Shown here piece after piece: positions 1 to 49,590 of a stretch of 49,590 nt of DNA. The position numbers were made by a program, and so were the translations under genes. The notes below the pieces were generated by a model. That model saw nothing but the letters and a program-made list of their open reading frames with translations, was not told the origin of the DNA and did no database searches. The stretch spans positions 1 through 49,590 of the forward strand of contig JALWSS010000150.1 in NCBI GenBank assembly GCA_026993525.1, in the 5' to 3' direction. The DNA is from Saprospiraceae bacterium. GTDB taxonomy: Bacteria > Bacteroidota > Bacteroidia > Chitinophagales > Saprospiraceae. Position 1 is the stretch's first letter. The number at the start of each line of letters is the position of its first letter.

Positions 1-68
1 ACACCATTGCTTTTGGCTTCAGCAATGATTTTCAGTTTCTCTTCCTGGGTCCATGTGCGCTTCTTCAT
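1..68 (-). CDS. IS3-family transposase OrfA, N-terminal fragment (window edge)
   Basis: An ATG at 68-66 opens a frame that reads MKKRTWTQEEKLKIIAEAK and continues off the window. The lysine/arginine-rich start followed by the (F/W)(T/S)xEEKLKII pattern is the opening of the helix-turn-helix domain of IS3/IS911-type OrfA proteins, which bind the element's terminal repeats. Only 22 complete codons are present. OrfB, the DDE integrase produced by frameshifting in this family, would lie further left. Family assignment rests on this short N-terminus plus the terminal repeat next to it. Confidence 0.65.
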   Translation of the reverse strand, partial: MKKRTWTQEEKLKIIAEAKSNG

Positions 69-127
69 GTCGAAAAATTACAGTTTTTATCTGTAATCTT
101 TGTCCGACTTGGTAGGGGGCTAAGACA
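1..127 (-). mobile_element. End of an IS3-family insertion sequence (partial, runs off the left edge)
   Basis: A truncated orfA begins at 68 and reads leftward. Upstream of it the minus strand starts TGTCTTAGCCCC and continues to AAGTCGGACA (positions 127 to 101). This resembles the TGT...CCCC...AAGTTGGACA terminal repeat of IS150/IS3-type elements, so the element probably ends at about 127 (129 is also possible). The rest of the element lies outside the window, so neither the other end nor a target duplication can be checked. Confidence 0.6.
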
Positions 128-307
128 CAGACCTTGCGTACATTACAATTTGTATCACCCCTTTCCTGAACCCAACCAAGCTCATGTTTCTTTCGTTTCC
201 CTCATTTTCGTAGCTTTGGTCATAACTCAAAACGACCGTTGGCAAATAGCCAGAACCAAATGTACCTGGTTGAAGGGTTATCCTTCGGGAACACGAAATG
301 ATTAATC

Positions 308-631
308 ATGCCGAAAGCTGCTGTTAAACTCAATAAAAAAGAAATTTTAGATTTCCTGAGAACCCATAAGCGGGAACTTTCCCAGTTTAGTGTTCGCACA
401 ATTGGACTGTTTGGATCCTTCTCCAGAAGGCAAGAAAACGTTAGCAGTGACATTGATTTCCTGGTTGAATTTGAAGCCGGGCAAAAGTCATTTGACAATT
501 TCATTGGACTGATTGATTACCTGGAATCTGCATTTGGGAAGGAAATTGAGTTGGTAACCCGGGAGTCTGTGAGCAAACATATCTTACCTTACATTGAAAA
601 GGATGTTGAATATGTCCAAATCAACGATTGA
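308..631 (+). CDS. mntA: MntA-type antitoxin: minimal nucleotidyltransferase
   Basis: This 107-residue protein is a stand-alone minimal nucleotidyltransferase. The signature GSX10DXD is complete: G36-S37 followed by D48 and D50, with an acidic stretch after it. In characterised MntA/HepT systems this enzyme transfers AMP units from ATP onto a tyrosine of the HEPN toxin, which neutralises it. That biochemistry is family knowledge and is not shown here. The next gene starts inside the last codons of this one (20 bp overlap), the normal arrangement of the pair and a sign of translational coupling. An IS3 end lies about 180 bp upstream, so the module may be recently acquired. No clear promoter was identified in 130-307. 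Confidence 0.9.
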   Translation: MPKAAVKLNKKEILDFLRTHKRELSQFSVRTIGLFGSFSRRQENVSSDIDFLVEFEAGQKSFDNFIGLIDYLESAFGKEIELVTRESVSKHILPYIEKDVEYVQIND

Positions 632-959
632 ATTCCTAAAGCACATTTTTGAAGAGACACAATTTATCATTGACAATTCGCAAGGATTGACACAAGAAAT
701 TCTGGACAAAAATGAAGTGTTGAAAAGAGCAATAGTCAGAAGCCTCGAAATAATTGGGGAAGCCGCAAAGAGTGTTGATGAAGACTTCAGGGCGGAATAT
801 TCATCGGTATCATGGAGTAGCATGGCTAAAATGCGGGACAAGTTGATCCACCACTACTTTGGGGTAGATTACGATATTGTACTGGATGTAGTGTTGAAAA
901 AGATACCTGAGCTCCATCACCAGATTCGACAAATTCTGGACAATGAAGACAAATCCTGA
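612..959 (+). CDS. hepT: HepT-like HEPN toxin (DUF86)
   Basis: This all-helical protein of about 115 residues belongs to the DUF86/HepT branch of HEPN ribonucleases. The catalytic motif RX4HXY is intact at R75, H80 and Y82; in studied homologues the tyrosine is the residue AMPylated by MntA. The start at 612 gives MSKSTIEFLKHI, which matches the usual short N-terminus; a TTG at 594 and an ATG at 603 in the same frame are alternatives. With the overlapping nucleotidyltransferase it forms a type VII-like toxin-antitoxin module. Both genes look intact, so the pair is probably functional. Confidence 0.88.
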   Translation: MSKSTIEFLKHIFEETQFIIDNSQGLTQEILDKNEVLKRAIVRSLEIIGEAAKSVDEDFRAEYSSVSWSSMAKMRDKLIHHYFGVDYDIVLDVVLKKIPELHHQIRQILDNEDKS

Positions 960-998
960 TATACTGGGTTTACGCCGCCTTTTCTAACTCTCCCCCCC

Positions 999-2000
999 TC
1001 ACCACTCCAGCCTCGCATCCGGTACCACATCTTGCGAAGCGAAATCACCTTTGAGGAATTTGTAATAGCCGGCCAGGGCGATCATGGCGGCGTTGTCGGT
1101 GCAGAATTCGAAGCGGGGGATGTAGGTGTTCCAGCCTTCTTTTTTTCCCATTTTTTCCAGGGCTGTGCGGAGGCCTGAGTTGGCGGAGACGCCACCGGCG
1201 ATGGCTATTTCCCGGATGCCGGTTTGGCGGGCTGCTTTCCGCAATTTTGAGAGGAGGATGGTGACGATGCGCTGTTGTACGGAGGCGCAGATGTCGGCCA
1301 GGTTTTTTTGGATGAAATCGGGGTCTTCCTTCACTTTGTCACGGAGGAAGTAGAGGATGGCAGTTTTCAGTCCGCTGAAGCTGAAGTTGAGGCCCCGGAT
1401 TTTTGGTTCCGGAAATTCGAACACGGGTTTTCCTTTTTGGGCCCATTGATCAATGAGCGGGCCGGCGGGGTAGTCCAGTCCGAGGAGTTTGCCGGTTTTG
1501 TCGAAGGCTTCGCCGGCGGCGTCGTCGAGGGTGCTGCCGAGGACCTCCATGTCGAGAAAGTCGCGCACGAGGACGATTTGTGTGTGCCCGCCGGAGACGG
1601 TGAGGCAGAGAAAGGGAAATCCGGGTTTTGGGTCTTCGGCAAAGTGGGCCAGCACGTGGGCCTGCATGTGGTGTACTTCCACAAGGGGTATGTCCAGGCT
1701 CATGGCGAGTGCTTTGGAAAAGCTGGTGCCAACGATGAGGGAGCCGATGAGCCCCGGCCCCCGGGTGAATGCGATGGCACTGAGCTGTTCTTTGCGGACA
1801 CCGGCTTGCTTCAGGGCCTGGTCCACCACGGGGACGATGTTTTCCTGGTGGGCCCGGGATGCAACCTCCGGCACCACCCCGCCGTACAAGCGGTGGACCT
1901 CCTGGCTGGCCACGACATTGCTGAGTATGTGGCCATCGGCCAATACGGCTGCGGCGGTGTCATCGCAGGAAGATTCAATTCCGAGAATGACGTGGTTCAT
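999..2000 (-). CDS. tsaD: tRNA N6-adenosine threonylcarbamoyltransferase TsaD
   Basis: TsaD transfers the threonylcarbamoyl group from threonylcarbamoyl-AMP to A37 of tRNAs that read ANN codons, working in the cytoplasm with TsaB and TsaE. The 333-residue length is normal. Diagnostic features are the N-terminal GIESSCDDT (residues 7-15), the metal-binding HMQAH (H111 and H115), VSGGHTQ near 135-141, and a C-terminal FCTDNAAMIA segment carrying the last metal-ligand aspartate. The ATG at 2000 is well supported by the conserved N-terminus. The gene stands alone between convergent hepT and the divergent bactofilin gene, leaving 182 bp for divergent promoters. Confidence 0.97.
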   Translation of the reverse strand: MNHVILGIESSCDDTAAAVLADGHILSNVVASQEVHRLYGGVVPEVASRAHQENIVPVVDQALKQAGVRKEQLSAIAFTRGPGLIGSLIVGTSFSKALAMSLDIPLVEVHHMQAHVLAHFAEDPKPGFPFLCLTVSGGHTQIVLVRDFLDMEVLGSTLDDAAGEAFDKTGKLLGLDYPAGPLIDQWAQKGKPVFEFPEPKIRGLNFSFSGLKTAILYFLRDKVKEDPDFIQKNLADICASVQQRIVTILLSKLRKAARQTGIREIAIAGGVSANSGLRTALEKMGKKEGWNTYIPRFEFCTDNAAMIALAGYYKFLKGDFASQDVVPDARLEW

Positions 2001-2182
2001 TCGCTCTTCATTTTTGCCGAAGGAAAAGAGCAGCTTGCTGCTCCGTATCCTATTTTTGGCCCGGCCGCAAAAGTACCGGATTGTGCATTAAGGAACTGCC
2101 GGCCATTTACCGAAGGAAAAAACATACATCGAGAAAACATACTATTCTGAAATGCTAACCAACACAAGAAAATCAAGCACCC

Positions 2183-2557
2183 ATGTTAGGCAGCAAGTCG
2201 AAAAGCAAACCAACAAAAAATACCGGCACCGCCGAGCCAGGCACTGAAACCTGCCTGGTGACCAAAGGAACCAGCATAGAAGGCAAATTCACCTCAACGG
2301 ACAATGTGCGTTTTGATGGCAAAATGAAAGGGGAGTTCTCCTGCACCAAACGCCTGGTGATGGGCGACGGTGCCCGGATAGAGGGCAATGTGATGGCCCA
2401 GGACGCCACCATTATGGGCCGTATCAACGGCGAGGTGATTGTAAAAGGGAGCCTGCACCTCAAGTCCACCGCATTTATCGAAGGCAACATTCAGGCTAAG
2501 ACCATGATCGTGGATGAAGGCGCCAGATATGTGGGCGAGTGCAAGATTGGGGGGTAG
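2183..2557 (+). CDS. Bactofilin (polymer-forming cytoskeletal protein)
   Basis: A 124-residue bactofilin. After a lysine-rich, probably disordered N-terminus (1-30) comes a right-handed beta-helix core (about 30-120) made of regular hydrophobic/glycine repeats, such as GTSIEGKF, RIEGNVMAQ, RINGEVIVKG and FIEGNIQAKT. Bactofilins self-assemble without nucleotide into filaments that scaffold cell-envelope processes such as shape, stalk formation or cell-wall synthesis. No membrane anchor is visible. The gene is divergent from tsaD and is followed within 20 bp by an inverted-repeat heptamer tract, so it appears to be transcribed alone. Confidence 0.92.
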   Translation: MLGSKSKSKPTKNTGTAEPGTETCLVTKGTSIEGKFTSTDNVRFDGKMKGEFSCTKRLVMGDGARIEGNVMAQDATIMGRINGEVIVKGSLHLKSTAFIEGNIQAKTMIVDEGARYVGECKIGG

Positions 2558-2571
2558 CGGGTTTTCGGTTG

Positions 2572-2647
2572 TCGGTTATCAGTTATCGGTTGGAACTGCC
2601 AACTGTTAACTGATAACTGATAACTGATAACTGATAACTGATAACTG
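2572..2647. repeat. TAACTGA heptamer array with an inverted partner
   Basis: Five perfect tandem TAACTGA units plus a sixth imperfect one run from 2607 to 2647. Just upstream, 2572-2590 contains the complement (GTTATCAGTTATC), so the region can fold back on itself across a short spacer. It follows the bactofilin stop codon directly. Confidence 0.85.
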
Positions 2648-2844
2648 CCTAACCCACCCAACCAAAATTGAATGGGATGCATCTGGGAGAGGTCATCTGT
2701 GCGAGAGTGGCAGCAGGAAGAAGTGCGCCGTTGTGCAAAAAAGTGGGCTACTTCGCCGGGGAATTTGCGCTAATCCTTAAAATTGCAGCCTCAAACGCCA
2801 GCTGGCGTTGAAAAAACTTTATCATTGCATCAAAACAAGCCGGA

Positions 2845-3432
2845 ATGAAAAAGCGTACCATCTTCAATGCTTTAATGTTTTTGCTCATCCTGTTTTTGGG
2901 TTATGTTCTCTTTGTCCAGATCAGGGAGCCCATTGCTTTTCAAAGGGAGAAAAACCGCCGGGAAAAGGCCGTGATCTCCAAATTGATCGAAATCAGAAAA
3001 GCACAGGAATTGTACCGTGGTGTGACGGGCCACTTTGCCAAATCTTTTGACGAACTGAAAAAAGGCCTTGAAGAAGGACGGTTCACGGTCATTCAGGTAT
3101 ATGGTGACCCGGATGATCCTGACAACCCGGAATCCGTAACCTATGATACCACTTACCTGCCGGCCATTGATTCTGTTCAGAAAATCGGATTGAATCTGGA
3201 CGGGCTGGGCATTGTTCCCTACGGCAATGGCGCTGAATTTGAAATCTACGCTGACACCGTAACTTATCAGCAAACACTGGTGGATGTGGTTGAAGTAGGC
3301 GCCCCTTACAAGGCCTTCATGGGTGAATGGGCTGACAAGCGCTTCAAAAAATACGATGAGCGGTACGATCCTGAAAAGTATATCAAATTCGGGTCGCGTA
3401 CCAAACCAATTCTCACCGGAAGTTGGGAATAG
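2845..3432 (+). CDS. Membrane-anchored hypothetical protein upstream of DUF3822/rsmD
   Basis: Not recognised as a named family. The 195-residue protein has one N-terminal membrane segment (about residues 7-25, FNALMFLLILFLGYVLFV), then a basic, probably coiled-coil helix (30-60) rich in K/R/E, then a soluble domain that would lie outside the cytoplasm. The helix-then-domain layout recalls pilin-like or divisome-anchored proteins, but no type IV pilin cleavage motif is seen. Its stop overlaps the likely start of the next gene by 10 bp, so the two are translationally linked and probably co-transcribed with rsmD. Its function is unknown. Confidence 0.75.
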   Translation: MKKRTIFNALMFLLILFLGYVLFVQIREPIAFQREKNRREKAVISKLIEIRKAQELYRGVTGHFAKSFDELKKGLEEGRFTVIQVYGDPDDPDNPESVTYDTTYLPAIDSVQKIGLNLDGLGIVPYGNGAEFEIYADTVTYQQTLVDVVEVGAPYKAFMGEWADKRFKKYDERYDPEKYIKFGSRTKPILTGSWE

Positions 3433-4280
3433 ATTACCACATAACGACATCAGAATTTGACAAGCGGAACACTTCCGCTTACCAACTGTCCATCCTCCCG
3501 GGGATGGACAGTTTGGTTTATTTCATCAGCTCAGCCGATGACCGTGCGCTGTTTCTGAAAACGCTGCACTACTCGCCCGGAACCAACGGCAAAGCCAACG
3601 CCTATGCCGACAACCTTTCCCATTTTCTGGAAAAGGAAGAGTTGATGGGCTACCTTTTTCGCAGGATCAAGGTGGCATTGCCACAACCGCTGGCGGCGCT
3701 CGTCCCCAATCGCTTGTTTCAGGATGAGGAACTGCCCACCTACCTGGCTGCCTTGACCGACCTTGCCGAAGGTGAAGAAACAAAGGCGGACGAATTGAGC
3801 TTTGGGGAGGTCAAAGTGGTTTTTCAGCAAAATGTTGAAGCCGCCGGTATCCTTCGGAAAAAGTTCCCCACAGCTCATCTGTACAGTATGGCCACCCCAT
3901 TCATCGAAGCTGCAGCCACACTGAAAACCGACACCCGGGAAAACTTTGTGGTTTTGAATATCTATGAGAGAAGGCTGCAACTGGCTCATTTCAACGGCGG
4001 AAAACTGTTGTTCTACAATTCTTTTCCCTTCAACTCAGCCAGCGATGTAATGTATTACACCCTGTTGGTTTACGAACAATTCCAACTGGACCCTGCCAAA
4101 GTGCCCCTGATCTTGTCCGGTGAGGTGATGGAATCGTCGGACATCTACAAAATGCTCTACCGCTACGTAGTGGACATCCATTTTGCAGAATTACCGGATT
4201 TTATCAACTGGAATAAAAAGTTCAACGACCTGCCTTCTCATCAGTTTTTTACCCTCTTTGGGCTGAATAAATGTAGGTAG
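3423..4280 (+). CDS. DUF3822 family protein
   Basis: This 285-residue protein matches the Bacteroidota-specific DUF3822 family, whose members usually lie next to rsmD. The opening DYHITTSEFDKRNTSAYQLS is the typical conserved N-terminus and requires a start upstream of the first ATG (3504); the TTG at 3423, inside the end of the previous gene, is the best candidate. The rest alternates strands and helices like the actin-like ATPase fold suggested for the family, including a DTRENFVVLNIYERRLQLAHF stretch and GG near 195. No transmembrane segment is present. Its biochemical role is unknown. The gene ends directly at a heptamer repeat array, so the last codons may be repeat-derived. Confidence 0.8.
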   Translation: MGIDYHITTSEFDKRNTSAYQLSILPGMDSLVYFISSADDRALFLKTLHYSPGTNGKANAYADNLSHFLEKEELMGYLFRRIKVALPQPLAALVPNRLFQDEELPTYLAALTDLAEGEETKADELSFGEVKVVFQQNVEAAGILRKKFPTAHLYSMATPFIEAAATLKTDTRENFVVLNIYERRLQLAHFNGGKLLFYNSFPFNSASDVMYYTLLVYEQFQLDPAKVPLILSGEVMESSDIYKMLYRYVVDIHFAELPDFINWNKKFNDLPSHQFFTLFGLNKCR

Positions 4281-4283
4281 TAA

Positions 4284-4503
4284 GGAGTAGGGAGTAGGGA
4301 GTAGGGAGTAGGGAGTAGGGAGTAGGGAGTGGGGAGTGGGGAGTAGGGAGTAGCCTGTCTAGCCGACAGGCAGGCAGGCAGGCCAGACGGGGGAGTAGGG
4401 TTTGGAACTGCTACTCTGTTAAACTCTGTGGTTAAAAAGTGTAGGGTGTAGAGTTTAGGGTGTAGAGTTTAGGGTGTAGGGTTTGGAGGTGCTAGCTCTC
4501 TTG
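4284..4503. repeat. Composite repeat: GGGAGTA heptamers, CAGACGGG palindrome, GTGTAGG and GTTTGG..CTAG units
   Basis: 4284-4352 holds about ten tandem GGAGTAG heptamers. 4353-4391 is a palindrome-rich segment of the CCTGTC...GACAGG / CAGACGGG type. Then come a GTTTGGAACTG unit, an ACTCTGTGGTTAAAA segment also present near 23150, repeated GTGTAGRGTTTAG units, and GTTTGGAGGTGCTAGCTCTC. The same parts in the same order recur at 22.9-23.3, 25.1-25.2 and 33.9-34.2 kb. Confidence 0.85.
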
Positions 4504-4509
4504 ATTCTT

Positions 4510-4703
4510 GAGTCCACTGCAAAAAGTGGTATTTCCAATTACGACGGAAAGTTGATGAACAGTTGACTAATAATTTAATGTTTAACATTCTAAAGTTCAA
4601 CCAACGACGCATCTCAAAAACCTCAAAAACCCATTCAATCCCGAAGGCTTTCGGGACCAAAAACATGAGTTCCTTCGAAAATGGGGGTTTTTGCAGTTCA
4701 CTC
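4510..4703 (+). mobile_element. Non-autonomous transposon-like element (MITE), copy B, 194 bp
   Basis: The left end is GAGTCCACTGCAAAAAGTG; the right end, read inward, is GAGTGAACTGCAAAAACCC, a terminal inverted repeat of 16 bp with two mismatches. It is flanked by a perfect 6-bp direct repeat ATTCTT (4504-4509 and 4704-4709). No ORF of transposase size lies inside. The second copy at 32092-32312 shares both asymmetric ends. This copy contains a T-rich/CCCGA palindrome segment around 4615-4660 and lies about 100 bp upstream of rsmD. Confidence 0.75.
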
Positions 4704-4805
4704 ATTCTTCAGTTCTTCAATTCCCTGCCTGGCCGGCAGACAGGCTCGGTTCCTCAATTCTTCCATTTTGGGAACTTTGCACTTCAATTAGCAGCGACAA
4801 GATTA

Positions 4806-5342
4806 ATGCGAATCATCGGAGGAGAATTCAAAGGGAGGCGTTTTTACCCGCCGGCCGACAAATGGCCCACCCGGCCCACTACTGATTTTGCCAAAGAGGC
4901 CCTTTTCAACATTCTGCAAAACAGCTTTTATTTTGACGAAATAAAGGTGCTGGACCTTTTTGGCGGCACGGGCAGCCACAGCTACGAGTTTATATCCCGG
5001 GGCTGCCGGGATGTCACGTATGTTGACAAATTCGGTCCTGCCCTGAAGTTTGTAAAGCAAACGGCTAAAAGCCTCGGCATCGAGGAGTACCTCCACCTTT
5101 TCAAGATGGACGTTTTCAAGTATGTGGAGGGCTGCAACCAGCAATTCGACTACATCTTTGCCGGACCACCCTACCCACTTCCCAATCTCGACAGCATTCC
5201 CGATGTTGTCTTCGCAAATAAAATCCTGAAACCCGGCGGCTGGTTCGTTCTGGAACACAACGCCAACCACAATTTCGAAAACCACCCCCGCTTTGCCCAA
5301 CAGCGAAACTACGGCGGCACTTATTTCAGTTTTTTTGAGTGA
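4806..5342 (+). CDS. rsmD: 16S rRNA (guanine966-N2)-methyltransferase RsmD
   Basis: RsmD uses S-adenosylmethionine to methylate G966 of 16S rRNA. The start at 4806 gives MRIIGGEFKGRRF, the conserved RsmD opening (RIIgGxxkgR); a longer frame from 4563 would translate the transposon-like element and is rejected. The 178-residue length is normal. The SAM-binding motif I is VLDLFGGTG (residues about 55-63), preceded by TRPTTDFAKEALFNIL. The catalytic motif IV, normally (D/N)PPY, reads AGPPY here, with glycine at residue 120. Otherwise the fold signatures are intact. The gene follows the DUF3822 gene on the same strand, but the repeat array and the inserted element now separate them. Confidence 0.92.
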   Translation: MRIIGGEFKGRRFYPPADKWPTRPTTDFAKEALFNILQNSFYFDEIKVLDLFGGTGSHSYEFISRGCRDVTYVDKFGPALKFVKQTAKSLGIEEYLHLFKMDVFKYVEGCNQQFDYIFAGPPYPLPNLDSIPDVVFANKILKPGGWFVLEHNANHNFENHPRFAQQRNYGGTYFSFFE

Positions 5343-5400
5343 GGTTTTTGGGAGGTTTTTGGTCCCGATCCCGAAAGCTTTCGGGAGCCTCGGGATTGAG
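5343..5400. repeat. T-rich decamers plus CCCGAAAGCTTTCGGG palindrome (left member of an inverted pair)
   Basis: Starting at the base after the rsmD stop are two GGTTTTTGGGA-like units, then 5363-5400, which contains the perfect palindrome CCCGAAAGCTTTCGGG (5370-5385) and a CCTCGGGATTGAG tail. The 38 bases 5363-5400 are exactly complementary to 7604-7641, beyond the CotH gene. Confidence 0.85.
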
Positions 5401-5609
5401 ACCCCATCAGGCGCTGACTTTCGGTCAGCTCCTGAATTCTTCTTGTGTTCTTTTTTTGGGGGGGCCAAGCTCACCTCAGTACCCCAAATCCGTGCAATCC
5501 TTTCATCTGCCTGATCCTCGGTTCAGACAATAAGCTGTCAGAATCCCAGATGTAACGGATTATTGGATGGCGCTGATCGGGGGTCAGAGCGGAAGGGTGA
5601 ACGGGGGGC

Positions 5610-5742
5610 AACTCATCCCCCGTCTGTTCAGCCTGTCCGTCGGCCAGACGGGCCGGGCAAGCTCATCCCTCATCCCCCGTCTGGCCTGGCGGCAGCCGGA
5701 CAGGCTCATCCCTGATTCATCCCCCATCCCTCATCCCCAGTC
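5610..5742. repeat. TCATCCC heptamers interleaved with CAGACGGG-type palindromes
   Basis: Short runs of TCATCCC alternate with palindromic CCGTCTG.../...CAGACGG and GACAGG/CCTGTC segments. The block reaches into the 3' end of the CotH gene. Between 5401 and 5610 there is no recognisable gene. Confidence 0.75.
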
Positions 5743-7360
5743 TCACTATTTTTCCGGCGGCTTCCAGTTTGTGTCCAAACAGGATGCGGTAGAAATACAG
5801 CCCGTTGGGCAGGTCGGGGTTTAGCCGGGCGGAGTTGCTGCCATTGGTGTGGCTGTCATCAATGTGGTGGAGTACCAGAGCGCCGCGGGCGTCGAAGAGT
5901 TGAATGGTGACGGGCACTTCTTTTCTGACGTAGTACTCAAAACGCAACAGGTCGGAAAAAGGGTTTGGATACACCCTGGGGGAGAAGTAATCGGCCTCCA
6001 CGTATTTGGGTTCTGCCAACAGGGCCATCCGGGCGTCCAGCCAGTTGAGGCGGGCGGTGAGCCAGTTTCTCAGGTAGAAATACTCGTCCTGGTAAGACTG
6101 GCCGATGAAGGCATTGGGCCACACGTAGTTTCCGAGGGTTTTGAACCGCTGAAAATTGCGGTTGGCGGGGCCGACCAGCATGTTGTACAGGCTGTCCATC
6201 ATTGCGAAGATGCGTTCGTTGGAAAGGGTGTCGTTGCGGAGGTCTTGCCAGCGCCTGCCCGTTTCCCGAAGGAAAGCCTCATCCTTCCACATTCGCTCCC
6301 ACCAGAAATGTACGATCCAGGCATCCGAGGGGCACACCTCGTTGAACTGCCAGGCCCAGCCGGCGGTCTGCCAGCCGTCGCAGTAGTCGGCGTTGCCGAA
6401 GGCGAGGTTGAAATCCCAGACAGGGCCCATGAAGAGCTTGCCGTTTTTGCTGTCCTTATCCTTGTAAAAGAAGGTGCTCAGCCGGTAGGCATCCACGTTT
6501 TTGCCGATCTCCTGAATGAACAGGTAGTTGATGAACGAGGGCACATCGAAGTATTGCCGGTAGCCGAAGTCCGGCGAGTCGAAATAGGGACTCTTCAGGT
6601 TGAACTCCAAATCCCGTATCCACTGTTGTACCCAGGCCTTTTGCATTTCGGTGATCTCATCCGGTTTGGGATAATGGTACAGGAACCAGGTGGTGCCGAA
6701 ACCGTCCGGATCAGCGGGGTAATCGGAAATGAAACCATCGTTGGAGTCTCCTTCCCATTTGTCGAACTTCAGGATGTAGCCGCCGGTCAGGTCGTCGCCC
6801 TGGTTGTCGTCGGGGTTCAGTTCGGCCACGTCCACCCGGTTTTTGTCCCTTTTTATTTTTTCCGTAAACAGGTACACCCCCTCGTATTGGCCGTTGATGA
6901 TCACTTCACAAAACTGCACCCGGGGGGCATAGGCCATGGTCCAGCCGGCCAGGGTGTAGGCGATGGCGTTGCGCATCAGGCTTTTGTCGGAATAGGGGCC
7001 GTGCAACACCCAGTCGTTTTCTTCGGGAAAACCAAACAGCGACACGTTGAAGTTGGAACCATCCGCCTTGCGGGTTTCCAGTGCGTAGTTTTTTTTCTCA
7101 AAACTTTGGCTGGAACTGCCCCGGGTTTCTATGCCGATGAAGCCGTCGTAGTGGTTGTAGGGGTCGGAGATGGAGTTGTAATCGTCCTGGTTCCGGATGA
7201 TGCCCATGTGGGCCATGATTTTGGGTTCGTCAGGAATGGGCTCGCCGCCTTCGGTTTCAATGATGACGATGGGCAGGTTGGTGCTGACGAGTTGCCCGAA
7301 GGCAATGACAGGCCAAAAGCTTAGCAGTAGCAGCAGTTTGATTGTCAGCCGGATGTGCAT
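5717..7360 (-). CDS. CotH kinase-family protein with T9SS type A sorting domain
   Basis: A 547-residue secreted protein. Residues 1-22 form a signal peptide (cleaved after IAFG). Residues about 25-430 are a CotH domain, the spore-coat-kinase-like fold; GGYILKFDKWEGD near 205 and GPVWDFNLAFGN near 315 are the typical motifs for the glycine-rich segment and the metal-binding DxN. CotH phosphorylates a partner protein in Bacillus; the substrate here is unknown. From about 450, VYPNPFSDLLRFEYY to GLYFYRILFG is a T9SS type A C-terminal domain, implying export through the type IX system and surface attachment. The last residues after KIVRL (GMRDGG, then stop) are encoded by the heptamer repeat, so the native stop was probably lost. 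The gene is bracketed by 38-bp inverted repeats. Confidence 0.92.
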   Translation of the reverse strand: MHIRLTIKLLLLLSFWPVIAFGQLVSTNLPIVIIETEGGEPIPDEPKIMAHMGIIRNQDDYNSISDPYNHYDGFIGIETRGSSSQSFEKKNYALETRKADGSNFNVSLFGFPEENDWVLHGPYSDKSLMRNAIAYTLAGWTMAYAPRVQFCEVIINGQYEGVYLFTEKIKRDKNRVDVAELNPDDNQGDDLTGGYILKFDKWEGDSNDGFISDYPADPDGFGTTWFLYHYPKPDEITEMQKAWVQQWIRDLEFNLKSPYFDSPDFGYRQYFDVPSFINYLFIQEIGKNVDAYRLSTFFYKDKDSKNGKLFMGPVWDFNLAFGNADYCDGWQTAGWAWQFNEVCPSDAWIVHFWWERMWKDEAFLRETGRRWQDLRNDTLSNERIFAMMDSLYNMLVGPANRNFQRFKTLGNYVWPNAFIGQSYQDEYFYLRNWLTARLNWLDARMALLAEPKYVEADYFSPRVYPNPFSDLLRFEYYVRKEVPVTIQLFDARGALVLHHIDDSHTNGSNSARLNPDLPNGLYFYRILFGHKLEAAGKIVRLGMRDGG

Positions 7361-7603
7361 CGTGTTTGTTTGTTGCAGTGACCAAGTTAATCAAATTCGG
7401 AATACCGCATACCGGCCCTTTTCCTGATCCGGTCAAAGGTGCCGATGAGCCGGAGGCTGAAATCATGCGGCAGCATCGGATGCCGGGTCCGGCCGTTTTT
7501 CAGCCCGGATCTCATGGCAAAATCCGAAACCGGTTTTGGGCAGGGTTTTGAGGTTTTTGGAAGGTTTTTGAGCAGGGGCAATGTGGCAGGATGCCCCAAA
7601 AAC

Positions 7604-7661
7604 CTCAATCCCGAGGCTCCCGAAAGCTTTCGGGATCGGGACAAAAAACCTCAAAAACCTA
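7604..7661. repeat. Right member of the 38-bp inverted pair around the CotH gene
   Basis: 7604-7641 is the exact reverse complement of 5363-5400, followed by AAAAAACCTC decamers that mirror the T-rich units at 5343-5362. The two copies are about 2.2 kb apart and enclose only the CotH gene and its flanks. The remaining DNA from 7361 to 7603 shows no convincing gene. Confidence 0.85.
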
Positions 7662-7782
7662 TCTATTACCCACAAATCCACCATTCCGGTTCTGAGGGCT
7701 CTGCAAGCGTAGTACACTCGTGAAGTTACCGAGGCTTGAAAAAGCATTCTTTGCCCCTCAAACATCTTGAAACCCCTTGTTT

Positions 7783-8086
<304 letters not shown>

Positions 8087-8105
8087 TCCATAATCCCAAT
8101 AAACC

Positions 8106-10511
8106 TCAAAACCCCACCCTCACCGCCATCACCACATTTCTGCCGGGGGCGGTGAGGCCCGAAGCGTACGGGCGGTATCGTTTGTCGAGGAGGTTTTCAA
8201 CGCCGGCGGTGATGCTGGTTTTTTCGTTGAGTTGGTAGCGGGCGTTGAAATTCAGTGTGTACCAGCCGGGGGCGTAGGGATTGCCGTTTTCGTCCCGTGC
8301 ATAGAGGTAATCCTTGTTTTTTTCTTCAAAGGGCATGTCTTCATAAGGCCGTTCCCCACTGAACCTGATGTTGAGGTCGAGCAAGAGGCCGTAGCTTCGG
8401 TAGGTGCCGTGCAGGGCCCCGAACCAGGGGGCTGCGTGCCGGGAGGGGCTGCTGCTGCCGTCGGACAGTTCTTCTTCGCCCTTCTGGTAATTGAAATTCC
8501 CGTGAAAACCGAAGCCGGCCGGCAGCTTCAGTTCGGCGTTCAGTTGGAAGCCGTACACCCTGGCCGAAGCGGCGTTCTGGATGGCCTGCACGCGGCTGAG
8601 TTCCCCATCGTACACGATGCTGTCCAAGCCGTTGAGGGTGAAGTTGCGGCGCACCAGGGCATCGTCGAGCCAGGTGTAAAAAGCGGCGACATCCACTTTC
8701 AGGTAACGGCCGAAGATGTGGGCAGCCCCCAACTCCAGGTGGTAGGCGTATTCGGCTTCGAGGTCCGGATTGGGCACCACCACGGCCCCCGGTTCCGAGT
8801 CGAAGATTTTGCCCATGTCGTCCACGTTGGGGCTGCGGTAGCCGGTGGCGGCGTTCAGGCTGAGGGTCCATTTTTCCGAAGGGAAGAGCACCAGGCCGAA
8901 GCTGCCGGTGAGTGCGCCGTTGTTCAGCGCTGCCTTTGAGAAGGACAAAGGATAGAACGCCGTATCGAAAGTGGCATTGATGCCAAAGCTGCTGTAACGG
9001 AGGCCTGCCTGCCCGCGGAGTTTTTGGGCCAGTGGCCGCTGCAAGCTGAGGTAAACGCCCCAGGACTGCCAGGTGGCCTGCGGGTATCGGCTGGGGCCCC
9101 GGCTCTTATTTCCCGTCAGAAGGTCTTCCTCCGTTCCGTTCGAGTTCACGTCGTTCAGCACCGCTTCGAAACCATAGTTCAGGCGGGTTTTACCGTTCAG
9201 TGGCAGCAGGAAATCCAGGTTGGCCGACCAGGCATTCACCTGCTCCACCCGGTGCGATCGGCGGGTGGAGCTGAAATCCCTGTCAATGCGGCTTTCTTCG
9301 AAAAACTGGTGGGCCAGGTGCAGGCTCATCTCTTTGAACAATTTTCCATTGCTGTGGTGGTCCGCCTGGAGGTGGTTCATGCGCCAGGTTTGGGGGCCGT
9401 ACTGCCACTCGGCGCTTCGGGGCAGACCGTTGCGGGTGCGGATGAGGCGGTCGTAGCGGGCGTAACCGGTGGTGGCAGCGTAGTGCAGGCCGTAGCTCAG
9501 CTCCCAGTTGCCCGAAGGGCGAAAGGCCACCTTCTGCATGAGGTGTGTCATGTCAAAACCGGTGGGGCGCTGCACCAACGGGTCCTCGTTGCTGCGCACC
9601 ACGTCCTGCCCGTTGATGCGATCCACGTACCAGGGGCGCAGGTAGTCGTCGGGCCCGTGGCGGCCCATGCGCTGGTGGCCGAAGTGGTTGTAGGTGAGGC
9701 TGGTCAGGGCCGCCCATTTTTCTCCTCCCACAGCGGCGCTGAAATGGGTGGTCAGCTCGCCGTTGGCACTGGCGTGGCGGGCGGCGGTGTTGCCGCTCAC
9801 CGTTTTTTCTTTTCCTTCGGCAAAACGGGGCGCCAGGGTGCTGAAACTCATCACCCCGCCGATGGCGTCGCTGCCGTACATGACCGAGCCGGGGCCGAAA
9901 AACACCTCTGCACTGCCCAGGGAGAAAGGATCGATGGAGATGACGTTTTGCAGGTTGCCACTCCGGAAAATGGCGTTGTTCATCCGCACCCCGTCAACGG
10001 CGATGAGCAGGCGGTTGGCGGCAAAGCCCCGGATCATGGGACTGCCGCCACCCAACTGGCTTTTCTGGATGTAAACGGCGCCGGTGCTGCCCAACAGGTC
10101 GGCAGCGGTTTGCGGATTGCCCGCCTCCAACCCGGAGGGACTGACGGAGAGGACCTTGCCCGGCACCTCCCGGCGGGCCTGCCGCCAGCGACTGGCCGAC
10201 ACCACCACCTGGTCGAGCGATACCGCCCAGGCTTCCATCCTGACGGTGAAATGGTTGCGCTCCAAATCGAAATAACTAAGACGCAACGGGGAATACCCCA
10301 GCAACCGGAACTCAATGGCGGCGGCGCCTTTGAAGTTGGCCAGGCCGGCCTCCCCGGCTTCATCGGTGCTGGTGTGGGCGCCGCTGTCCGGGTTGAAAAC
10401 GGTGACGAAAGGCAAAGGCTCTCCCGTCTGCGCATCCAGCACCCGGACGGTTTGGGCAGCGCCCCAGTGGAGGCCAATGAGGAAAAAGATGGGGGTTAAT
10501 GTCAGTTTCAT
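8106..10511 (-). CDS. TonB-dependent outer-membrane receptor
   Basis: An 801-residue TonB-dependent receptor. A signal peptide (1-19) is followed by a carboxypeptidase-regulatory-like domain (20-100, starting TVRVLDAQTGEPLPFVTVFN), a plug domain (about 110-225, with SPMIRGFAANRLLIAVDGVR and GSDAIGGVMSF) and a 22-strand barrel ending in aromatic F801 (VMAVRVGF), as required for outer-membrane insertion. The plug and the barrel resemble the haemoglobin/transferrin/siderophore group, but the ligand cannot be assigned from sequence. It depends on TonB/ExbBD in the inner membrane. The small anchored protein and the PorG-like gene lie upstream on the same strand, 279 bp and 857 bp away. That 279-bp gap leaves room for a promoter of its own; no riboswitch fold was recognised there. 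Confidence 0.94.
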   Translation of the reverse strand: MKLTLTPIFFLIGLHWGAAQTVRVLDAQTGEPLPFVTVFNPDSGAHTSTDEAGEAGLANFKGAAAIEFRLLGYSPLRLSYFDLERNHFTVRMEAWAVSLDQVVVSASRWRQARREVPGKVLSVSPSGLEAGNPQTAADLLGSTGAVYIQKSQLGGGSPMIRGFAANRLLIAVDGVRMNNAIFRSGNLQNVISIDPFSLGSAEVFFGPGSVMYGSDAIGGVMSFSTLAPRFAEGKEKTVSGNTAARHASANGELTTHFSAAVGGEKWAALTSLTYNHFGHQRMGRHGPDDYLRPWYVDRINGQDVVRSNEDPLVQRPTGFDMTHLMQKVAFRPSGNWELSYGLHYAATTGYARYDRLIRTRNGLPRSAEWQYGPQTWRMNHLQADHHSNGKLFKEMSLHLAHQFFEESRIDRDFSSTRRSHRVEQVNAWSANLDFLLPLNGKTRLNYGFEAVLNDVNSNGTEEDLLTGNKSRGPSRYPQATWQSWGVYLSLQRPLAQKLRGQAGLRYSSFGINATFDTAFYPLSFSKAALNNGALTGSFGLVLFPSEKWTLSLNAATGYRSPNVDDMGKIFDSEPGAVVVPNPDLEAEYAYHLELGAAHIFGRYLKVDVAAFYTWLDDALVRRNFTLNGLDSIVYDGELSRVQAIQNAASARVYGFQLNAELKLPAGFGFHGNFNYQKGEEELSDGSSSPSRHAAPWFGALHGTYRSYGLLLDLNIRFSGERPYEDMPFEEKNKDYLYARDENGNPYAPGWYTLNFNARYQLNEKTSITAGVENLLDKRYRPYASGLTAPGRNVVMAVRVGF

Positions 10512-10790
10512 GTGGGGGGTTGAATATTTGGGTTTTGTGGTGGATCACCCCTCTGCCCCCCGGGGATGGAGTACAAAGGATTTGCAACACCTCAGTCAAC
10601 ATTTCCCGGGTCGTTCCTGCATGTCATAACTGAATTGAAAACTTCAGGGGCGACCAGGCAATCGGAATGGCTACCAGAATTCAAGTTGAATCATCAGGCC
10701 ATGCCCTCGCATTTTAGCAGAATCCAATCCCCTCTCGCGGGCAGGGGACAAAGGGGGGGGACTGAACACAGCCGACAAGCTGGTTCAGGC

Positions 10791-11327
10791 TCAGGCTTCA
10801 GAAAGGAAACAACACTCCGGAGGAGGAGCAGGTGGTGGAGTTGCGAAGCGAGTAGGAATAAAACAACCCAGTGGCGGCTGTTTTCCTTCGGTAAATGAAG
10901 TGCCTGCATTTTGCGAAGCGAAGGAAAGACCGGGCAAAGACTTGAGAAAATCCAGCAAGCAAAGCTGCCGGTTTTGTTGTTGTGGGTCGGTGGGGTGGCT
11001 CAGCAGTTTGTCCAGTTGCAGGCCGAGGCCGGTTTCGAGGCGGTCGGGCCAGCAGAGCAGGTGGAGGGTGTCGCCGGTGGTTTTCAATTGGACCAGGTCG
11101 TACAGGGTGCCGTTCCATTCAAATTCCCGCTCATCTTCCCAATGCAGTTCTTTGGCTTGTGCCGTTGAAAGCTTCAGCCGGAGCAGGTTGGGGTTTTCCA
11201 CCTCGCTGAGCAGGATGGCTTTCAGGTCTTGCCGCACCTGCCAGCGGTGCAGTTGCATCCACGCCGTGGTGAACAGCATGGGAGTTAGCAAACTGAACAA
11301 CAATATGGTGGCAATGACTGGTCGCAT
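10791..11327 (-). CDS. Small membrane-anchored protein upstream of the TonB receptor
   Basis: A 178-residue protein with one N-terminal hydrophobic segment (about residues 4-24, VIATILLFSLLTPMLFTTAWM) that could be an uncleaved anchor or a signal peptide. The rest is soluble, with a WEDEREFEWNGTLYDLVQ segment near 63-80 and a C-terminus rich in proline (FATPPPAPPPECC). Short proteins of this design, with a terminal PPP motif, occur beside TonB receptors in Bacteroidota; no function is established for this one. It precedes the receptor gene in the transcription direction. Two adjacent cysteines near the C-terminus (ECC) might bind a metal, which is speculation. Confidence 0.7.
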   Translation of the reverse strand: MRPVIATILLFSLLTPMLFTTAWMQLHRWQVRQDLKAILLSEVENPNLLRLKLSTAQAKELHWEDEREFEWNGTLYDLVQLKTTGDTLHLLCWPDRLETGLGLQLDKLLSHPTDPQQQNRQLCLLDFLKSLPGLSFASQNAGTSFTEGKQPPLGCFIPTRFATPPPAPPPECCFLSEA

Positions 11328-11368
11328 GCAGGCTTACCCGGGTTGAGGTAAGCTGCCAGGTGGCGGGC

Positions 11369-12238
11369 TTACCGGCCGTAGGGGCATTTGATGTCGCCAA
11401 AGTAGTAATAAAGGCCAATACCGAAATAGACGTAAGTGTCGCGGGTTTTGCTGTTGCCTCGTTGGCGGCCGGCTTCACCGATGGGGTATTCCAATTGGTT
11501 TACGGAAAAGAATTCCGGATCGGTGGCGTACAGCTCCGGAGAGCGATCAACGAACTGCACGGCAAAGTCACCCCTCAGGTCCTGCACATCGCCCAGGTCG
11601 GGGTACACGGTGCTGACGTCGTCGAGGTAGTCGGTGAACAGGCGTCGGGCGCTGAGGTCAATGTTGAGGCTCCATTCATAGCTCAGGTCAATTTTGAGGC
11701 CCATGCCGTAAACCCAACCGCCGGCCACGGTGAAATACTCTTCGCCTTTGAACTGGCCCTCCGTGCCGAGGGGGCGCAGTTCGTACCACTCGCCGTCCAG
11801 TTGAGCTTTGGGGTTGAAGTGGGTCACTCCCAGCCCCAGAAAAATGTACGGCGTCCAGTTGTAGTCCCTGCTGCCGTGCTCGTATTGCAGGAAGTTGAAC
11901 TCCATCTGGAGGGCCGCATCCACCACATTGGACTTGAAGTGCAGGTTGCGGGCCCGCTCGAAGATGTTTGGCGAGTCGGAATCATAGGCCTGTACGGTGC
12001 CGGTGTTTGCATGGAGCTTGATGGCCACCCTCGGATTGAAATTGTAGCGCACGCCGATGCCTCCGGCCAGGCCCGGATGATCTAAACGCATGTTGGTGTT
12101 GAGGTCGCCAAAGTAGTGGCTTACGCCCAGCCAGCCCCCGGCTTCCATGCCTTCCTGGGCATTTACCGAAGGAGAAAGAAAAGTCAATAATGCAATGGAA
12201 ACAGCTATGATCCTGGTCACGTTCCTGAGGTTATTCAT
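11369..12238 (-). CDS. porG: PorG-like outer-membrane protein (DUF6089 family), type IX secretion
   Basis: The 289-residue product from the ATG at 12238 has a signal peptide (1-28, cut after SVNAQ) and an outer-membrane barrel. The hallmarks are WLGVSHYFGDLNT near the mature N-terminus, a GIGVRYNFNPRVAIKLH strand pair, and the C-terminal YVYFGIGLYYYFGDIKCPY. These match the DUF6089/PorG family, an outer-membrane component associated with the PorK/PorN ring of the type IX secretion system. A frame extending to 12286 is possible but would add 16 residues in front of a normal signal peptide. No other T9SS machinery gene is in the window, although five cargo proteins are. Family assignment is strong; the T9SS role is family-based. 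Confidence 0.82.
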   Translation of the reverse strand: MNNLRNVTRIIAVSIALLTFLSPSVNAQEGMEAGGWLGVSHYFGDLNTNMRLDHPGLAGGIGVRYNFNPRVAIKLHANTGTVQAYDSDSPNIFERARNLHFKSNVVDAALQMEFNFLQYEHGSRDYNWTPYIFLGLGVTHFNPKAQLDGEWYELRPLGTEGQFKGEEYFTVAGGWVYGMGLKIDLSYEWSLNIDLSARRLFTDYLDDVSTVYPDLGDVQDLRGDFAVQFVDRSPELYATDPEFFSVNQLEYPIGEAGRQRGNSKTRDTYVYFGIGLYYYFGDIKCPYGR

Positions 12239-12294
12239 GAATAATGGTTGTAATCGGCTCTGACGCTTACGGCTTGAAGGCCGCAAAGTTACTG

Positions 12295-12568
12295 AATGCC
12301 TTCGGCATTGTTTAGCAGCCTGCGGCTGGTTTAAACCGCCTGGCGGCGGGGTTTAGGCCCTTCGGGCGTTTAGCCCGGCCTTGCGGCGGAGTTTAAACCG
12401 CCTGCGGCGAGGTTTAGGATGCCTGCGGCATTGTTTAACAGCCTGCGGCCTATGGCCATGTTGAAATGTTGAGTGGCCTGCGGCCATGTTGAAATGTTGA
12501 GTGGCCTGCGGCCATGTTGAAATGTTGAGTGGCCTGCGGCCATGTTGAAATGTTGAGCGGCCTGCGGA
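12295..12568. repeat. Array of micro-hairpins (GCC-TGC/TTC-GGC cores) ending in four 28-bp tandem units
   Basis: At least eight short hairpins follow one another, separated by TTTA-rich spacers. All share a GCC..GGC core with a 1-4 base loop, but the outer stem pairs differ and compensate: AATGCC/GGCATT (12295-12309), CAGCC/GGCTG (12316-12328), CCGCC/GGCGG (12336-12346), GCCC/GGGC (12357-12367), ATGCC/GGCAT (12419-12431). The right part (about 12475-12568) is four near-identical 28-bp units, each with a TGGCC-TGC-GGCCA hairpin and the tail ATGTTGAAATGTTGAG. AACAATTC repeats follow, up to 12620. Confidence 0.85.
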
Positions 12569-12619
12569 TCAAACCTCAACAATCTCAACAATTCAACAAT
12601 TCAACAATTCAACAATCTC

Positions 12620-12655
12620 AAAAAAAGCTCCCCCCGGCCGGTTGCCAGGAGGAGC
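12620..12655 (-). terminator. Intrinsic terminator of the 1296-residue T9SS cargo gene
   Basis: On the minus strand, 12655-12627 forms a GC-rich hairpin (GCTCCTCCTGGC pairing with GCCGGGGGGAGC, one mismatch region) followed immediately by seven T residues (complement of 12626-12620). It lies about 75 bp after the stop at 12730. Confidence 0.85.
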
Positions 12656-12729
12656 CACCCAAAAACCGGATTTCAGGATTGACTTGAAACGGTTCAGGGG
12701 TCAGAAGGGGTAATCAGGTTTTAATCAGA

Positions 12730-15700
12730 TTACAGGCGCACCATTCTGCGGGTGGCGGTGTAATCGGAGGTTTCCAGTTTGTAGAGCAACACACCGGAAC
12801 TACCCAACTGCTGCCGGCTCAATTCGATTTCGTTGTAACCGGCGTCGAAGTTTTCAGTGATCGTCGTCAAAACTTTTCCGGAGAGGTCGAACACCGTGAG
12901 GGTGGCTTTGTCTGCTTTTGGCAGGTTGAAGCCGATGACGGTGATGTCACGGAAGGGGTTCGGATTGTTCTGGAACAACTCAAAGTCGGATTCCGTCTGA
13001 ACGGCGTTGTTGAATTGCAGACCGAGGTCGAGCATGGTGTAGCCATTGCCTTCGTAGCGGTATGCTTCAGCCGGCATGGTGCGGGTGCTGAGGCTCAGCG
13101 CCTTTTGCAGGCTGGTGTTTGAGTTGGCTTTGAAAACGAGTGTGAAAACTGTAGTGTTATCGTTGAGTAGTGTGTTTTTTGTGTTGTCCCAGCTCATTGT
13201 GATAATGCCTTCATCTACCATGGTCAATCCAAAGTTGCCATCTTCCAGGTTTGGAAGTTCGCCTTTGGCAATGTCCATGAGTTCCAGGGCATCGGTATCG
13301 AACTGCAGGGCGAGCTGGAATCCTTGCATGTTCACGAAGTCTTTTGCTTTGAATGGCACTTCAACTGTTTCGCCTGCGGCAATGTCGCGGTTGTCCAGCA
13401 AGAAGTTGAGTTCCCGGCCGAAGGAACGGCTTTCGGTGTCGTCGCCGTTGAGGTTGTGGGTGGCGGCGCTCATGTTCACGTCGCCCACTTTCACCGCCAC
13501 GAAGTCCACGTTGTCAACATCGGCGGCCAGGTCGTTGATGTTGAAGAATTCCGGGAACTCCTCGGCAAATGGATTTTCAGGGTCCGGGAAAACGTAATCC
13601 TTGTCCACAAAGCGCCAGGAGGTGTTGTTGCTGAATTCCTGGATGATCTGAAGCACCAGTTTGCGAAGTTCGACAATGTCGGCAGTGGTCACGCTACCGC
13701 TGTGGTTCACGTCGGCTGCGATGATCTTGTACGGAGAATCCAGTTTCTGCACATTCAGGATGTGGCGTGTCATGAGCACCATGTCGAAGGTGGTCACGCC
13801 GTTCAGCGGGTTCTGGTTGTTGTTGGGTGTGAAGGTGTAATCGTAACCCAGATCGAGGCCGTAGAACTGGAACTGACCCTGCTGGTCGGTGAGTACCGGT
13901 GCCGTGAGTGGGCCGTTGCCGCTCACTTCCACCAGCACATCCTGCACACCGGAGCCGGCCGGGTTGGCCACGGCACCCCCGACGTCGGCGGTGAGGTTGC
14001 CGGTGCAAACCACCATGTTGTCCTGAATGATGACATAGGTTTCACAGTAATCGGTGTTGCCTGCTTCATCGGTTACGAAGAGGGTCACCACGTTGGTGCC
14101 CACGTCGTCGCAGGTGAACACATCGGGGGTCAGTGCCAGCACGAGGTCTTCGGCTGCGGTACAGTTGTCGTAGCTGCCCTGGTTGAAGTGCTCAGGGTTG
14201 AGCTGAACCATGCCGCCGTTGCCGTTGGGATCGGGCATCAGCTCCACGGCAAGGCCGTTCACACAGACGGGGGTTGGTTTCTTACCGTCTTTCACTTCGA
14301 TATTGACCACGCAGGTGCTGAAATTGCCGCAGAGGTCTTCCACTTCGATGGTCACTTTGTGTTTTCCGAAGGGATAATTGCCGTTCAGATTGGGGCTGCT
14401 GCTCACGGCATCTATGGTGCCGTCGGAATCGTAGTCGGTTTGGGTATTCCAGGCAAACTCGGTGCTGCAATCGGTTGCGGTGGCTTCGTCAAGCGCCACG
14501 GGACCGTAGCCGCAGTTCGGGTCCAGGCTGATCACCACGGTGTCGGCCGGGCAGGTCAGGGCCGGCGGGGTGTCGTCAATCACTTTCAGGATCTGCGTGT
14601 GCTCCCAGTACCCCGGGCTGCCGGGAATGTTGGGGTCGTACTGGCACCAGTCTATCACGATCCACTTCCGCAAAATTTTGAAACAAGCCGGGAAGTTGGT
14701 TGGCAACAACTGGTCGGTATAGGTGACCGCCACATGGTCGCAGGGGCCGTCGTAAATAACCGGTTCATCATATCCGGGGGGAAGGTCGTCGGGGTCTAGG
14801 GCAGGATCGCACTGGTCAGTGGTGAAATCGAATGGCCAGGTGATGTCATCCTCGCTGAACGGGTCCATGTTTTCGACAAAGATAGTCTGGGTACAACTGG
14901 CCCACAGGCCAACACCGTCGGTGATGGTGTAGGTGCGGGTGTAGGTTCCCTCCCCACAGGCATTGAGGTTGGTGACCGTCGTGATGGTGATGGTGGTATC
15001 TTCCGGGCAGTTGTCATCGGCGGTGTAGGGGTCAGGCGCACCGAGGGGCTCGTGGCACTCGATGGTCTTGTTGGGTGGGCAGATGATGGTGGGAGCAATT
15101 TTGTCCTGCACCGTCACCTCCACCATGCAATCGTTGTAATTGCCGCTTTCGTCAAAAACCCGCATGACCACCACGATGCTCTCGCCGAGGTCGCAGCAGT
15201 CGAAGGTGGCATAGGCCCCAAACGGCGTACCGTTGGGAACACAGGTGGAGGGCATGCGACGCACTTCGAAGTAGTCCACACCACAGTTGTCCGTACTTCC
15301 GTCGTCAAATGTCGAGGCTGTAACGATGGCCGTACCCTGTGCATCCAGTGATACGGTTGTGAACTCATCGCAGACAGCGGTCGGTTGCTTGTTGTCCACA
15401 ATGGTCAGGGTGGTTGAGCAGGAGCTGTTGTTGCCACAGGCGTCCGTTGCAGAATAAGTCAACGGATGCGTGCCCAGCGGCACATTGGCCAGCATGCCGC
15501 CGTTGCCGTTCACCAGGCCAAATGGCGTGAGCACTTTCACGCTGATGCCTGAGCAATCGTCGGTAACGTTTGCCGCCGGCAGTTCGAGCGTGGCCATGCA
15601 GTTCAGAGCAGAAGTCGGATAGACGATCGGCGCCGGGCAGGTGATGTCCGGTGGGGTGGTATCTTCAATTTTTATCACCTGAATGCAGGTAAACGGGTTG

Positions 15701-16620
15701 CCATTTTGCGGATTGGTGGGCAGGCACCAGTCGTAGATGGTCCAGGTTCGCAGGATCTTCTTGCCACCGCCGCAGAGGTCAAAGACCTCGTCACTGTACG
15801 ATGCGGCGATTTCGCAGAAATTGTTTGCGCCCGGCACCACATTGTACACCACGCTGTCAATTTCAATGGTGGGATAGCCCGTGCTGTCAGGAGAAGTGTC
15901 CGGATTGCCGCCGTCGCATTCAATGATGACGTTGGCCGGGCAAACCGGTGTGTAATCGGCCAGTGAAACCCGCTCCACAAAAATGTTCTGGGTACAGGTG
16001 CTGGTGTTGCCAAACTGATCAATGGCGGTCCAGTCACGGTCCACAATGGCCACATAGGTGGTATTGCAGTTGCCGAGGGTAATGTTGTCTTCGTAACTGA
16101 TGCTCAGGATGTTGGAGCAGTCGTCAATGTCAGGTGCGGGAATGTCTCCGCCGTCGGTGGTGGGCAGGTAGTCCACCAGACAGGGCACGGTGACGTTGCC
16201 GCAGTTGAACATGTCGGGGCCCAGCTTATCCTCAACGGTGATGGTTCCCCAGCAGTTGTTGCCGCTCTGGATCTCCGTTACGGAAAAGATGAAGCTCTGC
16301 CCGATGTGCGTCTCATTTACAAAGGGGCTTCCGGGAAGCGGAAAACCCTGCAAATTGAACAGTTGCACTTCCATGGGCAGGTTGCAGGAGGCGGGGTCCT
16401 CGAGGACCATGTCCACCGTCACCTCCAACTCACAGTCGTCAGCGGTACCGGGGAGTGAGATGTTCACCTGGTCGTTGCAGGCCAGTGCACATTGGGCACC
16501 CGCCCGGTTGCTGAAGGCCATGAGCAAGAGCAGGCTCAAAACGGGAAGGATCGCCCTCCCGGCCTGACACAGCGTCCCAAAGCAGTTTTGGTGCGTTTGC
16601 GTAAACTCGAGTTTTCTCAT
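12730..16620 (-). CDS. Large secreted HYR/dockerin/cohesin-like protein with T9SS type A sorting domain
   Basis: A 1296-residue extracellular protein. The signal peptide ends about residue 43 (SNRAGA|QCALAC). Residues about 45-920 are repeated immunoglobulin-like modules of the HYR type: the theme is a DTTPPxITCP opening, paired cysteines and a CGNxSSC/TYSATDACGN turn. About 930-1010 has a carboxypeptidase-regulatory-like fold, then a dockerin-type calcium loop (ADVNHSGSVTTADIVELRK). About 1090-1205 resembles a cohesin/Big-type beta-sandwich (VEVPFKAKDFVNMQGFQLAL). The last 85 residues, from FQNNPNPFRD to MVRL, are a T9SS type A sorting domain. A role in adhesion or surface polymer binding is an inference. 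It is paralogous to the next upstream gene, and a terminator follows it. Confidence 0.9.
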   Translation of the reverse strand: MRKLEFTQTHQNCFGTLCQAGRAILPVLSLLLLMAFSNRAGAQCALACNDQVNISLPGTADDCELEVTVDMVLEDPASCNLPMEVQLFNLQGFPLPGSPFVNETHIGQSFIFSVTEIQSGNNCWGTITVEDKLGPDMFNCGNVTVPCLVDYLPTTDGGDIPAPDIDDCSNILSISYEDNITLGNCNTTYVAIVDRDWTAIDQFGNTSTCTQNIFVERVSLADYTPVCPANVIIECDGGNPDTSPDSTGYPTIEIDSVVYNVVPGANNFCEIAASYSDEVFDLCGGGKKILRTWTIYDWCLPTNPQNGNPFTCIQVIKIEDTTPPDITCPAPIVYPTSALNCMATLELPAANVTDDCSGISVKVLTPFGLVNGNGGMLANVPLGTHPLTYSATDACGNNSSCSTTLTIVDNKQPTAVCDEFTTVSLDAQGTAIVTASTFDDGSTDNCGVDYFEVRRMPSTCVPNGTPFGAYATFDCCDLGESIVVVMRVFDESGNYNDCMVEVTVQDKIAPTIICPPNKTIECHEPLGAPDPYTADDNCPEDTTITITTVTNLNACGEGTYTRTYTITDGVGLWASCTQTIFVENMDPFSEDDITWPFDFTTDQCDPALDPDDLPPGYDEPVIYDGPCDHVAVTYTDQLLPTNFPACFKILRKWIVIDWCQYDPNIPGSPGYWEHTQILKVIDDTPPALTCPADTVVISLDPNCGYGPVALDEATATDCSTEFAWNTQTDYDSDGTIDAVSSSPNLNGNYPFGKHKVTIEVEDLCGNFSTCVVNIEVKDGKKPTPVCVNGLAVELMPDPNGNGGMVQLNPEHFNQGSYDNCTAAEDLVLALTPDVFTCDDVGTNVVTLFVTDEAGNTDYCETYVIIQDNMVVCTGNLTADVGGAVANPAGSGVQDVLVEVSGNGPLTAPVLTDQQGQFQFYGLDLGYDYTFTPNNNQNPLNGVTTFDMVLMTRHILNVQKLDSPYKIIAADVNHSGSVTTADIVELRKLVLQIIQEFSNNTSWRFVDKDYVFPDPENPFAEEFPEFFNINDLAADVDNVDFVAVKVGDVNMSAATHNLNGDDTESRSFGRELNFLLDNRDIAAGETVEVPFKAKDFVNMQGFQLALQFDTDALELMDIAKGELPNLEDGNFGLTMVDEGIITMSWDNTKNTLLNDNTTVFTLVFKANSNTSLQKALSLSTRTMPAEAYRYEGNGYTMLDLGLQFNNAVQTESDFELFQNNPNPFRDITVIGFNLPKADKATLTVFDLSGKVLTTITENFDAGYNEIELSRQQLGSSGVLLYKLETSDYTATRRMVRL

Positions 16621-17129
16621 GGGATTTAAGATTGATTATTGAATAAAGGTTTTCAGTTCTCAGGAGGCAAATGGGCCGGGCCCGCTCACGCTCCGTATGT
16701 TCCGGTTGATTGATTGCTTTCAGGGGCAGAACCGCCGGCAGGCACCGCGTTGGGTGCCTGCCCGCTGGCGATTCCACGCTTCACATGGGTATCTTTCACA
16801 AAATGGCTGGCAGGGCTGCTGCCTGTGCCTGGCTGTTTCTCATAGTATGCGCCCCGCAGGGCCGGATATTCCGGAGCCATTGCTCCGTGCCATGGGATTT
16901 CGGTCAGATACCCGGTTTGGATAGCCCGGTGGAAAAAGTTGTGTGTAAATACCTGGTCAAAGTGCTGTTGGTGTAAGTGGTTACAGAATCGCAGATCTTC
17001 CGGTGCTATCGGTATGAACATGGGTTTTGGTAGTCAAAAGGAGTTCCTTCAGTGCCCGCCTTTGCAGGCACCGTAACAGGGTTTTGGTTTGTTGCTTTCT
17101 TCGAAAAAATCCGGAGCAGACAGTCCGCA
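16621..17129. promoter_or_regulatory. Leader region of the 1296-residue cargo gene, with a hairpin and a shared 14-mer
   Basis: No gene is seen in these 509 bp. A perfect 10-bp stem (GGCAGGCACC / GGTGCCTGCC) with a 6-base loop lies at 16737-16762. The 14-mer TTTCTCATAGTATG at 16836-16849 recurs exactly at 21342-21355 upstream of the paralogous gene. 17054-17073 holds another GTGCC..GGCAC inverted repeat, downstream of the 17130 stop. A promoter is inferred; no consensus box was confirmed. Confidence 0.45.
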
Positions 17130-20100
17130 TCATGAACCATCGGCCAGCATCCTGATCACCTGGCTGTCGTAGCCCGGCACCGTCAGCCGGCAGAAGAGCA
17201 TTCCGGTCACATTGTCACCGTTGAAGTCAAGCTCAATGGCATGCTCTCCTTCGGCAAACTGTCCTTCGATGGCTTTCACCACCTGGCCGTAGGCATTGTA
17301 AACGGTCAGGCTCACCGGCGCATCCTGCGGCAGGTTGAAGCGCAGGGTGGTCCGGTTGCGGAAAGGATTTGGAGTATTCTGATAGAGATGGAGTTGTGGA
17401 ACCTGGGGGCTGCTGAAGCTGAGTGCCACGCCCAGTGGTTCCAGGCTTGTATTTTCTTCGGCAATGCGTCCGGCAATGGCTTCTGCCGGAATCACATCGC
17501 TGCCAATGCTGATCATTTCTGACAGGCGGCCGTTGCGCAGCGAGCGAAAACGCAGGCTGAACAAGGCACCTTCACGAGGCATCCCAAACTCGCCGGTATT
17601 CACCCAGCTCACCGTGATGAGGCCGTCATCAGCGAGGATGGTACCCATGTTGGCGGCCGGATCGAAGCCGGTGAAGTTGCCCTGAGCGCCAAGCCATTGC
17701 AGGCTGGCCGCATCGAATTCAAAAGTGAACTGGAAGCCGGCTATCGGGAACGTGTGAGGGGCTACGAAGGGTATAGCATATTCCACTCCAGCCTCCAGTT
17801 CTATATCGTCTGTTGTGAAAGTCAGGTTTTCGGTATAGGTGCGCTCATCGGTGTTGCCGCCGCCGTTGAAAGCGCCGCCGTTGGCGCTGCCATTGACGTC
17901 GCCAATCTTGATGCCCACGAAGTTCTGGTTCCACTTGTTGGTTTCAAGGTCCGGATAGCTGAGGTTTTCCGGCCAGGGCTCCATCCATGGGTTTTGCGGA
18001 TTGGGGAACACATACCCGGCAGGTATAAAGCGCCAGGATTTGTTGTTGGGCAATTTTTCAGTGACGTGAAGTATCAGCTTTTGCAAGTCCACCAGGTCGA
18101 AAGTGGTGACGCTCTTGCTGTTGTTCACATCAGCAGCGATGAGCTTGTAGGGAGAGTCCAGCAGTTCCACATTCAGAATGTGCCGGCGGATGATCACCAT
18201 GTCGAAAGTGGTGACGCCGTTCGTGGGGTTCTTGTCGAACTCGGGCGTGATGTCGTAGGATTGGCCGGGCGGCAGGTTCGGAAAGTCGAAGGTGCCGTCC
18301 TGGTCCGTGTGTACGGCGATGTTGATGGCGCCGGTCAGGCCCACGATTTTATTGCTGAGCGGGGTGCCGTTTTCCGTTTCCAGTTTGCCGGCGATGGTGA
18401 CGGTGCTCTGACCGTTGCAGACATTGAAGTTGTCCTGCACATTCACCGTTGTTTCGCAGAAGGCGCTGTTGCCGCTCTGGTCGGTCACGGTGAGGGTCAC
18501 TTTTTTGCTTCCCAAAGTCTGGCAGTCGAAGGTGTTGGGGCTCACCTGCAAAACGAGCTGGTTTTGGGGTGTGCAGTTGTCGTAGCTGCCGTTGTTGATC
18601 ATGGTTGGGGTCAGGGTCACGTAGCCACTGGTCTGAATGGTTACGGATACACCGTTGTTGCACACGGGATTGGGGGCCTGGGCGTCTTTCACCGTCAGTT
18701 GCGTGGAGCAGGTGCTGGTGTTGCCGCAGCCATCGAAAGCGGTGTAGGTGATGGTGTGAGTGCCCTGCGGGTAAACGCCGTTGGCAACGCCATCGAGGCT
18801 GTTGGCAAACGGGGAGTCGTTTACCAGTGTGACCTGGGCAGAGCAGTCCTGTATATCCGGCATGGGCAGTTCCACAAAAGCCTCACAGGCCGTACCCTGG
18901 ATGTTGGCCGTCGTGGCCGGCGGACAAGTCATCACCGGTGCGATGGTGTCGCGCACCTCGATGACCTGTGTGTGCTCCCAGAATCCGGTGTTGTTCGGAT
19001 CGTTGGGGGTGTACACGCACCAGTTGATGATTGCCCAGTTGCGAATGAGTTTGTAACAGGACGGCTCAGCCGTGTAAAACAAGTAATCGGTGTGGGTTAT
19101 TTGCAATTGCTCGCAATCAGCGCCCGTAACAATTGGTTCTCCGGTCACAGCCGGATCGGTATCCGGCTGGCACTTGTAATACACCAGGTCTTCGGGAAAT
19201 ACTACGTCAATGGGAGTGTTGTCTTCGATGGTAATTATCTGCACACAGTTGCTGCTGTTGTTGCTCTGGTCGGTGGCGGTCCAGGTGCGGGTGATGGTGC
19301 CCAGGCCGCAAGTGTTCAGGTTGCTTTCGTTGGTAAAAGTGCTTGAAGCCACGGTGCAGTTGTCAGTGGTGTAGGGAATGCCCGTGTAAACGGGGTTGTT
19401 GTAATTCACTCCGCAATTGATGGTCTTGTCGGCCGGGCACTGGATTTCCGGTGCAATCTCATCCAGCACTTTGGCCGACGAGACACAGGTGCTTTCAAGA
19501 CCGTGCACGTCTATCACCTTCAGTGTCACTTCCGCATTGGCGTTCAGGTCTTCGCAATCAAAGGAAACGAAGGTGTCGAAAGGCTGGCCGGCGGTGCTCA
19601 CCAGCAGTTCCGCAATGCCGCAGTTGTCATAGCTGCCATTGTCGAAGGAAGTGGCGTAGATGAGCACGGTGCCGTCCTCTTCCAGGTTGGCGGTCACCAG
19701 GTTTTCGCACAGGGCGGTGGGTTTCTTTTCGTCTTTCACCGTTACGGACATGCTGCAGGTACTGGTGTTGCTGCAGCCGTCGGTGGCTTTGTAGTTTACC
19801 GTGTAGGTGCCAACGGGCACACCGTCAAACGGGCCGAAACCGGTTCCGAACTCCCATTCAGGCTCCACGGTGACACCGGAGCAACCGTCCTGCGCATTTG
19901 CCGAAGGAAGGAAAACTTGCGCCGAACAGGCGCTACTGAAAGACGTAACAGAAATGTTATCAGGGCAGGTGAGTTCGGGCGCCGTGGTGTCCAGCACTTT
20001 GATCACCTGCGAGTAAACGCGGAAATCCTCGGTGCAGAAATCGAACACCGTCCAGGTGCGTATGTATTTTTTTGCGCCTCCGCAAATGGGCAGGCTCTGG

Positions 20101-20888
20101 TCTGAATGGGAGATCAGCAGGTCACAACCTGAAGTATTGTCAATGATGTAGCCTCCCAGCATGGGCTGGCCGGTCACGGAGAGGTCGAGGGGGTCATCCA
20201 CGCTGCATTCCAGCGCCGGCGCCTCCACACCGTCCCGGTGCCCGGGAAAAACCACCATGTCAACCGTCGCCCTTTTGAGTACGAACACCTGGGTGCAGGA
20301 GTCCACATTGCCACTTTCGTCTTCGGCGTACCAGGTTCGGGTGGTGTAGCCCGTGGCCGGAACGAGGCCCACCGAATCCTGGCAACCCAACTGCACGATG
20401 GAATCCGCCCAGGTGAGCTGGATATCGGCGGTGTCGGTCACGTTGTCGCTGACCACCGGGGCGTCCAGGCTGTCAAGCGGAGTGTTGCACCATATAAACA
20501 AGGTATCGGGGCCGCAGGTGATCTGCGGAGGGGTGTTGTCAACGAGGGTGATGATCGAGGAACAGGAATTTCCGCTGGCGGGGTGCAGAATGGTGGCCGT
20601 CAGGGGTTGGTTCATCAGGGAATCCGCCAGTTGAGGGCCGTATTCGTTGCCGAGGGTGTCCACCACCGTAATCTCGAAATTGTTGCTGCAACCCACCGAA
20701 CTCTGAAGAATGGTGGGCGGGTAAATGGTGGCCATGCCGTTGGAATCCAGGGGCACCGTCACGCTGCCTTTGCACGCTAGGGCACATTGGGCACCAGCCT
20801 GCGGGCCGGTAAACAGGGCAACCATCATTGTGAACAAGAAAACGAGTGGGAAAAAGTGCGTGTTGATACGATTCTGTTTCATCCTCAT
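17130..20888 (-). CDS. Large secreted HYR/dockerin/cohesin-like protein with T9SS type A sorting domain (paralogue)
   Basis: About 1252 residues from the chosen start. The ATG at 20888 (or 20882) gives a textbook signal peptide ending GPQAGA|QCALAC, aligned with the paralogue downstream. The frame is open up to 21131, but the extra 81 residues precede the signal peptide and are not supported. The domain order matches the paralogue: HYR-type modules with TTAPELTCP and DTIAPVMTCP openings, a carboxypeptidase-regulatory-like plus dockerin segment (ADVNNSKSVTTFDLVDLQK), a cohesin-like sandwich (EYAIPFVAPHTFPIAGFQF), and a T9SS type A domain starting LYQNTPNPFRNRTTL. The pair looks like an old tandem duplication. 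The genes are 509 bp apart, so separate promoters are likely. Their ligand is unknown. Confidence 0.88.
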   Translation of the reverse strand: MRMKQNRINTHFFPLVFLFTMMVALFTGPQAGAQCALACKGSVTVPLDSNGMATIYPPTILQSSVGCSNNFEITVVDTLGNEYGPQLADSLMNQPLTATILHPASGNSCSSIITLVDNTPPQITCGPDTLFIWCNTPLDSLDAPVVSDNVTDTADIQLTWADSIVQLGCQDSVGLVPATGYTTRTWYAEDESGNVDSCTQVFVLKRATVDMVVFPGHRDGVEAPALECSVDDPLDLSVTGQPMLGGYIIDNTSGCDLLISHSDQSLPICGGAKKYIRTWTVFDFCTEDFRVYSQVIKVLDTTAPELTCPDNISVTSFSSACSAQVFLPSANAQDGCSGVTVEPEWEFGTGFGPFDGVPVGTYTVNYKATDGCSNTSTCSMSVTVKDEKKPTALCENLVTANLEEDGTVLIYATSFDNGSYDNCGIAELLVSTAGQPFDTFVSFDCEDLNANAEVTLKVIDVHGLESTCVSSAKVLDEIAPEIQCPADKTINCGVNYNNPVYTGIPYTTDNCTVASSTFTNESNLNTCGLGTITRTWTATDQSNNSSNCVQIITIEDNTPIDVVFPEDLVYYKCQPDTDPAVTGEPIVTGADCEQLQITHTDYLFYTAEPSCYKLIRNWAIINWCVYTPNDPNNTGFWEHTQVIEVRDTIAPVMTCPPATTANIQGTACEAFVELPMPDIQDCSAQVTLVNDSPFANSLDGVANGVYPQGTHTITYTAFDGCGNTSTCSTQLTVKDAQAPNPVCNNGVSVTIQTSGYVTLTPTMINNGSYDNCTPQNQLVLQVSPNTFDCQTLGSKKVTLTVTDQSGNSAFCETTVNVQDNFNVCNGQSTVTIAGKLETENGTPLSNKIVGLTGAINIAVHTDQDGTFDFPNLPPGQSYDITPEFDKNPTNGVTTFDMVIIRRHILNVELLDSPYKLIAADVNNSKSVTTFDLVDLQKLILHVTEKLPNNKSWRFIPAGYVFPNPQNPWMEPWPENLSYPDLETNKWNQNFVGIKIGDVNGSANGGAFNGGGNTDERTYTENLTFTTDDIELEAGVEYAIPFVAPHTFPIAGFQFTFEFDAASLQWLGAQGNFTGFDPAANMGTILADDGLITVSWVNTGEFGMPREGALFSLRFRSLRNGRLSEMISIGSDVIPAEAIAGRIAEENTSLEPLGVALSFSSPQVPQLHLYQNTPNPFRNRTTLRFNLPQDAPVSLTVYNAYGQVVKAIEGQFAEGEHAIELDFNGDNVTGMLFCRLTVPGYDSQVIRMLADGS

Positions 20889-21650
20889 CCTGTTGCCAGG
20901 GTTTCCGGCAAAAGCGGTTTGCCCACACAGGCGTGCTACAACTGTGTTAGGACTTACAGTAACAGCCATGAACATGAACCAACCGAACTGCAGGGGGGTA
21001 CGTCGGAGGGTCAGCCATAACATCCTGCGTGGAGCAAAACCGTTACCTTTTACCATGAGATTATAATTGTTAATAATGGGATCCTTGGTAATTGACCGGA
21101 ACAGCCTGCATACGGGGCACACGGGTGCCACCTGGCTACTGCACGTCAGTTTCCGGTTAAGGTGTGTATGGTCTTGGTAAGGATGTAAGAATCGTTGTCA
21201 ATCGCTGTGAAAAACTCACAGCAGGCTCAGCCAGCAACTTTCGCTGCCCGAGTTGTGTGTGGTAAGTCTTTTTTGAGAAGAGTCCAGAGAGAATTTCCTG
21301 GAGTTCGGAAGGAGTGAGTGTAGTAAGCTCGGTTTCCGGACTTTCTCATAGTATGTAGTGCTCAAGAAGTGTTTGCCAGTGGAAAAGGAGGGGTTCTTGC
21401 ATTTCGATTTTTTTAATTTAAAAAATTGTGCCAACTTTCCTTTCTGCTCCCAGGTACCGCAAAATCTATACTTATTAGTCTTTTTAAAATGTAAAAATCG
21501 CTAATGGGTAAAACCGGCGCTGATTTGCAAATCGCAAATCTTTTGACTTCTTTCATGCCGGATTTTGAACGTCGTCCCGCTTCGCTTAACGAATTTTCAT
21601 TTTCGTCGAAATGAACCACCCACTTTGCCCGGGAACAAAAGTGCTGAAAC
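20889..21650. other. Divergent intergenic region between the cargo gene and the PLP enzyme
   Basis: No supported gene is present. 20889-21131 is open in the frame of the cargo gene and contains a hydrophobic WFMFMAVTVSPNTVVA stretch, perhaps the relic of an older signal sequence. The 14-mer TTTCTCATAGTATG lies at 21342-21355. Divergent promoters must lie here; the AT-rich stretch 21400-21500 is the likeliest place. Confidence 0.4.
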
Positions 21651-22742
21651 ATGGAAGAGATCGAATCCCCCACCCTGCTTCTCAACTGGCAGACAGCCAA
21701 AGCCAACATTGACCGGATGGTGGAAAAAGCCCGCCGCCACCAACTGCGCCTGCGGCCACACCTGAAAACGGCCCAATGCCTTCAGATCGCCCGGTATTTT
21801 GAAGAAAAAGGGGTAGAACAATTCACCTGCTCGTCATTTTCCATGGCCTCCTTTTTTGCCGAAGGGGGCATAAAGGACATCACGGTGGCTTTCCCGGTGA
21901 ACGTGCGTGAAACGAAGACCATCAATGCCCTCGCTGCGCAAATCCGCCTCAACATCCTGGCGGTGAATGCGGAATCACTGGCCCTGTTGAAAAATGACCT
22001 GCGCCATCCGGTGGGGGTGTTTCTGAAGATAGATGTCGGCACACACCGCACCGGCCTGCTGCCGGAGGATGAAACCGGTATCGGGGCCTGCCTTCGGGAA
22101 ATCGAAAGCAGCAACCTGTTGACCTTCAGGGGTTTTCTGGCGCATGCCGGCCACAGCTATACAGCCCGCAGTTCCGAAGAAATTCTGAATGTCCACCATG
22201 AAAGCACCGGCATTTTGCGACGGCTGAAATCAAAATACCAACACCGATACCCCGGCCTCGAACTCTCCACCGGTGATACACCCACCTGCAGCCTGGCCGA
22301 TGAAGGCTGGAATGGCATTGACGAAATCCGACCGGGAAATTTTGTCTTTTACGACCTCATGCAGGTGGCCCTCGGCTCCTGCAGGATGAAAGATGTGGCA
22401 GTGGCCCTCGCCTGCCCCGTGGTGGCCCTCCACCCCGACCGCCACGAGGCCATCGTGTACGGCGGTGGGGTCCACCTCTCAAAAGACCGCATGGCCTGGA
22501 AGGGAAATGAAATCTTCGGCCTCCCGGTGGAACTGACCAAAAGCGGCTGGAAACTCCCCGAACCAGGCAACTACGTCCGCTCCCTGTCACAGGAACACGG
22601 GGTGCTGCACTGCTCACCCCATTTCTTCGAAAAACTCAAAACCGGCTCCCTCACTGGCATCCTCCCCGTACACTCCTGCATGATGGTGGACATCGCAGAT
22701 GAATATTTGCTGACAACGGGAGAGCGGTGGGAGAAAATGTAG
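21651..22742 (+). CDS. D-threonine aldolase / D-serine dehydratase-like PLP enzyme
   Basis: A 363-residue fold-type III (alanine-racemase-like) pyridoxal-phosphate enzyme. The PLP lysine is K39 in RPHLKT. The C-terminal metal site H341-x-C343 (VHSCMMVD) is the zinc pair characteristic of the D-threonine aldolase/DSD1 group. GGVHLSKD and STGDTPTC are further family segments. Members either cleave D-3-hydroxy-amino acids to glycine and an aldehyde or dehydrate D-serine to pyruvate and ammonia; sequence alone does not separate these here. It is cytoplasmic, with no signal peptide. It stands alone, divergent from the cargo gene, and its stop runs straight into an octamer repeat array. Confidence 0.88.
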   Translation: MEEIESPTLLLNWQTAKANIDRMVEKARRHQLRLRPHLKTAQCLQIARYFEEKGVEQFTCSSFSMASFFAEGGIKDITVAFPVNVRETKTINALAAQIRLNILAVNAESLALLKNDLRHPVGVFLKIDVGTHRTGLLPEDETGIGACLREIESSNLLTFRGFLAHAGHSYTARSSEEILNVHHESTGILRRLKSKYQHRYPGLELSTGDTPTCSLADEGWNGIDEIRPGNFVFYDLMQVALGSCRMKDVAVALACPVVALHPDRHEAIVYGGGVHLSKDRMAWKGNEIFGLPVELTKSGWKLPEPGNYVRSLSQEHGVLHCSPHFFEKLKTGSLTGILPVHSCMMVDIADEYLLTTGERWEKM

Positions 22743-22747
22743 AAGGA

Positions 22748-22828
22748 TTGAGGAACTGAGGAACTGAGGAATTGAGGAACTGAGGAACTGAGGAACTGAG
22801 GAACTGAGGAATTGAGGAATTGAGGAAC
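22748..22828. repeat. TGAGGAAC/T octamer array
   Basis: About ten tandem copies of an 8-bp unit, TGAGGAAC or TGAGGAAT, begin six bases after the stop codon of the PLP enzyme gene. A degenerate complement (TTCTTCAATTCC, GGTTCCTCAATTC) lies at 4705-4765. Confidence 0.9.
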
Positions 22829-22863
22829 CGATTGATCCTGCACCCTGAAATCATCCCTCATCC

Positions 22864-23361
22864 CTGAGTAGGGAGTAGGGAGTAAAGAGTAGAGAGTAGA
22901 GAGTAGGGTGTAGGGTGTAGGGTTTGGAAGTGAACACCCTCGCCCTTGTCATCCCTCATCCCTCATCCCTCATCCCTGAGTCGGGAGTAGGGAGTAGAGA
23001 GTAGAGAGTAGGGTGTAGGGTGTAGGGTTTGGAAGTGCTAGCACTTTCATCCCTCATCCCTCATTCCTCATCCCTGAGTCGGGAGTAGGGTTGGGCACCA
23101 TCTCCGGTTAACGCTGTGATCAAACTCTGTTCAACTCTGTGGAAAAACTCTGTTTGACTCTGTGGTTAAAAGGGAGGGCTAGCACTTTCATCCCTCATCC
23201 CTCATCCCCCATCCCTCCCCCGATGCCGATAATTATCGGCACGGGGCATCCCTCATCCCTGAGTAGGGAGTAGAGAGTAGAGAGTAGGGTGTAGGGTGTA
23301 GGGTGTAGGGTGTAGGGTTTGGAAGTGAACACCCTCGCCCTTGTCATCCCTCCCCCGATGG
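22864..23361. repeat. Composite heptamer/CTAG-palindrome repeat, four modules in plus orientation
   Basis: Each module reads (GAGTAGG/GAGTAGA)n, then GTGTAGG units, then GTTTGG, then a short core, then (TCATCCC)n and TGAGT. Two kinds of core occur: the perfect palindrome AAGTGCTAGCACTT (about 23030) and AAGTGAACACCCTCGCCCTT (about 22925 and 23320). Between modules 2 and 3 lies an ACTCTGT-rich segment. 23210-23250 contains the palindrome CCCCGATGCCGATAA / TTATCGGCACGGGG. Confidence 0.88.
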
Positions 23362-23380
23362 CTATACGACTTTTGCACCG
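23362..23380 (+). repeat. Left terminal inverted repeat of the IS
   Basis: CTATACGACTTTTGCACCG, identical in reverse complement to 25046-25064. Confidence 0.93.
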
Positions 23381-23475
23381 TTTTCGGCATATAAAGCCAG
23401 AGTTCATTGACATTTAAGGATAACCTTTTTTGCAGATATGTAAAAGTCCTTACCTTTTTTCCCAAAACTGAGGAC

Positions 23476-24882
23476 ATGATGATACTAGTCGACTTTCCAA
23501 GCATAGTAAAGAAATATGCTCCCTACTTTGAGCATTGTTTCAGCCCAGAGGGCTTTGAGCACTTCAAGAAGGCCGTATCGGGGTTTATAGTCAGCGACAA
23601 CAAGACCCTGGAGGGTATCAACCGAATGTTTGTCGAATCTCCCCGTAACCAGGCCAGTTTCAACAAATTTTTCAACTGCCAGAACTTTAACCTTGAACAG
23701 GTCAATCAAGCCCGGCTGGACATGCTCCATAGCATCCCCGGCACCTGCTTCAAGGAGAAGGGCGTGCTGGGTGTGGACAACTGCCTGCTGAAGCACTATG
23801 GCCGGCACTTCGACAATATCTATTACCATTTCGACTATGTCCACAAATGCTATCGTTGGGCACACGATCTGGTCACGCTGCACTACAGCGACGACCTGAC
23901 GGACTACCCCGTGCTGTACCGCATGTGGGATCCGCCCAATTGGGATGCCGTGGCCGATTACCTTCGGAAGAAGGGTTTGGTGATAAACGAAGAGCACTGG
24001 AACAACAGGCACGACCAGCCCCAAAAGTGGCGCAACTATATCCGTGCCCGTTACAAGAAGGGGCGCAAGAAGTACCCCGATGTGATCGAAATCTACAAGA
24101 CCAAAAACCTTATTGCTCTTGACCTGATCCGGGAGTTCTGTTCCATGTACCCGCAGTGCAATTTCCCCGTCGCCCTGGACACAGGCTTTACCTCTGCCGA
24201 ATTGTGCGAGACCCTCACCGGGGAACTTGGCCTGGACTATGTGGGCACTCTTCGGGAAGACCAATACGTCATCGACAGGGACAACAACAAAGAGGTGCTA
24301 CTCAAAGAACTGGTCAGGAAACTGCGGGAGGGGGCTTCTGCCCAATACAACGTACAAAAAACAGTCTTCACTTACAGAGGGGAAAAGCAGGTCCGCTACG
24401 CCTATTTTGCAAACCATCGTGTAAGGAGCTTCAACAAAAAACAACGGCTGGTCATCTCCTTTCTTCGGGAAGACCTGAGTGACCAGCCCAAATTCACGGT
24501 TACCAACCGCCTGGACTGGCGTCCCAGCGGCATACTGCGCATCCGCCGGCACAGATGGCCTGTTGAGACCTATCACCAGGAGGGCAAGGCCGAGGGGCTG
24601 GAAGAGTACCAGGTGCGAAACGAGAAGGCTATACAAACGTATATTGCCTTTGTGGTCGTCGCATACTCCATGCTCAAAAGTACAGTTCACGACCCTGACC
24701 TCTTGTCTGGAATTCAACAGCGTCTCCAGACGGAGACCAACACCACGCTGCCTTTCCTTCGTAGGCTGATGAAGGCCGAAGGACTCATCCAACTCTTCGA
24801 GTACATCTTTGTGAAGATGCAAAAAGGAGAGTCAATGGAAAAAATATTCCAGGGCCTGGCGCCAAACATCGCTTACGTTTAG
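23476..24882 (+). CDS. DDE transposase, IS4 superfamily (IS701-like)
   Basis: A 468-residue transposase, full length and uninterrupted. The catalytic triad fits: first aspartate in GVDNCLLKHYG (about residue 97), second in VALDTGFTSAEL (about 235), and the glutamate in RWPVETYHQEGK, where R-x3-E-x6-K is the IS4-family signature. It catalyses cut-and-paste movement between the terminal repeats. The ATG at 23476 (MMILVDFPSIV) is preferred over a start at 23407 because it begins the conserved N-terminus. The element appears complete and may be active. No passenger genes are carried. Confidence 0.93.
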   Translation: MMILVDFPSIVKKYAPYFEHCFSPEGFEHFKKAVSGFIVSDNKTLEGINRMFVESPRNQASFNKFFNCQNFNLEQVNQARLDMLHSIPGTCFKEKGVLGVDNCLLKHYGRHFDNIYYHFDYVHKCYRWAHDLVTLHYSDDLTDYPVLYRMWDPPNWDAVADYLRKKGLVINEEHWNNRHDQPQKWRNYIRARYKKGRKKYPDVIEIYKTKNLIALDLIREFCSMYPQCNFPVALDTGFTSAELCETLTGELGLDYVGTLREDQYVIDRDNNKEVLLKELVRKLREGASAQYNVQKTVFTYRGEKQVRYAYFANHRVRSFNKKQRLVISFLREDLSDQPKFTVTNRLDWRPSGILRIRRHRWPVETYHQEGKAEGLEEYQVRNEKAIQTYIAFVVVAYSMLKSTVHDPDLLSGIQQRLQTETNTTLPFLRRLMKAEGLIQLFEYIFVKMQKGESMEKIFQGLAPNIAYV

Positions 24883-25045
24883 GTGCGCGGAGCGAACAAG
24901 TTTGCCTTAACTGGGGATTCCCGGCAGGGACAGCACTGCCTGGAAAGCGGTATCGGTTACCCTGAATTGTCAAAGAACTTGGGAGTTTTTGCCCAAAATG
25001 CTGCATTCTGAGCCGCATAATGGGCAATGAGGCAGCGATTTTGCC

Positions 25046-25064
25046 CGGTGCAAAAGTCGTATAG
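25046..25064 (-). repeat. Right terminal inverted repeat of the IS
   Basis: Reverse complement of CTATACGACTTTTGCACCG; a perfect match to the left end over 19 bp. Confidence 0.93.
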
Positions 25065-25250
25065 TCATCGGGGGAGGGATGAAAGGGGCTAGCTCCCCCA
25101 AACTCTACACTCTACACTCTACTCAGGGATGAGGGATGAGGGATGAGGAATCAGGGATGAGAGATGAAAGGGGCTAGCTCCCCCAAACTCTACACTCTAC
25201 ACTCTACTCCCTACTCCCTACTCCCTACTCCCTACTCAGGGATGTGGGAT
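25065..25250. repeat. Composite heptamer/CTAG-palindrome repeat, two modules in minus orientation
   Basis: The two modules read GGGATGA, AAAGGGGCTAGCTCCCCC, AAACTCTAC, ACTCTAC units, then TCCCTAC units. They are the reverse complement of the layout left of the IS, so module orientation flips exactly at the insertion sequence. Confidence 0.87.
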
Positions 25251-25749
25251 GAGCCCGCTCCCCTTTAAATTCCTAAAGCACTTTTTTCAGTGTCCTCAGC
25301 AGTGGTTTTCCAATGCTTTTCCGCCTGGGCGTAAACGATGCCACAGGCCGAACTTTGCATGGATTTACCGATATTAAATCAATTCTGCCGGATATCCGGT
25401 AAATGATGCAGAATAGTAAATACACCAGTTCAACAGCTTCTCACCCCCGTACCTTTGGATCAATATCAGTATTCAATGAGCTTGAAATATTTTATTTCCG
25501 CTTGTTTCACAGTGATGGAAAATGATTGTTGCACTTATCGCCATTACAAATCAAGGACCCAATACCAGAATATCCCTGAGCGAATGCACTGGATTGCCTC
25601 ACCTGCAATTGACAGATGATCGCAATTCAACAGCCCCGGCAAAAATTGGATCGCCAATTTGTTTTCGTGGTGGCAACTGACATCACTTAGCTGGGGTCAG
25701 GAGTGGAACACCCCTAAAGCCGTTCTTAGACTGTGCACCAATTATTTGT
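25251..25749. other. Intergenic DNA without a supported gene
   Basis: These 499 bp are fairly AT-rich and show no intact gene on either strand. Short open stretches, for example one on the minus strand at about 25370-25275 with a 31-codon frame, have no recognisable product. It probably holds decayed coding sequence upstream of the LamG remnant. Confidence 0.4.
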
Positions 25750-25992
25750 GTGAATTCAATTTCCAACCTCGCTGTTGTTCTGATTGGAAATATAATTGGC
25801 AGTAGCGCCCCCTCACTCCGGAAGGGTGAACTCGATGAAGTTCGGCTTTGGACACAAGCCAGAAGTCTCAGTGAAATTCAAGATCAAAAGAGTTGCCTTT
25901 TGAGTGATACAGAGCCAGGGCTTTTAGCCTATTGGAAAATGGATCAAGACCTGCCAGCAGGTACTACGAACATATTTACCATTGGTGGATGA
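25750..25992 (+). pseudogene. Remnant of a LamG/concanavalin-like domain protein
   Basis: The frame reads KGELDEVRLWTQARSLSEIQ and then EPGLLAYWKMDQ. This is the C-terminal half of a LamG domain (the usual pattern is GxIDEVRIWN.ART..EI......EPGL.AYY.F). The first half of the domain, a signal peptide and any downstream sorting domain are missing. The GTG at 25750 is only the first possible start codon, not a likely real one. It is best read as a leftover of a secreted protein gene truncated by rearrangement. Confidence 0.65.
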
Positions 25993-26015
25993 GGATTTAC
26001 CATTGGTGGATAAGG
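25974..26015. repeat. Tandem 21-bp duplication
   Basis: ATTTACCATTGGTGGATGAGG (25974-25994) is followed at once by the same 21 bases with one change, G to A at the TGA/TAA position. It lies at the end of the LamG remnant. Confidence 0.85.
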
Positions 26016-26060
26016 AGAAATGATGACGAACGAAAGAAGAACAACATAATACAACCAATC

Positions 26061-27032
26061 ATGCGTACAATTATTAAACCGGCAAATTTGTGGTGCGGAA
26101 ACAAACAACATTCCGGCGTTCTGTTCCTGACCCCAAAACACTTCATTTCCAAATTCATCCTCATGCTCCCGATAATATGGAGCATGGCGATGTGTTCGCC
26201 AAGCATAAAACCGCAGCCCGAAAAAAATGATCAGGAGTTGGATGTAGCGGCTGCTTTGGCAGATATCAATGTAGTTATGCGGGGAATGCGTGTTTACAAT
26301 TCGCATTGTGTTTCCTGCCATGGTGCAGATGGCGAGGGGGCTTCCGGGCCGAACCTCACGGACAGCTATTGGCTGCATGGCAACCGCTACGAAGATATCG
26401 TCAAGATCACCAAATACGGAATGCCGGATAAGGGGAAAATGGCCTTCAAAGAAATACTGCCGGCGCAAGCCATTTCCGATGTCTCCATTTATGTGATGAC
26501 CCTCGAAGGCAGCCCTGTCGATAATGGTAAAGCGCCGGAGGGAAAAAGCTACCCGCCCGCTTACACCTATTACCAAAACTCCGACGATGAGGCTGAAAAT
26601 TCAAACAGCGGGAGCAGTAGTAGTGAATCATTTTACTCACCCCTGGAAAGTTGTAAACAAATACTTGGCAAACTTCAGTACGAATCCATTATGCATTTGG
26701 GGTTTTCTGAGGAAGGCGAGTTCGGAGGCCTGCAAGTCATGAATTATATGGTCATCACTCAGGACTCCGCTTTCTATATGACGGCATTCGACGAAGTGAG
26801 AGACAAGGGACCTTGCAGTTGCACAGCGGGCGTTTTGTCGGTAGATTGGAAACTCCTGTTCAACCGGAAGATCGACTATGAAATATTTTTCAAAGATGAA
26901 TCTGCCGTCGAACTAAGATACCTTGACTACAAAAAAGATATGGCCTATTATTTTTCAGGTGACACTTCAATGTTCAATGGTAAAAGGGACAATCCAGCTA
27001 AAATAGTCGGCTATATGGCGACGAATGAATGA
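26061..27032 (+). CDS. Cytochrome c-domain protein with an uncharacterised C-terminal domain
   Basis: A class I cytochrome c domain is clear: CVSCH haem site with GADGEGASGPNLTDSYW after it and a MPDKGKMAF segment supplying the likely axial methionine. It follows a hydrophobic export segment (FILMLPIIWSMAMCSP), which could be a lipoprotein signal with a non-standard lipobox. A serine-rich linker (SNSGSSSSES) leads to a roughly 135-residue C-terminal domain with a CSC motif that I do not recognise. It probably acts in periplasmic electron transfer. The start is uncertain: 26061 adds 34 residues that look like a copy of the N-terminus of the next gene, and 26163 is the alternative. Confidence 0.72.
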   Translation: MRTIIKPANLWCGNKQHSGVLFLTPKHFISKFILMLPIIWSMAMCSPSIKPQPEKNDQELDVAAALADINVVMRGMRVYNSHCVSCHGADGEGASGPNLTDSYWLHGNRYEDIVKITKYGMPDKGKMAFKEILPAQAISDVSIYVMTLEGSPVDNGKAPEGKSYPPAYTYYQNSDDEAENSNSGSSSSESFYSPLESCKQILGKLQYESIMHLGFSEEGEFGGLQVMNYMVITQDSAFYMTAFDEVRDKGPCSCTAGVLSVDWKLLFNRKIDYEIFFKDESAVELRYLDYKKDMAYYFSGDTSMFNGKRDNPAKIVGYMATNE

Positions 27033-27083
27033 AGGAATGAAGGAATGAATGAAGGAAGGAAGGAAGGAATTAATGAAGGAAGG
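27024..27083. repeat. GAAT/GAAG tetranucleotide tract
   Basis: Tandem GAAT and GAAG tetranucleotides start in the last codons of the cytochrome gene and run to about 27083, just before the next gene. Part of it is open in the frame of that gene. Confidence 0.85.
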
Positions 27084-27108
27084 ACGGAATCACCTTATAC
27101 ATCAAATC

Positions 27109-27405
27109 ATGCCTATAATTATTACTCCGGCTTATTTATGGGATGGAAACAAACAACTTTCCGGCATTCTGTCCCTGACCCCAAAAAACCTCATTTTTGA
27201 ATTCAAGGATTTCCAAAAAAGCCACCTTAAATTGCAAATCTCGCTACAGGAAATCAAAAAAGCAGAGACGATCCTCATTTATGAAATCACCAAAAAAGGA
27301 TTGAAAGTAACCGGAAGGAAAGAACAAACGGATTTGTTCGTATTAGATGATCCGATCACATTCAGGAAGGAATTACTGAAGGCTATGAACAAGCTTCGAG
27401 TCTAA
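27109..27405 (+). CDS. Small GRAM-like domain protein
   Basis: A 98-residue protein without signal or membrane segment. The pattern LWDGNKQLSGILSLTPKNLIFEF, with alternating strands and a final helix (FRKELLKAMNKLRV), resembles short GRAM/bacterial PH-like domains; this is a fold-level guess. The ATG at 27109 starts the conserved part. A longer frame from 27049 would translate the tetranucleotide repeat. Its first 32 residues have a close copy (about 80% at DNA level) at 26061-26156, upstream of the cytochrome. Its stop overlaps the stop of the convergent sensor kinase gene by 4 bp. Confidence 0.65.
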   Translation: MPIIITPAYLWDGNKQLSGILSLTPKNLIFEFKDFQKSHLKLQISLQEIKKAETILIYEITKKGLKVTGRKEQTDLFVLDDPITFRKELLKAMNKLRV

Positions 27406-30389
27406 ACACCCTCAACCGGTATCCACACCTTCACCTGTGTGCCTGCCGCCTGTCCGTCTTCTCCTTTCAATTCTTTAGTTTCCACCCGCCCCGTTTGGTC
27501 ATTGGTTGAAAGCATTTCCAGCCGCCTGTTGGTCACCGTTATTCCGATGGACTTGTGGGAAGAAACAAGTCTGCCTTTCATTTTTTTAGATGCCTCGATA
27601 CCAATGCCATTGTCGGTTACGGTGACGACGAGGGTCTTCCCGGAGAGTCGGTAGTCAATTTCCACAAGGCCTTTGCTTTTATTGTTGGCAATACCGTGGA
27701 CAATAGCGTTTTCCACAAAAGGTTGAACGAGCATTGGGGGGATTTCAATGTCCCCGACATTTACCTGTTGGTCAATTGTTATTTCAAAATCGAATTTGTC
27801 AGCAAATCTCATTTTTTCCAGTTCGAGGTATTTCCGGAGGCTGGCGATGTCTTCTTCCAATGACACTTTGGTCAGGCGGGAGTGCTGGAGGACAGAACGT
27901 ATCAGCCTGGCAAACCTGCTGAGGTAGCGGTTGGCTTCCCTTTTATCACCCGTAGCGATGTACCCCTGAATGGCATTCAGCGAGTTGAAGATAAAATGCG
28001 GATTCATCTGAGCCCTCAGGGAAGTGCGTTCTATCTCGGCCATTTGCCTGACGATGGCCGCTTCCTGACGGATTTGGTTGGTTCGGTATTTATAGATGCT
28101 GAAAACAAAAAAGCCCGTGGCCGCCAGTGATACGGCAATAAACCACCACGTCTGCCAAAAAGGAGGCAGTACGGTAAAATCAAAAGTAGCAGAGTTGCTC
28201 CAGAATCCATCCTCATTTTGGCTTTGCACTTCAAAGGAATAATCGTTGGGCTGCAAAGCGGCAAAGTTGACATTTCGCACCTTGGTATATATCCAGTCCG
28301 ATTGGGAGGGCAGCAGCCGGTAGCGATAGTTGATGTTTCCAATTTGCCGGAAATCGAGGGTCAGGTAATTGATGCTGAAATTGTTTTCTCCATACGAAAA
28401 GGCATGCCGGCTTTCCTTCTCTAAAAGCACATTATTGACCAATACGTATTCTATAAAAGGTGGCTTTGCCTGCACGTTGATGTGTTCATCGTCCTCAAAA
28501 TGCACCAGCCCATTTGTCGTGGCCACCCATACATGCCGCCCCCGGGTTTTTACCCTGTTGATTTCATTGGACGGAAGACCGTGATGTATCGTGTATTGTT
28601 TTACCGAAAAAGAATCCTTTGCCAGACGAACCACTTTGTTCAGTCCCTCCAAGGTGCCGACCCAGACCTGCCCCCGCTCATCCACATGAACATTTTCGAT
28701 CATATTGGCAGTCAGGCCATCATTTGTGGTTACCTGCTCCAACTGCTCCCCTTTCCAAAATAATACACCGCCACCTTTACTTCCGATTACCATTGTGCCA
28801 TCGGGAAGCTCGGCCATGTCTTCCACCCGTAAGCTAAGCAATGGGTGCATAAATTCGGGTCGCACCAGGGTGTCTTCCATGAACTCAAACAGGCCATCAA
28901 GTCTCCCCAAAAACACCCTGTTTCGTCGGTCTTCAAAAACGATTAAAGTTCTACCAAGTAGGTTAGTATCACGTAAACCACCAGGAAACAGATACGTTTT
29001 TTGACTTACATCCATCCCTTGAAATCCATTAGAACTTGTTGACCACAAATGGGCGCCATTTCTGCAGAGTGTAATACGCTTCCCATTTGGGTATTCTTCC
29101 CATTTAGCGTTATTGTAAAACCCGGTACCTGGATTAAAAGAAACGATCAGTGTATTCCGATCATGATCAAACAACATATCGTTTATATACCCCTTTTTAC
29201 TAAAATCCGGAATATTATCAAGGCGGTGATTTTGCAGGCCCAATCGAACAACATCCCCATTTTTGAACCCGCAATAAACGATGTGCTCATTTTCTATCGC
29301 AATGCCCCTGATATGATTATCTGGCAGGCCGGATGAGACATCGTATATATCCAGGTCCGTCGTTTGGCTGTAAAACACCCCATGGTCCAAAGTACTGACC
29401 CACAATCCGCCTGATTGGTCTTTAAAGATACAGGTTGCAAACTCATCCTTTAGCCAATTATCATATTGCTTTCTTTGAATTGCATCCGGATTTGCAAAAT
29501 ATACAAGCCCGCCAGCATTTACAGTTCCTTCATAAGCACTCAGAATAACAGAACCATCTCCATCCAATAAACAACTTTTGTTCAGCCCAAAATTGAAATC
29601 AAATGCAGATACCCATTCTATCGTGTCGTTTTGAATGCAAAATATTCTATTTTTCCGACTTATCAAATAGCTTTTGTCCCCCATTTTATGCGCCGACATT
29701 TTGAAAATTCCCTTCGGCCTCCGAAAACCAGAAATAATAAAAGGAGCCGTATTCGGGGAGCGGTATAACTCGATAGGTGTAGGTTCTTCATTTTCTTTAA
29801 ACAACCAATCATTATTCTTCCGCTGTTCATCAAAGGTTGTTTGGTTTAGTACTTTTTTTTCTCCAAAATCCACTGCTACCACACCTCCATAGTAATTGCT
29901 TTGGTATAAATAACTATTTCCATTTTCATCAATTTGCAATATGCCAAAATAGGGCAGTTCGGTAAACAAATGTCCATCATTGGTAACATAAAAATCCCCA
30001 CCGTTGGCAAAAAACTTTTTATTATACCTTTGAATCAGGTGGTTGTATGGATACGGATAGATACTGTCCTGCTTCAAATAATAAATCCTTTCGCTGAGGG
30101 TGCAAATCCATAGTATTCCCGTACTATCTACTTGTAAGTAGAGTATCACATTATCGGTCAAACCATCTTCAAAACCATAATTCCTGAAAGCATAGCCATC
30201 GAAGCGGCTCAAACCATTGTCAGTACCGAACCACATATAACCCAGACTGTCCTGAGCGATGCAATGCACTTCGGGGCTGGGCAAGCCGTGGTCGGTGGTA
30301 TAATTGCGCCATGCAGGGTGGGGATTTTGGGCATGGGTGGCCCAACATGAAACGATAAAGAAAACAACTATGAGAAGAATTCGGGACAT
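27402..30389 (-). CDS. LytS-type sensor histidine kinase with two-component propeller and Y_Y_Y domain
   Basis: A 995-residue sensor from the ATG at 30389, which begins a good signal sequence (MSRILLIVVFFIVSCWATHAQ). Residues about 25-640 are periplasmic two-component-regulator-propeller repeats (WFGTDNGLSRFDGYAF, WVSTLDHGVF, WVGTLEGLNKV). Next come a Y_Y_Y immunoglobulin-like domain (about 650-725), a membrane helix (WWFIAVSLAATGFFVFSIY) and a His_kinase domain with the phospho-acceptor in QMNPHFIFNSLNAIQ. The last part is an HATPase_c domain (N box VENAIVHGIANNKS). Such sensors usually pair with a LytTR response regulator; none is adjacent here. The signal is unknown. The 5' half is noticeably more AT-rich than the 3' half. 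Confidence 0.92.
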   Translation of the reverse strand: MSRILLIVVFFIVSCWATHAQNPHPAWRNYTTDHGLPSPEVHCIAQDSLGYMWFGTDNGLSRFDGYAFRNYGFEDGLTDNVILYLQVDSTGILWICTLSERIYYLKQDSIYPYPYNHLIQRYNKKFFANGGDFYVTNDGHLFTELPYFGILQIDENGNSYLYQSNYYGGVVAVDFGEKKVLNQTTFDEQRKNNDWLFKENEEPTPIELYRSPNTAPFIISGFRRPKGIFKMSAHKMGDKSYLISRKNRIFCIQNDTIEWVSAFDFNFGLNKSCLLDGDGSVILSAYEGTVNAGGLVYFANPDAIQRKQYDNWLKDEFATCIFKDQSGGLWVSTLDHGVFYSQTTDLDIYDVSSGLPDNHIRGIAIENEHIVYCGFKNGDVVRLGLQNHRLDNIPDFSKKGYINDMLFDHDRNTLIVSFNPGTGFYNNAKWEEYPNGKRITLCRNGAHLWSTSSNGFQGMDVSQKTYLFPGGLRDTNLLGRTLIVFEDRRNRVFLGRLDGLFEFMEDTLVRPEFMHPLLSLRVEDMAELPDGTMVIGSKGGGVLFWKGEQLEQVTTNDGLTANMIENVHVDERGQVWVGTLEGLNKVVRLAKDSFSVKQYTIHHGLPSNEINRVKTRGRHVWVATTNGLVHFEDDEHINVQAKPPFIEYVLVNNVLLEKESRHAFSYGENNFSINYLTLDFRQIGNINYRYRLLPSQSDWIYTKVRNVNFAALQPNDYSFEVQSQNEDGFWSNSATFDFTVLPPFWQTWWFIAVSLAATGFFVFSIYKYRTNQIRQEAAIVRQMAEIERTSLRAQMNPHFIFNSLNAIQGYIATGDKREANRYLSRFARLIRSVLQHSRLTKVSLEEDIASLRKYLELEKMRFADKFDFEITIDQQVNVGDIEIPPMLVQPFVENAIVHGIANNKSKGLVEIDYRLSGKTLVVTVTDNGIGIEASKKMKGRLVSSHKSIGITVTNRRLEMLSTNDQTGRVETKELKGEDGQAAGTQVKVWIPVEGV

Positions 30390-30519
30390 TGGATCAAAGT
30401 TGTTCTGACAATGCCTAAATGTAAGAAAATAATAATCATAATATCCCATGAGCCCATTTTATACCCGATCCGAAGTGGTTTGGGAATAATTCATCACTCC
30501 CGTTCAGTGTGGATGGGGA

Positions 30520-30544
30520 GTTTGGGCGGCGGAGCCGCCCAAAC
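30520..30544. other. Perfect 11-bp stem hairpin upstream of the sensor kinase
   Basis: GTTTGGGCGGC (30520-30530) and GCCGCCCAAAC (30534-30544) pair perfectly around a GGA loop. No T-tract follows on either strand, so it is not a standard terminator. The motif AGTGGTTTGGGAAT occurs on both sides (about 30473 and 30582). Confidence 0.7.
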
Positions 30545-30712
30545 CACTTGGTTTTGGGTATATTTCCGACACAGAGTGGTTTGGGAATGAGGGATGAGCA
30601 ATAAGCCATTCCCGTGCCTCCTCCGTGCGCACAGTGTACCCCGTGGTTAATATCCTTTCACCACAAAGGACGCAGGTATAAAGAAGGAGGGGGGCCGAAT
30701 GATTAGACACAG

Positions 30713-31726
30713 TCATCCAGGGTCATCTCGACTAATCAGAACTTGCTCTAACTGAGTTCTGAGTTCATCCTCGTTTGGAAGATAAAGCTGGTATTTTGAT
30801 ACAAACAACTGGCTACTCATTCCATACGTGGCAAATTCAACCAGCACTTCATCTTTTTCTCTGCTGAGTATGATCCCGATTGGAGGATTGTCGCCTTCAA
30901 AATGTTCCTCTTTTGCAAAGTAGCCCAGGTACATATTCATTTGGCCAATGTCATAGTGGCGAACCTTGTCCATCTTCAGGTCTATGAGGACGAAACAGCG
31001 AAGAAAGCGATGGTAAAACACCAGGTCAACTTTGAAATGTTCATTGCTGATACTGATCCTGTACTGACGTCCTATCAACGCAAATCCTTTTCCCAATTCC
31101 AACAAAAAAGATTGTAAATTGTCCAACAGACGGGTTTCCAAATCCTTTTCTGACAACTGGTATGGCTCAGGGATTTTCAAAAACTCGAAAACGTACGGGT
31201 CTTTGAGTATATATTCTGGTTTCTCTATTCGGTTGCCCTTTCTGGCAAGGTTTAACAACTGCTCTTTGTTTTGTGAACCTGCAAGTCTTAGGAACAAAGC
31301 CGACTTCTTTTGCCGTCGCAATTCCCGAACCGTCCAACTTTCCAAAATGCACTGTTTTTCGTAAAAACTGCGCTCGAGCTCATTGTCTATTTTGAGTAAT
31401 TCCCTGTAATGTGACCATGTCAATTGGTGTGACAAATCTTTAGGATTAGGATAAGTCAAAAAACATAATCTCATGTAAATCAGGTTACTACGATCAAATC
31501 CTCTTCCCAATTGGTGAGACAAATCCCGACTCAACCGCACGAGTATCTTTGAACCGTACTCGGCTTTTTCATTGCCTTTTTGCTCAAACTCAACGATGTG
31601 CTTTCCTATGGTCCAATAGGTTAGAACAAGCTTCTGACGGGCTGCTTTGATGGCTTCATGCCTGCCTTTGTTATAGGTATCTTTTATGGCATGGAGCAAA
31701 GACTGGTAATGACTTCCCAGCTTCAT
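30713..31726 (-). CDS. YhcG/DUF1016-type PDDEXK nuclease
   Basis: A 337-residue protein with the two-part layout of the YhcG family: an N-terminal DUF1016_N helical domain (about 10-155; ARQKLVLTYWTIGKHIVEFEQKG is typical) and a C-terminal PDDEXK nuclease domain (about 170-325). Active-site candidates are D224 in KVDLVFYH and D239-L-K241 in VLIDLKMD, where the usual E/DxK uses D. Cytoplasmic. Family members are found in mobile and defence regions and have been linked to DNA cleavage or recombination, but no substrate is firmly set. It lies upstream of no co-directional partner; the broken ATPase/TOPRIM pair precedes it on the same strand by 91 bp. Confidence 0.88.
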   Translation of the reverse strand: MKLGSHYQSLLHAIKDTYNKGRHEAIKAARQKLVLTYWTIGKHIVEFEQKGNEKAEYGSKILVRLSRDLSHQLGRGFDRSNLIYMRLCFLTYPNPKDLSHQLTWSHYRELLKIDNELERSFYEKQCILESWTVRELRRQKKSALFLRLAGSQNKEQLLNLARKGNRIEKPEYILKDPYVFEFLKIPEPYQLSEKDLETRLLDNLQSFLLELGKGFALIGRQYRISISNEHFKVDLVFYHRFLRCFVLIDLKMDKVRHYDIGQMNMYLGYFAKEEHFEGDNPPIGIILSREKDEVLVEFATYGMSSQLFVSKYQLYLPNEDELRTQLEQVLISRDDPG

Positions 31727-31817
31727 TTGGGAACATTTGGGTTAAAGACTGGCCTGCAATTTACCAAGGAAATTAGAGGTAGGAAATCAGGTAACAATAT
31801 ATTTTGAGTTAATAAGC

Positions 31818-32744
31818 TTAACCGGTTTCTTCAATTGAAAGCGCTTCACAGCTTCCTATCCACTCGTTGAAATGGGGACAGGCATCTCGCAATGCTTCCA
31901 TCCCCGTGAGTGCAGCAATTGCGGGGCCTGTGTTGGACTTGTTGCCATCGTATTCAGGGATCAGGGCAATAATTCTTTTAGAAGGAGCGGTTGTATGCCC
32001 TTCATCGATGAGTTCGGGATTGCCCCCATTTTCTTCCACAATTTTCTCCAAAACCCCGATAGCAACTTCGTGTTCAAAGAATTCATATTCTGAGTCCACT
32101 GCAAAAACCCCCAATTCATTAATTCCAACAGGAATTTGAATGCTCACATGCCGGACGGAGTCCGGCTGGATGAGGCACCGGACGGAGTCCGGCGCCAGCA
32201 ACTACGCTGGTTCCGGACTCTGTCCGGGACCATATCTTGTCGGACTCTGTCCGACATTTTTCCAGAAGGAATAGCCTCGTTTGACGAGACTAACACTTTT
32301 TGCAGTGGGCTCACATTCTAAATTTCGTGCATTTGCCAGTACCAATGCTTCAAACTCATGTAGTTGGATGTAGGCAAAAAAGCGGTGGTCGCCAATCTCG
32401 TCGTTCATGGCCTGTTCGAGGAAAGCCACCTTGTCGTAAGGGTCGTTGATGCGCTGAGCTTCTTCGCAACAGGAGAAATCATTGGGCAAAGCATACAGAT
32501 CGAACATGGTAGTGAAACAGATATCAGAATTCCGGTCTTCCTTCAGCCAGGTTTCGATGTCTTTTTTGGCCCTGGCGTAGCTCAACAGACCTCCCCTGTA
32601 AGCTTTGTACTTATCCTTGCTGGTGAGTACCCGTCTCACATCTGTCGAAATATCGAAATGGCCCAGGTGACTGGCAAGCGTATCTTTCACGAAGCGTTCT
32701 TCGGTTTGTCCTTCTACGGTAATATTTAATCGGATGAATTTCAT
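31818..32744 (-). pseudogene. TOPRIM-like DUF4276 gene split by an inserted element
   Basis: From the ATG at 32744 the frame gives MKFIRLNITVEGQTEERFV, the DUF4276 opening with the acidic TOPRIM-like motif (E11, E15). It continues to HEFEALVLANARNLE and then enters an inserted 221-bp element, where it stops at 32202. The family C-terminus (HEVAIGVLEKI, TAPSKRIIALIPEYDG, CPHFNEWIGSCEAL) resumes on the far side. Removing 221 bp plus one 7-bp target copy (228 bp, 76 codons) restores one frame of 232 residues, reading NLEYEFFEHEV across the junction. The start overlaps the stop of the ATPase gene by ATGA, so the two were translationally coupled. OLD/PARIS-like ATPase-TOPRIM pairs act in phage defence; that role is inferred. 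Confidence 0.85.
32092..32312 (-). mobile_element. Non-autonomous transposon-like element (MITE), copy A, 221 bp, inside the DUF4276 gene
   Basis: The terminal inverted repeat is GAGTCCACTGCAAAAA (32092-32107) against GAGCCCACTGCAAAAA read from 32312, 15 of 16 matching. Flanking 7-mers ATATTCT (32085-32091) and ACATTCT (32313-32319) match at 6 of 7 and look like a target duplication. The interior carries four CCGGACNNNGTCCGG-like palindromes. No transposase is encoded. Orientation is opposite to copy B. Confidence 0.8.
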
Positions 32745-33858
32745 GGTTGGCCCCCGAGTACATTTTTCTCCCATAGTTCAGAGAGGCTGTAACGTTCCAG
32801 CCAATCGGAGAGCTGGTTCTCGTCAAGTCTGGAAAACTCGCTACTATTCTGTTCTTCGTTCCATTCTACAATCACAATTTCATCCGCTGTGAACTCGTCA
32901 ACCAGGCGGGGCGACTGGGTTGCCATGATGACTTGACAATGCTTACTGGCCGCTTTAGCCATACCAGCCAGAGAGGATATAGCTGAAGGGTGTAGTCCTA
33001 ATTCCGGCTCGTCTATGATAACGACCGGGGGCAGTGACGCCGGTGGTTGGAGCAAGAGTGTGCCAGCGCCATGAAGCGGAGTGAACCATCGGAAATCTGG
33101 TGCGGACCAAAAAGATAATCGGCCCTTTTCTCCCTCCAGTTGAGCATGATATATTGCCGGTTGAGTGCCGAAGGTTCTAATTCAAAATCCTTGAATTGGG
33201 GCATTATATGCCTGATGTAGCGGACGATGCGATTGTAATATTTTTTACTCTCCACATCATTTTTCAATTTGTACAAAAAGGCTGCGAGGTTGCCGGCATC
33301 GCTGTACAAGAATCGGTTGTCCTCAATGTAAACTTTATTTCTGATGCGTGCGGTTTTTGATGTATCGTGGAACTGAAAGACCTGGCAATTGCGCAGGAGA
33401 TAATAAATGAAATTCGCCGTCTTCCTGGCTGTAAGGTTTTTAGCCTCATTCGATGCAGTAATAAGAGCGGACTCTTTTCCTCCAGGATCAAGTTCCAGTT
33501 CATATGGTTTGTTGTTCCCTATCTGTTGCCATGTTATGCGTTCATGGGTAAAAATCAGGGAATCGCCGGCAGCATGAGCCAGACTGAGCTGGTAGCTGTC
33601 CATATCTTGCCGGTTGGAGAAATGGATGTCGGCATGAATCGCCGGAGTTACTTTAGGCCCATAGTGGAGGATGGATTGGGAACCTCCACTTTCTCCGACG
33701 TAAGTTTGAAGAGAGCCTGTTGTCATGTAGTTAAGCATGGAAAAAAATGAGACCAAATTGCTTTTTCCCGCCCCGTTGGCCCCCAACAATACGGTAATGT
33801 CTCCAAATTCAATTGGCTGTCTCATATCCTTTATGGACTTGAAGCCCTTTAGGACTAT
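32741..33858 (-). pseudogene. AAA ATPase (AAA_21/OLD-like) with frameshift and damaged 5' end
   Basis: The first part, readable from 33858, contains FKSIKDMRQPIEFGDITVLLG, Walker A GANGAGKS and the ABC-like ISDGSLRFMALA. At about 33056 the frame shifts. The second part carries LLLQPP, Walker B VVIIDEPELGLHPS and the C-terminal MATQSPRLVDEF. Adding one base in the GCACACTC stretch joins them (FMALATLLLQPP) into about 361 residues from the internal ATG at 33825. The conserved strand before that ATG (GIVLKGFKSIKD) has no start codon, because a CAGACGGG-type palindrome and heptamer repeats replace everything upstream. The partner is the DUF4276 gene, coupled by ATGA. The frameshift could be a sequencing error; the missing start and the split partner argue for real decay. 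Confidence 0.85.
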
Positions 33859-33859
33859 G

Positions 33860-34172
33860 CCCCCGTCTGGCCAGCCGGACAGGCTACCCCCTACTTAGGG
33901 ATGAGGGATGAGGGATGAGGGATGAGGGATGAAAGGGACTAGCTCCTCCAAACTCTACTCCCTACACTCTACTCCCTACACTCTACTCCCTACTCAGGGA
34001 TGAGGGATGAGGGATGAGGGATGAAAGGGACTAGCTCCTCCAAACTCTACTCCCTACACTCTACCCCCTACTCAGGGATGAGGGATGAGGGATGAGCTTG
34101 CCCGGCTGAATAGACGGGGGATGAAAGGGACTAGCTCCCCCAAACTCTACACTCTACACCCTAAACCCTAAA
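33860..34172. repeat. Composite heptamer/CTAG repeat, three modules in minus orientation
   Basis: A CCCGTCTGGCCAGCCGGACAGG palindrome is followed by three modules of (GGGATGA)n, AAAGGGACTAGCTCC, AAACTCTAC and (TCCCTAC)n/(ACTCTAC)n. The first two repeat at a 92-bp period and the third lies 100 bp further on. The left edge touches the coding remnant of the AAA ATPase. Confidence 0.88.
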
Positions 34173-34174
34173 CC

Positions 34175-34202
34175 AAAAAAAAGCAGCGCCACAGGCACTG
34201 CT
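34175..34202 (-). terminator. Intrinsic terminator of the two-gene giant-protein operon
   Basis: On the minus strand AGCAGTGCC-TGT-GGCGCTGCT (34202-34182) forms a 9-bp stem with one G-T pair, followed by eight T residues. It lies about 140 bp after the stop at 34340. Confidence 0.88.
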
Positions 34203-34339
34203 CAATGCCAGGGTATGGCCGGCCGTTGCCGGTCACCCCTGTTCTCCCTCTCATTTAATCTTTGGCGTATCTGGTGATATGACTTTTGTGGAAAAGCCAA
34301 GCAACAAACACCATGTCACCAAATTCGGGCGCTCAAAGA

Positions 34340-35173
34340 TTATTGCTTCTTAAAGCCGTCGAGGTTGATTTGCCAGTCTTCTCCGGCAATCCGAATCCAA
34401 TAATTTCCAGGAACCAGTTGTGAAGCGTCAATGCGCTGGCGGTTTTCCCCGTCCACAATGGAGATGGGTGTGGATTGAACGACCCGGCCCTGCGCATCCA
34501 GGATGTTCAGCATGGCATCGGTGGTTTTACCGTCCCAACTGATTTCGAGGTTGGCGAGGTCAGAAACGGGGTTCGGGTAAACCCTGAAGCCACGGAAACT
34601 CAACTCCTCTTCCGTTGCCGTAGGATTGTTGGGGTCTTCGGCACAGTCGCAGATGCCTCCGTTTTCGTTGCCGGCATAGGCATCGCCACCGGCACCGAGG
34701 ATGGTGATGGTGTTGCCGATGTTGGCATTCTCACTGTTGGGCGGCATGAACGGGTCGTTGTTGTTGTCAACGAGGTACACCTTGCCGGTACAGCCATAGG
34801 CATTTCGGAAGCTGAAAAGTGGCAATTCCTTGTCCTTTTCGTATTCCGGGTAGGCCACTCCCTGGATGATCAACCCAAAGGAGATGTAGTCGAAATCCGG
34901 TGCCTCGTCAGGGGCATTGTTGCGGGCGTTGGCTTCCCATTCCATGCCTACCAGGTGGCTGGTAATGTCAACCGGATCGAACTTGTTGGTGGGGACTTTG
35001 ATCGTCACCTGACCGGTTCCGGTGATGTTTTGCGGACTGGTATAGCTTTCCATCGGCACCACGGAAACGGTGTAACGCTCAGAGCTTTGGTCGTAGCTCA
35101 GTTTGAATTTAACCTGAGCGGTAGTGGTAAGGGCCAGCATCACTGCTGCCAGAAGGATTGAAAATCTTTTCAT
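34340..35173 (-). CDS. Small T9SS cargo sharing its N-terminal domain with the giant upstream protein
   Basis: A 277-residue secreted protein from the ATG at 35173, which starts a clean signal peptide (MKRFSILLAAVMLALTTTAQ). A longer frame to 35212 adds 13 residues without support. Mature residues about 20-150 form a beta-rich domain (ITGTGQVTIKVP, FDYISFGLIIQG, CTGKVYLVDNNNDPF, PNSENANIGNTITILG) that aligns motif by motif with residues 30-165 of the giant protein encoded just upstream. Residues about 190-277 are a T9SS type A sorting domain (FRVYPNPVSDLANLEISW). The gap to the giant gene is 86 bp with no terminator, and a strong terminator follows, so the two are probably one operon. Confidence 0.85.
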   Translation of the reverse strand: MKRFSILLAAVMLALTTTAQVKFKLSYDQSSERYTVSVVPMESYTSPQNITGTGQVTIKVPTNKFDPVDITSHLVGMEWEANARNNAPDEAPDFDYISFGLIIQGVAYPEYEKDKELPLFSFRNAYGCTGKVYLVDNNNDPFMPPNSENANIGNTITILGAGGDAYAGNENGGICDCAEDPNNPTATEEELSFRGFRVYPNPVSDLANLEISWDGKTTDAMLNILDAQGRVVQSTPISIVDGENRQRIDASQLVPGNYWIRIAGEDWQINLDGFKKQ

Positions 35174-35259
35174 GGTTGTGTTGTTTGTGTTTGTTGCTGA
35201 TAGTTTTTGCAAAGCCAGAGGGTTGCCGGGGCATTTGGGGCGAATGCCCCGACAAAGAC

Positions 35260-38200
35260 CTAAGGCAATTGCTCCGTTATGAAGAAGTTGATCAAAGTGT
35301 TCACATTGTCAGGATGGAACAGGATGTTGAAAAAGATCATTCCGTCAACATCGTTGTTCAGACCCTGGAAGATGGCCTTGCCATCCATGTTCGTATCGCT
35401 CTGGAGATAACCGTGGGCAATGTGGTTGAAGCTGCCGTTGGTATTGGCCGGATCGAGGAACACCTCAAAGAAGATGTAGTCCCTGTCGGGTGAAGCCACA
35501 CCGGCGCCCTGGTACACGGAGTACTTGTTGGCATCCGGGTTTCCGCCCCACATTACCTGGTAATTTCCTACTGATTTCTGTGCATTCGTTCCGTAAGCGG
35601 TGCCCGCTGTGGCGGTGAAATCCACCGTTGTTGGCAGGGCCCGGTTACGGGTCAGGGGAACGGGTTGCGCCGTCATAATGCCCAGGTGGTTGCGGTGTCG
35701 GATGGCCACGTAATAGGTATCCACCTTGGAGCGGAATACCACCGGGCTCATGCCGTCAATGTCCACAATGTCGCCATCCCTTTGCAACAGGGCCGAGCGG
35801 GTAATCAGCCGGAACGACGGATCGTTCTTACTGCGCAGTTCGAGGAACACCCAGTCCACGATGGCGTTGGGGCCAGTGGTCTGGAAGACCGTCTGAGCTA
35901 CGGTTTCTCCGCCACCACCCATGTGGATGAATGGTTTCTGTCCGGGTACGGGTTCCAGATCGGTGTACGGCTCGGTGTCAGGCAGGTAGCCCAAAGCCCT
36001 CAGGCTGTCGTGCATCATGCCTTCATCGCTCACGAACGGCCCTTGCAGGAAGGCCCGCAGATTGACGAATACGAACGGATCGGGGTCCATGTAATCGGGT
36101 ACGCCATCGCCGTCGGTATCGTCGTTGAGCACTGAGCCGTTGCCGTCGGTATCTTCGTCAATGGTCAAAATGCCGTCGTTGTCGTCATCGGGGTTGGCCG
36201 GGTCGCTTTCACCGGCATCCACGGTTCCGTTCAGGTTGGCATCTTCCTCGTTGTCGAGCAGGCTGTCGCCGTCGCTGTCGGTGCTCACCGGGTCTGTTTC
36301 TCCTTCGTCAACAAGGCCGTTGTGGTTGCTGTCCTCGATGCCGTCCTGGAGGCCATCGCCATCGGTATCAACGTCCAGCGGATTGGTGTCAATGCCGGCA
36401 TCGTAGCTGCCATCGCCTCCGGTTTCCACGTCGTCGGTAATGCCGTCGCCGTCGCTGTCGCTGTCCGGATTGAACGGATCCACGTCATCGGCATCTGCTA
36501 CACCGTCTCCGTCGTCATCGTCGTCGGTGCTGTTGGCAAGGCCGTCACCGTCGAAGTCGCAGGCGCCCACGGTGTGATCAGGCACGCAGCTGTCCGCATC
36601 GTCCGGATCGTAGAATGGGTCGGCCGGGTCGGCATTGCTGATGTAGCCGTCACCGTCGTTGTCAACACCGCTGCAAGCCAGGCTTTGGCTATCCGGGTCA
36701 CAGGGATTGAGCGGATCGGAGCCGTTGTTGGTCTCGTCTATATCGGTTACGCCATCGAGGTCAGAATCGGTGTTCGGATTGAAGTCGTTCGGGTCGAAAT
36801 TGTCGTCAACGCCGTCGTTGTCATCGTCGGGGTCAACGTTGTTGGCCAGGCCGTCACCGTCGAAGTCGCAGTTTCCGAAGGTGGATACCGGATCACACTG
36901 GTCGAGCGGATTGCTGCCGTTGGCAGTTTCCACGCTGTCGGAAAATCCGTCGTTGTCGCTGTCGCTGTCCGGATTGTAAGCGTCCACGTCGTCAAGGTCT
37001 GCCACGCCGTCGTTGTCATCGTCGGAATCATCCGCATTGATGACGCCGTCCTGGTCGAAGTCGCACACACCCACCGTTTGGTTGGGCACACACGGATCCA
37101 TATCGTCCGGATCGTAGTTCGGGCTGGAAGGATCAACGTTGTTCACATAGCCGTCACCATCCATGTCGGTGTTGCCGCAGGCAGGTGAATTGCTGTCGGG
37201 ATCACAAGGATCCAAGGGGTCGGAACCGTTGGTGGTCTCGTCTATGTCTGTCACGCCGTCCCCGTCCGTATCACTGTTCGGATCGAACTGCCCGGCATCG
37301 TCAAGGTCTGCCACTCCGTCGTTGTCATCGTCGGAATCCACACTGTTAACCATGCCGTCTCCGTCAAAATCGCAGGTATCACCCGTGGCATCCGGATCAC
37401 ATGGATCTGATGGATCGGAGCCGGAAGTTGACTCGTCAATGTCGGGTATTCCATCCCCGTCAGAATCACTCTGAGGATCAAATTTGTCCACATCGTTATC
37501 GTCGTCAACGCCGTCGTTGTCATCGTCAGGGTCGGTACTGTTGGGTATGCCGTCACCGTCGAAGTCGCAATCGTCGCCGGTGGCATCAGGGCTGCACGCA
37601 TCCAGTGGATCGGAGCCGTTGGTGGTCTCGTCTATGTCCGTCAGACCGTCGCCGTCGCTGTCGCTGTTCGGATCGAACTGACCGGCATCGTCAATGTCCG
37701 CCACACCGTCACCATCGTCGTCGGAATCATCCGCATTGATGACACCGTCCTGGTCAAAGTCGCAACTGTCACCCGTCGCATCCGGGTCGCAGGCATCCAG
37801 CGGATCAGAACCGTTGGTGGTCTCATCTATATCCGTCAGGCCGTCACCGTCGCTGTCGCTGTCCGGATCGAACTGACCGGCATCGTCAACGTCCGCCACA
37901 CCGTCGTTGTCATCGTCGGAATCATCCGCATTGATGACACCGTCCTGGTCAAAGTCGCAACTGTCACCCGTCGCATCAGGATCGCAGGCATCCAGCGGGT
38001 CAGAGCCGTTGGTGGTCTCGTCAATGTCCGTCAGGCCGTCGCCGTCGCTGTCGCTGTTCGGATCGTAGGCATCCACGTCGTCAAGGTCTGCCACGCCGTC
38101 TCCATCGTCGTCGCTGTCGTCGGCATTGGTCAGCCCGTCGTTGTCGAAGTCACAGACTCCAACCGTGTTGTCGGGCACGCAGGCATCGGCATCGTCCGGA

Positions 38201-41200
38201 TCGTAGGTTGGATCGTTGCTGTCGATGCCGGCAAAGTAGCCGTCGCCATCGCTGTCCATTGCCCCGCAAGTGGGCGAGTTGGTGTCAGGATCACAGCCAT
38301 TCAGCGGATCACTGCCATTGGTAGTTTCATCAATATCTGTATAACCGTCACCATCTGTATCGCTGTTTGGATCGAACTGCCCGGCATCGTCAACGTCGGC
38401 CACACCGTCGTTGTCATCGTCGGGGTCCGCACTGTTGATCGTGCCGTCTCCGTCGAAGTCGCAATCGTCGCCCGTGGCATCAGGATCGCAGGCATCCAGC
38501 GGGTCTGAACCGTTGGTGGTCTCGTCAATGTCCGTCACGCCGTCCCCGTCGCTGTCGCTGTCCGGATCGAACTGCCCGGCATCGTCCACGTCGTCCACAC
38601 CGTCGTTATCATCGTCGGGGTCCGCACTGTTGATCGTGCCATCCTGGTCGAAGTCACAATCGTCACCCGTTGCATCGGGGCTGCACGCATCCAGCGGGTC
38701 AGAGCCGTTGGTGGTCTCGTCGAGGTCCGTCAGACCGTCACCGTCGCTGTCGCTGTCCGGATCAAATTGCCCGGCATCGTCCACGTCGTCCACGCCGTCG
38801 TTGTCATCGTCAGGGTCCGCACTGTTGATGGTGCCATCCTGGTCGAAGTCGCAATCGTCGCCCGTGGCGTCCGGGCTGCACGCATCCAGCGGGTCAGAGC
38901 CGTTGGTGGTCTCGTCGAGGTCCGTCAGACCGTCACCGTCGCTGTCGCTGTTGGGGTTGAAGGGTTGCACATCATCGCCATCGGCCACCCCGTCGTTGTC
39001 ATCATCCGGATCAACGCCATTGGTCATGCCATCCTGGTCGTAGTCACAGGCGTCCACGGTCTGGTTTGGCACACACGGGTCGGTGTCGTCTATGTCATAA
39101 GTTGGGTCCGAGGGGTCAACATTGGCGATGTAGCCGTCATTGTCATCGTCAACGAGGTTGCAGTATGCCTGTGTTGGCACCGGATCGCAAGGATCCAGCG
39201 GGTCGGAGCCGTTGGTGGTCTCGTCAATATCTGACAGGCCGTCCTGGTCGCTGTCGCTGTTCGGATCAAAAACATCGGCGTCGTCAGCATCGGCCACACC
39301 ATCGGCATCGTCGTCGCTGTCTTCGCTGTTGATGAGTCCGTCACCGTCAAAGTCACAGTGTGCAGCGGTGGCATCGGGGTCACAATCGTCCAGCGGGTCA
39401 GAACCGTTGGTGGTTTCATCAATATCGGAAATGCCGTCCTGGTCGCTGTCACTGTTCGGATCGTAAGCGTTGGCATCGTCAACGTCGGCCACACCGTCGC
39501 CATCGTCGTCGGAATCGTCATCGTTGACCAGGCCGTCGTTGTCGAAATCACACACACCAACCGTTGCGTCAGGAATACAGGCATTGTTGTCGTTGGGGTC
39601 GTAAGTCGGGTTCAATGGGTTTGAATCGGAGAAATAGCCGTCGCCGTCGTTGTCCGTTGAGCCCACACAGTCCGGTGTTGACGGAATCGGATCACAGGCG
39701 TCCAGCGGGTTGCTTCCCTGGTTGGTTTCCGTGATGTCAGAATATCCATCACCGTCGCTGTCACTTTGCGGGTCGAAGGGGTCTTCGTCATCGCCGTCGG
39801 CAACGCCGTCACCGTCGTTGTCCGGGTCAACGTCATTGATCAGGCCATCGCCGTCAAAGTCGCACACGCCAACGGTATTGGAAGGCACACACGGATCGGC
39901 ATCATCCGGGTCCCAGGTCGGATTGGCCGGCACCACATCGCCAAAGTATCCGTCGCCGTCATTGTCAACTGAACCGTTGCAATCAGGACCTGTCGGGGCA
40001 GGGCTACACGGATTCAATGGGTCAGAGCCGTTGGTGGTCTCATCAATATCGGATATGCCATCGTTGTCGCTGTCGCTGTTCGGGTCAAACGGATCGGCAT
40101 CCGGTCCATCGGCAACGCCGTCGGCATCGTCGTCCGGGTCAATGTCGTTGTTGATGCCATCTCCGTCAAAGTCACAGAAAGTGAAGGTGGCATTCGGGCT
40201 GCAAGCATCCAGCGGATCGCTTTCACCGGCATCGATCTGGCCGTTCTGGTTGGCGTCTTCCACGCCGTCATTCAACCCGTCGTTATCGCTGTCCGCATCC
40301 ACCGGATTGGTTTCTCCGGCGTCTTGTTGCCCGTTCTGGTTGGCGTCTTCCACGCCGTCGGGAATTCCATCGTTATCGGTGTCATCGTCCAAAGGATTGG
40401 TGTCAATTCCCGCATGGTAAGCACCGTCGCCTCCGGTTTCCACCACATCGGTAATGCCGTCGCCATCCGTGTCGCTGTTCGGATCGAAATTGTCCACGTC
40501 AAAGTTGTCGGTCACACCGTCGCCATCGTTGTCGGGGTCGGTTCCGTTCGGGATACCGTCACCGTCGAAGTCACAGGCATTGCTGGTGTGGTCGGGCACA
40601 CAGGCATCGTTGTCATCCGGGTCGTACAGCGGATTTGACGAAGGATAGTTGGAAGCATAGCCGTCGCCGTCGTTGTCCGTTGCGGAGCATGCTCCGCTAT
40701 TGATGTCCGGATCACAAGGATTGAGCGGGTCGCTGCCGTTAGCGGTCTCAGTCACATCGGCCACACCATCGTTGTCCGTGTCGCTGTTCGGGTCATAAGG
40801 ATCGGCATCATCGTTATCGCTCACGCCGTCGTTGTCATCGTCGGTGTCAACGTTGTTGGCAATGAAGTCGCCATCGAAATCACAGGTAGGTTGGGTGGCA
40901 TCCGGGTCGCAAAGGTCCAGCGGATCGCTCTCACCGGCATCCACCTGGCCGTTCTGGTTGGCATCCTCAACACCGTCGTTGATGCCATCGCCGTCGGTAT
41001 CAGGATTCAGCGGATCTGTTTCTGCGCTGTCCTGCTGGCCATTGTGATTGGCATCTTCCACACCGTCGGGCAGGTTGTCTGCATCGGTATCGGCATTCAA
41101 CGGATCGGTATCCGTTCCGGCATCGTACTGGCCGTCACCACCGGTTTCCACGTCGTCAACTATGCCATCAGCGTCGCTGTCAGAGTTGGGATCGAAAGGA

Positions 41201-44200
41201 TCCACGTCGTCAACGTCGGCCACACCGTCGTTGTCGTCGTCCGTATCCTGGAGGTTGGGCACACCGTCGCCGTCGCTGTCGCAGGTTCCGACGGATGGAT
41301 CCGGCACACAGCTATCGGCATCGTCCGGGTCGTAGTTCGGATCAGAGGTCGGATAGTTGGTTGCATAGCCGTCACCGTCGTTGTCAACGGGCGTACAGTT
41401 TCCAGCCGATGGATCGGGGTCGCAGGCATTCAGCGGATCGGAAAGGTTGTTGGTTTCCGTGCTGTCGGCAATCATATCGCCGTCGCTGTCGCTGGCGGGG
41501 TTGTAATCGTCAACGTCGTCCACATCGGCCACGCCGTCGCCGTCGTCGTCGGTGTCCACATCGTTGGTGATGCCGTCGCCGTCGAAGTCACAGAAAGAGA
41601 AGGTGGAATTGGGATCGCAGGCATCCAGTGGATCGGATTCACCCGCATCAACCACGCCGTTCAGGTTGGCATCTTCGGCGCCGTCTGACAGGCCGTCGTC
41701 GTCGCTGTCGGCATCCAGCGGGTTGGTCTCGCCGGCATCGTGAACCCCATCCTGGTTGGCATCTTCCACACCATCCAGAATGCCGTCGTTGTCGGTGTCA
41801 CTGTCCAACGGATTGGTATCTGTACCGGCATTGTATTGTGCATCGCCACCGGTCTCCACGTTGTCGGCAGTGCCGTCAGCATCGCTGTCGGAGTTCGGGT
41901 CGTAGGCGTCCGCATCGTTGATGTCTTTCACACCGTCGTTGTCGTCGTCGTTGTCAACGCTGTTGATGGTGCCGTCGCCATCGAAGTCGCACAATCCTAC
42001 CGTGTGATCGGGCACACAGGGGTCTGTATCGTCGGGGTCGAATTGCGGATCGACGGAACTGAAGTTGGAGAAGTAGCCGTCACCGTCTTCATCGGTTCCG
42101 ATACAGGCGGTGGTATTCGGATCCGGATCGCAGGGGTCCAGTGGGTCAGAATCACTTGCCGGGTCATAAGTTCCGTCAAACCCGGTTTCCTCGTTATCGG
42201 TATATCCGTCGTCGTCGCTGTCAGAGTTGGCGTCGTAGGCGTCTTCATCGTCTGCATCTGCAACGCCGTCGTTGTCGTCGTCAAAATCGTTCTGGTTCAC
42301 CACCCCATCGCCGTCAAAGTCGCAGGTTCCGGCGGTAAAGTCTGGCACGCAAGGATTGGCGTCGTCAGAATCATAAGCCGGATCGGTCGGCGGGTAGTCG
42401 GCGAAGTAGCCGTCACTATCCGCATCCGTTGGCAGACACTCAGCGAAATTGGTATAGGGGTCGCATTTATCGGTCGGGTCGGTTTCACCGGCGTCCACGG
42501 TGCCGTTGTGGTTGGCATCCTCTGTTCCGTCGGCAATACCGTCTTCGTCGCTGTCGGTACTCAGCGGGTTGGTTTCGCCGGCGTCCACGGTGCCGTTGTG
42601 GTTGGCATCTTCCGTTCCGTCGGCAATGCCATCGTCGTCGGTATCGCTGTCAAGGGGGTTGGTATCGGTGCCGGCATTGTACTGCCCGTCACCGCCGGTT
42701 TCCACATTGTCGGAAATTCCGTCGCCGTCACTGTCGGAGTTCGGATTGTAGTCCTGAACGTCACTCAGGTCGTTCACCCCGTCGTTGTCATCGTCCAGGT
42801 CGTTCTGGTTCACGATGCCATCGCCGTCGTAATCACAGGTTGGCGAAGAGACAGAAGGCACACAGGGATCGTTGTCGTTGGGGTCATAGAGGGGGTCACC
42901 AACCGGGAAGTCAGCATAGTAGCCGTCGTTGTCGTTGTCCACACTGCTGCAAAGGATTCCGGTTGAGAACGGTGAACAAGGGTCGCGGGGATCACTTTCG
43001 TCGCTGTCCACCACGCCATTGTGATTGATGTCTTCATCGCCGTCGGGCAACAAGTCACCATCGGTGTTGCTGTTGAGCGGGTCGGTTTCACCCAGGTCGA
43101 AGTTGCCGTTCTGGTTGGCATCCTCGACACCGTCTTTGATGCCGTCGCTGTCGGTGTCATCATTCAGCGGATCGGTGTCAACGCCAGGATCGTAGCTGCC
43201 GTCACCGTGCGTTTCCACCACATCGGTGATGCCGTCCGAATCGCTGTCGCTGTCCGGATCAAACGGGTCTGCATCGAGGTTGTCCAACACCCCGTCGTTG
43301 TCATCGTCGTTGTCGGCGGCATTGGTAAAGCCATCGCCGTCAAAGTCGCAATTTGGCAAGGTGTCGTCAGGGCTGCAGTAATCCAGCGGATCGCTTTCAC
43401 CGGCATCTACCACACCATTCTTATTGGCATCCTCAACACCATCATCCAGGCCATCGCCATCGGTATCTTTAATCAGGGGGTTGGTCTCATCTGCGTCAAC
43501 CACACCGTCCTGGTTGGCATCCTCAGTTCCGTCTTTGATGCCGTCATTATCGGTGTCGTCATTCAGTGGATTGGTATCTGCACCGATGTTGTACTCGCCG
43601 TCGCCCCCGGTTTCCACATTGTCGGCCAGTCCGTCGCCATCGCTGTCGCTGTTCGGATCATAGGGATCGGCATCGTACAGGTCAGCCACGCCGTCGTTAT
43701 CATCGTCGGAATCAGAAGAATTCCTGATTCCATCGCCATCGAAATCGCATTTTCCGGCAGCGATGTTCGGCACACAGGGATCGTTGTCATCGGGGTCATA
43801 TTTGGGATGTGTCACCGGATAATTGCCGTAGAAGAGGTCCCCGTCGGCATCCACTTCGAAGCAGGCTGCCACACTTGGGATGGGATCACAGGCATTCAGT
43901 GGGTCCGAATCGGTTGCCGGGTCGTAAACCCCGTCGTTACCGGTTTCATCATCGTCGGAAATGCCGTCGCCATCGCTGTCGCTGGTGGGGTCGTAATCTT
44001 TTACGTCGAATTCGTCGTCAACAGCGTCGTTGTCATCATCCGGGTCTTCGCTGTTGATGAGGCCATCGCCGTCAAAATCGCAGGATGGGAATATGGCCTC
44101 CGGGTCGCAGGGGTCCAGGGCGTCGGTTTCACCTGTATCCAACTGGCCGTTCTGGTTGGCGTCTTCTTCACCATCCAACAAGCCATCGCCATCGGTGTCG

Positions 44201-45582
44201 GGCATCAGCGGGTCGGTTTCCAACAGGCCTTTTTCACCGTCCTGGTCCAGGTCTTCCACACCGTCTTCGATGCCGTCGTTGTCGGTATCGGCATCCAGCG
44301 GGTTGGTGTCCACGCCGGCATCGTAGCTGCCGTCGTTGCCGGTTTCCAGGCTGTCAATGAGGCCGTCGGAATCCGAGTCGCTCAACGGGTCGTAGGGGTC
44401 AACATCAAATTGATCACTGACCCCGTCACCATCGTCGTCGTCGTCATCGGCGTTGACGAGGCCATCGCCATCGAAATCGCATTGCGGCGAAGCCGCTAAG
44501 GGAACACAGGCATCGGTATCATCGGAATCAAAAAGCGGATCCCCTGCCCCCAGGTTGGCGTAAAAACCGTCGCCGTCGGCATCGGTTCCGGTGCAGGCCA
44601 GGGCGTTGACATCCGGATCGCAGGGGTCCAGTGGATCGCTGTCCACACCGGCGTCGTAAACGCCGTCGTTGCCGGTTTCGTCATCATCGCTGATGCCGTC
44701 AAAATCGCTGTCGCTGTCTTTGTTGAAATCATCTATGTCGTCAACGTCGGCCACGCCGTCGCCGTCGTCGTCAAGGTCGGTCATGTTGTTGTCGCCATCG
44801 CCGTCGAAATCACATTCGGCAAAGGTCAGGTTCGGATCGCACTTGTCTGTGGGATCCGTTTCGCCGGCATCCACCTGGCCGTTCTGGTTGGCATCTTCCA
44901 CGCCATCCTCGATGTTGTCACCATCGGAATCAGCGTTGAACGGATCGGTTTCTCCGGCATCAACGATGCCATTGTGGTTGGCGTCCTCCACTTCGTCGAG
45001 GATGCCGTCCAGGTCGGAATCATCACAGGAAAAAGCGTACCCGTAAATTCTTGAATAGAAATAGGAAGGCAAACCGGGAATGCCCACGTCTATCACGCTC
45101 AGGTCATTGCCGGGGTTGGTACCCACGGAGTTCGGCAATACATTGAACGGATCGTCGTCGGCAATGAGGTGCACCTCTCCGTTGCATTCGGAAGTGCGCT
45201 TGAGCTTGAAGAGCATGGTCTCCATGCCGGAGGCGTAGCTGATGCCGTTGTCAACGGACAAGCCCACGGAGATGTAGTCAAACTCCGGATTCTCAATGGG
45301 CGAGTGCACCACTGAGTTAACGGACCAGATGCCTGATACATTGGTAAAATTGGAATACGTAAAGCCCGCCGGCACCACCAGCGTTACCTGTCCGGTACCG
45401 GTAATGGTGCTCGCACTCGGACTGATGCTCGTGTCGGGTTGCACGTAAACGGCGTAAGTCTCTCCGTCGGAGAGCTTGCCCACACGAAGTTCGAGTTGAG
45501 CGAATGAATCCCGGGCACCAATGATCAATACCAGGATCGCGGTGAATGCCAATCTTGCGGTGAAGTGGATGCAGGATTTCAT
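35260..45582 (-). CDS. Giant (3440-residue) acidic secreted protein with a thrombospondin-3-type calcium-repeat array
   Basis: One uninterrupted 10.3-kb frame. Residues 1-28 are a signal peptide (ending DSFAQ). About 30-165 is a beta-domain shared with the next gene. From about 187 to 3165 stretches an array of DxDxDGxxD calcium-loop repeats of the thrombospondin type 3 kind. Two module types alternate: DTDGDGxxDGxEDANxNGxxDxGETDP and a longer one with two cysteines (CDP......CDFDGDG). The last 270 residues form a globular domain (YYVAIRHRNHLGIMT, DTNMDGKAIFQGLNND, ending FFITEQLP) common near the ends of Bacteroidota surface proteins, but no T9SS type A domain is found. Calcium would stiffen the array into a long rod; a role as stalk or adhesin is inferred. 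Confidence 0.9.
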   Translation of the reverse strand: MKSCIHFTARLAFTAILVLIIGARDSFAQLELRVGKLSDGETYAVYVQPDTSISPSASTITGTGQVTLVVPAGFTYSNFTNVSGIWSVNSVVHSPIENPEFDYISVGLSVDNGISYASGMETMLFKLKRTSECNGEVHLIADDDPFNVLPNSVGTNPGNDLSVIDVGIPGLPSYFYSRIYGYAFSCDDSDLDGILDEVEDANHNGIVDAGETDPFNADSDGDNIEDGVEDANQNGQVDAGETDPTDKCDPNLTFAECDFDGDGDNNMTDLDDDGDGVADVDDIDDFNKDSDSDFDGISDDDETGNDGVYDAGVDSDPLDPCDPDVNALACTGTDADGDGFYANLGAGDPLFDSDDTDACVPLAASPQCDFDGDGLVNADDDDDDGDGVSDQFDVDPYDPLSDSDSDGLIDSLETGNDGSYDAGVDTNPLDADTDNDGIEDGVEDLDQDGEKGLLETDPLMPDTDGDGLLDGEEDANQNGQLDTGETDALDPCDPEAIFPSCDFDGDGLINSEDPDDDNDAVDDEFDVKDYDPTSDSDGDGISDDDETGNDGVYDPATDSDPLNACDPIPSVAACFEVDADGDLFYGNYPVTHPKYDPDDNDPCVPNIAAGKCDFDGDGIRNSSDSDDDNDGVADLYDADPYDPNSDSDGDGLADNVETGGDGEYNIGADTNPLNDDTDNDGIKDGTEDANQDGVVDADETNPLIKDTDGDGLDDGVEDANKNGVVDAGESDPLDYCSPDDTLPNCDFDGDGFTNAADNDDDNDGVLDNLDADPFDPDSDSDSDGITDVVETHGDGSYDPGVDTDPLNDDTDSDGIKDGVEDANQNGNFDLGETDPLNSNTDGDLLPDGDEDINHNGVVDSDESDPRDPCSPFSTGILCSSVDNDNDGYYADFPVGDPLYDPNDNDPCVPSVSSPTCDYDGDGIVNQNDLDDDNDGVNDLSDVQDYNPNSDSDGDGISDNVETGGDGQYNAGTDTNPLDSDTDDDGIADGTEDANHNGTVDAGETNPLSTDSDEDGIADGTEDANHNGTVDAGETDPTDKCDPYTNFAECLPTDADSDGYFADYPPTDPAYDSDDANPCVPDFTAGTCDFDGDGVVNQNDFDDDNDGVADADDEDAYDANSDSDDDGYTDNEETGFDGTYDPASDSDPLDPCDPDPNTTACIGTDEDGDGYFSNFSSVDPQFDPDDTDPCVPDHTVGLCDFDGDGTINSVDNDDDNDGVKDINDADAYDPNSDSDADGTADNVETGGDAQYNAGTDTNPLDSDTDNDGILDGVEDANQDGVHDAGETNPLDADSDDDGLSDGAEDANLNGVVDAGESDPLDACDPNSTFSFCDFDGDGITNDVDTDDDGDGVADVDDVDDYNPASDSDGDMIADSTETNNLSDPLNACDPDPSAGNCTPVDNDGDGYATNYPTSDPNYDPDDADSCVPDPSVGTCDSDGDGVPNLQDTDDDNDGVADVDDVDPFDPNSDSDADGIVDDVETGGDGQYDAGTDTDPLNADTDADNLPDGVEDANHNGQQDSAETDPLNPDTDGDGINDGVEDANQNGQVDAGESDPLDLCDPDATQPTCDFDGDFIANNVDTDDDNDGVSDNDDADPYDPNSDTDNDGVADVTETANGSDPLNPCDPDINSGACSATDNDGDGYASNYPSSNPLYDPDDNDACVPDHTSNACDFDGDGIPNGTDPDNDGDGVTDNFDVDNFDPNSDTDGDGITDVVETGGDGAYHAGIDTNPLDDDTDNDGIPDGVEDANQNGQQDAGETNPVDADSDNDGLNDGVEDANQNGQIDAGESDPLDACSPNATFTFCDFDGDGINNDIDPDDDADGVADGPDADPFDPNSDSDNDGISDIDETTNGSDPLNPCSPAPTGPDCNGSVDNDGDGYFGDVVPANPTWDPDDADPCVPSNTVGVCDFDGDGLINDVDPDNDGDGVADGDDEDPFDPQSDSDGDGYSDITETNQGSNPLDACDPIPSTPDCVGSTDNDGDGYFSDSNPLNPTYDPNDNNACIPDATVGVCDFDNDGLVNDDDSDDDGDGVADVDDANAYDPNSDSDQDGISDIDETTNGSDPLDDCDPDATAAHCDFDGDGLINSEDSDDDADGVADADDADVFDPNSDSDQDGLSDIDETTNGSDPLDPCDPVPTQAYCNLVDDDNDGYIANVDPSDPTYDIDDTDPCVPNQTVDACDYDQDGMTNGVDPDDDNDGVADGDDVQPFNPNSDSDGDGLTDLDETTNGSDPLDACSPDATGDDCDFDQDGTINSADPDDDNDGVDDVDDAGQFDPDSDSDGDGLTDLDETTNGSDPLDACSPDATGDDCDFDQDGTINSADPDDDNDGVDDVDDAGQFDPDSDSDGDGVTDIDETTNGSDPLDACDPDATGDDCDFDGDGTINSADPDDDNDGVADVDDAGQFDPNSDTDGDGYTDIDETTNGSDPLNGCDPDTNSPTCGAMDSDGDGYFAGIDSNDPTYDPDDADACVPDNTVGVCDFDNDGLTNADDSDDDGDGVADLDDVDAYDPNSDSDGDGLTDIDETTNGSDPLDACDPDATGDSCDFDQDGVINADDSDDDNDGVADVDDAGQFDPDSDSDGDGLTDIDETTNGSDPLDACDPDATGDSCDFDQDGVINADDSDDDGDGVADIDDAGQFDPNSDSDGDGLTDIDETTNGSDPLDACSPDATGDDCDFDGDGIPNSTDPDDDNDGVDDDNDVDKFDPQSDSDGDGIPDIDESTSGSDPSDPCDPDATGDTCDFDGDGMVNSVDSDDDNDGVADLDDAGQFDPNSDTDGDGVTDIDETTNGSDPLDPCDPDSNSPACGNTDMDGDGYVNNVDPSSPNYDPDDMDPCVPNQTVGVCDFDQDGVINADDSDDDNDGVADLDDVDAYNPDSDSDNDGFSDSVETANGSNPLDQCDPVSTFGNCDFDGDGLANNVDPDDDNDGVDDNFDPNDFNPNTDSDLDGVTDIDETNNGSDPLNPCDPDSQSLACSGVDNDGDGYISNADPADPFYDPDDADSCVPDHTVGACDFDGDGLANSTDDDDDGDGVADADDVDPFNPDSDSDGDGITDDVETGGDGSYDAGIDTNPLDVDTDGDGLQDGIEDSNHNGLVDEGETDPVSTDSDGDSLLDNEEDANLNGTVDAGESDPANPDDDNDGILTIDEDTDGNGSVLNDDTDGDGVPDYMDPDPFVFVNLRAFLQGPFVSDEGMMHDSLRALGYLPDTEPYTDLEPVPGQKPFIHMGGGGETVAQTVFQTTGPNAIVDWVFLELRSKNDPSFRLITRSALLQRDGDIVDIDGMSPVVFRSKVDTYYVAIRHRNHLGIMTAQPVPLTRNRALPTTVDFTATAGTAYGTNAQKSVGNYQVMWGGNPDANKYSVYQGAGVASPDRDYIFFEVFLDPANTNGSFNHIAHGYLQSDTNMDGKAIFQGLNNDVDGMIFFNILFHPDNVNTLINFFITEQLP

Positions 45583-45920
45583 AGTCTTTAAATTCGAGGG
45601 AGGTGGTTAAATGAGAGTTGGAGCTGCCAAATCACTGTTCACGAACACATGGACCCAAAACACAGAAAAGCCAGCAAAGCACTCATCGCTTTGTGACTTC
45701 ATTGCATACCATACTTGTGCCGTCGGAAAACGCAAACCCGTGGCCGGAGCCGGCATTACGGGTTGGGAGCATGATCACTCCCCAGGCATGTGGGTAAATG
45801 TTGGTCATGTTCAGTGAGTCTTTGTTTCTTGAACTTTGGCAAACGCAGGGTTTGCCATCCGCATGTCACCGGGGGGAGATTGGGTAAATAGCCTTGTAAG
45901 AGGGGATGTAAAGAGAGGTT
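45583..45920. other. Promoter-containing gap upstream of the giant gene
   Basis: No gene is supported. A 68-codon plus-strand frame (45611-45817) lacks family features. GGCAAAC / GTTTGCC (about 45838-45855) forms a small hairpin downstream of the cyclotransferase stop. The promoter of the giant operon must lie here, but no consensus box was confirmed. Confidence 0.4.
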
Positions 45921-46355
45921 TCAGTGCTGCTTCGGACAAATACCATACCAAGAGACCTGCTGACGATCGTTGGGCGGCACTTGCGGCAAAGCAGTGTTTT
46001 CTTCCTTGCAAAGATAAGTCCAACAATAAACCGACGAGCCCTGAATAGTCACCGGCACAACTGCTCTTTGGTATTCCGACGGCTCGGCGGGCAGGTCTTC
46101 AATGCCTTCGTAGCGGTCCAGTTCGGGAAGTAAAATGCCGGCATCTGAGATTTTATATAGCTCACCGCAAATTTCTGTTCCGTCCTTTTCGTCATAAACG
46201 GCAGCGGGGTAAGCCCCCAGGTTGTATAGCCTGCCACGCATCAACGCCGGCCCGAGCAGCCTGGCGTGTTTGCGAAGAAAAACAGCCATGGGATGCGCTG
46301 AGCAACTCATGAGCGTGCCGTAAACGAAGAGATATTTCGGAGGGGAATCTTCCAT
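45921..46355 (-). CDS. Gamma-glutamylcyclotransferase-like (GGCT/AIG2) protein
   Basis: A 144-residue protein of the GGCT-like fold. The opening YLFVYGTLMS supplies the substrate-binding YGTL loop, RLYNLGAYPAAV follows at the usual spacing, and the glutamate of ELDRYEG (about residue 84) is the expected general acid/base. Family members release 5-oxoproline from gamma-glutamyl peptides or amines; the actual substrate here is unknown. Cytoplasmic, with no signal peptide. It is transcribed on the minus strand between the tRNA-Lys terminator and the giant operon, 21 bp beyond the terminator T-tract, so it presumably has its own promoter or depends on readthrough. Confidence 0.85.
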   Translation of the reverse strand: MEDSPPKYLFVYGTLMSCSAHPMAVFLRKHARLLGPALMRGRLYNLGAYPAAVYDEKDGTEICGELYKISDAGILLPELDRYEGIEDLPAEPSEYQRAVVPVTIQGSSVYCWTYLCKEENTALPQVPPNDRQQVSWYGICPKQH

Positions 46356-46376
46356 GACAACAAAGATGGAGCAATG

Positions 46377-46411
46377 AAAAAAGGCCCTGACAACATTTCG
46401 CCGTCAGGGCC
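46377..46411 (-). terminator. Intrinsic terminator after tRNA-Lys
   Basis: On the minus strand GGCCCTGAC (46411-46403) pairs perfectly with GTCAGGGCC (46391-46383) over a loop of 11 bases. Six T residues follow (complement of 46382-46377). The stem starts four bases after the tRNA's CCA end. Confidence 0.92.
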
Positions 46412-46414
46412 TGG

Positions 46415-46490
46415 TGGTGATTCCGCTGGGGCTCGAACCCAGGACCCCTTGATTAAAAGTCAAGTGCTCTACCAACTGAGCTACGGAATC
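46415..46490 (-). tRNA. tRNA-Lys (anticodon TTT), CCA encoded
   Basis: On the minus strand the 76-nt sequence starts GATTCCGTAGCTCAGTTGG and ends CGGAATCACCA. The acceptor stem GATTCCG/CGGAATC is perfect, the D-arm is GCTC..GAGC, the anticodon loop is CTTTTAA (anticodon TTT, lysine), and the T-arm contains GGGTTCGAGCCCC. The terminal CCA is encoded in the DNA. Confidence 0.97.
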
Positions 46491-46633
46491 AGCTTTTCAA
46501 AGCGGGTGCAAAGATACAATCCTCCAAACTTTTACAAAGTTGATGCGAATCTTTTTTGGAAAAATTTGGTGGAAGTACATTTTGCAAATACCAAACACCC
46601 CGGATTCGAAGGGGTTGAACTCCACGTGCAGTT

Positions 46634-47674
46634 TTAAGCGTTGTTTTTTACCAATTCGGCTACGGCTTTTATCCATCGGGGATCGTCGTTCAGACCGGGC
46701 ACCAGGTCCACTTTTTCTCCTCCCAGTTTTTCAAACTCCCCGCGGTACTCCACTCCGATCTCGATGATGGTTTCCAGGCAATCAGCCACAAAGGCCGGGC
46801 AAAAGACCAGCAGCTTTTTATCGCCTTTGGCAGCTCGCTCCGCAATGACATCACTGGTGTAAGGCTTTGCCCAGACTTCTTTGCCCAAGCGGGACTGAAA
46901 GCAGGTGGTATAGCTTTCTTTTTTCAACTCCAACTTCTCCACAAGGGCCCGGGTGGTATCGTAGCACTGGGCGGTGTAGCAGTACTGGTTGTTCCGCACC
47001 AGTTTCTGGCAGCACTCTCCGGAGCCGGTGCAGTGCCCGGTGCGGTCGGCTTTGAGCAACTGCCGTTGCGGAAGGCCGTGGTAACTGAACAAAATGTGGT
47101 CGTATTCGCTGAGGTCAAATTGCCCGGCATTGCGGACAAAAACCCCGATCATGGGTGGGTAGTCGTGGTAAGAGCTGATGAAATTCACACGGGGGATGAC
47201 CTGTTCCTTGCTCAAAACCCGCATCACTTCCTGGTGAACGGAGCCGGTGGTAGCGCTGGCGTATTGCGGAAAAAGTGGCAATACAGTGATCTCCCTGATA
47301 CCGGCATCCATGAGCTTGCGCACTGCCGACTCAATGGACGGATTCTGATAGCGCATGGCCAGTTCCACCACATATTCATCACCGAGTTCTGCCTGCACCC
47401 CCTCCGCCAGTCGCTGTCCGTAAACCATCAAAGGCGATCCCGCCTCAGTCCACAGTTCTTTGTAGAGCGTGGTGGAGCTGCCGGTCCTGAACGGCAGGAT
47501 GAGGCCCCGAACCAGCAGGTTGCGGCCCAACCAGGGATAGTCAATCACCCTGGGGTCCAACAGGAATTGTTTCAGGTACCGGTAAACAGCAGATTTGGTG
47601 GGGGCATCGGGTGTTCCCAGATTCACCAGTAGCACTCCTCTTTTTCCCGGAAGGGGATTTGTCATTTCAACCAA
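46634..47674 (-). CDS. hemH: Ferrochelatase
   Basis: A 346-residue ferrochelatase, the last enzyme of protoporphyrin-dependent haem synthesis, inserting Fe2+ into protoporphyrin IX. GVLLVNLGTPDAP opens the fold. The catalytic histidine is H199 in LFSYHGLP. ELWTEAGSPL, PLFPQYASATTGS and CPAFVADCLETIIEIG are further family blocks; the last contains the conserved catalytic-pocket glutamate. A cysteine-rich insert after the histidine (C215, C221, C222, C232, C237) could hold an iron-sulfur cluster or be structural. Cytoplasmic or membrane-associated. It follows the esterase gene by 26 bp on the same strand, so the two may be co-transcribed, though the functions are unrelated. Confidence 0.96.
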   Translation of the reverse strand: MVEMTNPLPGKRGVLLVNLGTPDAPTKSAVYRYLKQFLLDPRVIDYPWLGRNLLVRGLILPFRTGSSTTLYKELWTEAGSPLMVYGQRLAEGVQAELGDEYVVELAMRYQNPSIESAVRKLMDAGIREITVLPLFPQYASATTGSVHQEVMRVLSKEQVIPRVNFISSYHDYPPMIGVFVRNAGQFDLSEYDHILFSYHGLPQRQLLKADRTGHCTGSGECCQKLVRNNQYCYTAQCYDTTRALVEKLELKKESYTTCFQSRLGKEVWAKPYTSDVIAERAAKGDKKLLVFCPAFVADCLETIIEIGVEYRGEFEKLGGEKVDLVPGLNDDPRWIKAVAELVKNNA

Positions 47675-47700
47675 GATTAGTGGTGATGCAGGGTTCAGAT

Positions 47701-49104
47701 TTATTCGATGATAATTTTTTCTTCGGCAACAGGCTTTCTTCCGGAACAGACTTGCAGCACGTACACACCTGCCGGAAGCCCGGAAACATCAATGGTGCAG
47801 TTTTTCAGCTTGCCTTTCATCAGCACTTTTCCGTCGGAATTGCTCAGCCGGAAAGAGGGCTTTTTGACGTTCTGACAATTCTGAACATTCAAAAGGGAAT
47901 CTACCGGATTGGGAAAAACAGCCAGGTCTTCTTTTTCTTCCGGTTCCTCAATTCCAACCGATACATCCTCGAAAAGCCACAGATAGGCGGCGGGGAACTC
48001 CCGGGCCCAATACCATTCGCTGTGCTCGCCGTCGGCGTCAATTTTCAGCCCGATGTTTTCCGACGGAAAGCCAGACTGCAAGAGCACGGACTTCATTTGA
48101 TTCGCATCGTTCGCCACGGAGCCGTTTCCTTCCAGTTGTCCTGCCAGGATGTAAACACGGGTATCTTCGGCAAGCGGGTGCTGGGCGGTGTGGTCGTAAA
48201 TCTCCGGATTGAACCAATAGGCCGGAGAAAAAACGCCCGCTTTGCCGAACACTTCCGGATGCTCCACCATGGCGTAATGCGAGATCAGGCCACCCAGCGA
48301 GCTGCCCATGATTCCGGTGTGGGCTCTGTCCGGCAGGGTCCGGAAATTGCCGTCAATGTAGGGTTTCAGGGTTTCGACGATAAAATCCACGTAAGCCTCC
48401 CCTTCCCCACCGGCCTGGTAGGTATCGTTGTACCAGGGTGAGTATTCGTCAATGCGGAGGTTGGCCCCGTTGTCAATGGCCACCACGATGCAACCCTCAT
48501 CGCCATCCAGGAAGAGGTCGTTCAGGCTTTCGTCCACTTCCCACTCTCCGGCAAAGCTGGTTGATTCGTCAAAAACGTTCTGACCGTCGTGCATGTAAAG
48601 CACCCGGTAGTGCTGTTCGGGATTGTCTTCGTAATCAGGTGGCAGGTAGATCCACACCCTGCGGTAGCGATCCAGTTGTGGCAGGTAGAAATTTTCATCC
48701 AACACGCTGACGTTGCCGGCAGCCGTGCTGTTGCTGCCGCCCAGGTCTTCCCAGCTGAGTATTTCCAGTTCCAGCAATTCCGGAGCACCACTGTAGTTAT
48801 GGGTGCGGTCGGGCAGAAAACCGCCGTTGGCGTTGCCCTCGACGGTTTGCCAACTGCCCCGGGTGAATTTGAACTCGAGCAGCCCAGGGTCCGGCTCGAT
48901 GGTGATTTGCCAGGTGCCATCGGCGTTTTCGCTCAGCTTGTAGTCCTCCGCTCCGGGGTCCCAACCCTGAAAACTTCCGGCAACGTAAATGGCATCACCA
49001 GCAGGGGTGTTGGCAGGCAACGAGACGACCTTCAAAGTCAACTGCCCAAAAAACAAGGTGCTGGAGGCGAAAAGGAGTAACAGCGAGAGAAAGTGTTTTT
49101 TCAT
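47701..49104 (-). CDS. Secreted esterase (PF00756-type) with starch-binding-like and T9SS sorting domains
   Basis: A 467-residue exported hydrolase. A signal peptide (1-20) precedes a CBM20/48-like beta-sandwich (22-115; YVAGSFQGWDPG and WQITIEP are typical). Residues about 130-385 are a putative-esterase alpha/beta hydrolase of the enterochelin-esterase/feruloyl-esterase group: RVWIYLPPDYED, VLYMHDGQNVFD, nucleophile S269 in GSSLGG, and H361 in DGEHSEWYW. The last 75 residues (FPNPVDSLLNVQN onward) are a T9SS type A sorting domain, placing it at the surface or outside. The carbohydrate-binding-like module hints at a polysaccharide ester substrate, which is inference. The gene is upstream of hemH and downstream of a repeat-filled gap. 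Confidence 0.92.
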   Translation of the reverse strand: MKKHFLSLLLLFASSTLFFGQLTLKVVSLPANTPAGDAIYVAGSFQGWDPGAEDYKLSENADGTWQITIEPDPGLLEFKFTRGSWQTVEGNANGGFLPDRTHNYSGAPELLELEILSWEDLGGSNSTAAGNVSVLDENFYLPQLDRYRRVWIYLPPDYEDNPEQHYRVLYMHDGQNVFDESTSFAGEWEVDESLNDLFLDGDEGCIVVAIDNGANLRIDEYSPWYNDTYQAGGEGEAYVDFIVETLKPYIDGNFRTLPDRAHTGIMGSSLGGLISHYAMVEHPEVFGKAGVFSPAYWFNPEIYDHTAQHPLAEDTRVYILAGQLEGNGSVANDANQMKSVLLQSGFPSENIGLKIDADGEHSEWYWAREFPAAYLWLFEDVSVGIEEPEEKEDLAVFPNPVDSLLNVQNCQNVKKPSFRLSNSDGKVLMKGKLKNCTIDVSGLPAGVYVLQVCSGRKPVAEEKIIIE

Positions 49105-49110
49105 GATGAG

Positions 49111-49275
49111 GTTTTTGAGGGTTTTTGAGGGTTTTTACAGCTGACAGCACTTTGGGTGCTGTCAGCTGTTTAGGTTTTTGAGAGGTTTTTGAGTCCCGAG
49201 CTTGCCTCGGGATTGCGAGGTTTTTTGGAAGGTTTTTGAGTCCCGAGCTTGTCTCGGGATTGAGAGGTTTTTTGA
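49111..49275. repeat. T-rich decamers with CCCGAGCTT..TCGGG palindromes and a 14-bp stem hairpin
   Basis: GGTTTTTGAG decamers alternate with two TCCCGAGCTTG(C/T)CTCGGGATTG palindromic units (about 49193-49213 and 49241-49261). This is the same architecture as 5343-5400. Embedded at 49137-49169 is a perfect hairpin, ACAGCTGACAGCAC / GTGCTGTCAGCTGT, with a 5-base loop. No T-tract follows on the minus strand, so its use as an aroC terminator is uncertain. Confidence 0.85.
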
Positions 49276-49305
49276 ACAGTCTCAGGTTTTTCAATTCCTC
49301 AAAAT

Positions 49306-49363
49306 CAAGGTAATCAATCAATCACCATAATCAGAGTAACCAATCAATCACCACAATCAAGGT
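49306..49363. repeat. 26-bp imperfect tandem repeat at the 3' end of aroC
   Basis: On the minus strand TTGATTGTGGTGATTGATTG is followed 26 bases later by CTGATTATGGTGATTGATTG, and then a third partial copy starts. The first copy encodes the final residues and the stop codon of AroC. Confidence 0.75.
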
Positions 49364-49590
49364 TCGATGTCCGGTGCCTCAGCAGGTGGTCAGCGAGGAC
49401 GAGGGCGGTCATGGCCTCAACGATGGGGACGGCCCGGGGCAATACGCAGGGGTCGTGTCGGCCTTTGCCTTCAATTTTCACGGGCTTGCCGTCTTCGTCA
49501 ATGGAATCCTGTTGCTGAACGATGGTGGCAACGGGCTTGAAAGCTGCCCGGAAATAAATGTCCATGCCGTGGGAAATGCCGCCCTGCACT
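49344..49590 (-). CDS. aroC: Chorismate synthase, C-terminal fragment (window edge)
   Basis: About 81 C-terminal residues are present; the rest lies beyond the right edge. The segment [20 protein letters not shown] is the conserved C-terminal signature of chorismate synthase, preceded by [17 protein letters not shown], matching the FMN/substrate-site region. The enzyme forms chorismate from 5-enolpyruvylshikimate-3-phosphate with reduced FMN. The last residues (RTSNLDCGD) are encoded by a 26-bp tandem repeat and are probably dispensable. Confidence 0.95.

Follow-up and report, generated by a model that had tools for sequence, protein, structure and literature searches.

Several described systems resemble the elements reported here. 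The IS5 group recognised by NF033578, which includes ISMae6, ISAcma17 and an element on contig C222 of the present host genome, has ends near GGGTCTGCTGAAAAAGT that resemble GAGTCCACTGCAAAAAGT of the elements described here, and its duplications are mostly of 6 bp and sometimes of 7 bp, as they are here. However, members of this group carry their own transposase gene, produce TA...TA duplications and have non-identical ends. The MITEs BrickBuilt and MITE464 of Porphyromonas gingivalis, considered with their IS5 partners, are likewise short gene-less elements of Bacteroidota with repeats inside, and their ends resemble those of IS5-family elements of the GAGACC..TTGCA type (PMC4596501); they differ in their ends, and BrickBuilt has a 23-nt minisatellite interior and duplications that are reported for three of four copies and vary in length. 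MITECca01 of Cardinium is a MITE of another Bacteroidota lineage, whose parent, ISCca4, is described (PMC9769881); the likeness is one of description.

The window, which is the whole stretch of 49,590 nucleotides analysed here, contains two copies (Table 1) that are very probably MITEs with 16-bp inverted ends, moved in trans by a transposase from elsewhere in the cell. An earlier note, made from the letters alone, had placed both copies and their ends correctly, as the sequence and matching with GAGTCCACTGCAAAAA agree, and the flanking duplications it had claimed are borne out (exact for copy 1, one mismatch in 7 for copy 2). It was also right that the copies lie in opposite orientations, with the GTG end first in copy 1 and the CCC end first in copy 2. 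The sequence GAGTCCACTGCAAAAA is found exactly at the left end of both copies, and with two mismatches (copy 1) or one mismatch (copy 2) at the right end. With up to three mismatches allowed, the window holds five matches against 0.60 expected, and five or more were reached in none of 100 shuffles; the fifth match, at 25282–25297, is probably a chance occurrence. Direct comparison of the two copies gives similarity with E < 0.001 at the ends only (16–25 bp), so that the interiors of this pair are indeed unrelated. Copy 1 is flanked by a DUF3822 gene and a PF03602 methyltransferase gene, which we take to be rsmD-like.

Table 1 Features of the window, with positions counted from its first letter.
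Feature	Start	End	Strand	Description
Copy 1	4510	4703	+	194 bp, family B; GTG end at the left and CCC end at the right
Copy 1 left target duplication	4504	4509	+	ATTCTT
Copy 1 right target duplication	4704	4709	+	ATTCTT
Copy 1 terminal inverted repeat	4510	4525	+	GAGTCCACTGCAAAAA
Copy 1 terminal inverted repeat	4688	4703	-	GAGTGAACTGCAAAAA
Copy 2	32092	32312	+	221 bp, family A; CCC end at the left and GTG end at the right
Copy 2 left target duplication	32085	32091	+	ATATTCT
Copy 2 right target duplication	32313	32319	+	ACATTCT, one mismatch
Copy 2 terminal inverted repeat	32092	32107	+	GAGTCCACTGCAAAAA
Copy 2 terminal inverted repeat	32297	32312	-	GAGCCCACTGCAAAAA
DUF4276 gene, N-terminal part	32313	32744	-	PF14103 positions 1–115 of 192
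DUF4276 gene, C-terminal part	31818	32091	-	PF14103 positions 121–189 of 192
AAA_21 ATPase gene	32741	33825	-	Two overlapping frames
8-bp array	22749	22828	+	TGAGGAAC, 10 units, no element
7-bp array cluster	22851	23318		GAGTAGG, TCATCCC and other units across the three clusters
7-bp array cluster	25102	25237		
7-bp array cluster	33897	34096		
195-bp repeats	37558	38113		About three repeats
195-bp repeats	38344	39045		About three repeats

Judged by its sequence, a DUF4276 gene is interrupted by copy 2: the two sides of the copy, searched separately against PF14103, match successive parts of that family. The frame is kept if the copy is counted with seven bases (221 + 7 = 228), whereas 221 + 6 is not divisible by three. 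The broken gene can take the place, in part, of the strain alignment by which the earlier note would have its insertion junctions judged. Beside this gene lies an AAA_21 ATPase gene in two overlapping frames. Presumably the ATPase and DUF4276 genes form a two-gene pair, possibly defence-like, which would have decayed twice.

The description of a two-copy family in the earlier note is correct for the window but not for the genome. In the 5.16-Mb host genome (G000), GAGYNNACTGCAAAAA ends occur 147 times without mismatch (72 + 75; reversed pattern, 0 + 0), and the lack of further copies that the note had named as evidence against itself gave way to dozens more. Copy 2 belongs to family A, which occupies at least 40 places in this genome (itself included) at 76–100% identity, 37 of them near full length and three cut at contig ends. 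Copy 1 belongs to family B, for which, with copy 1 counted, at least 24 places are near full length (71–100%) and more are partial. These counts are lower bounds, because 40 of 132 candidates were scored for copy 2 and 40 of 254 for copy 1. On the opposite strand, the search with copy 2 gave 17 weaker matches, which reflect its own palindromes. Sorting of 54 elements of the host genome assigned 28 to family A and 18 to family B and set eight aside; by eye, three of these eight belong to family A and two to family B.

The alignments of the 28 family-A and 18 family-B copies reveal an interior that is largely conserved within each family. The interiors of copies 1 and 2 thus differ because the copies represent two families, and the proposal of conserved ends around a variable cargo does not hold. 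One exception among the 28 family-A copies (C26 92723) has only a stretch of approximately 48 bp at one end in common with the others, so that the joining of an end to a different interior does happen. The suggestion that the elements pick up local repeat units survives in part: CCCGA hairpins are swapped, but in copy 2 the CCGGAC palindromes are part of the family core. At least one CCCGA hairpin is present in 19 of 30 family-A copies, and neither extra hairpin in the remaining 11. The left position holds CCCGAAG (10 copies) or CCCGAGTC (9 copies), the right position holds CCCGAAA (11 copies; one copy with Ns was scored as lacking the right hairpin), and five of the six possible left/right combinations were seen. 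In family B, a CCCGA hairpin is present in six of the 18 aligned copies, copy 1 included (by eye). The units are thus swapped, mostly inside families. The 3′ block is of two kinds, which differ in length. One family-B copy of the host genome (C154 26; L121:26–258) has a palindrome nested in a CCCGAAAGCC..TTCGGGA palindrome, and hairpins may grow at their tips.

The target duplications were counted in 66 elements (53 from G000 and 13 from G004), which are not all of the copies; they remained from 72 end pairs in the fetched loci after six were dropped (four longer than 330 bp, one with a common right end and one with a flank too short). As in MITEs, these elements are short (111–320 bp, by size alone too short for a transposase gene), have 16-bp terminal inverted repeats close to GAGTSCACTGCAAAAA, occur in many dispersed copies and are accompanied by target-site duplications. 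An exact repeat at the junctions is present in 48 of the 66 Saprospiraceae elements, comprising 39 repeats of 6 bp, seven of 7 bp and two of 8 bp, against means of 7.9, 0.3 and 0.0, respectively, for permuted flanks; the 6-bp mean is as high as 7.9 because many flanks are alike. Copy 2, with its one mismatch in 7, is among the 18 elements without an exact repeat. All 48 exact repeats start with A and finish with T. Nine repeats exceed 6 bp; by eye, eight of them have a base other than T in sixth place (the exception is AGTTCTT), and repeat length therefore seems to be set by the position of the closing T. At C41, C87 and C194, elements stand back to back with one common hexamer.

Chloroflexota and other Bacteroidota hold most of the further occurrences of these ends and repeats. 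Within the host family, a G-extended end pattern was detected in six of 398 genomes, with more than one match only in G000 (74) and in G004 of the same genus (44); the single matches in G010, G018, G039 and G429 may be due to chance, since two other genomes have one hit of the reversed control. A search of 100 relatives with the end pattern found matches in four. Among GTDB contigs, GAGTSCACTGCAAAAAG marks at least 90 loci, of which, by record title, 65 are from Chloroflexota, 16 from Bacteroidota (seven of these from G004) and nine from other groups; among these nine, the Planctomycetaceae contig L305 carries an element of 171 bp flanked by an exact repeat of 6 bp. With G004 (PAAY01) left out, the loci from the GTDB scan and from related genomes yielded 76 different short elements whose ends could be paired, none of them in the G000 or G004 loci. 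Of these, 38 have an exact repeat of at least 5 bp (two of 5 bp, 29 of 6 bp and seven of 7 bp, with permuted means of approximately 0.7 for 6 bp and 0.1 for 7 bp) and 38 have none. The repeats are of the form A...T in 32 of 38 cases, with C before the repeat in 20 and G after it in 23. The distribution is patchy: in the surroundings of Roseiflexus, the pattern was found in three of eight genomes. Plasmid DNA gave no match to the ends or to copy 2, and viral contigs gave two hits with no element seen around either. Among the titles listed by literature searches, including one with ACTGCAAAAA, none is on these ends; most subscription journals lay outside these searches, and absence from print is not claimed. 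The occurrence of one signature in at least two phyla suggests a widespread transposase.

The earlier note had proposed that the elements are moved in trans by an unseen transposase. Their non-autonomous nature, inverted ends and duplications fit that proposal; the transposase itself was not found between such ends in any genome examined. The host genome contains four ends of a GGGGGG type and four of the CCCCTATTTCATTA type (CCCC), all running off contigs, as expected of four near-identical longer copies whose interior was dropped by short-read assembly. An inner repeat of 26 bp is common to these eight ends (92%), and the hexamers beside them can be paired one to one; the ends are the probable termini of a longer parent element of these MITEs. 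Searches of the host assembly with both end types gave no contig holding the interior, and short-read assemblies may lose the transposase because its copies are nearly identical. The peptide of the parent end matched, among 298 genomes of the family, the host genome itself and four others weakly (E 0.03–0.09); in the same or a longer form it matched nothing in NCBIfam or plasmids and no IS5 protein convincingly. No transposase was recognised by eye in the open frames beside the ends at 11 loci of the host genome.

Other genomes gave a similar picture. In G439 (Muribaculaceae), at least seven of 29 ends lie within approximately 140 bases of a contig edge (L224, L233, L234, L255, L315), as expected of a multi-copy parent lost in assembly. 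One 140-base end used as a query against 297 genomes of that family matched 31, at full length only in G439. The single-contig 5.80-Mb genome of a Roseiflexus relative (G742) has 30 exact ends, all of which were covered in stretches of up to approximately 4.5 kb. By eye these ends bound short elements, four ends having no partner within four mismatches, and the sole transposase seen around the 30 ends is an IS110-type gene, in three places. Two 1.31-kb pairs in this genome looked like the parent but were rejected, since the gene that they enclose, inside one of these short elements, is of the IS110 family. Such genes lie inside L370:3278–4592 and L371:3195–4508 and beside an element in L379, and start at the same motif, GAG followed by TAACTGTG (Pfam was run on L370 only). 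In G441 (Caldilineaceae), 40 chosen ends comprised 36 of short elements and four with no near partner or recognisable transposase.

DUF772 is the usual N-terminal domain of IS5 transposases. The one DUF772 gene of the host genome lies in the IS5-family element on contig C222 (NF033578; score 376 bits, cut-off 275), which has ends GGGTCTGCTGAAAAA and the 6-bp duplication TATTTA. When the three best readings of each are considered, an exact repeat is seen in 11 of its 12 plasmid relatives and none in L436; nine of these repeats are TANNTA and two are of 7 bp (TAACATA and TACGTTA). Of six more distant relatives, three have TANNTA. The outline G.GTC..CTG(C)AAAAA is common to the ends of the MITEs and of the C222 element (12 of 15 positions and a gap, by eye), and the end GAGACCTTTGCAAAA of ISNme1, which is listed as IS5 in Table 2 of PMC4596501, matches, by eye, 12 of the 15 positions of GAGTCCACTGCAAAA. 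From these sequence likenesses, an enzyme of IS5 type has about even odds of being the one that mobilises the MITEs.

The enzyme that moves the MITEs might instead belong to a different DDE family, perhaps one not yet described, with autonomous copies that would be rare or extinct in most hosts, a reading that we place only a little short of even. It has to accommodate the likeness in outline of the C222 ends, the agreement of ISNme1 and the 6-bp and occasional 7-bp duplications produced on both sides. However, the IS5 relatives with a clear repeat duplicate TA...TA, unlike the A....T repeats of 6, 7 and 8 bp found here, and three bases and a gap set their ends apart from those of the MITEs. 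Moreover, the parent-end peptides match nothing, and no autonomous copy was seen in G742. DUF772 is present in five of the ten genomes searched (G000, G439, G441, G748 and G749) and absent from the other five (G004, G010, G742, G744 and G440); four of the latter (G004, G742, G744 and G440) carry the elements, so that the IS5 link can only be inferred. The DUF772 elements of G439, G441 and G748 have other ends, and none of those examined has GAGTCCACTGCAAAAA ends.

The MITEs would, in the mechanism that we propose, be moved by a transposase from elsewhere in the cell that recognises GAGTSCACTGCAAAAA-like ends and joins them to the target at two cuts spaced by 6–8 bases, with an A immediately 3′ of each. 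Repair of the staggered cuts would leave the 6–8-bp duplication A...T. In this scheme we infer the cutting step, the assignment of the enzyme to the DDE transposases and the identity of the parent as the element with the 4 + 4 run-off ends. Two odd repeats have in this way led to a large mobile family, of which the copy number, the ends, the A...T duplications, the frequent location beside TGAGGAAT units and the interruption of a gene can be read in the DNA, one copy being seen to break a gene; the end and duplication signatures provide a handle for seeking the missing transposase.

By a crude motif test, an array-like unit occurs in the 32 flanking bases of 51 of the 66 elements (37 of the 51 with an exact repeat), and most copies outside the window lie beside arrays of the kind seen at 22749–22828 in it. 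Matches between the flanks at an offset of 8, which is the period of the arrays, were found for 14 of 66 elements. These observations, together with flanks in inverted order at C19 40369 and C99 5281, are what would be given if the copies had spread by recombination between arrays and the flanking repeats were array units. Such an origin is highly unlikely, and is largely refuted already: away from arrays, 11 of 15 elements without the motif have exact duplications (for example, AGAAAT at C14, ATGATT at C15, AGATAT at C25 and AGGTAAT at C76; permuted mean 0.76, maximum 5), copy 2 lies inside a gene, and the 38 repeats outside Saprospiraceae comprise 35 different sequences. An origin as REP-type extragenic palindromes, mobilised like IS200/IS605 by a Y1 (HUH) transposase, is very improbable, in spite of the strong predicted fold of copy 2 (one long hairpin, z −9.88) and the short but perfectly paired hairpin CCACT-GCAAAA-AGTGG in copy 1, at its GTG end (z −2.84 for the whole copy): Y1 elements are not known to make a target duplication, and the duplications in 48 of 66 elements largely refute this origin, the two ends being, moreover, mutual inverted repeats.

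For MITEs moved by a transposase, the arrays are best read as targets, since the TGAGGAAC array of the window is empty and such arrays thus exist without elements. We would suggest, as a tentative extension that we hold to be somewhat doubtful, that all of these elements are moved by one unrecognised transposase lineage, spread over Bacteroidota and Chloroflexota and perhaps over other phyla, that an A on each strand sets the cuts, and that the 8-bp arrays of these Saprospiraceae serve as safe landing sites. If so, the target would decide whether the duplication is of 6, 7 or 8 bp, with no fixed stagger.

The window also contains repeats of other kinds (Table 1). The clusters of 7-bp arrays lie partly within longer repeats of 92–105 bp, and the two groups of 195-bp repeats lie within an open frame of 3440 residues.
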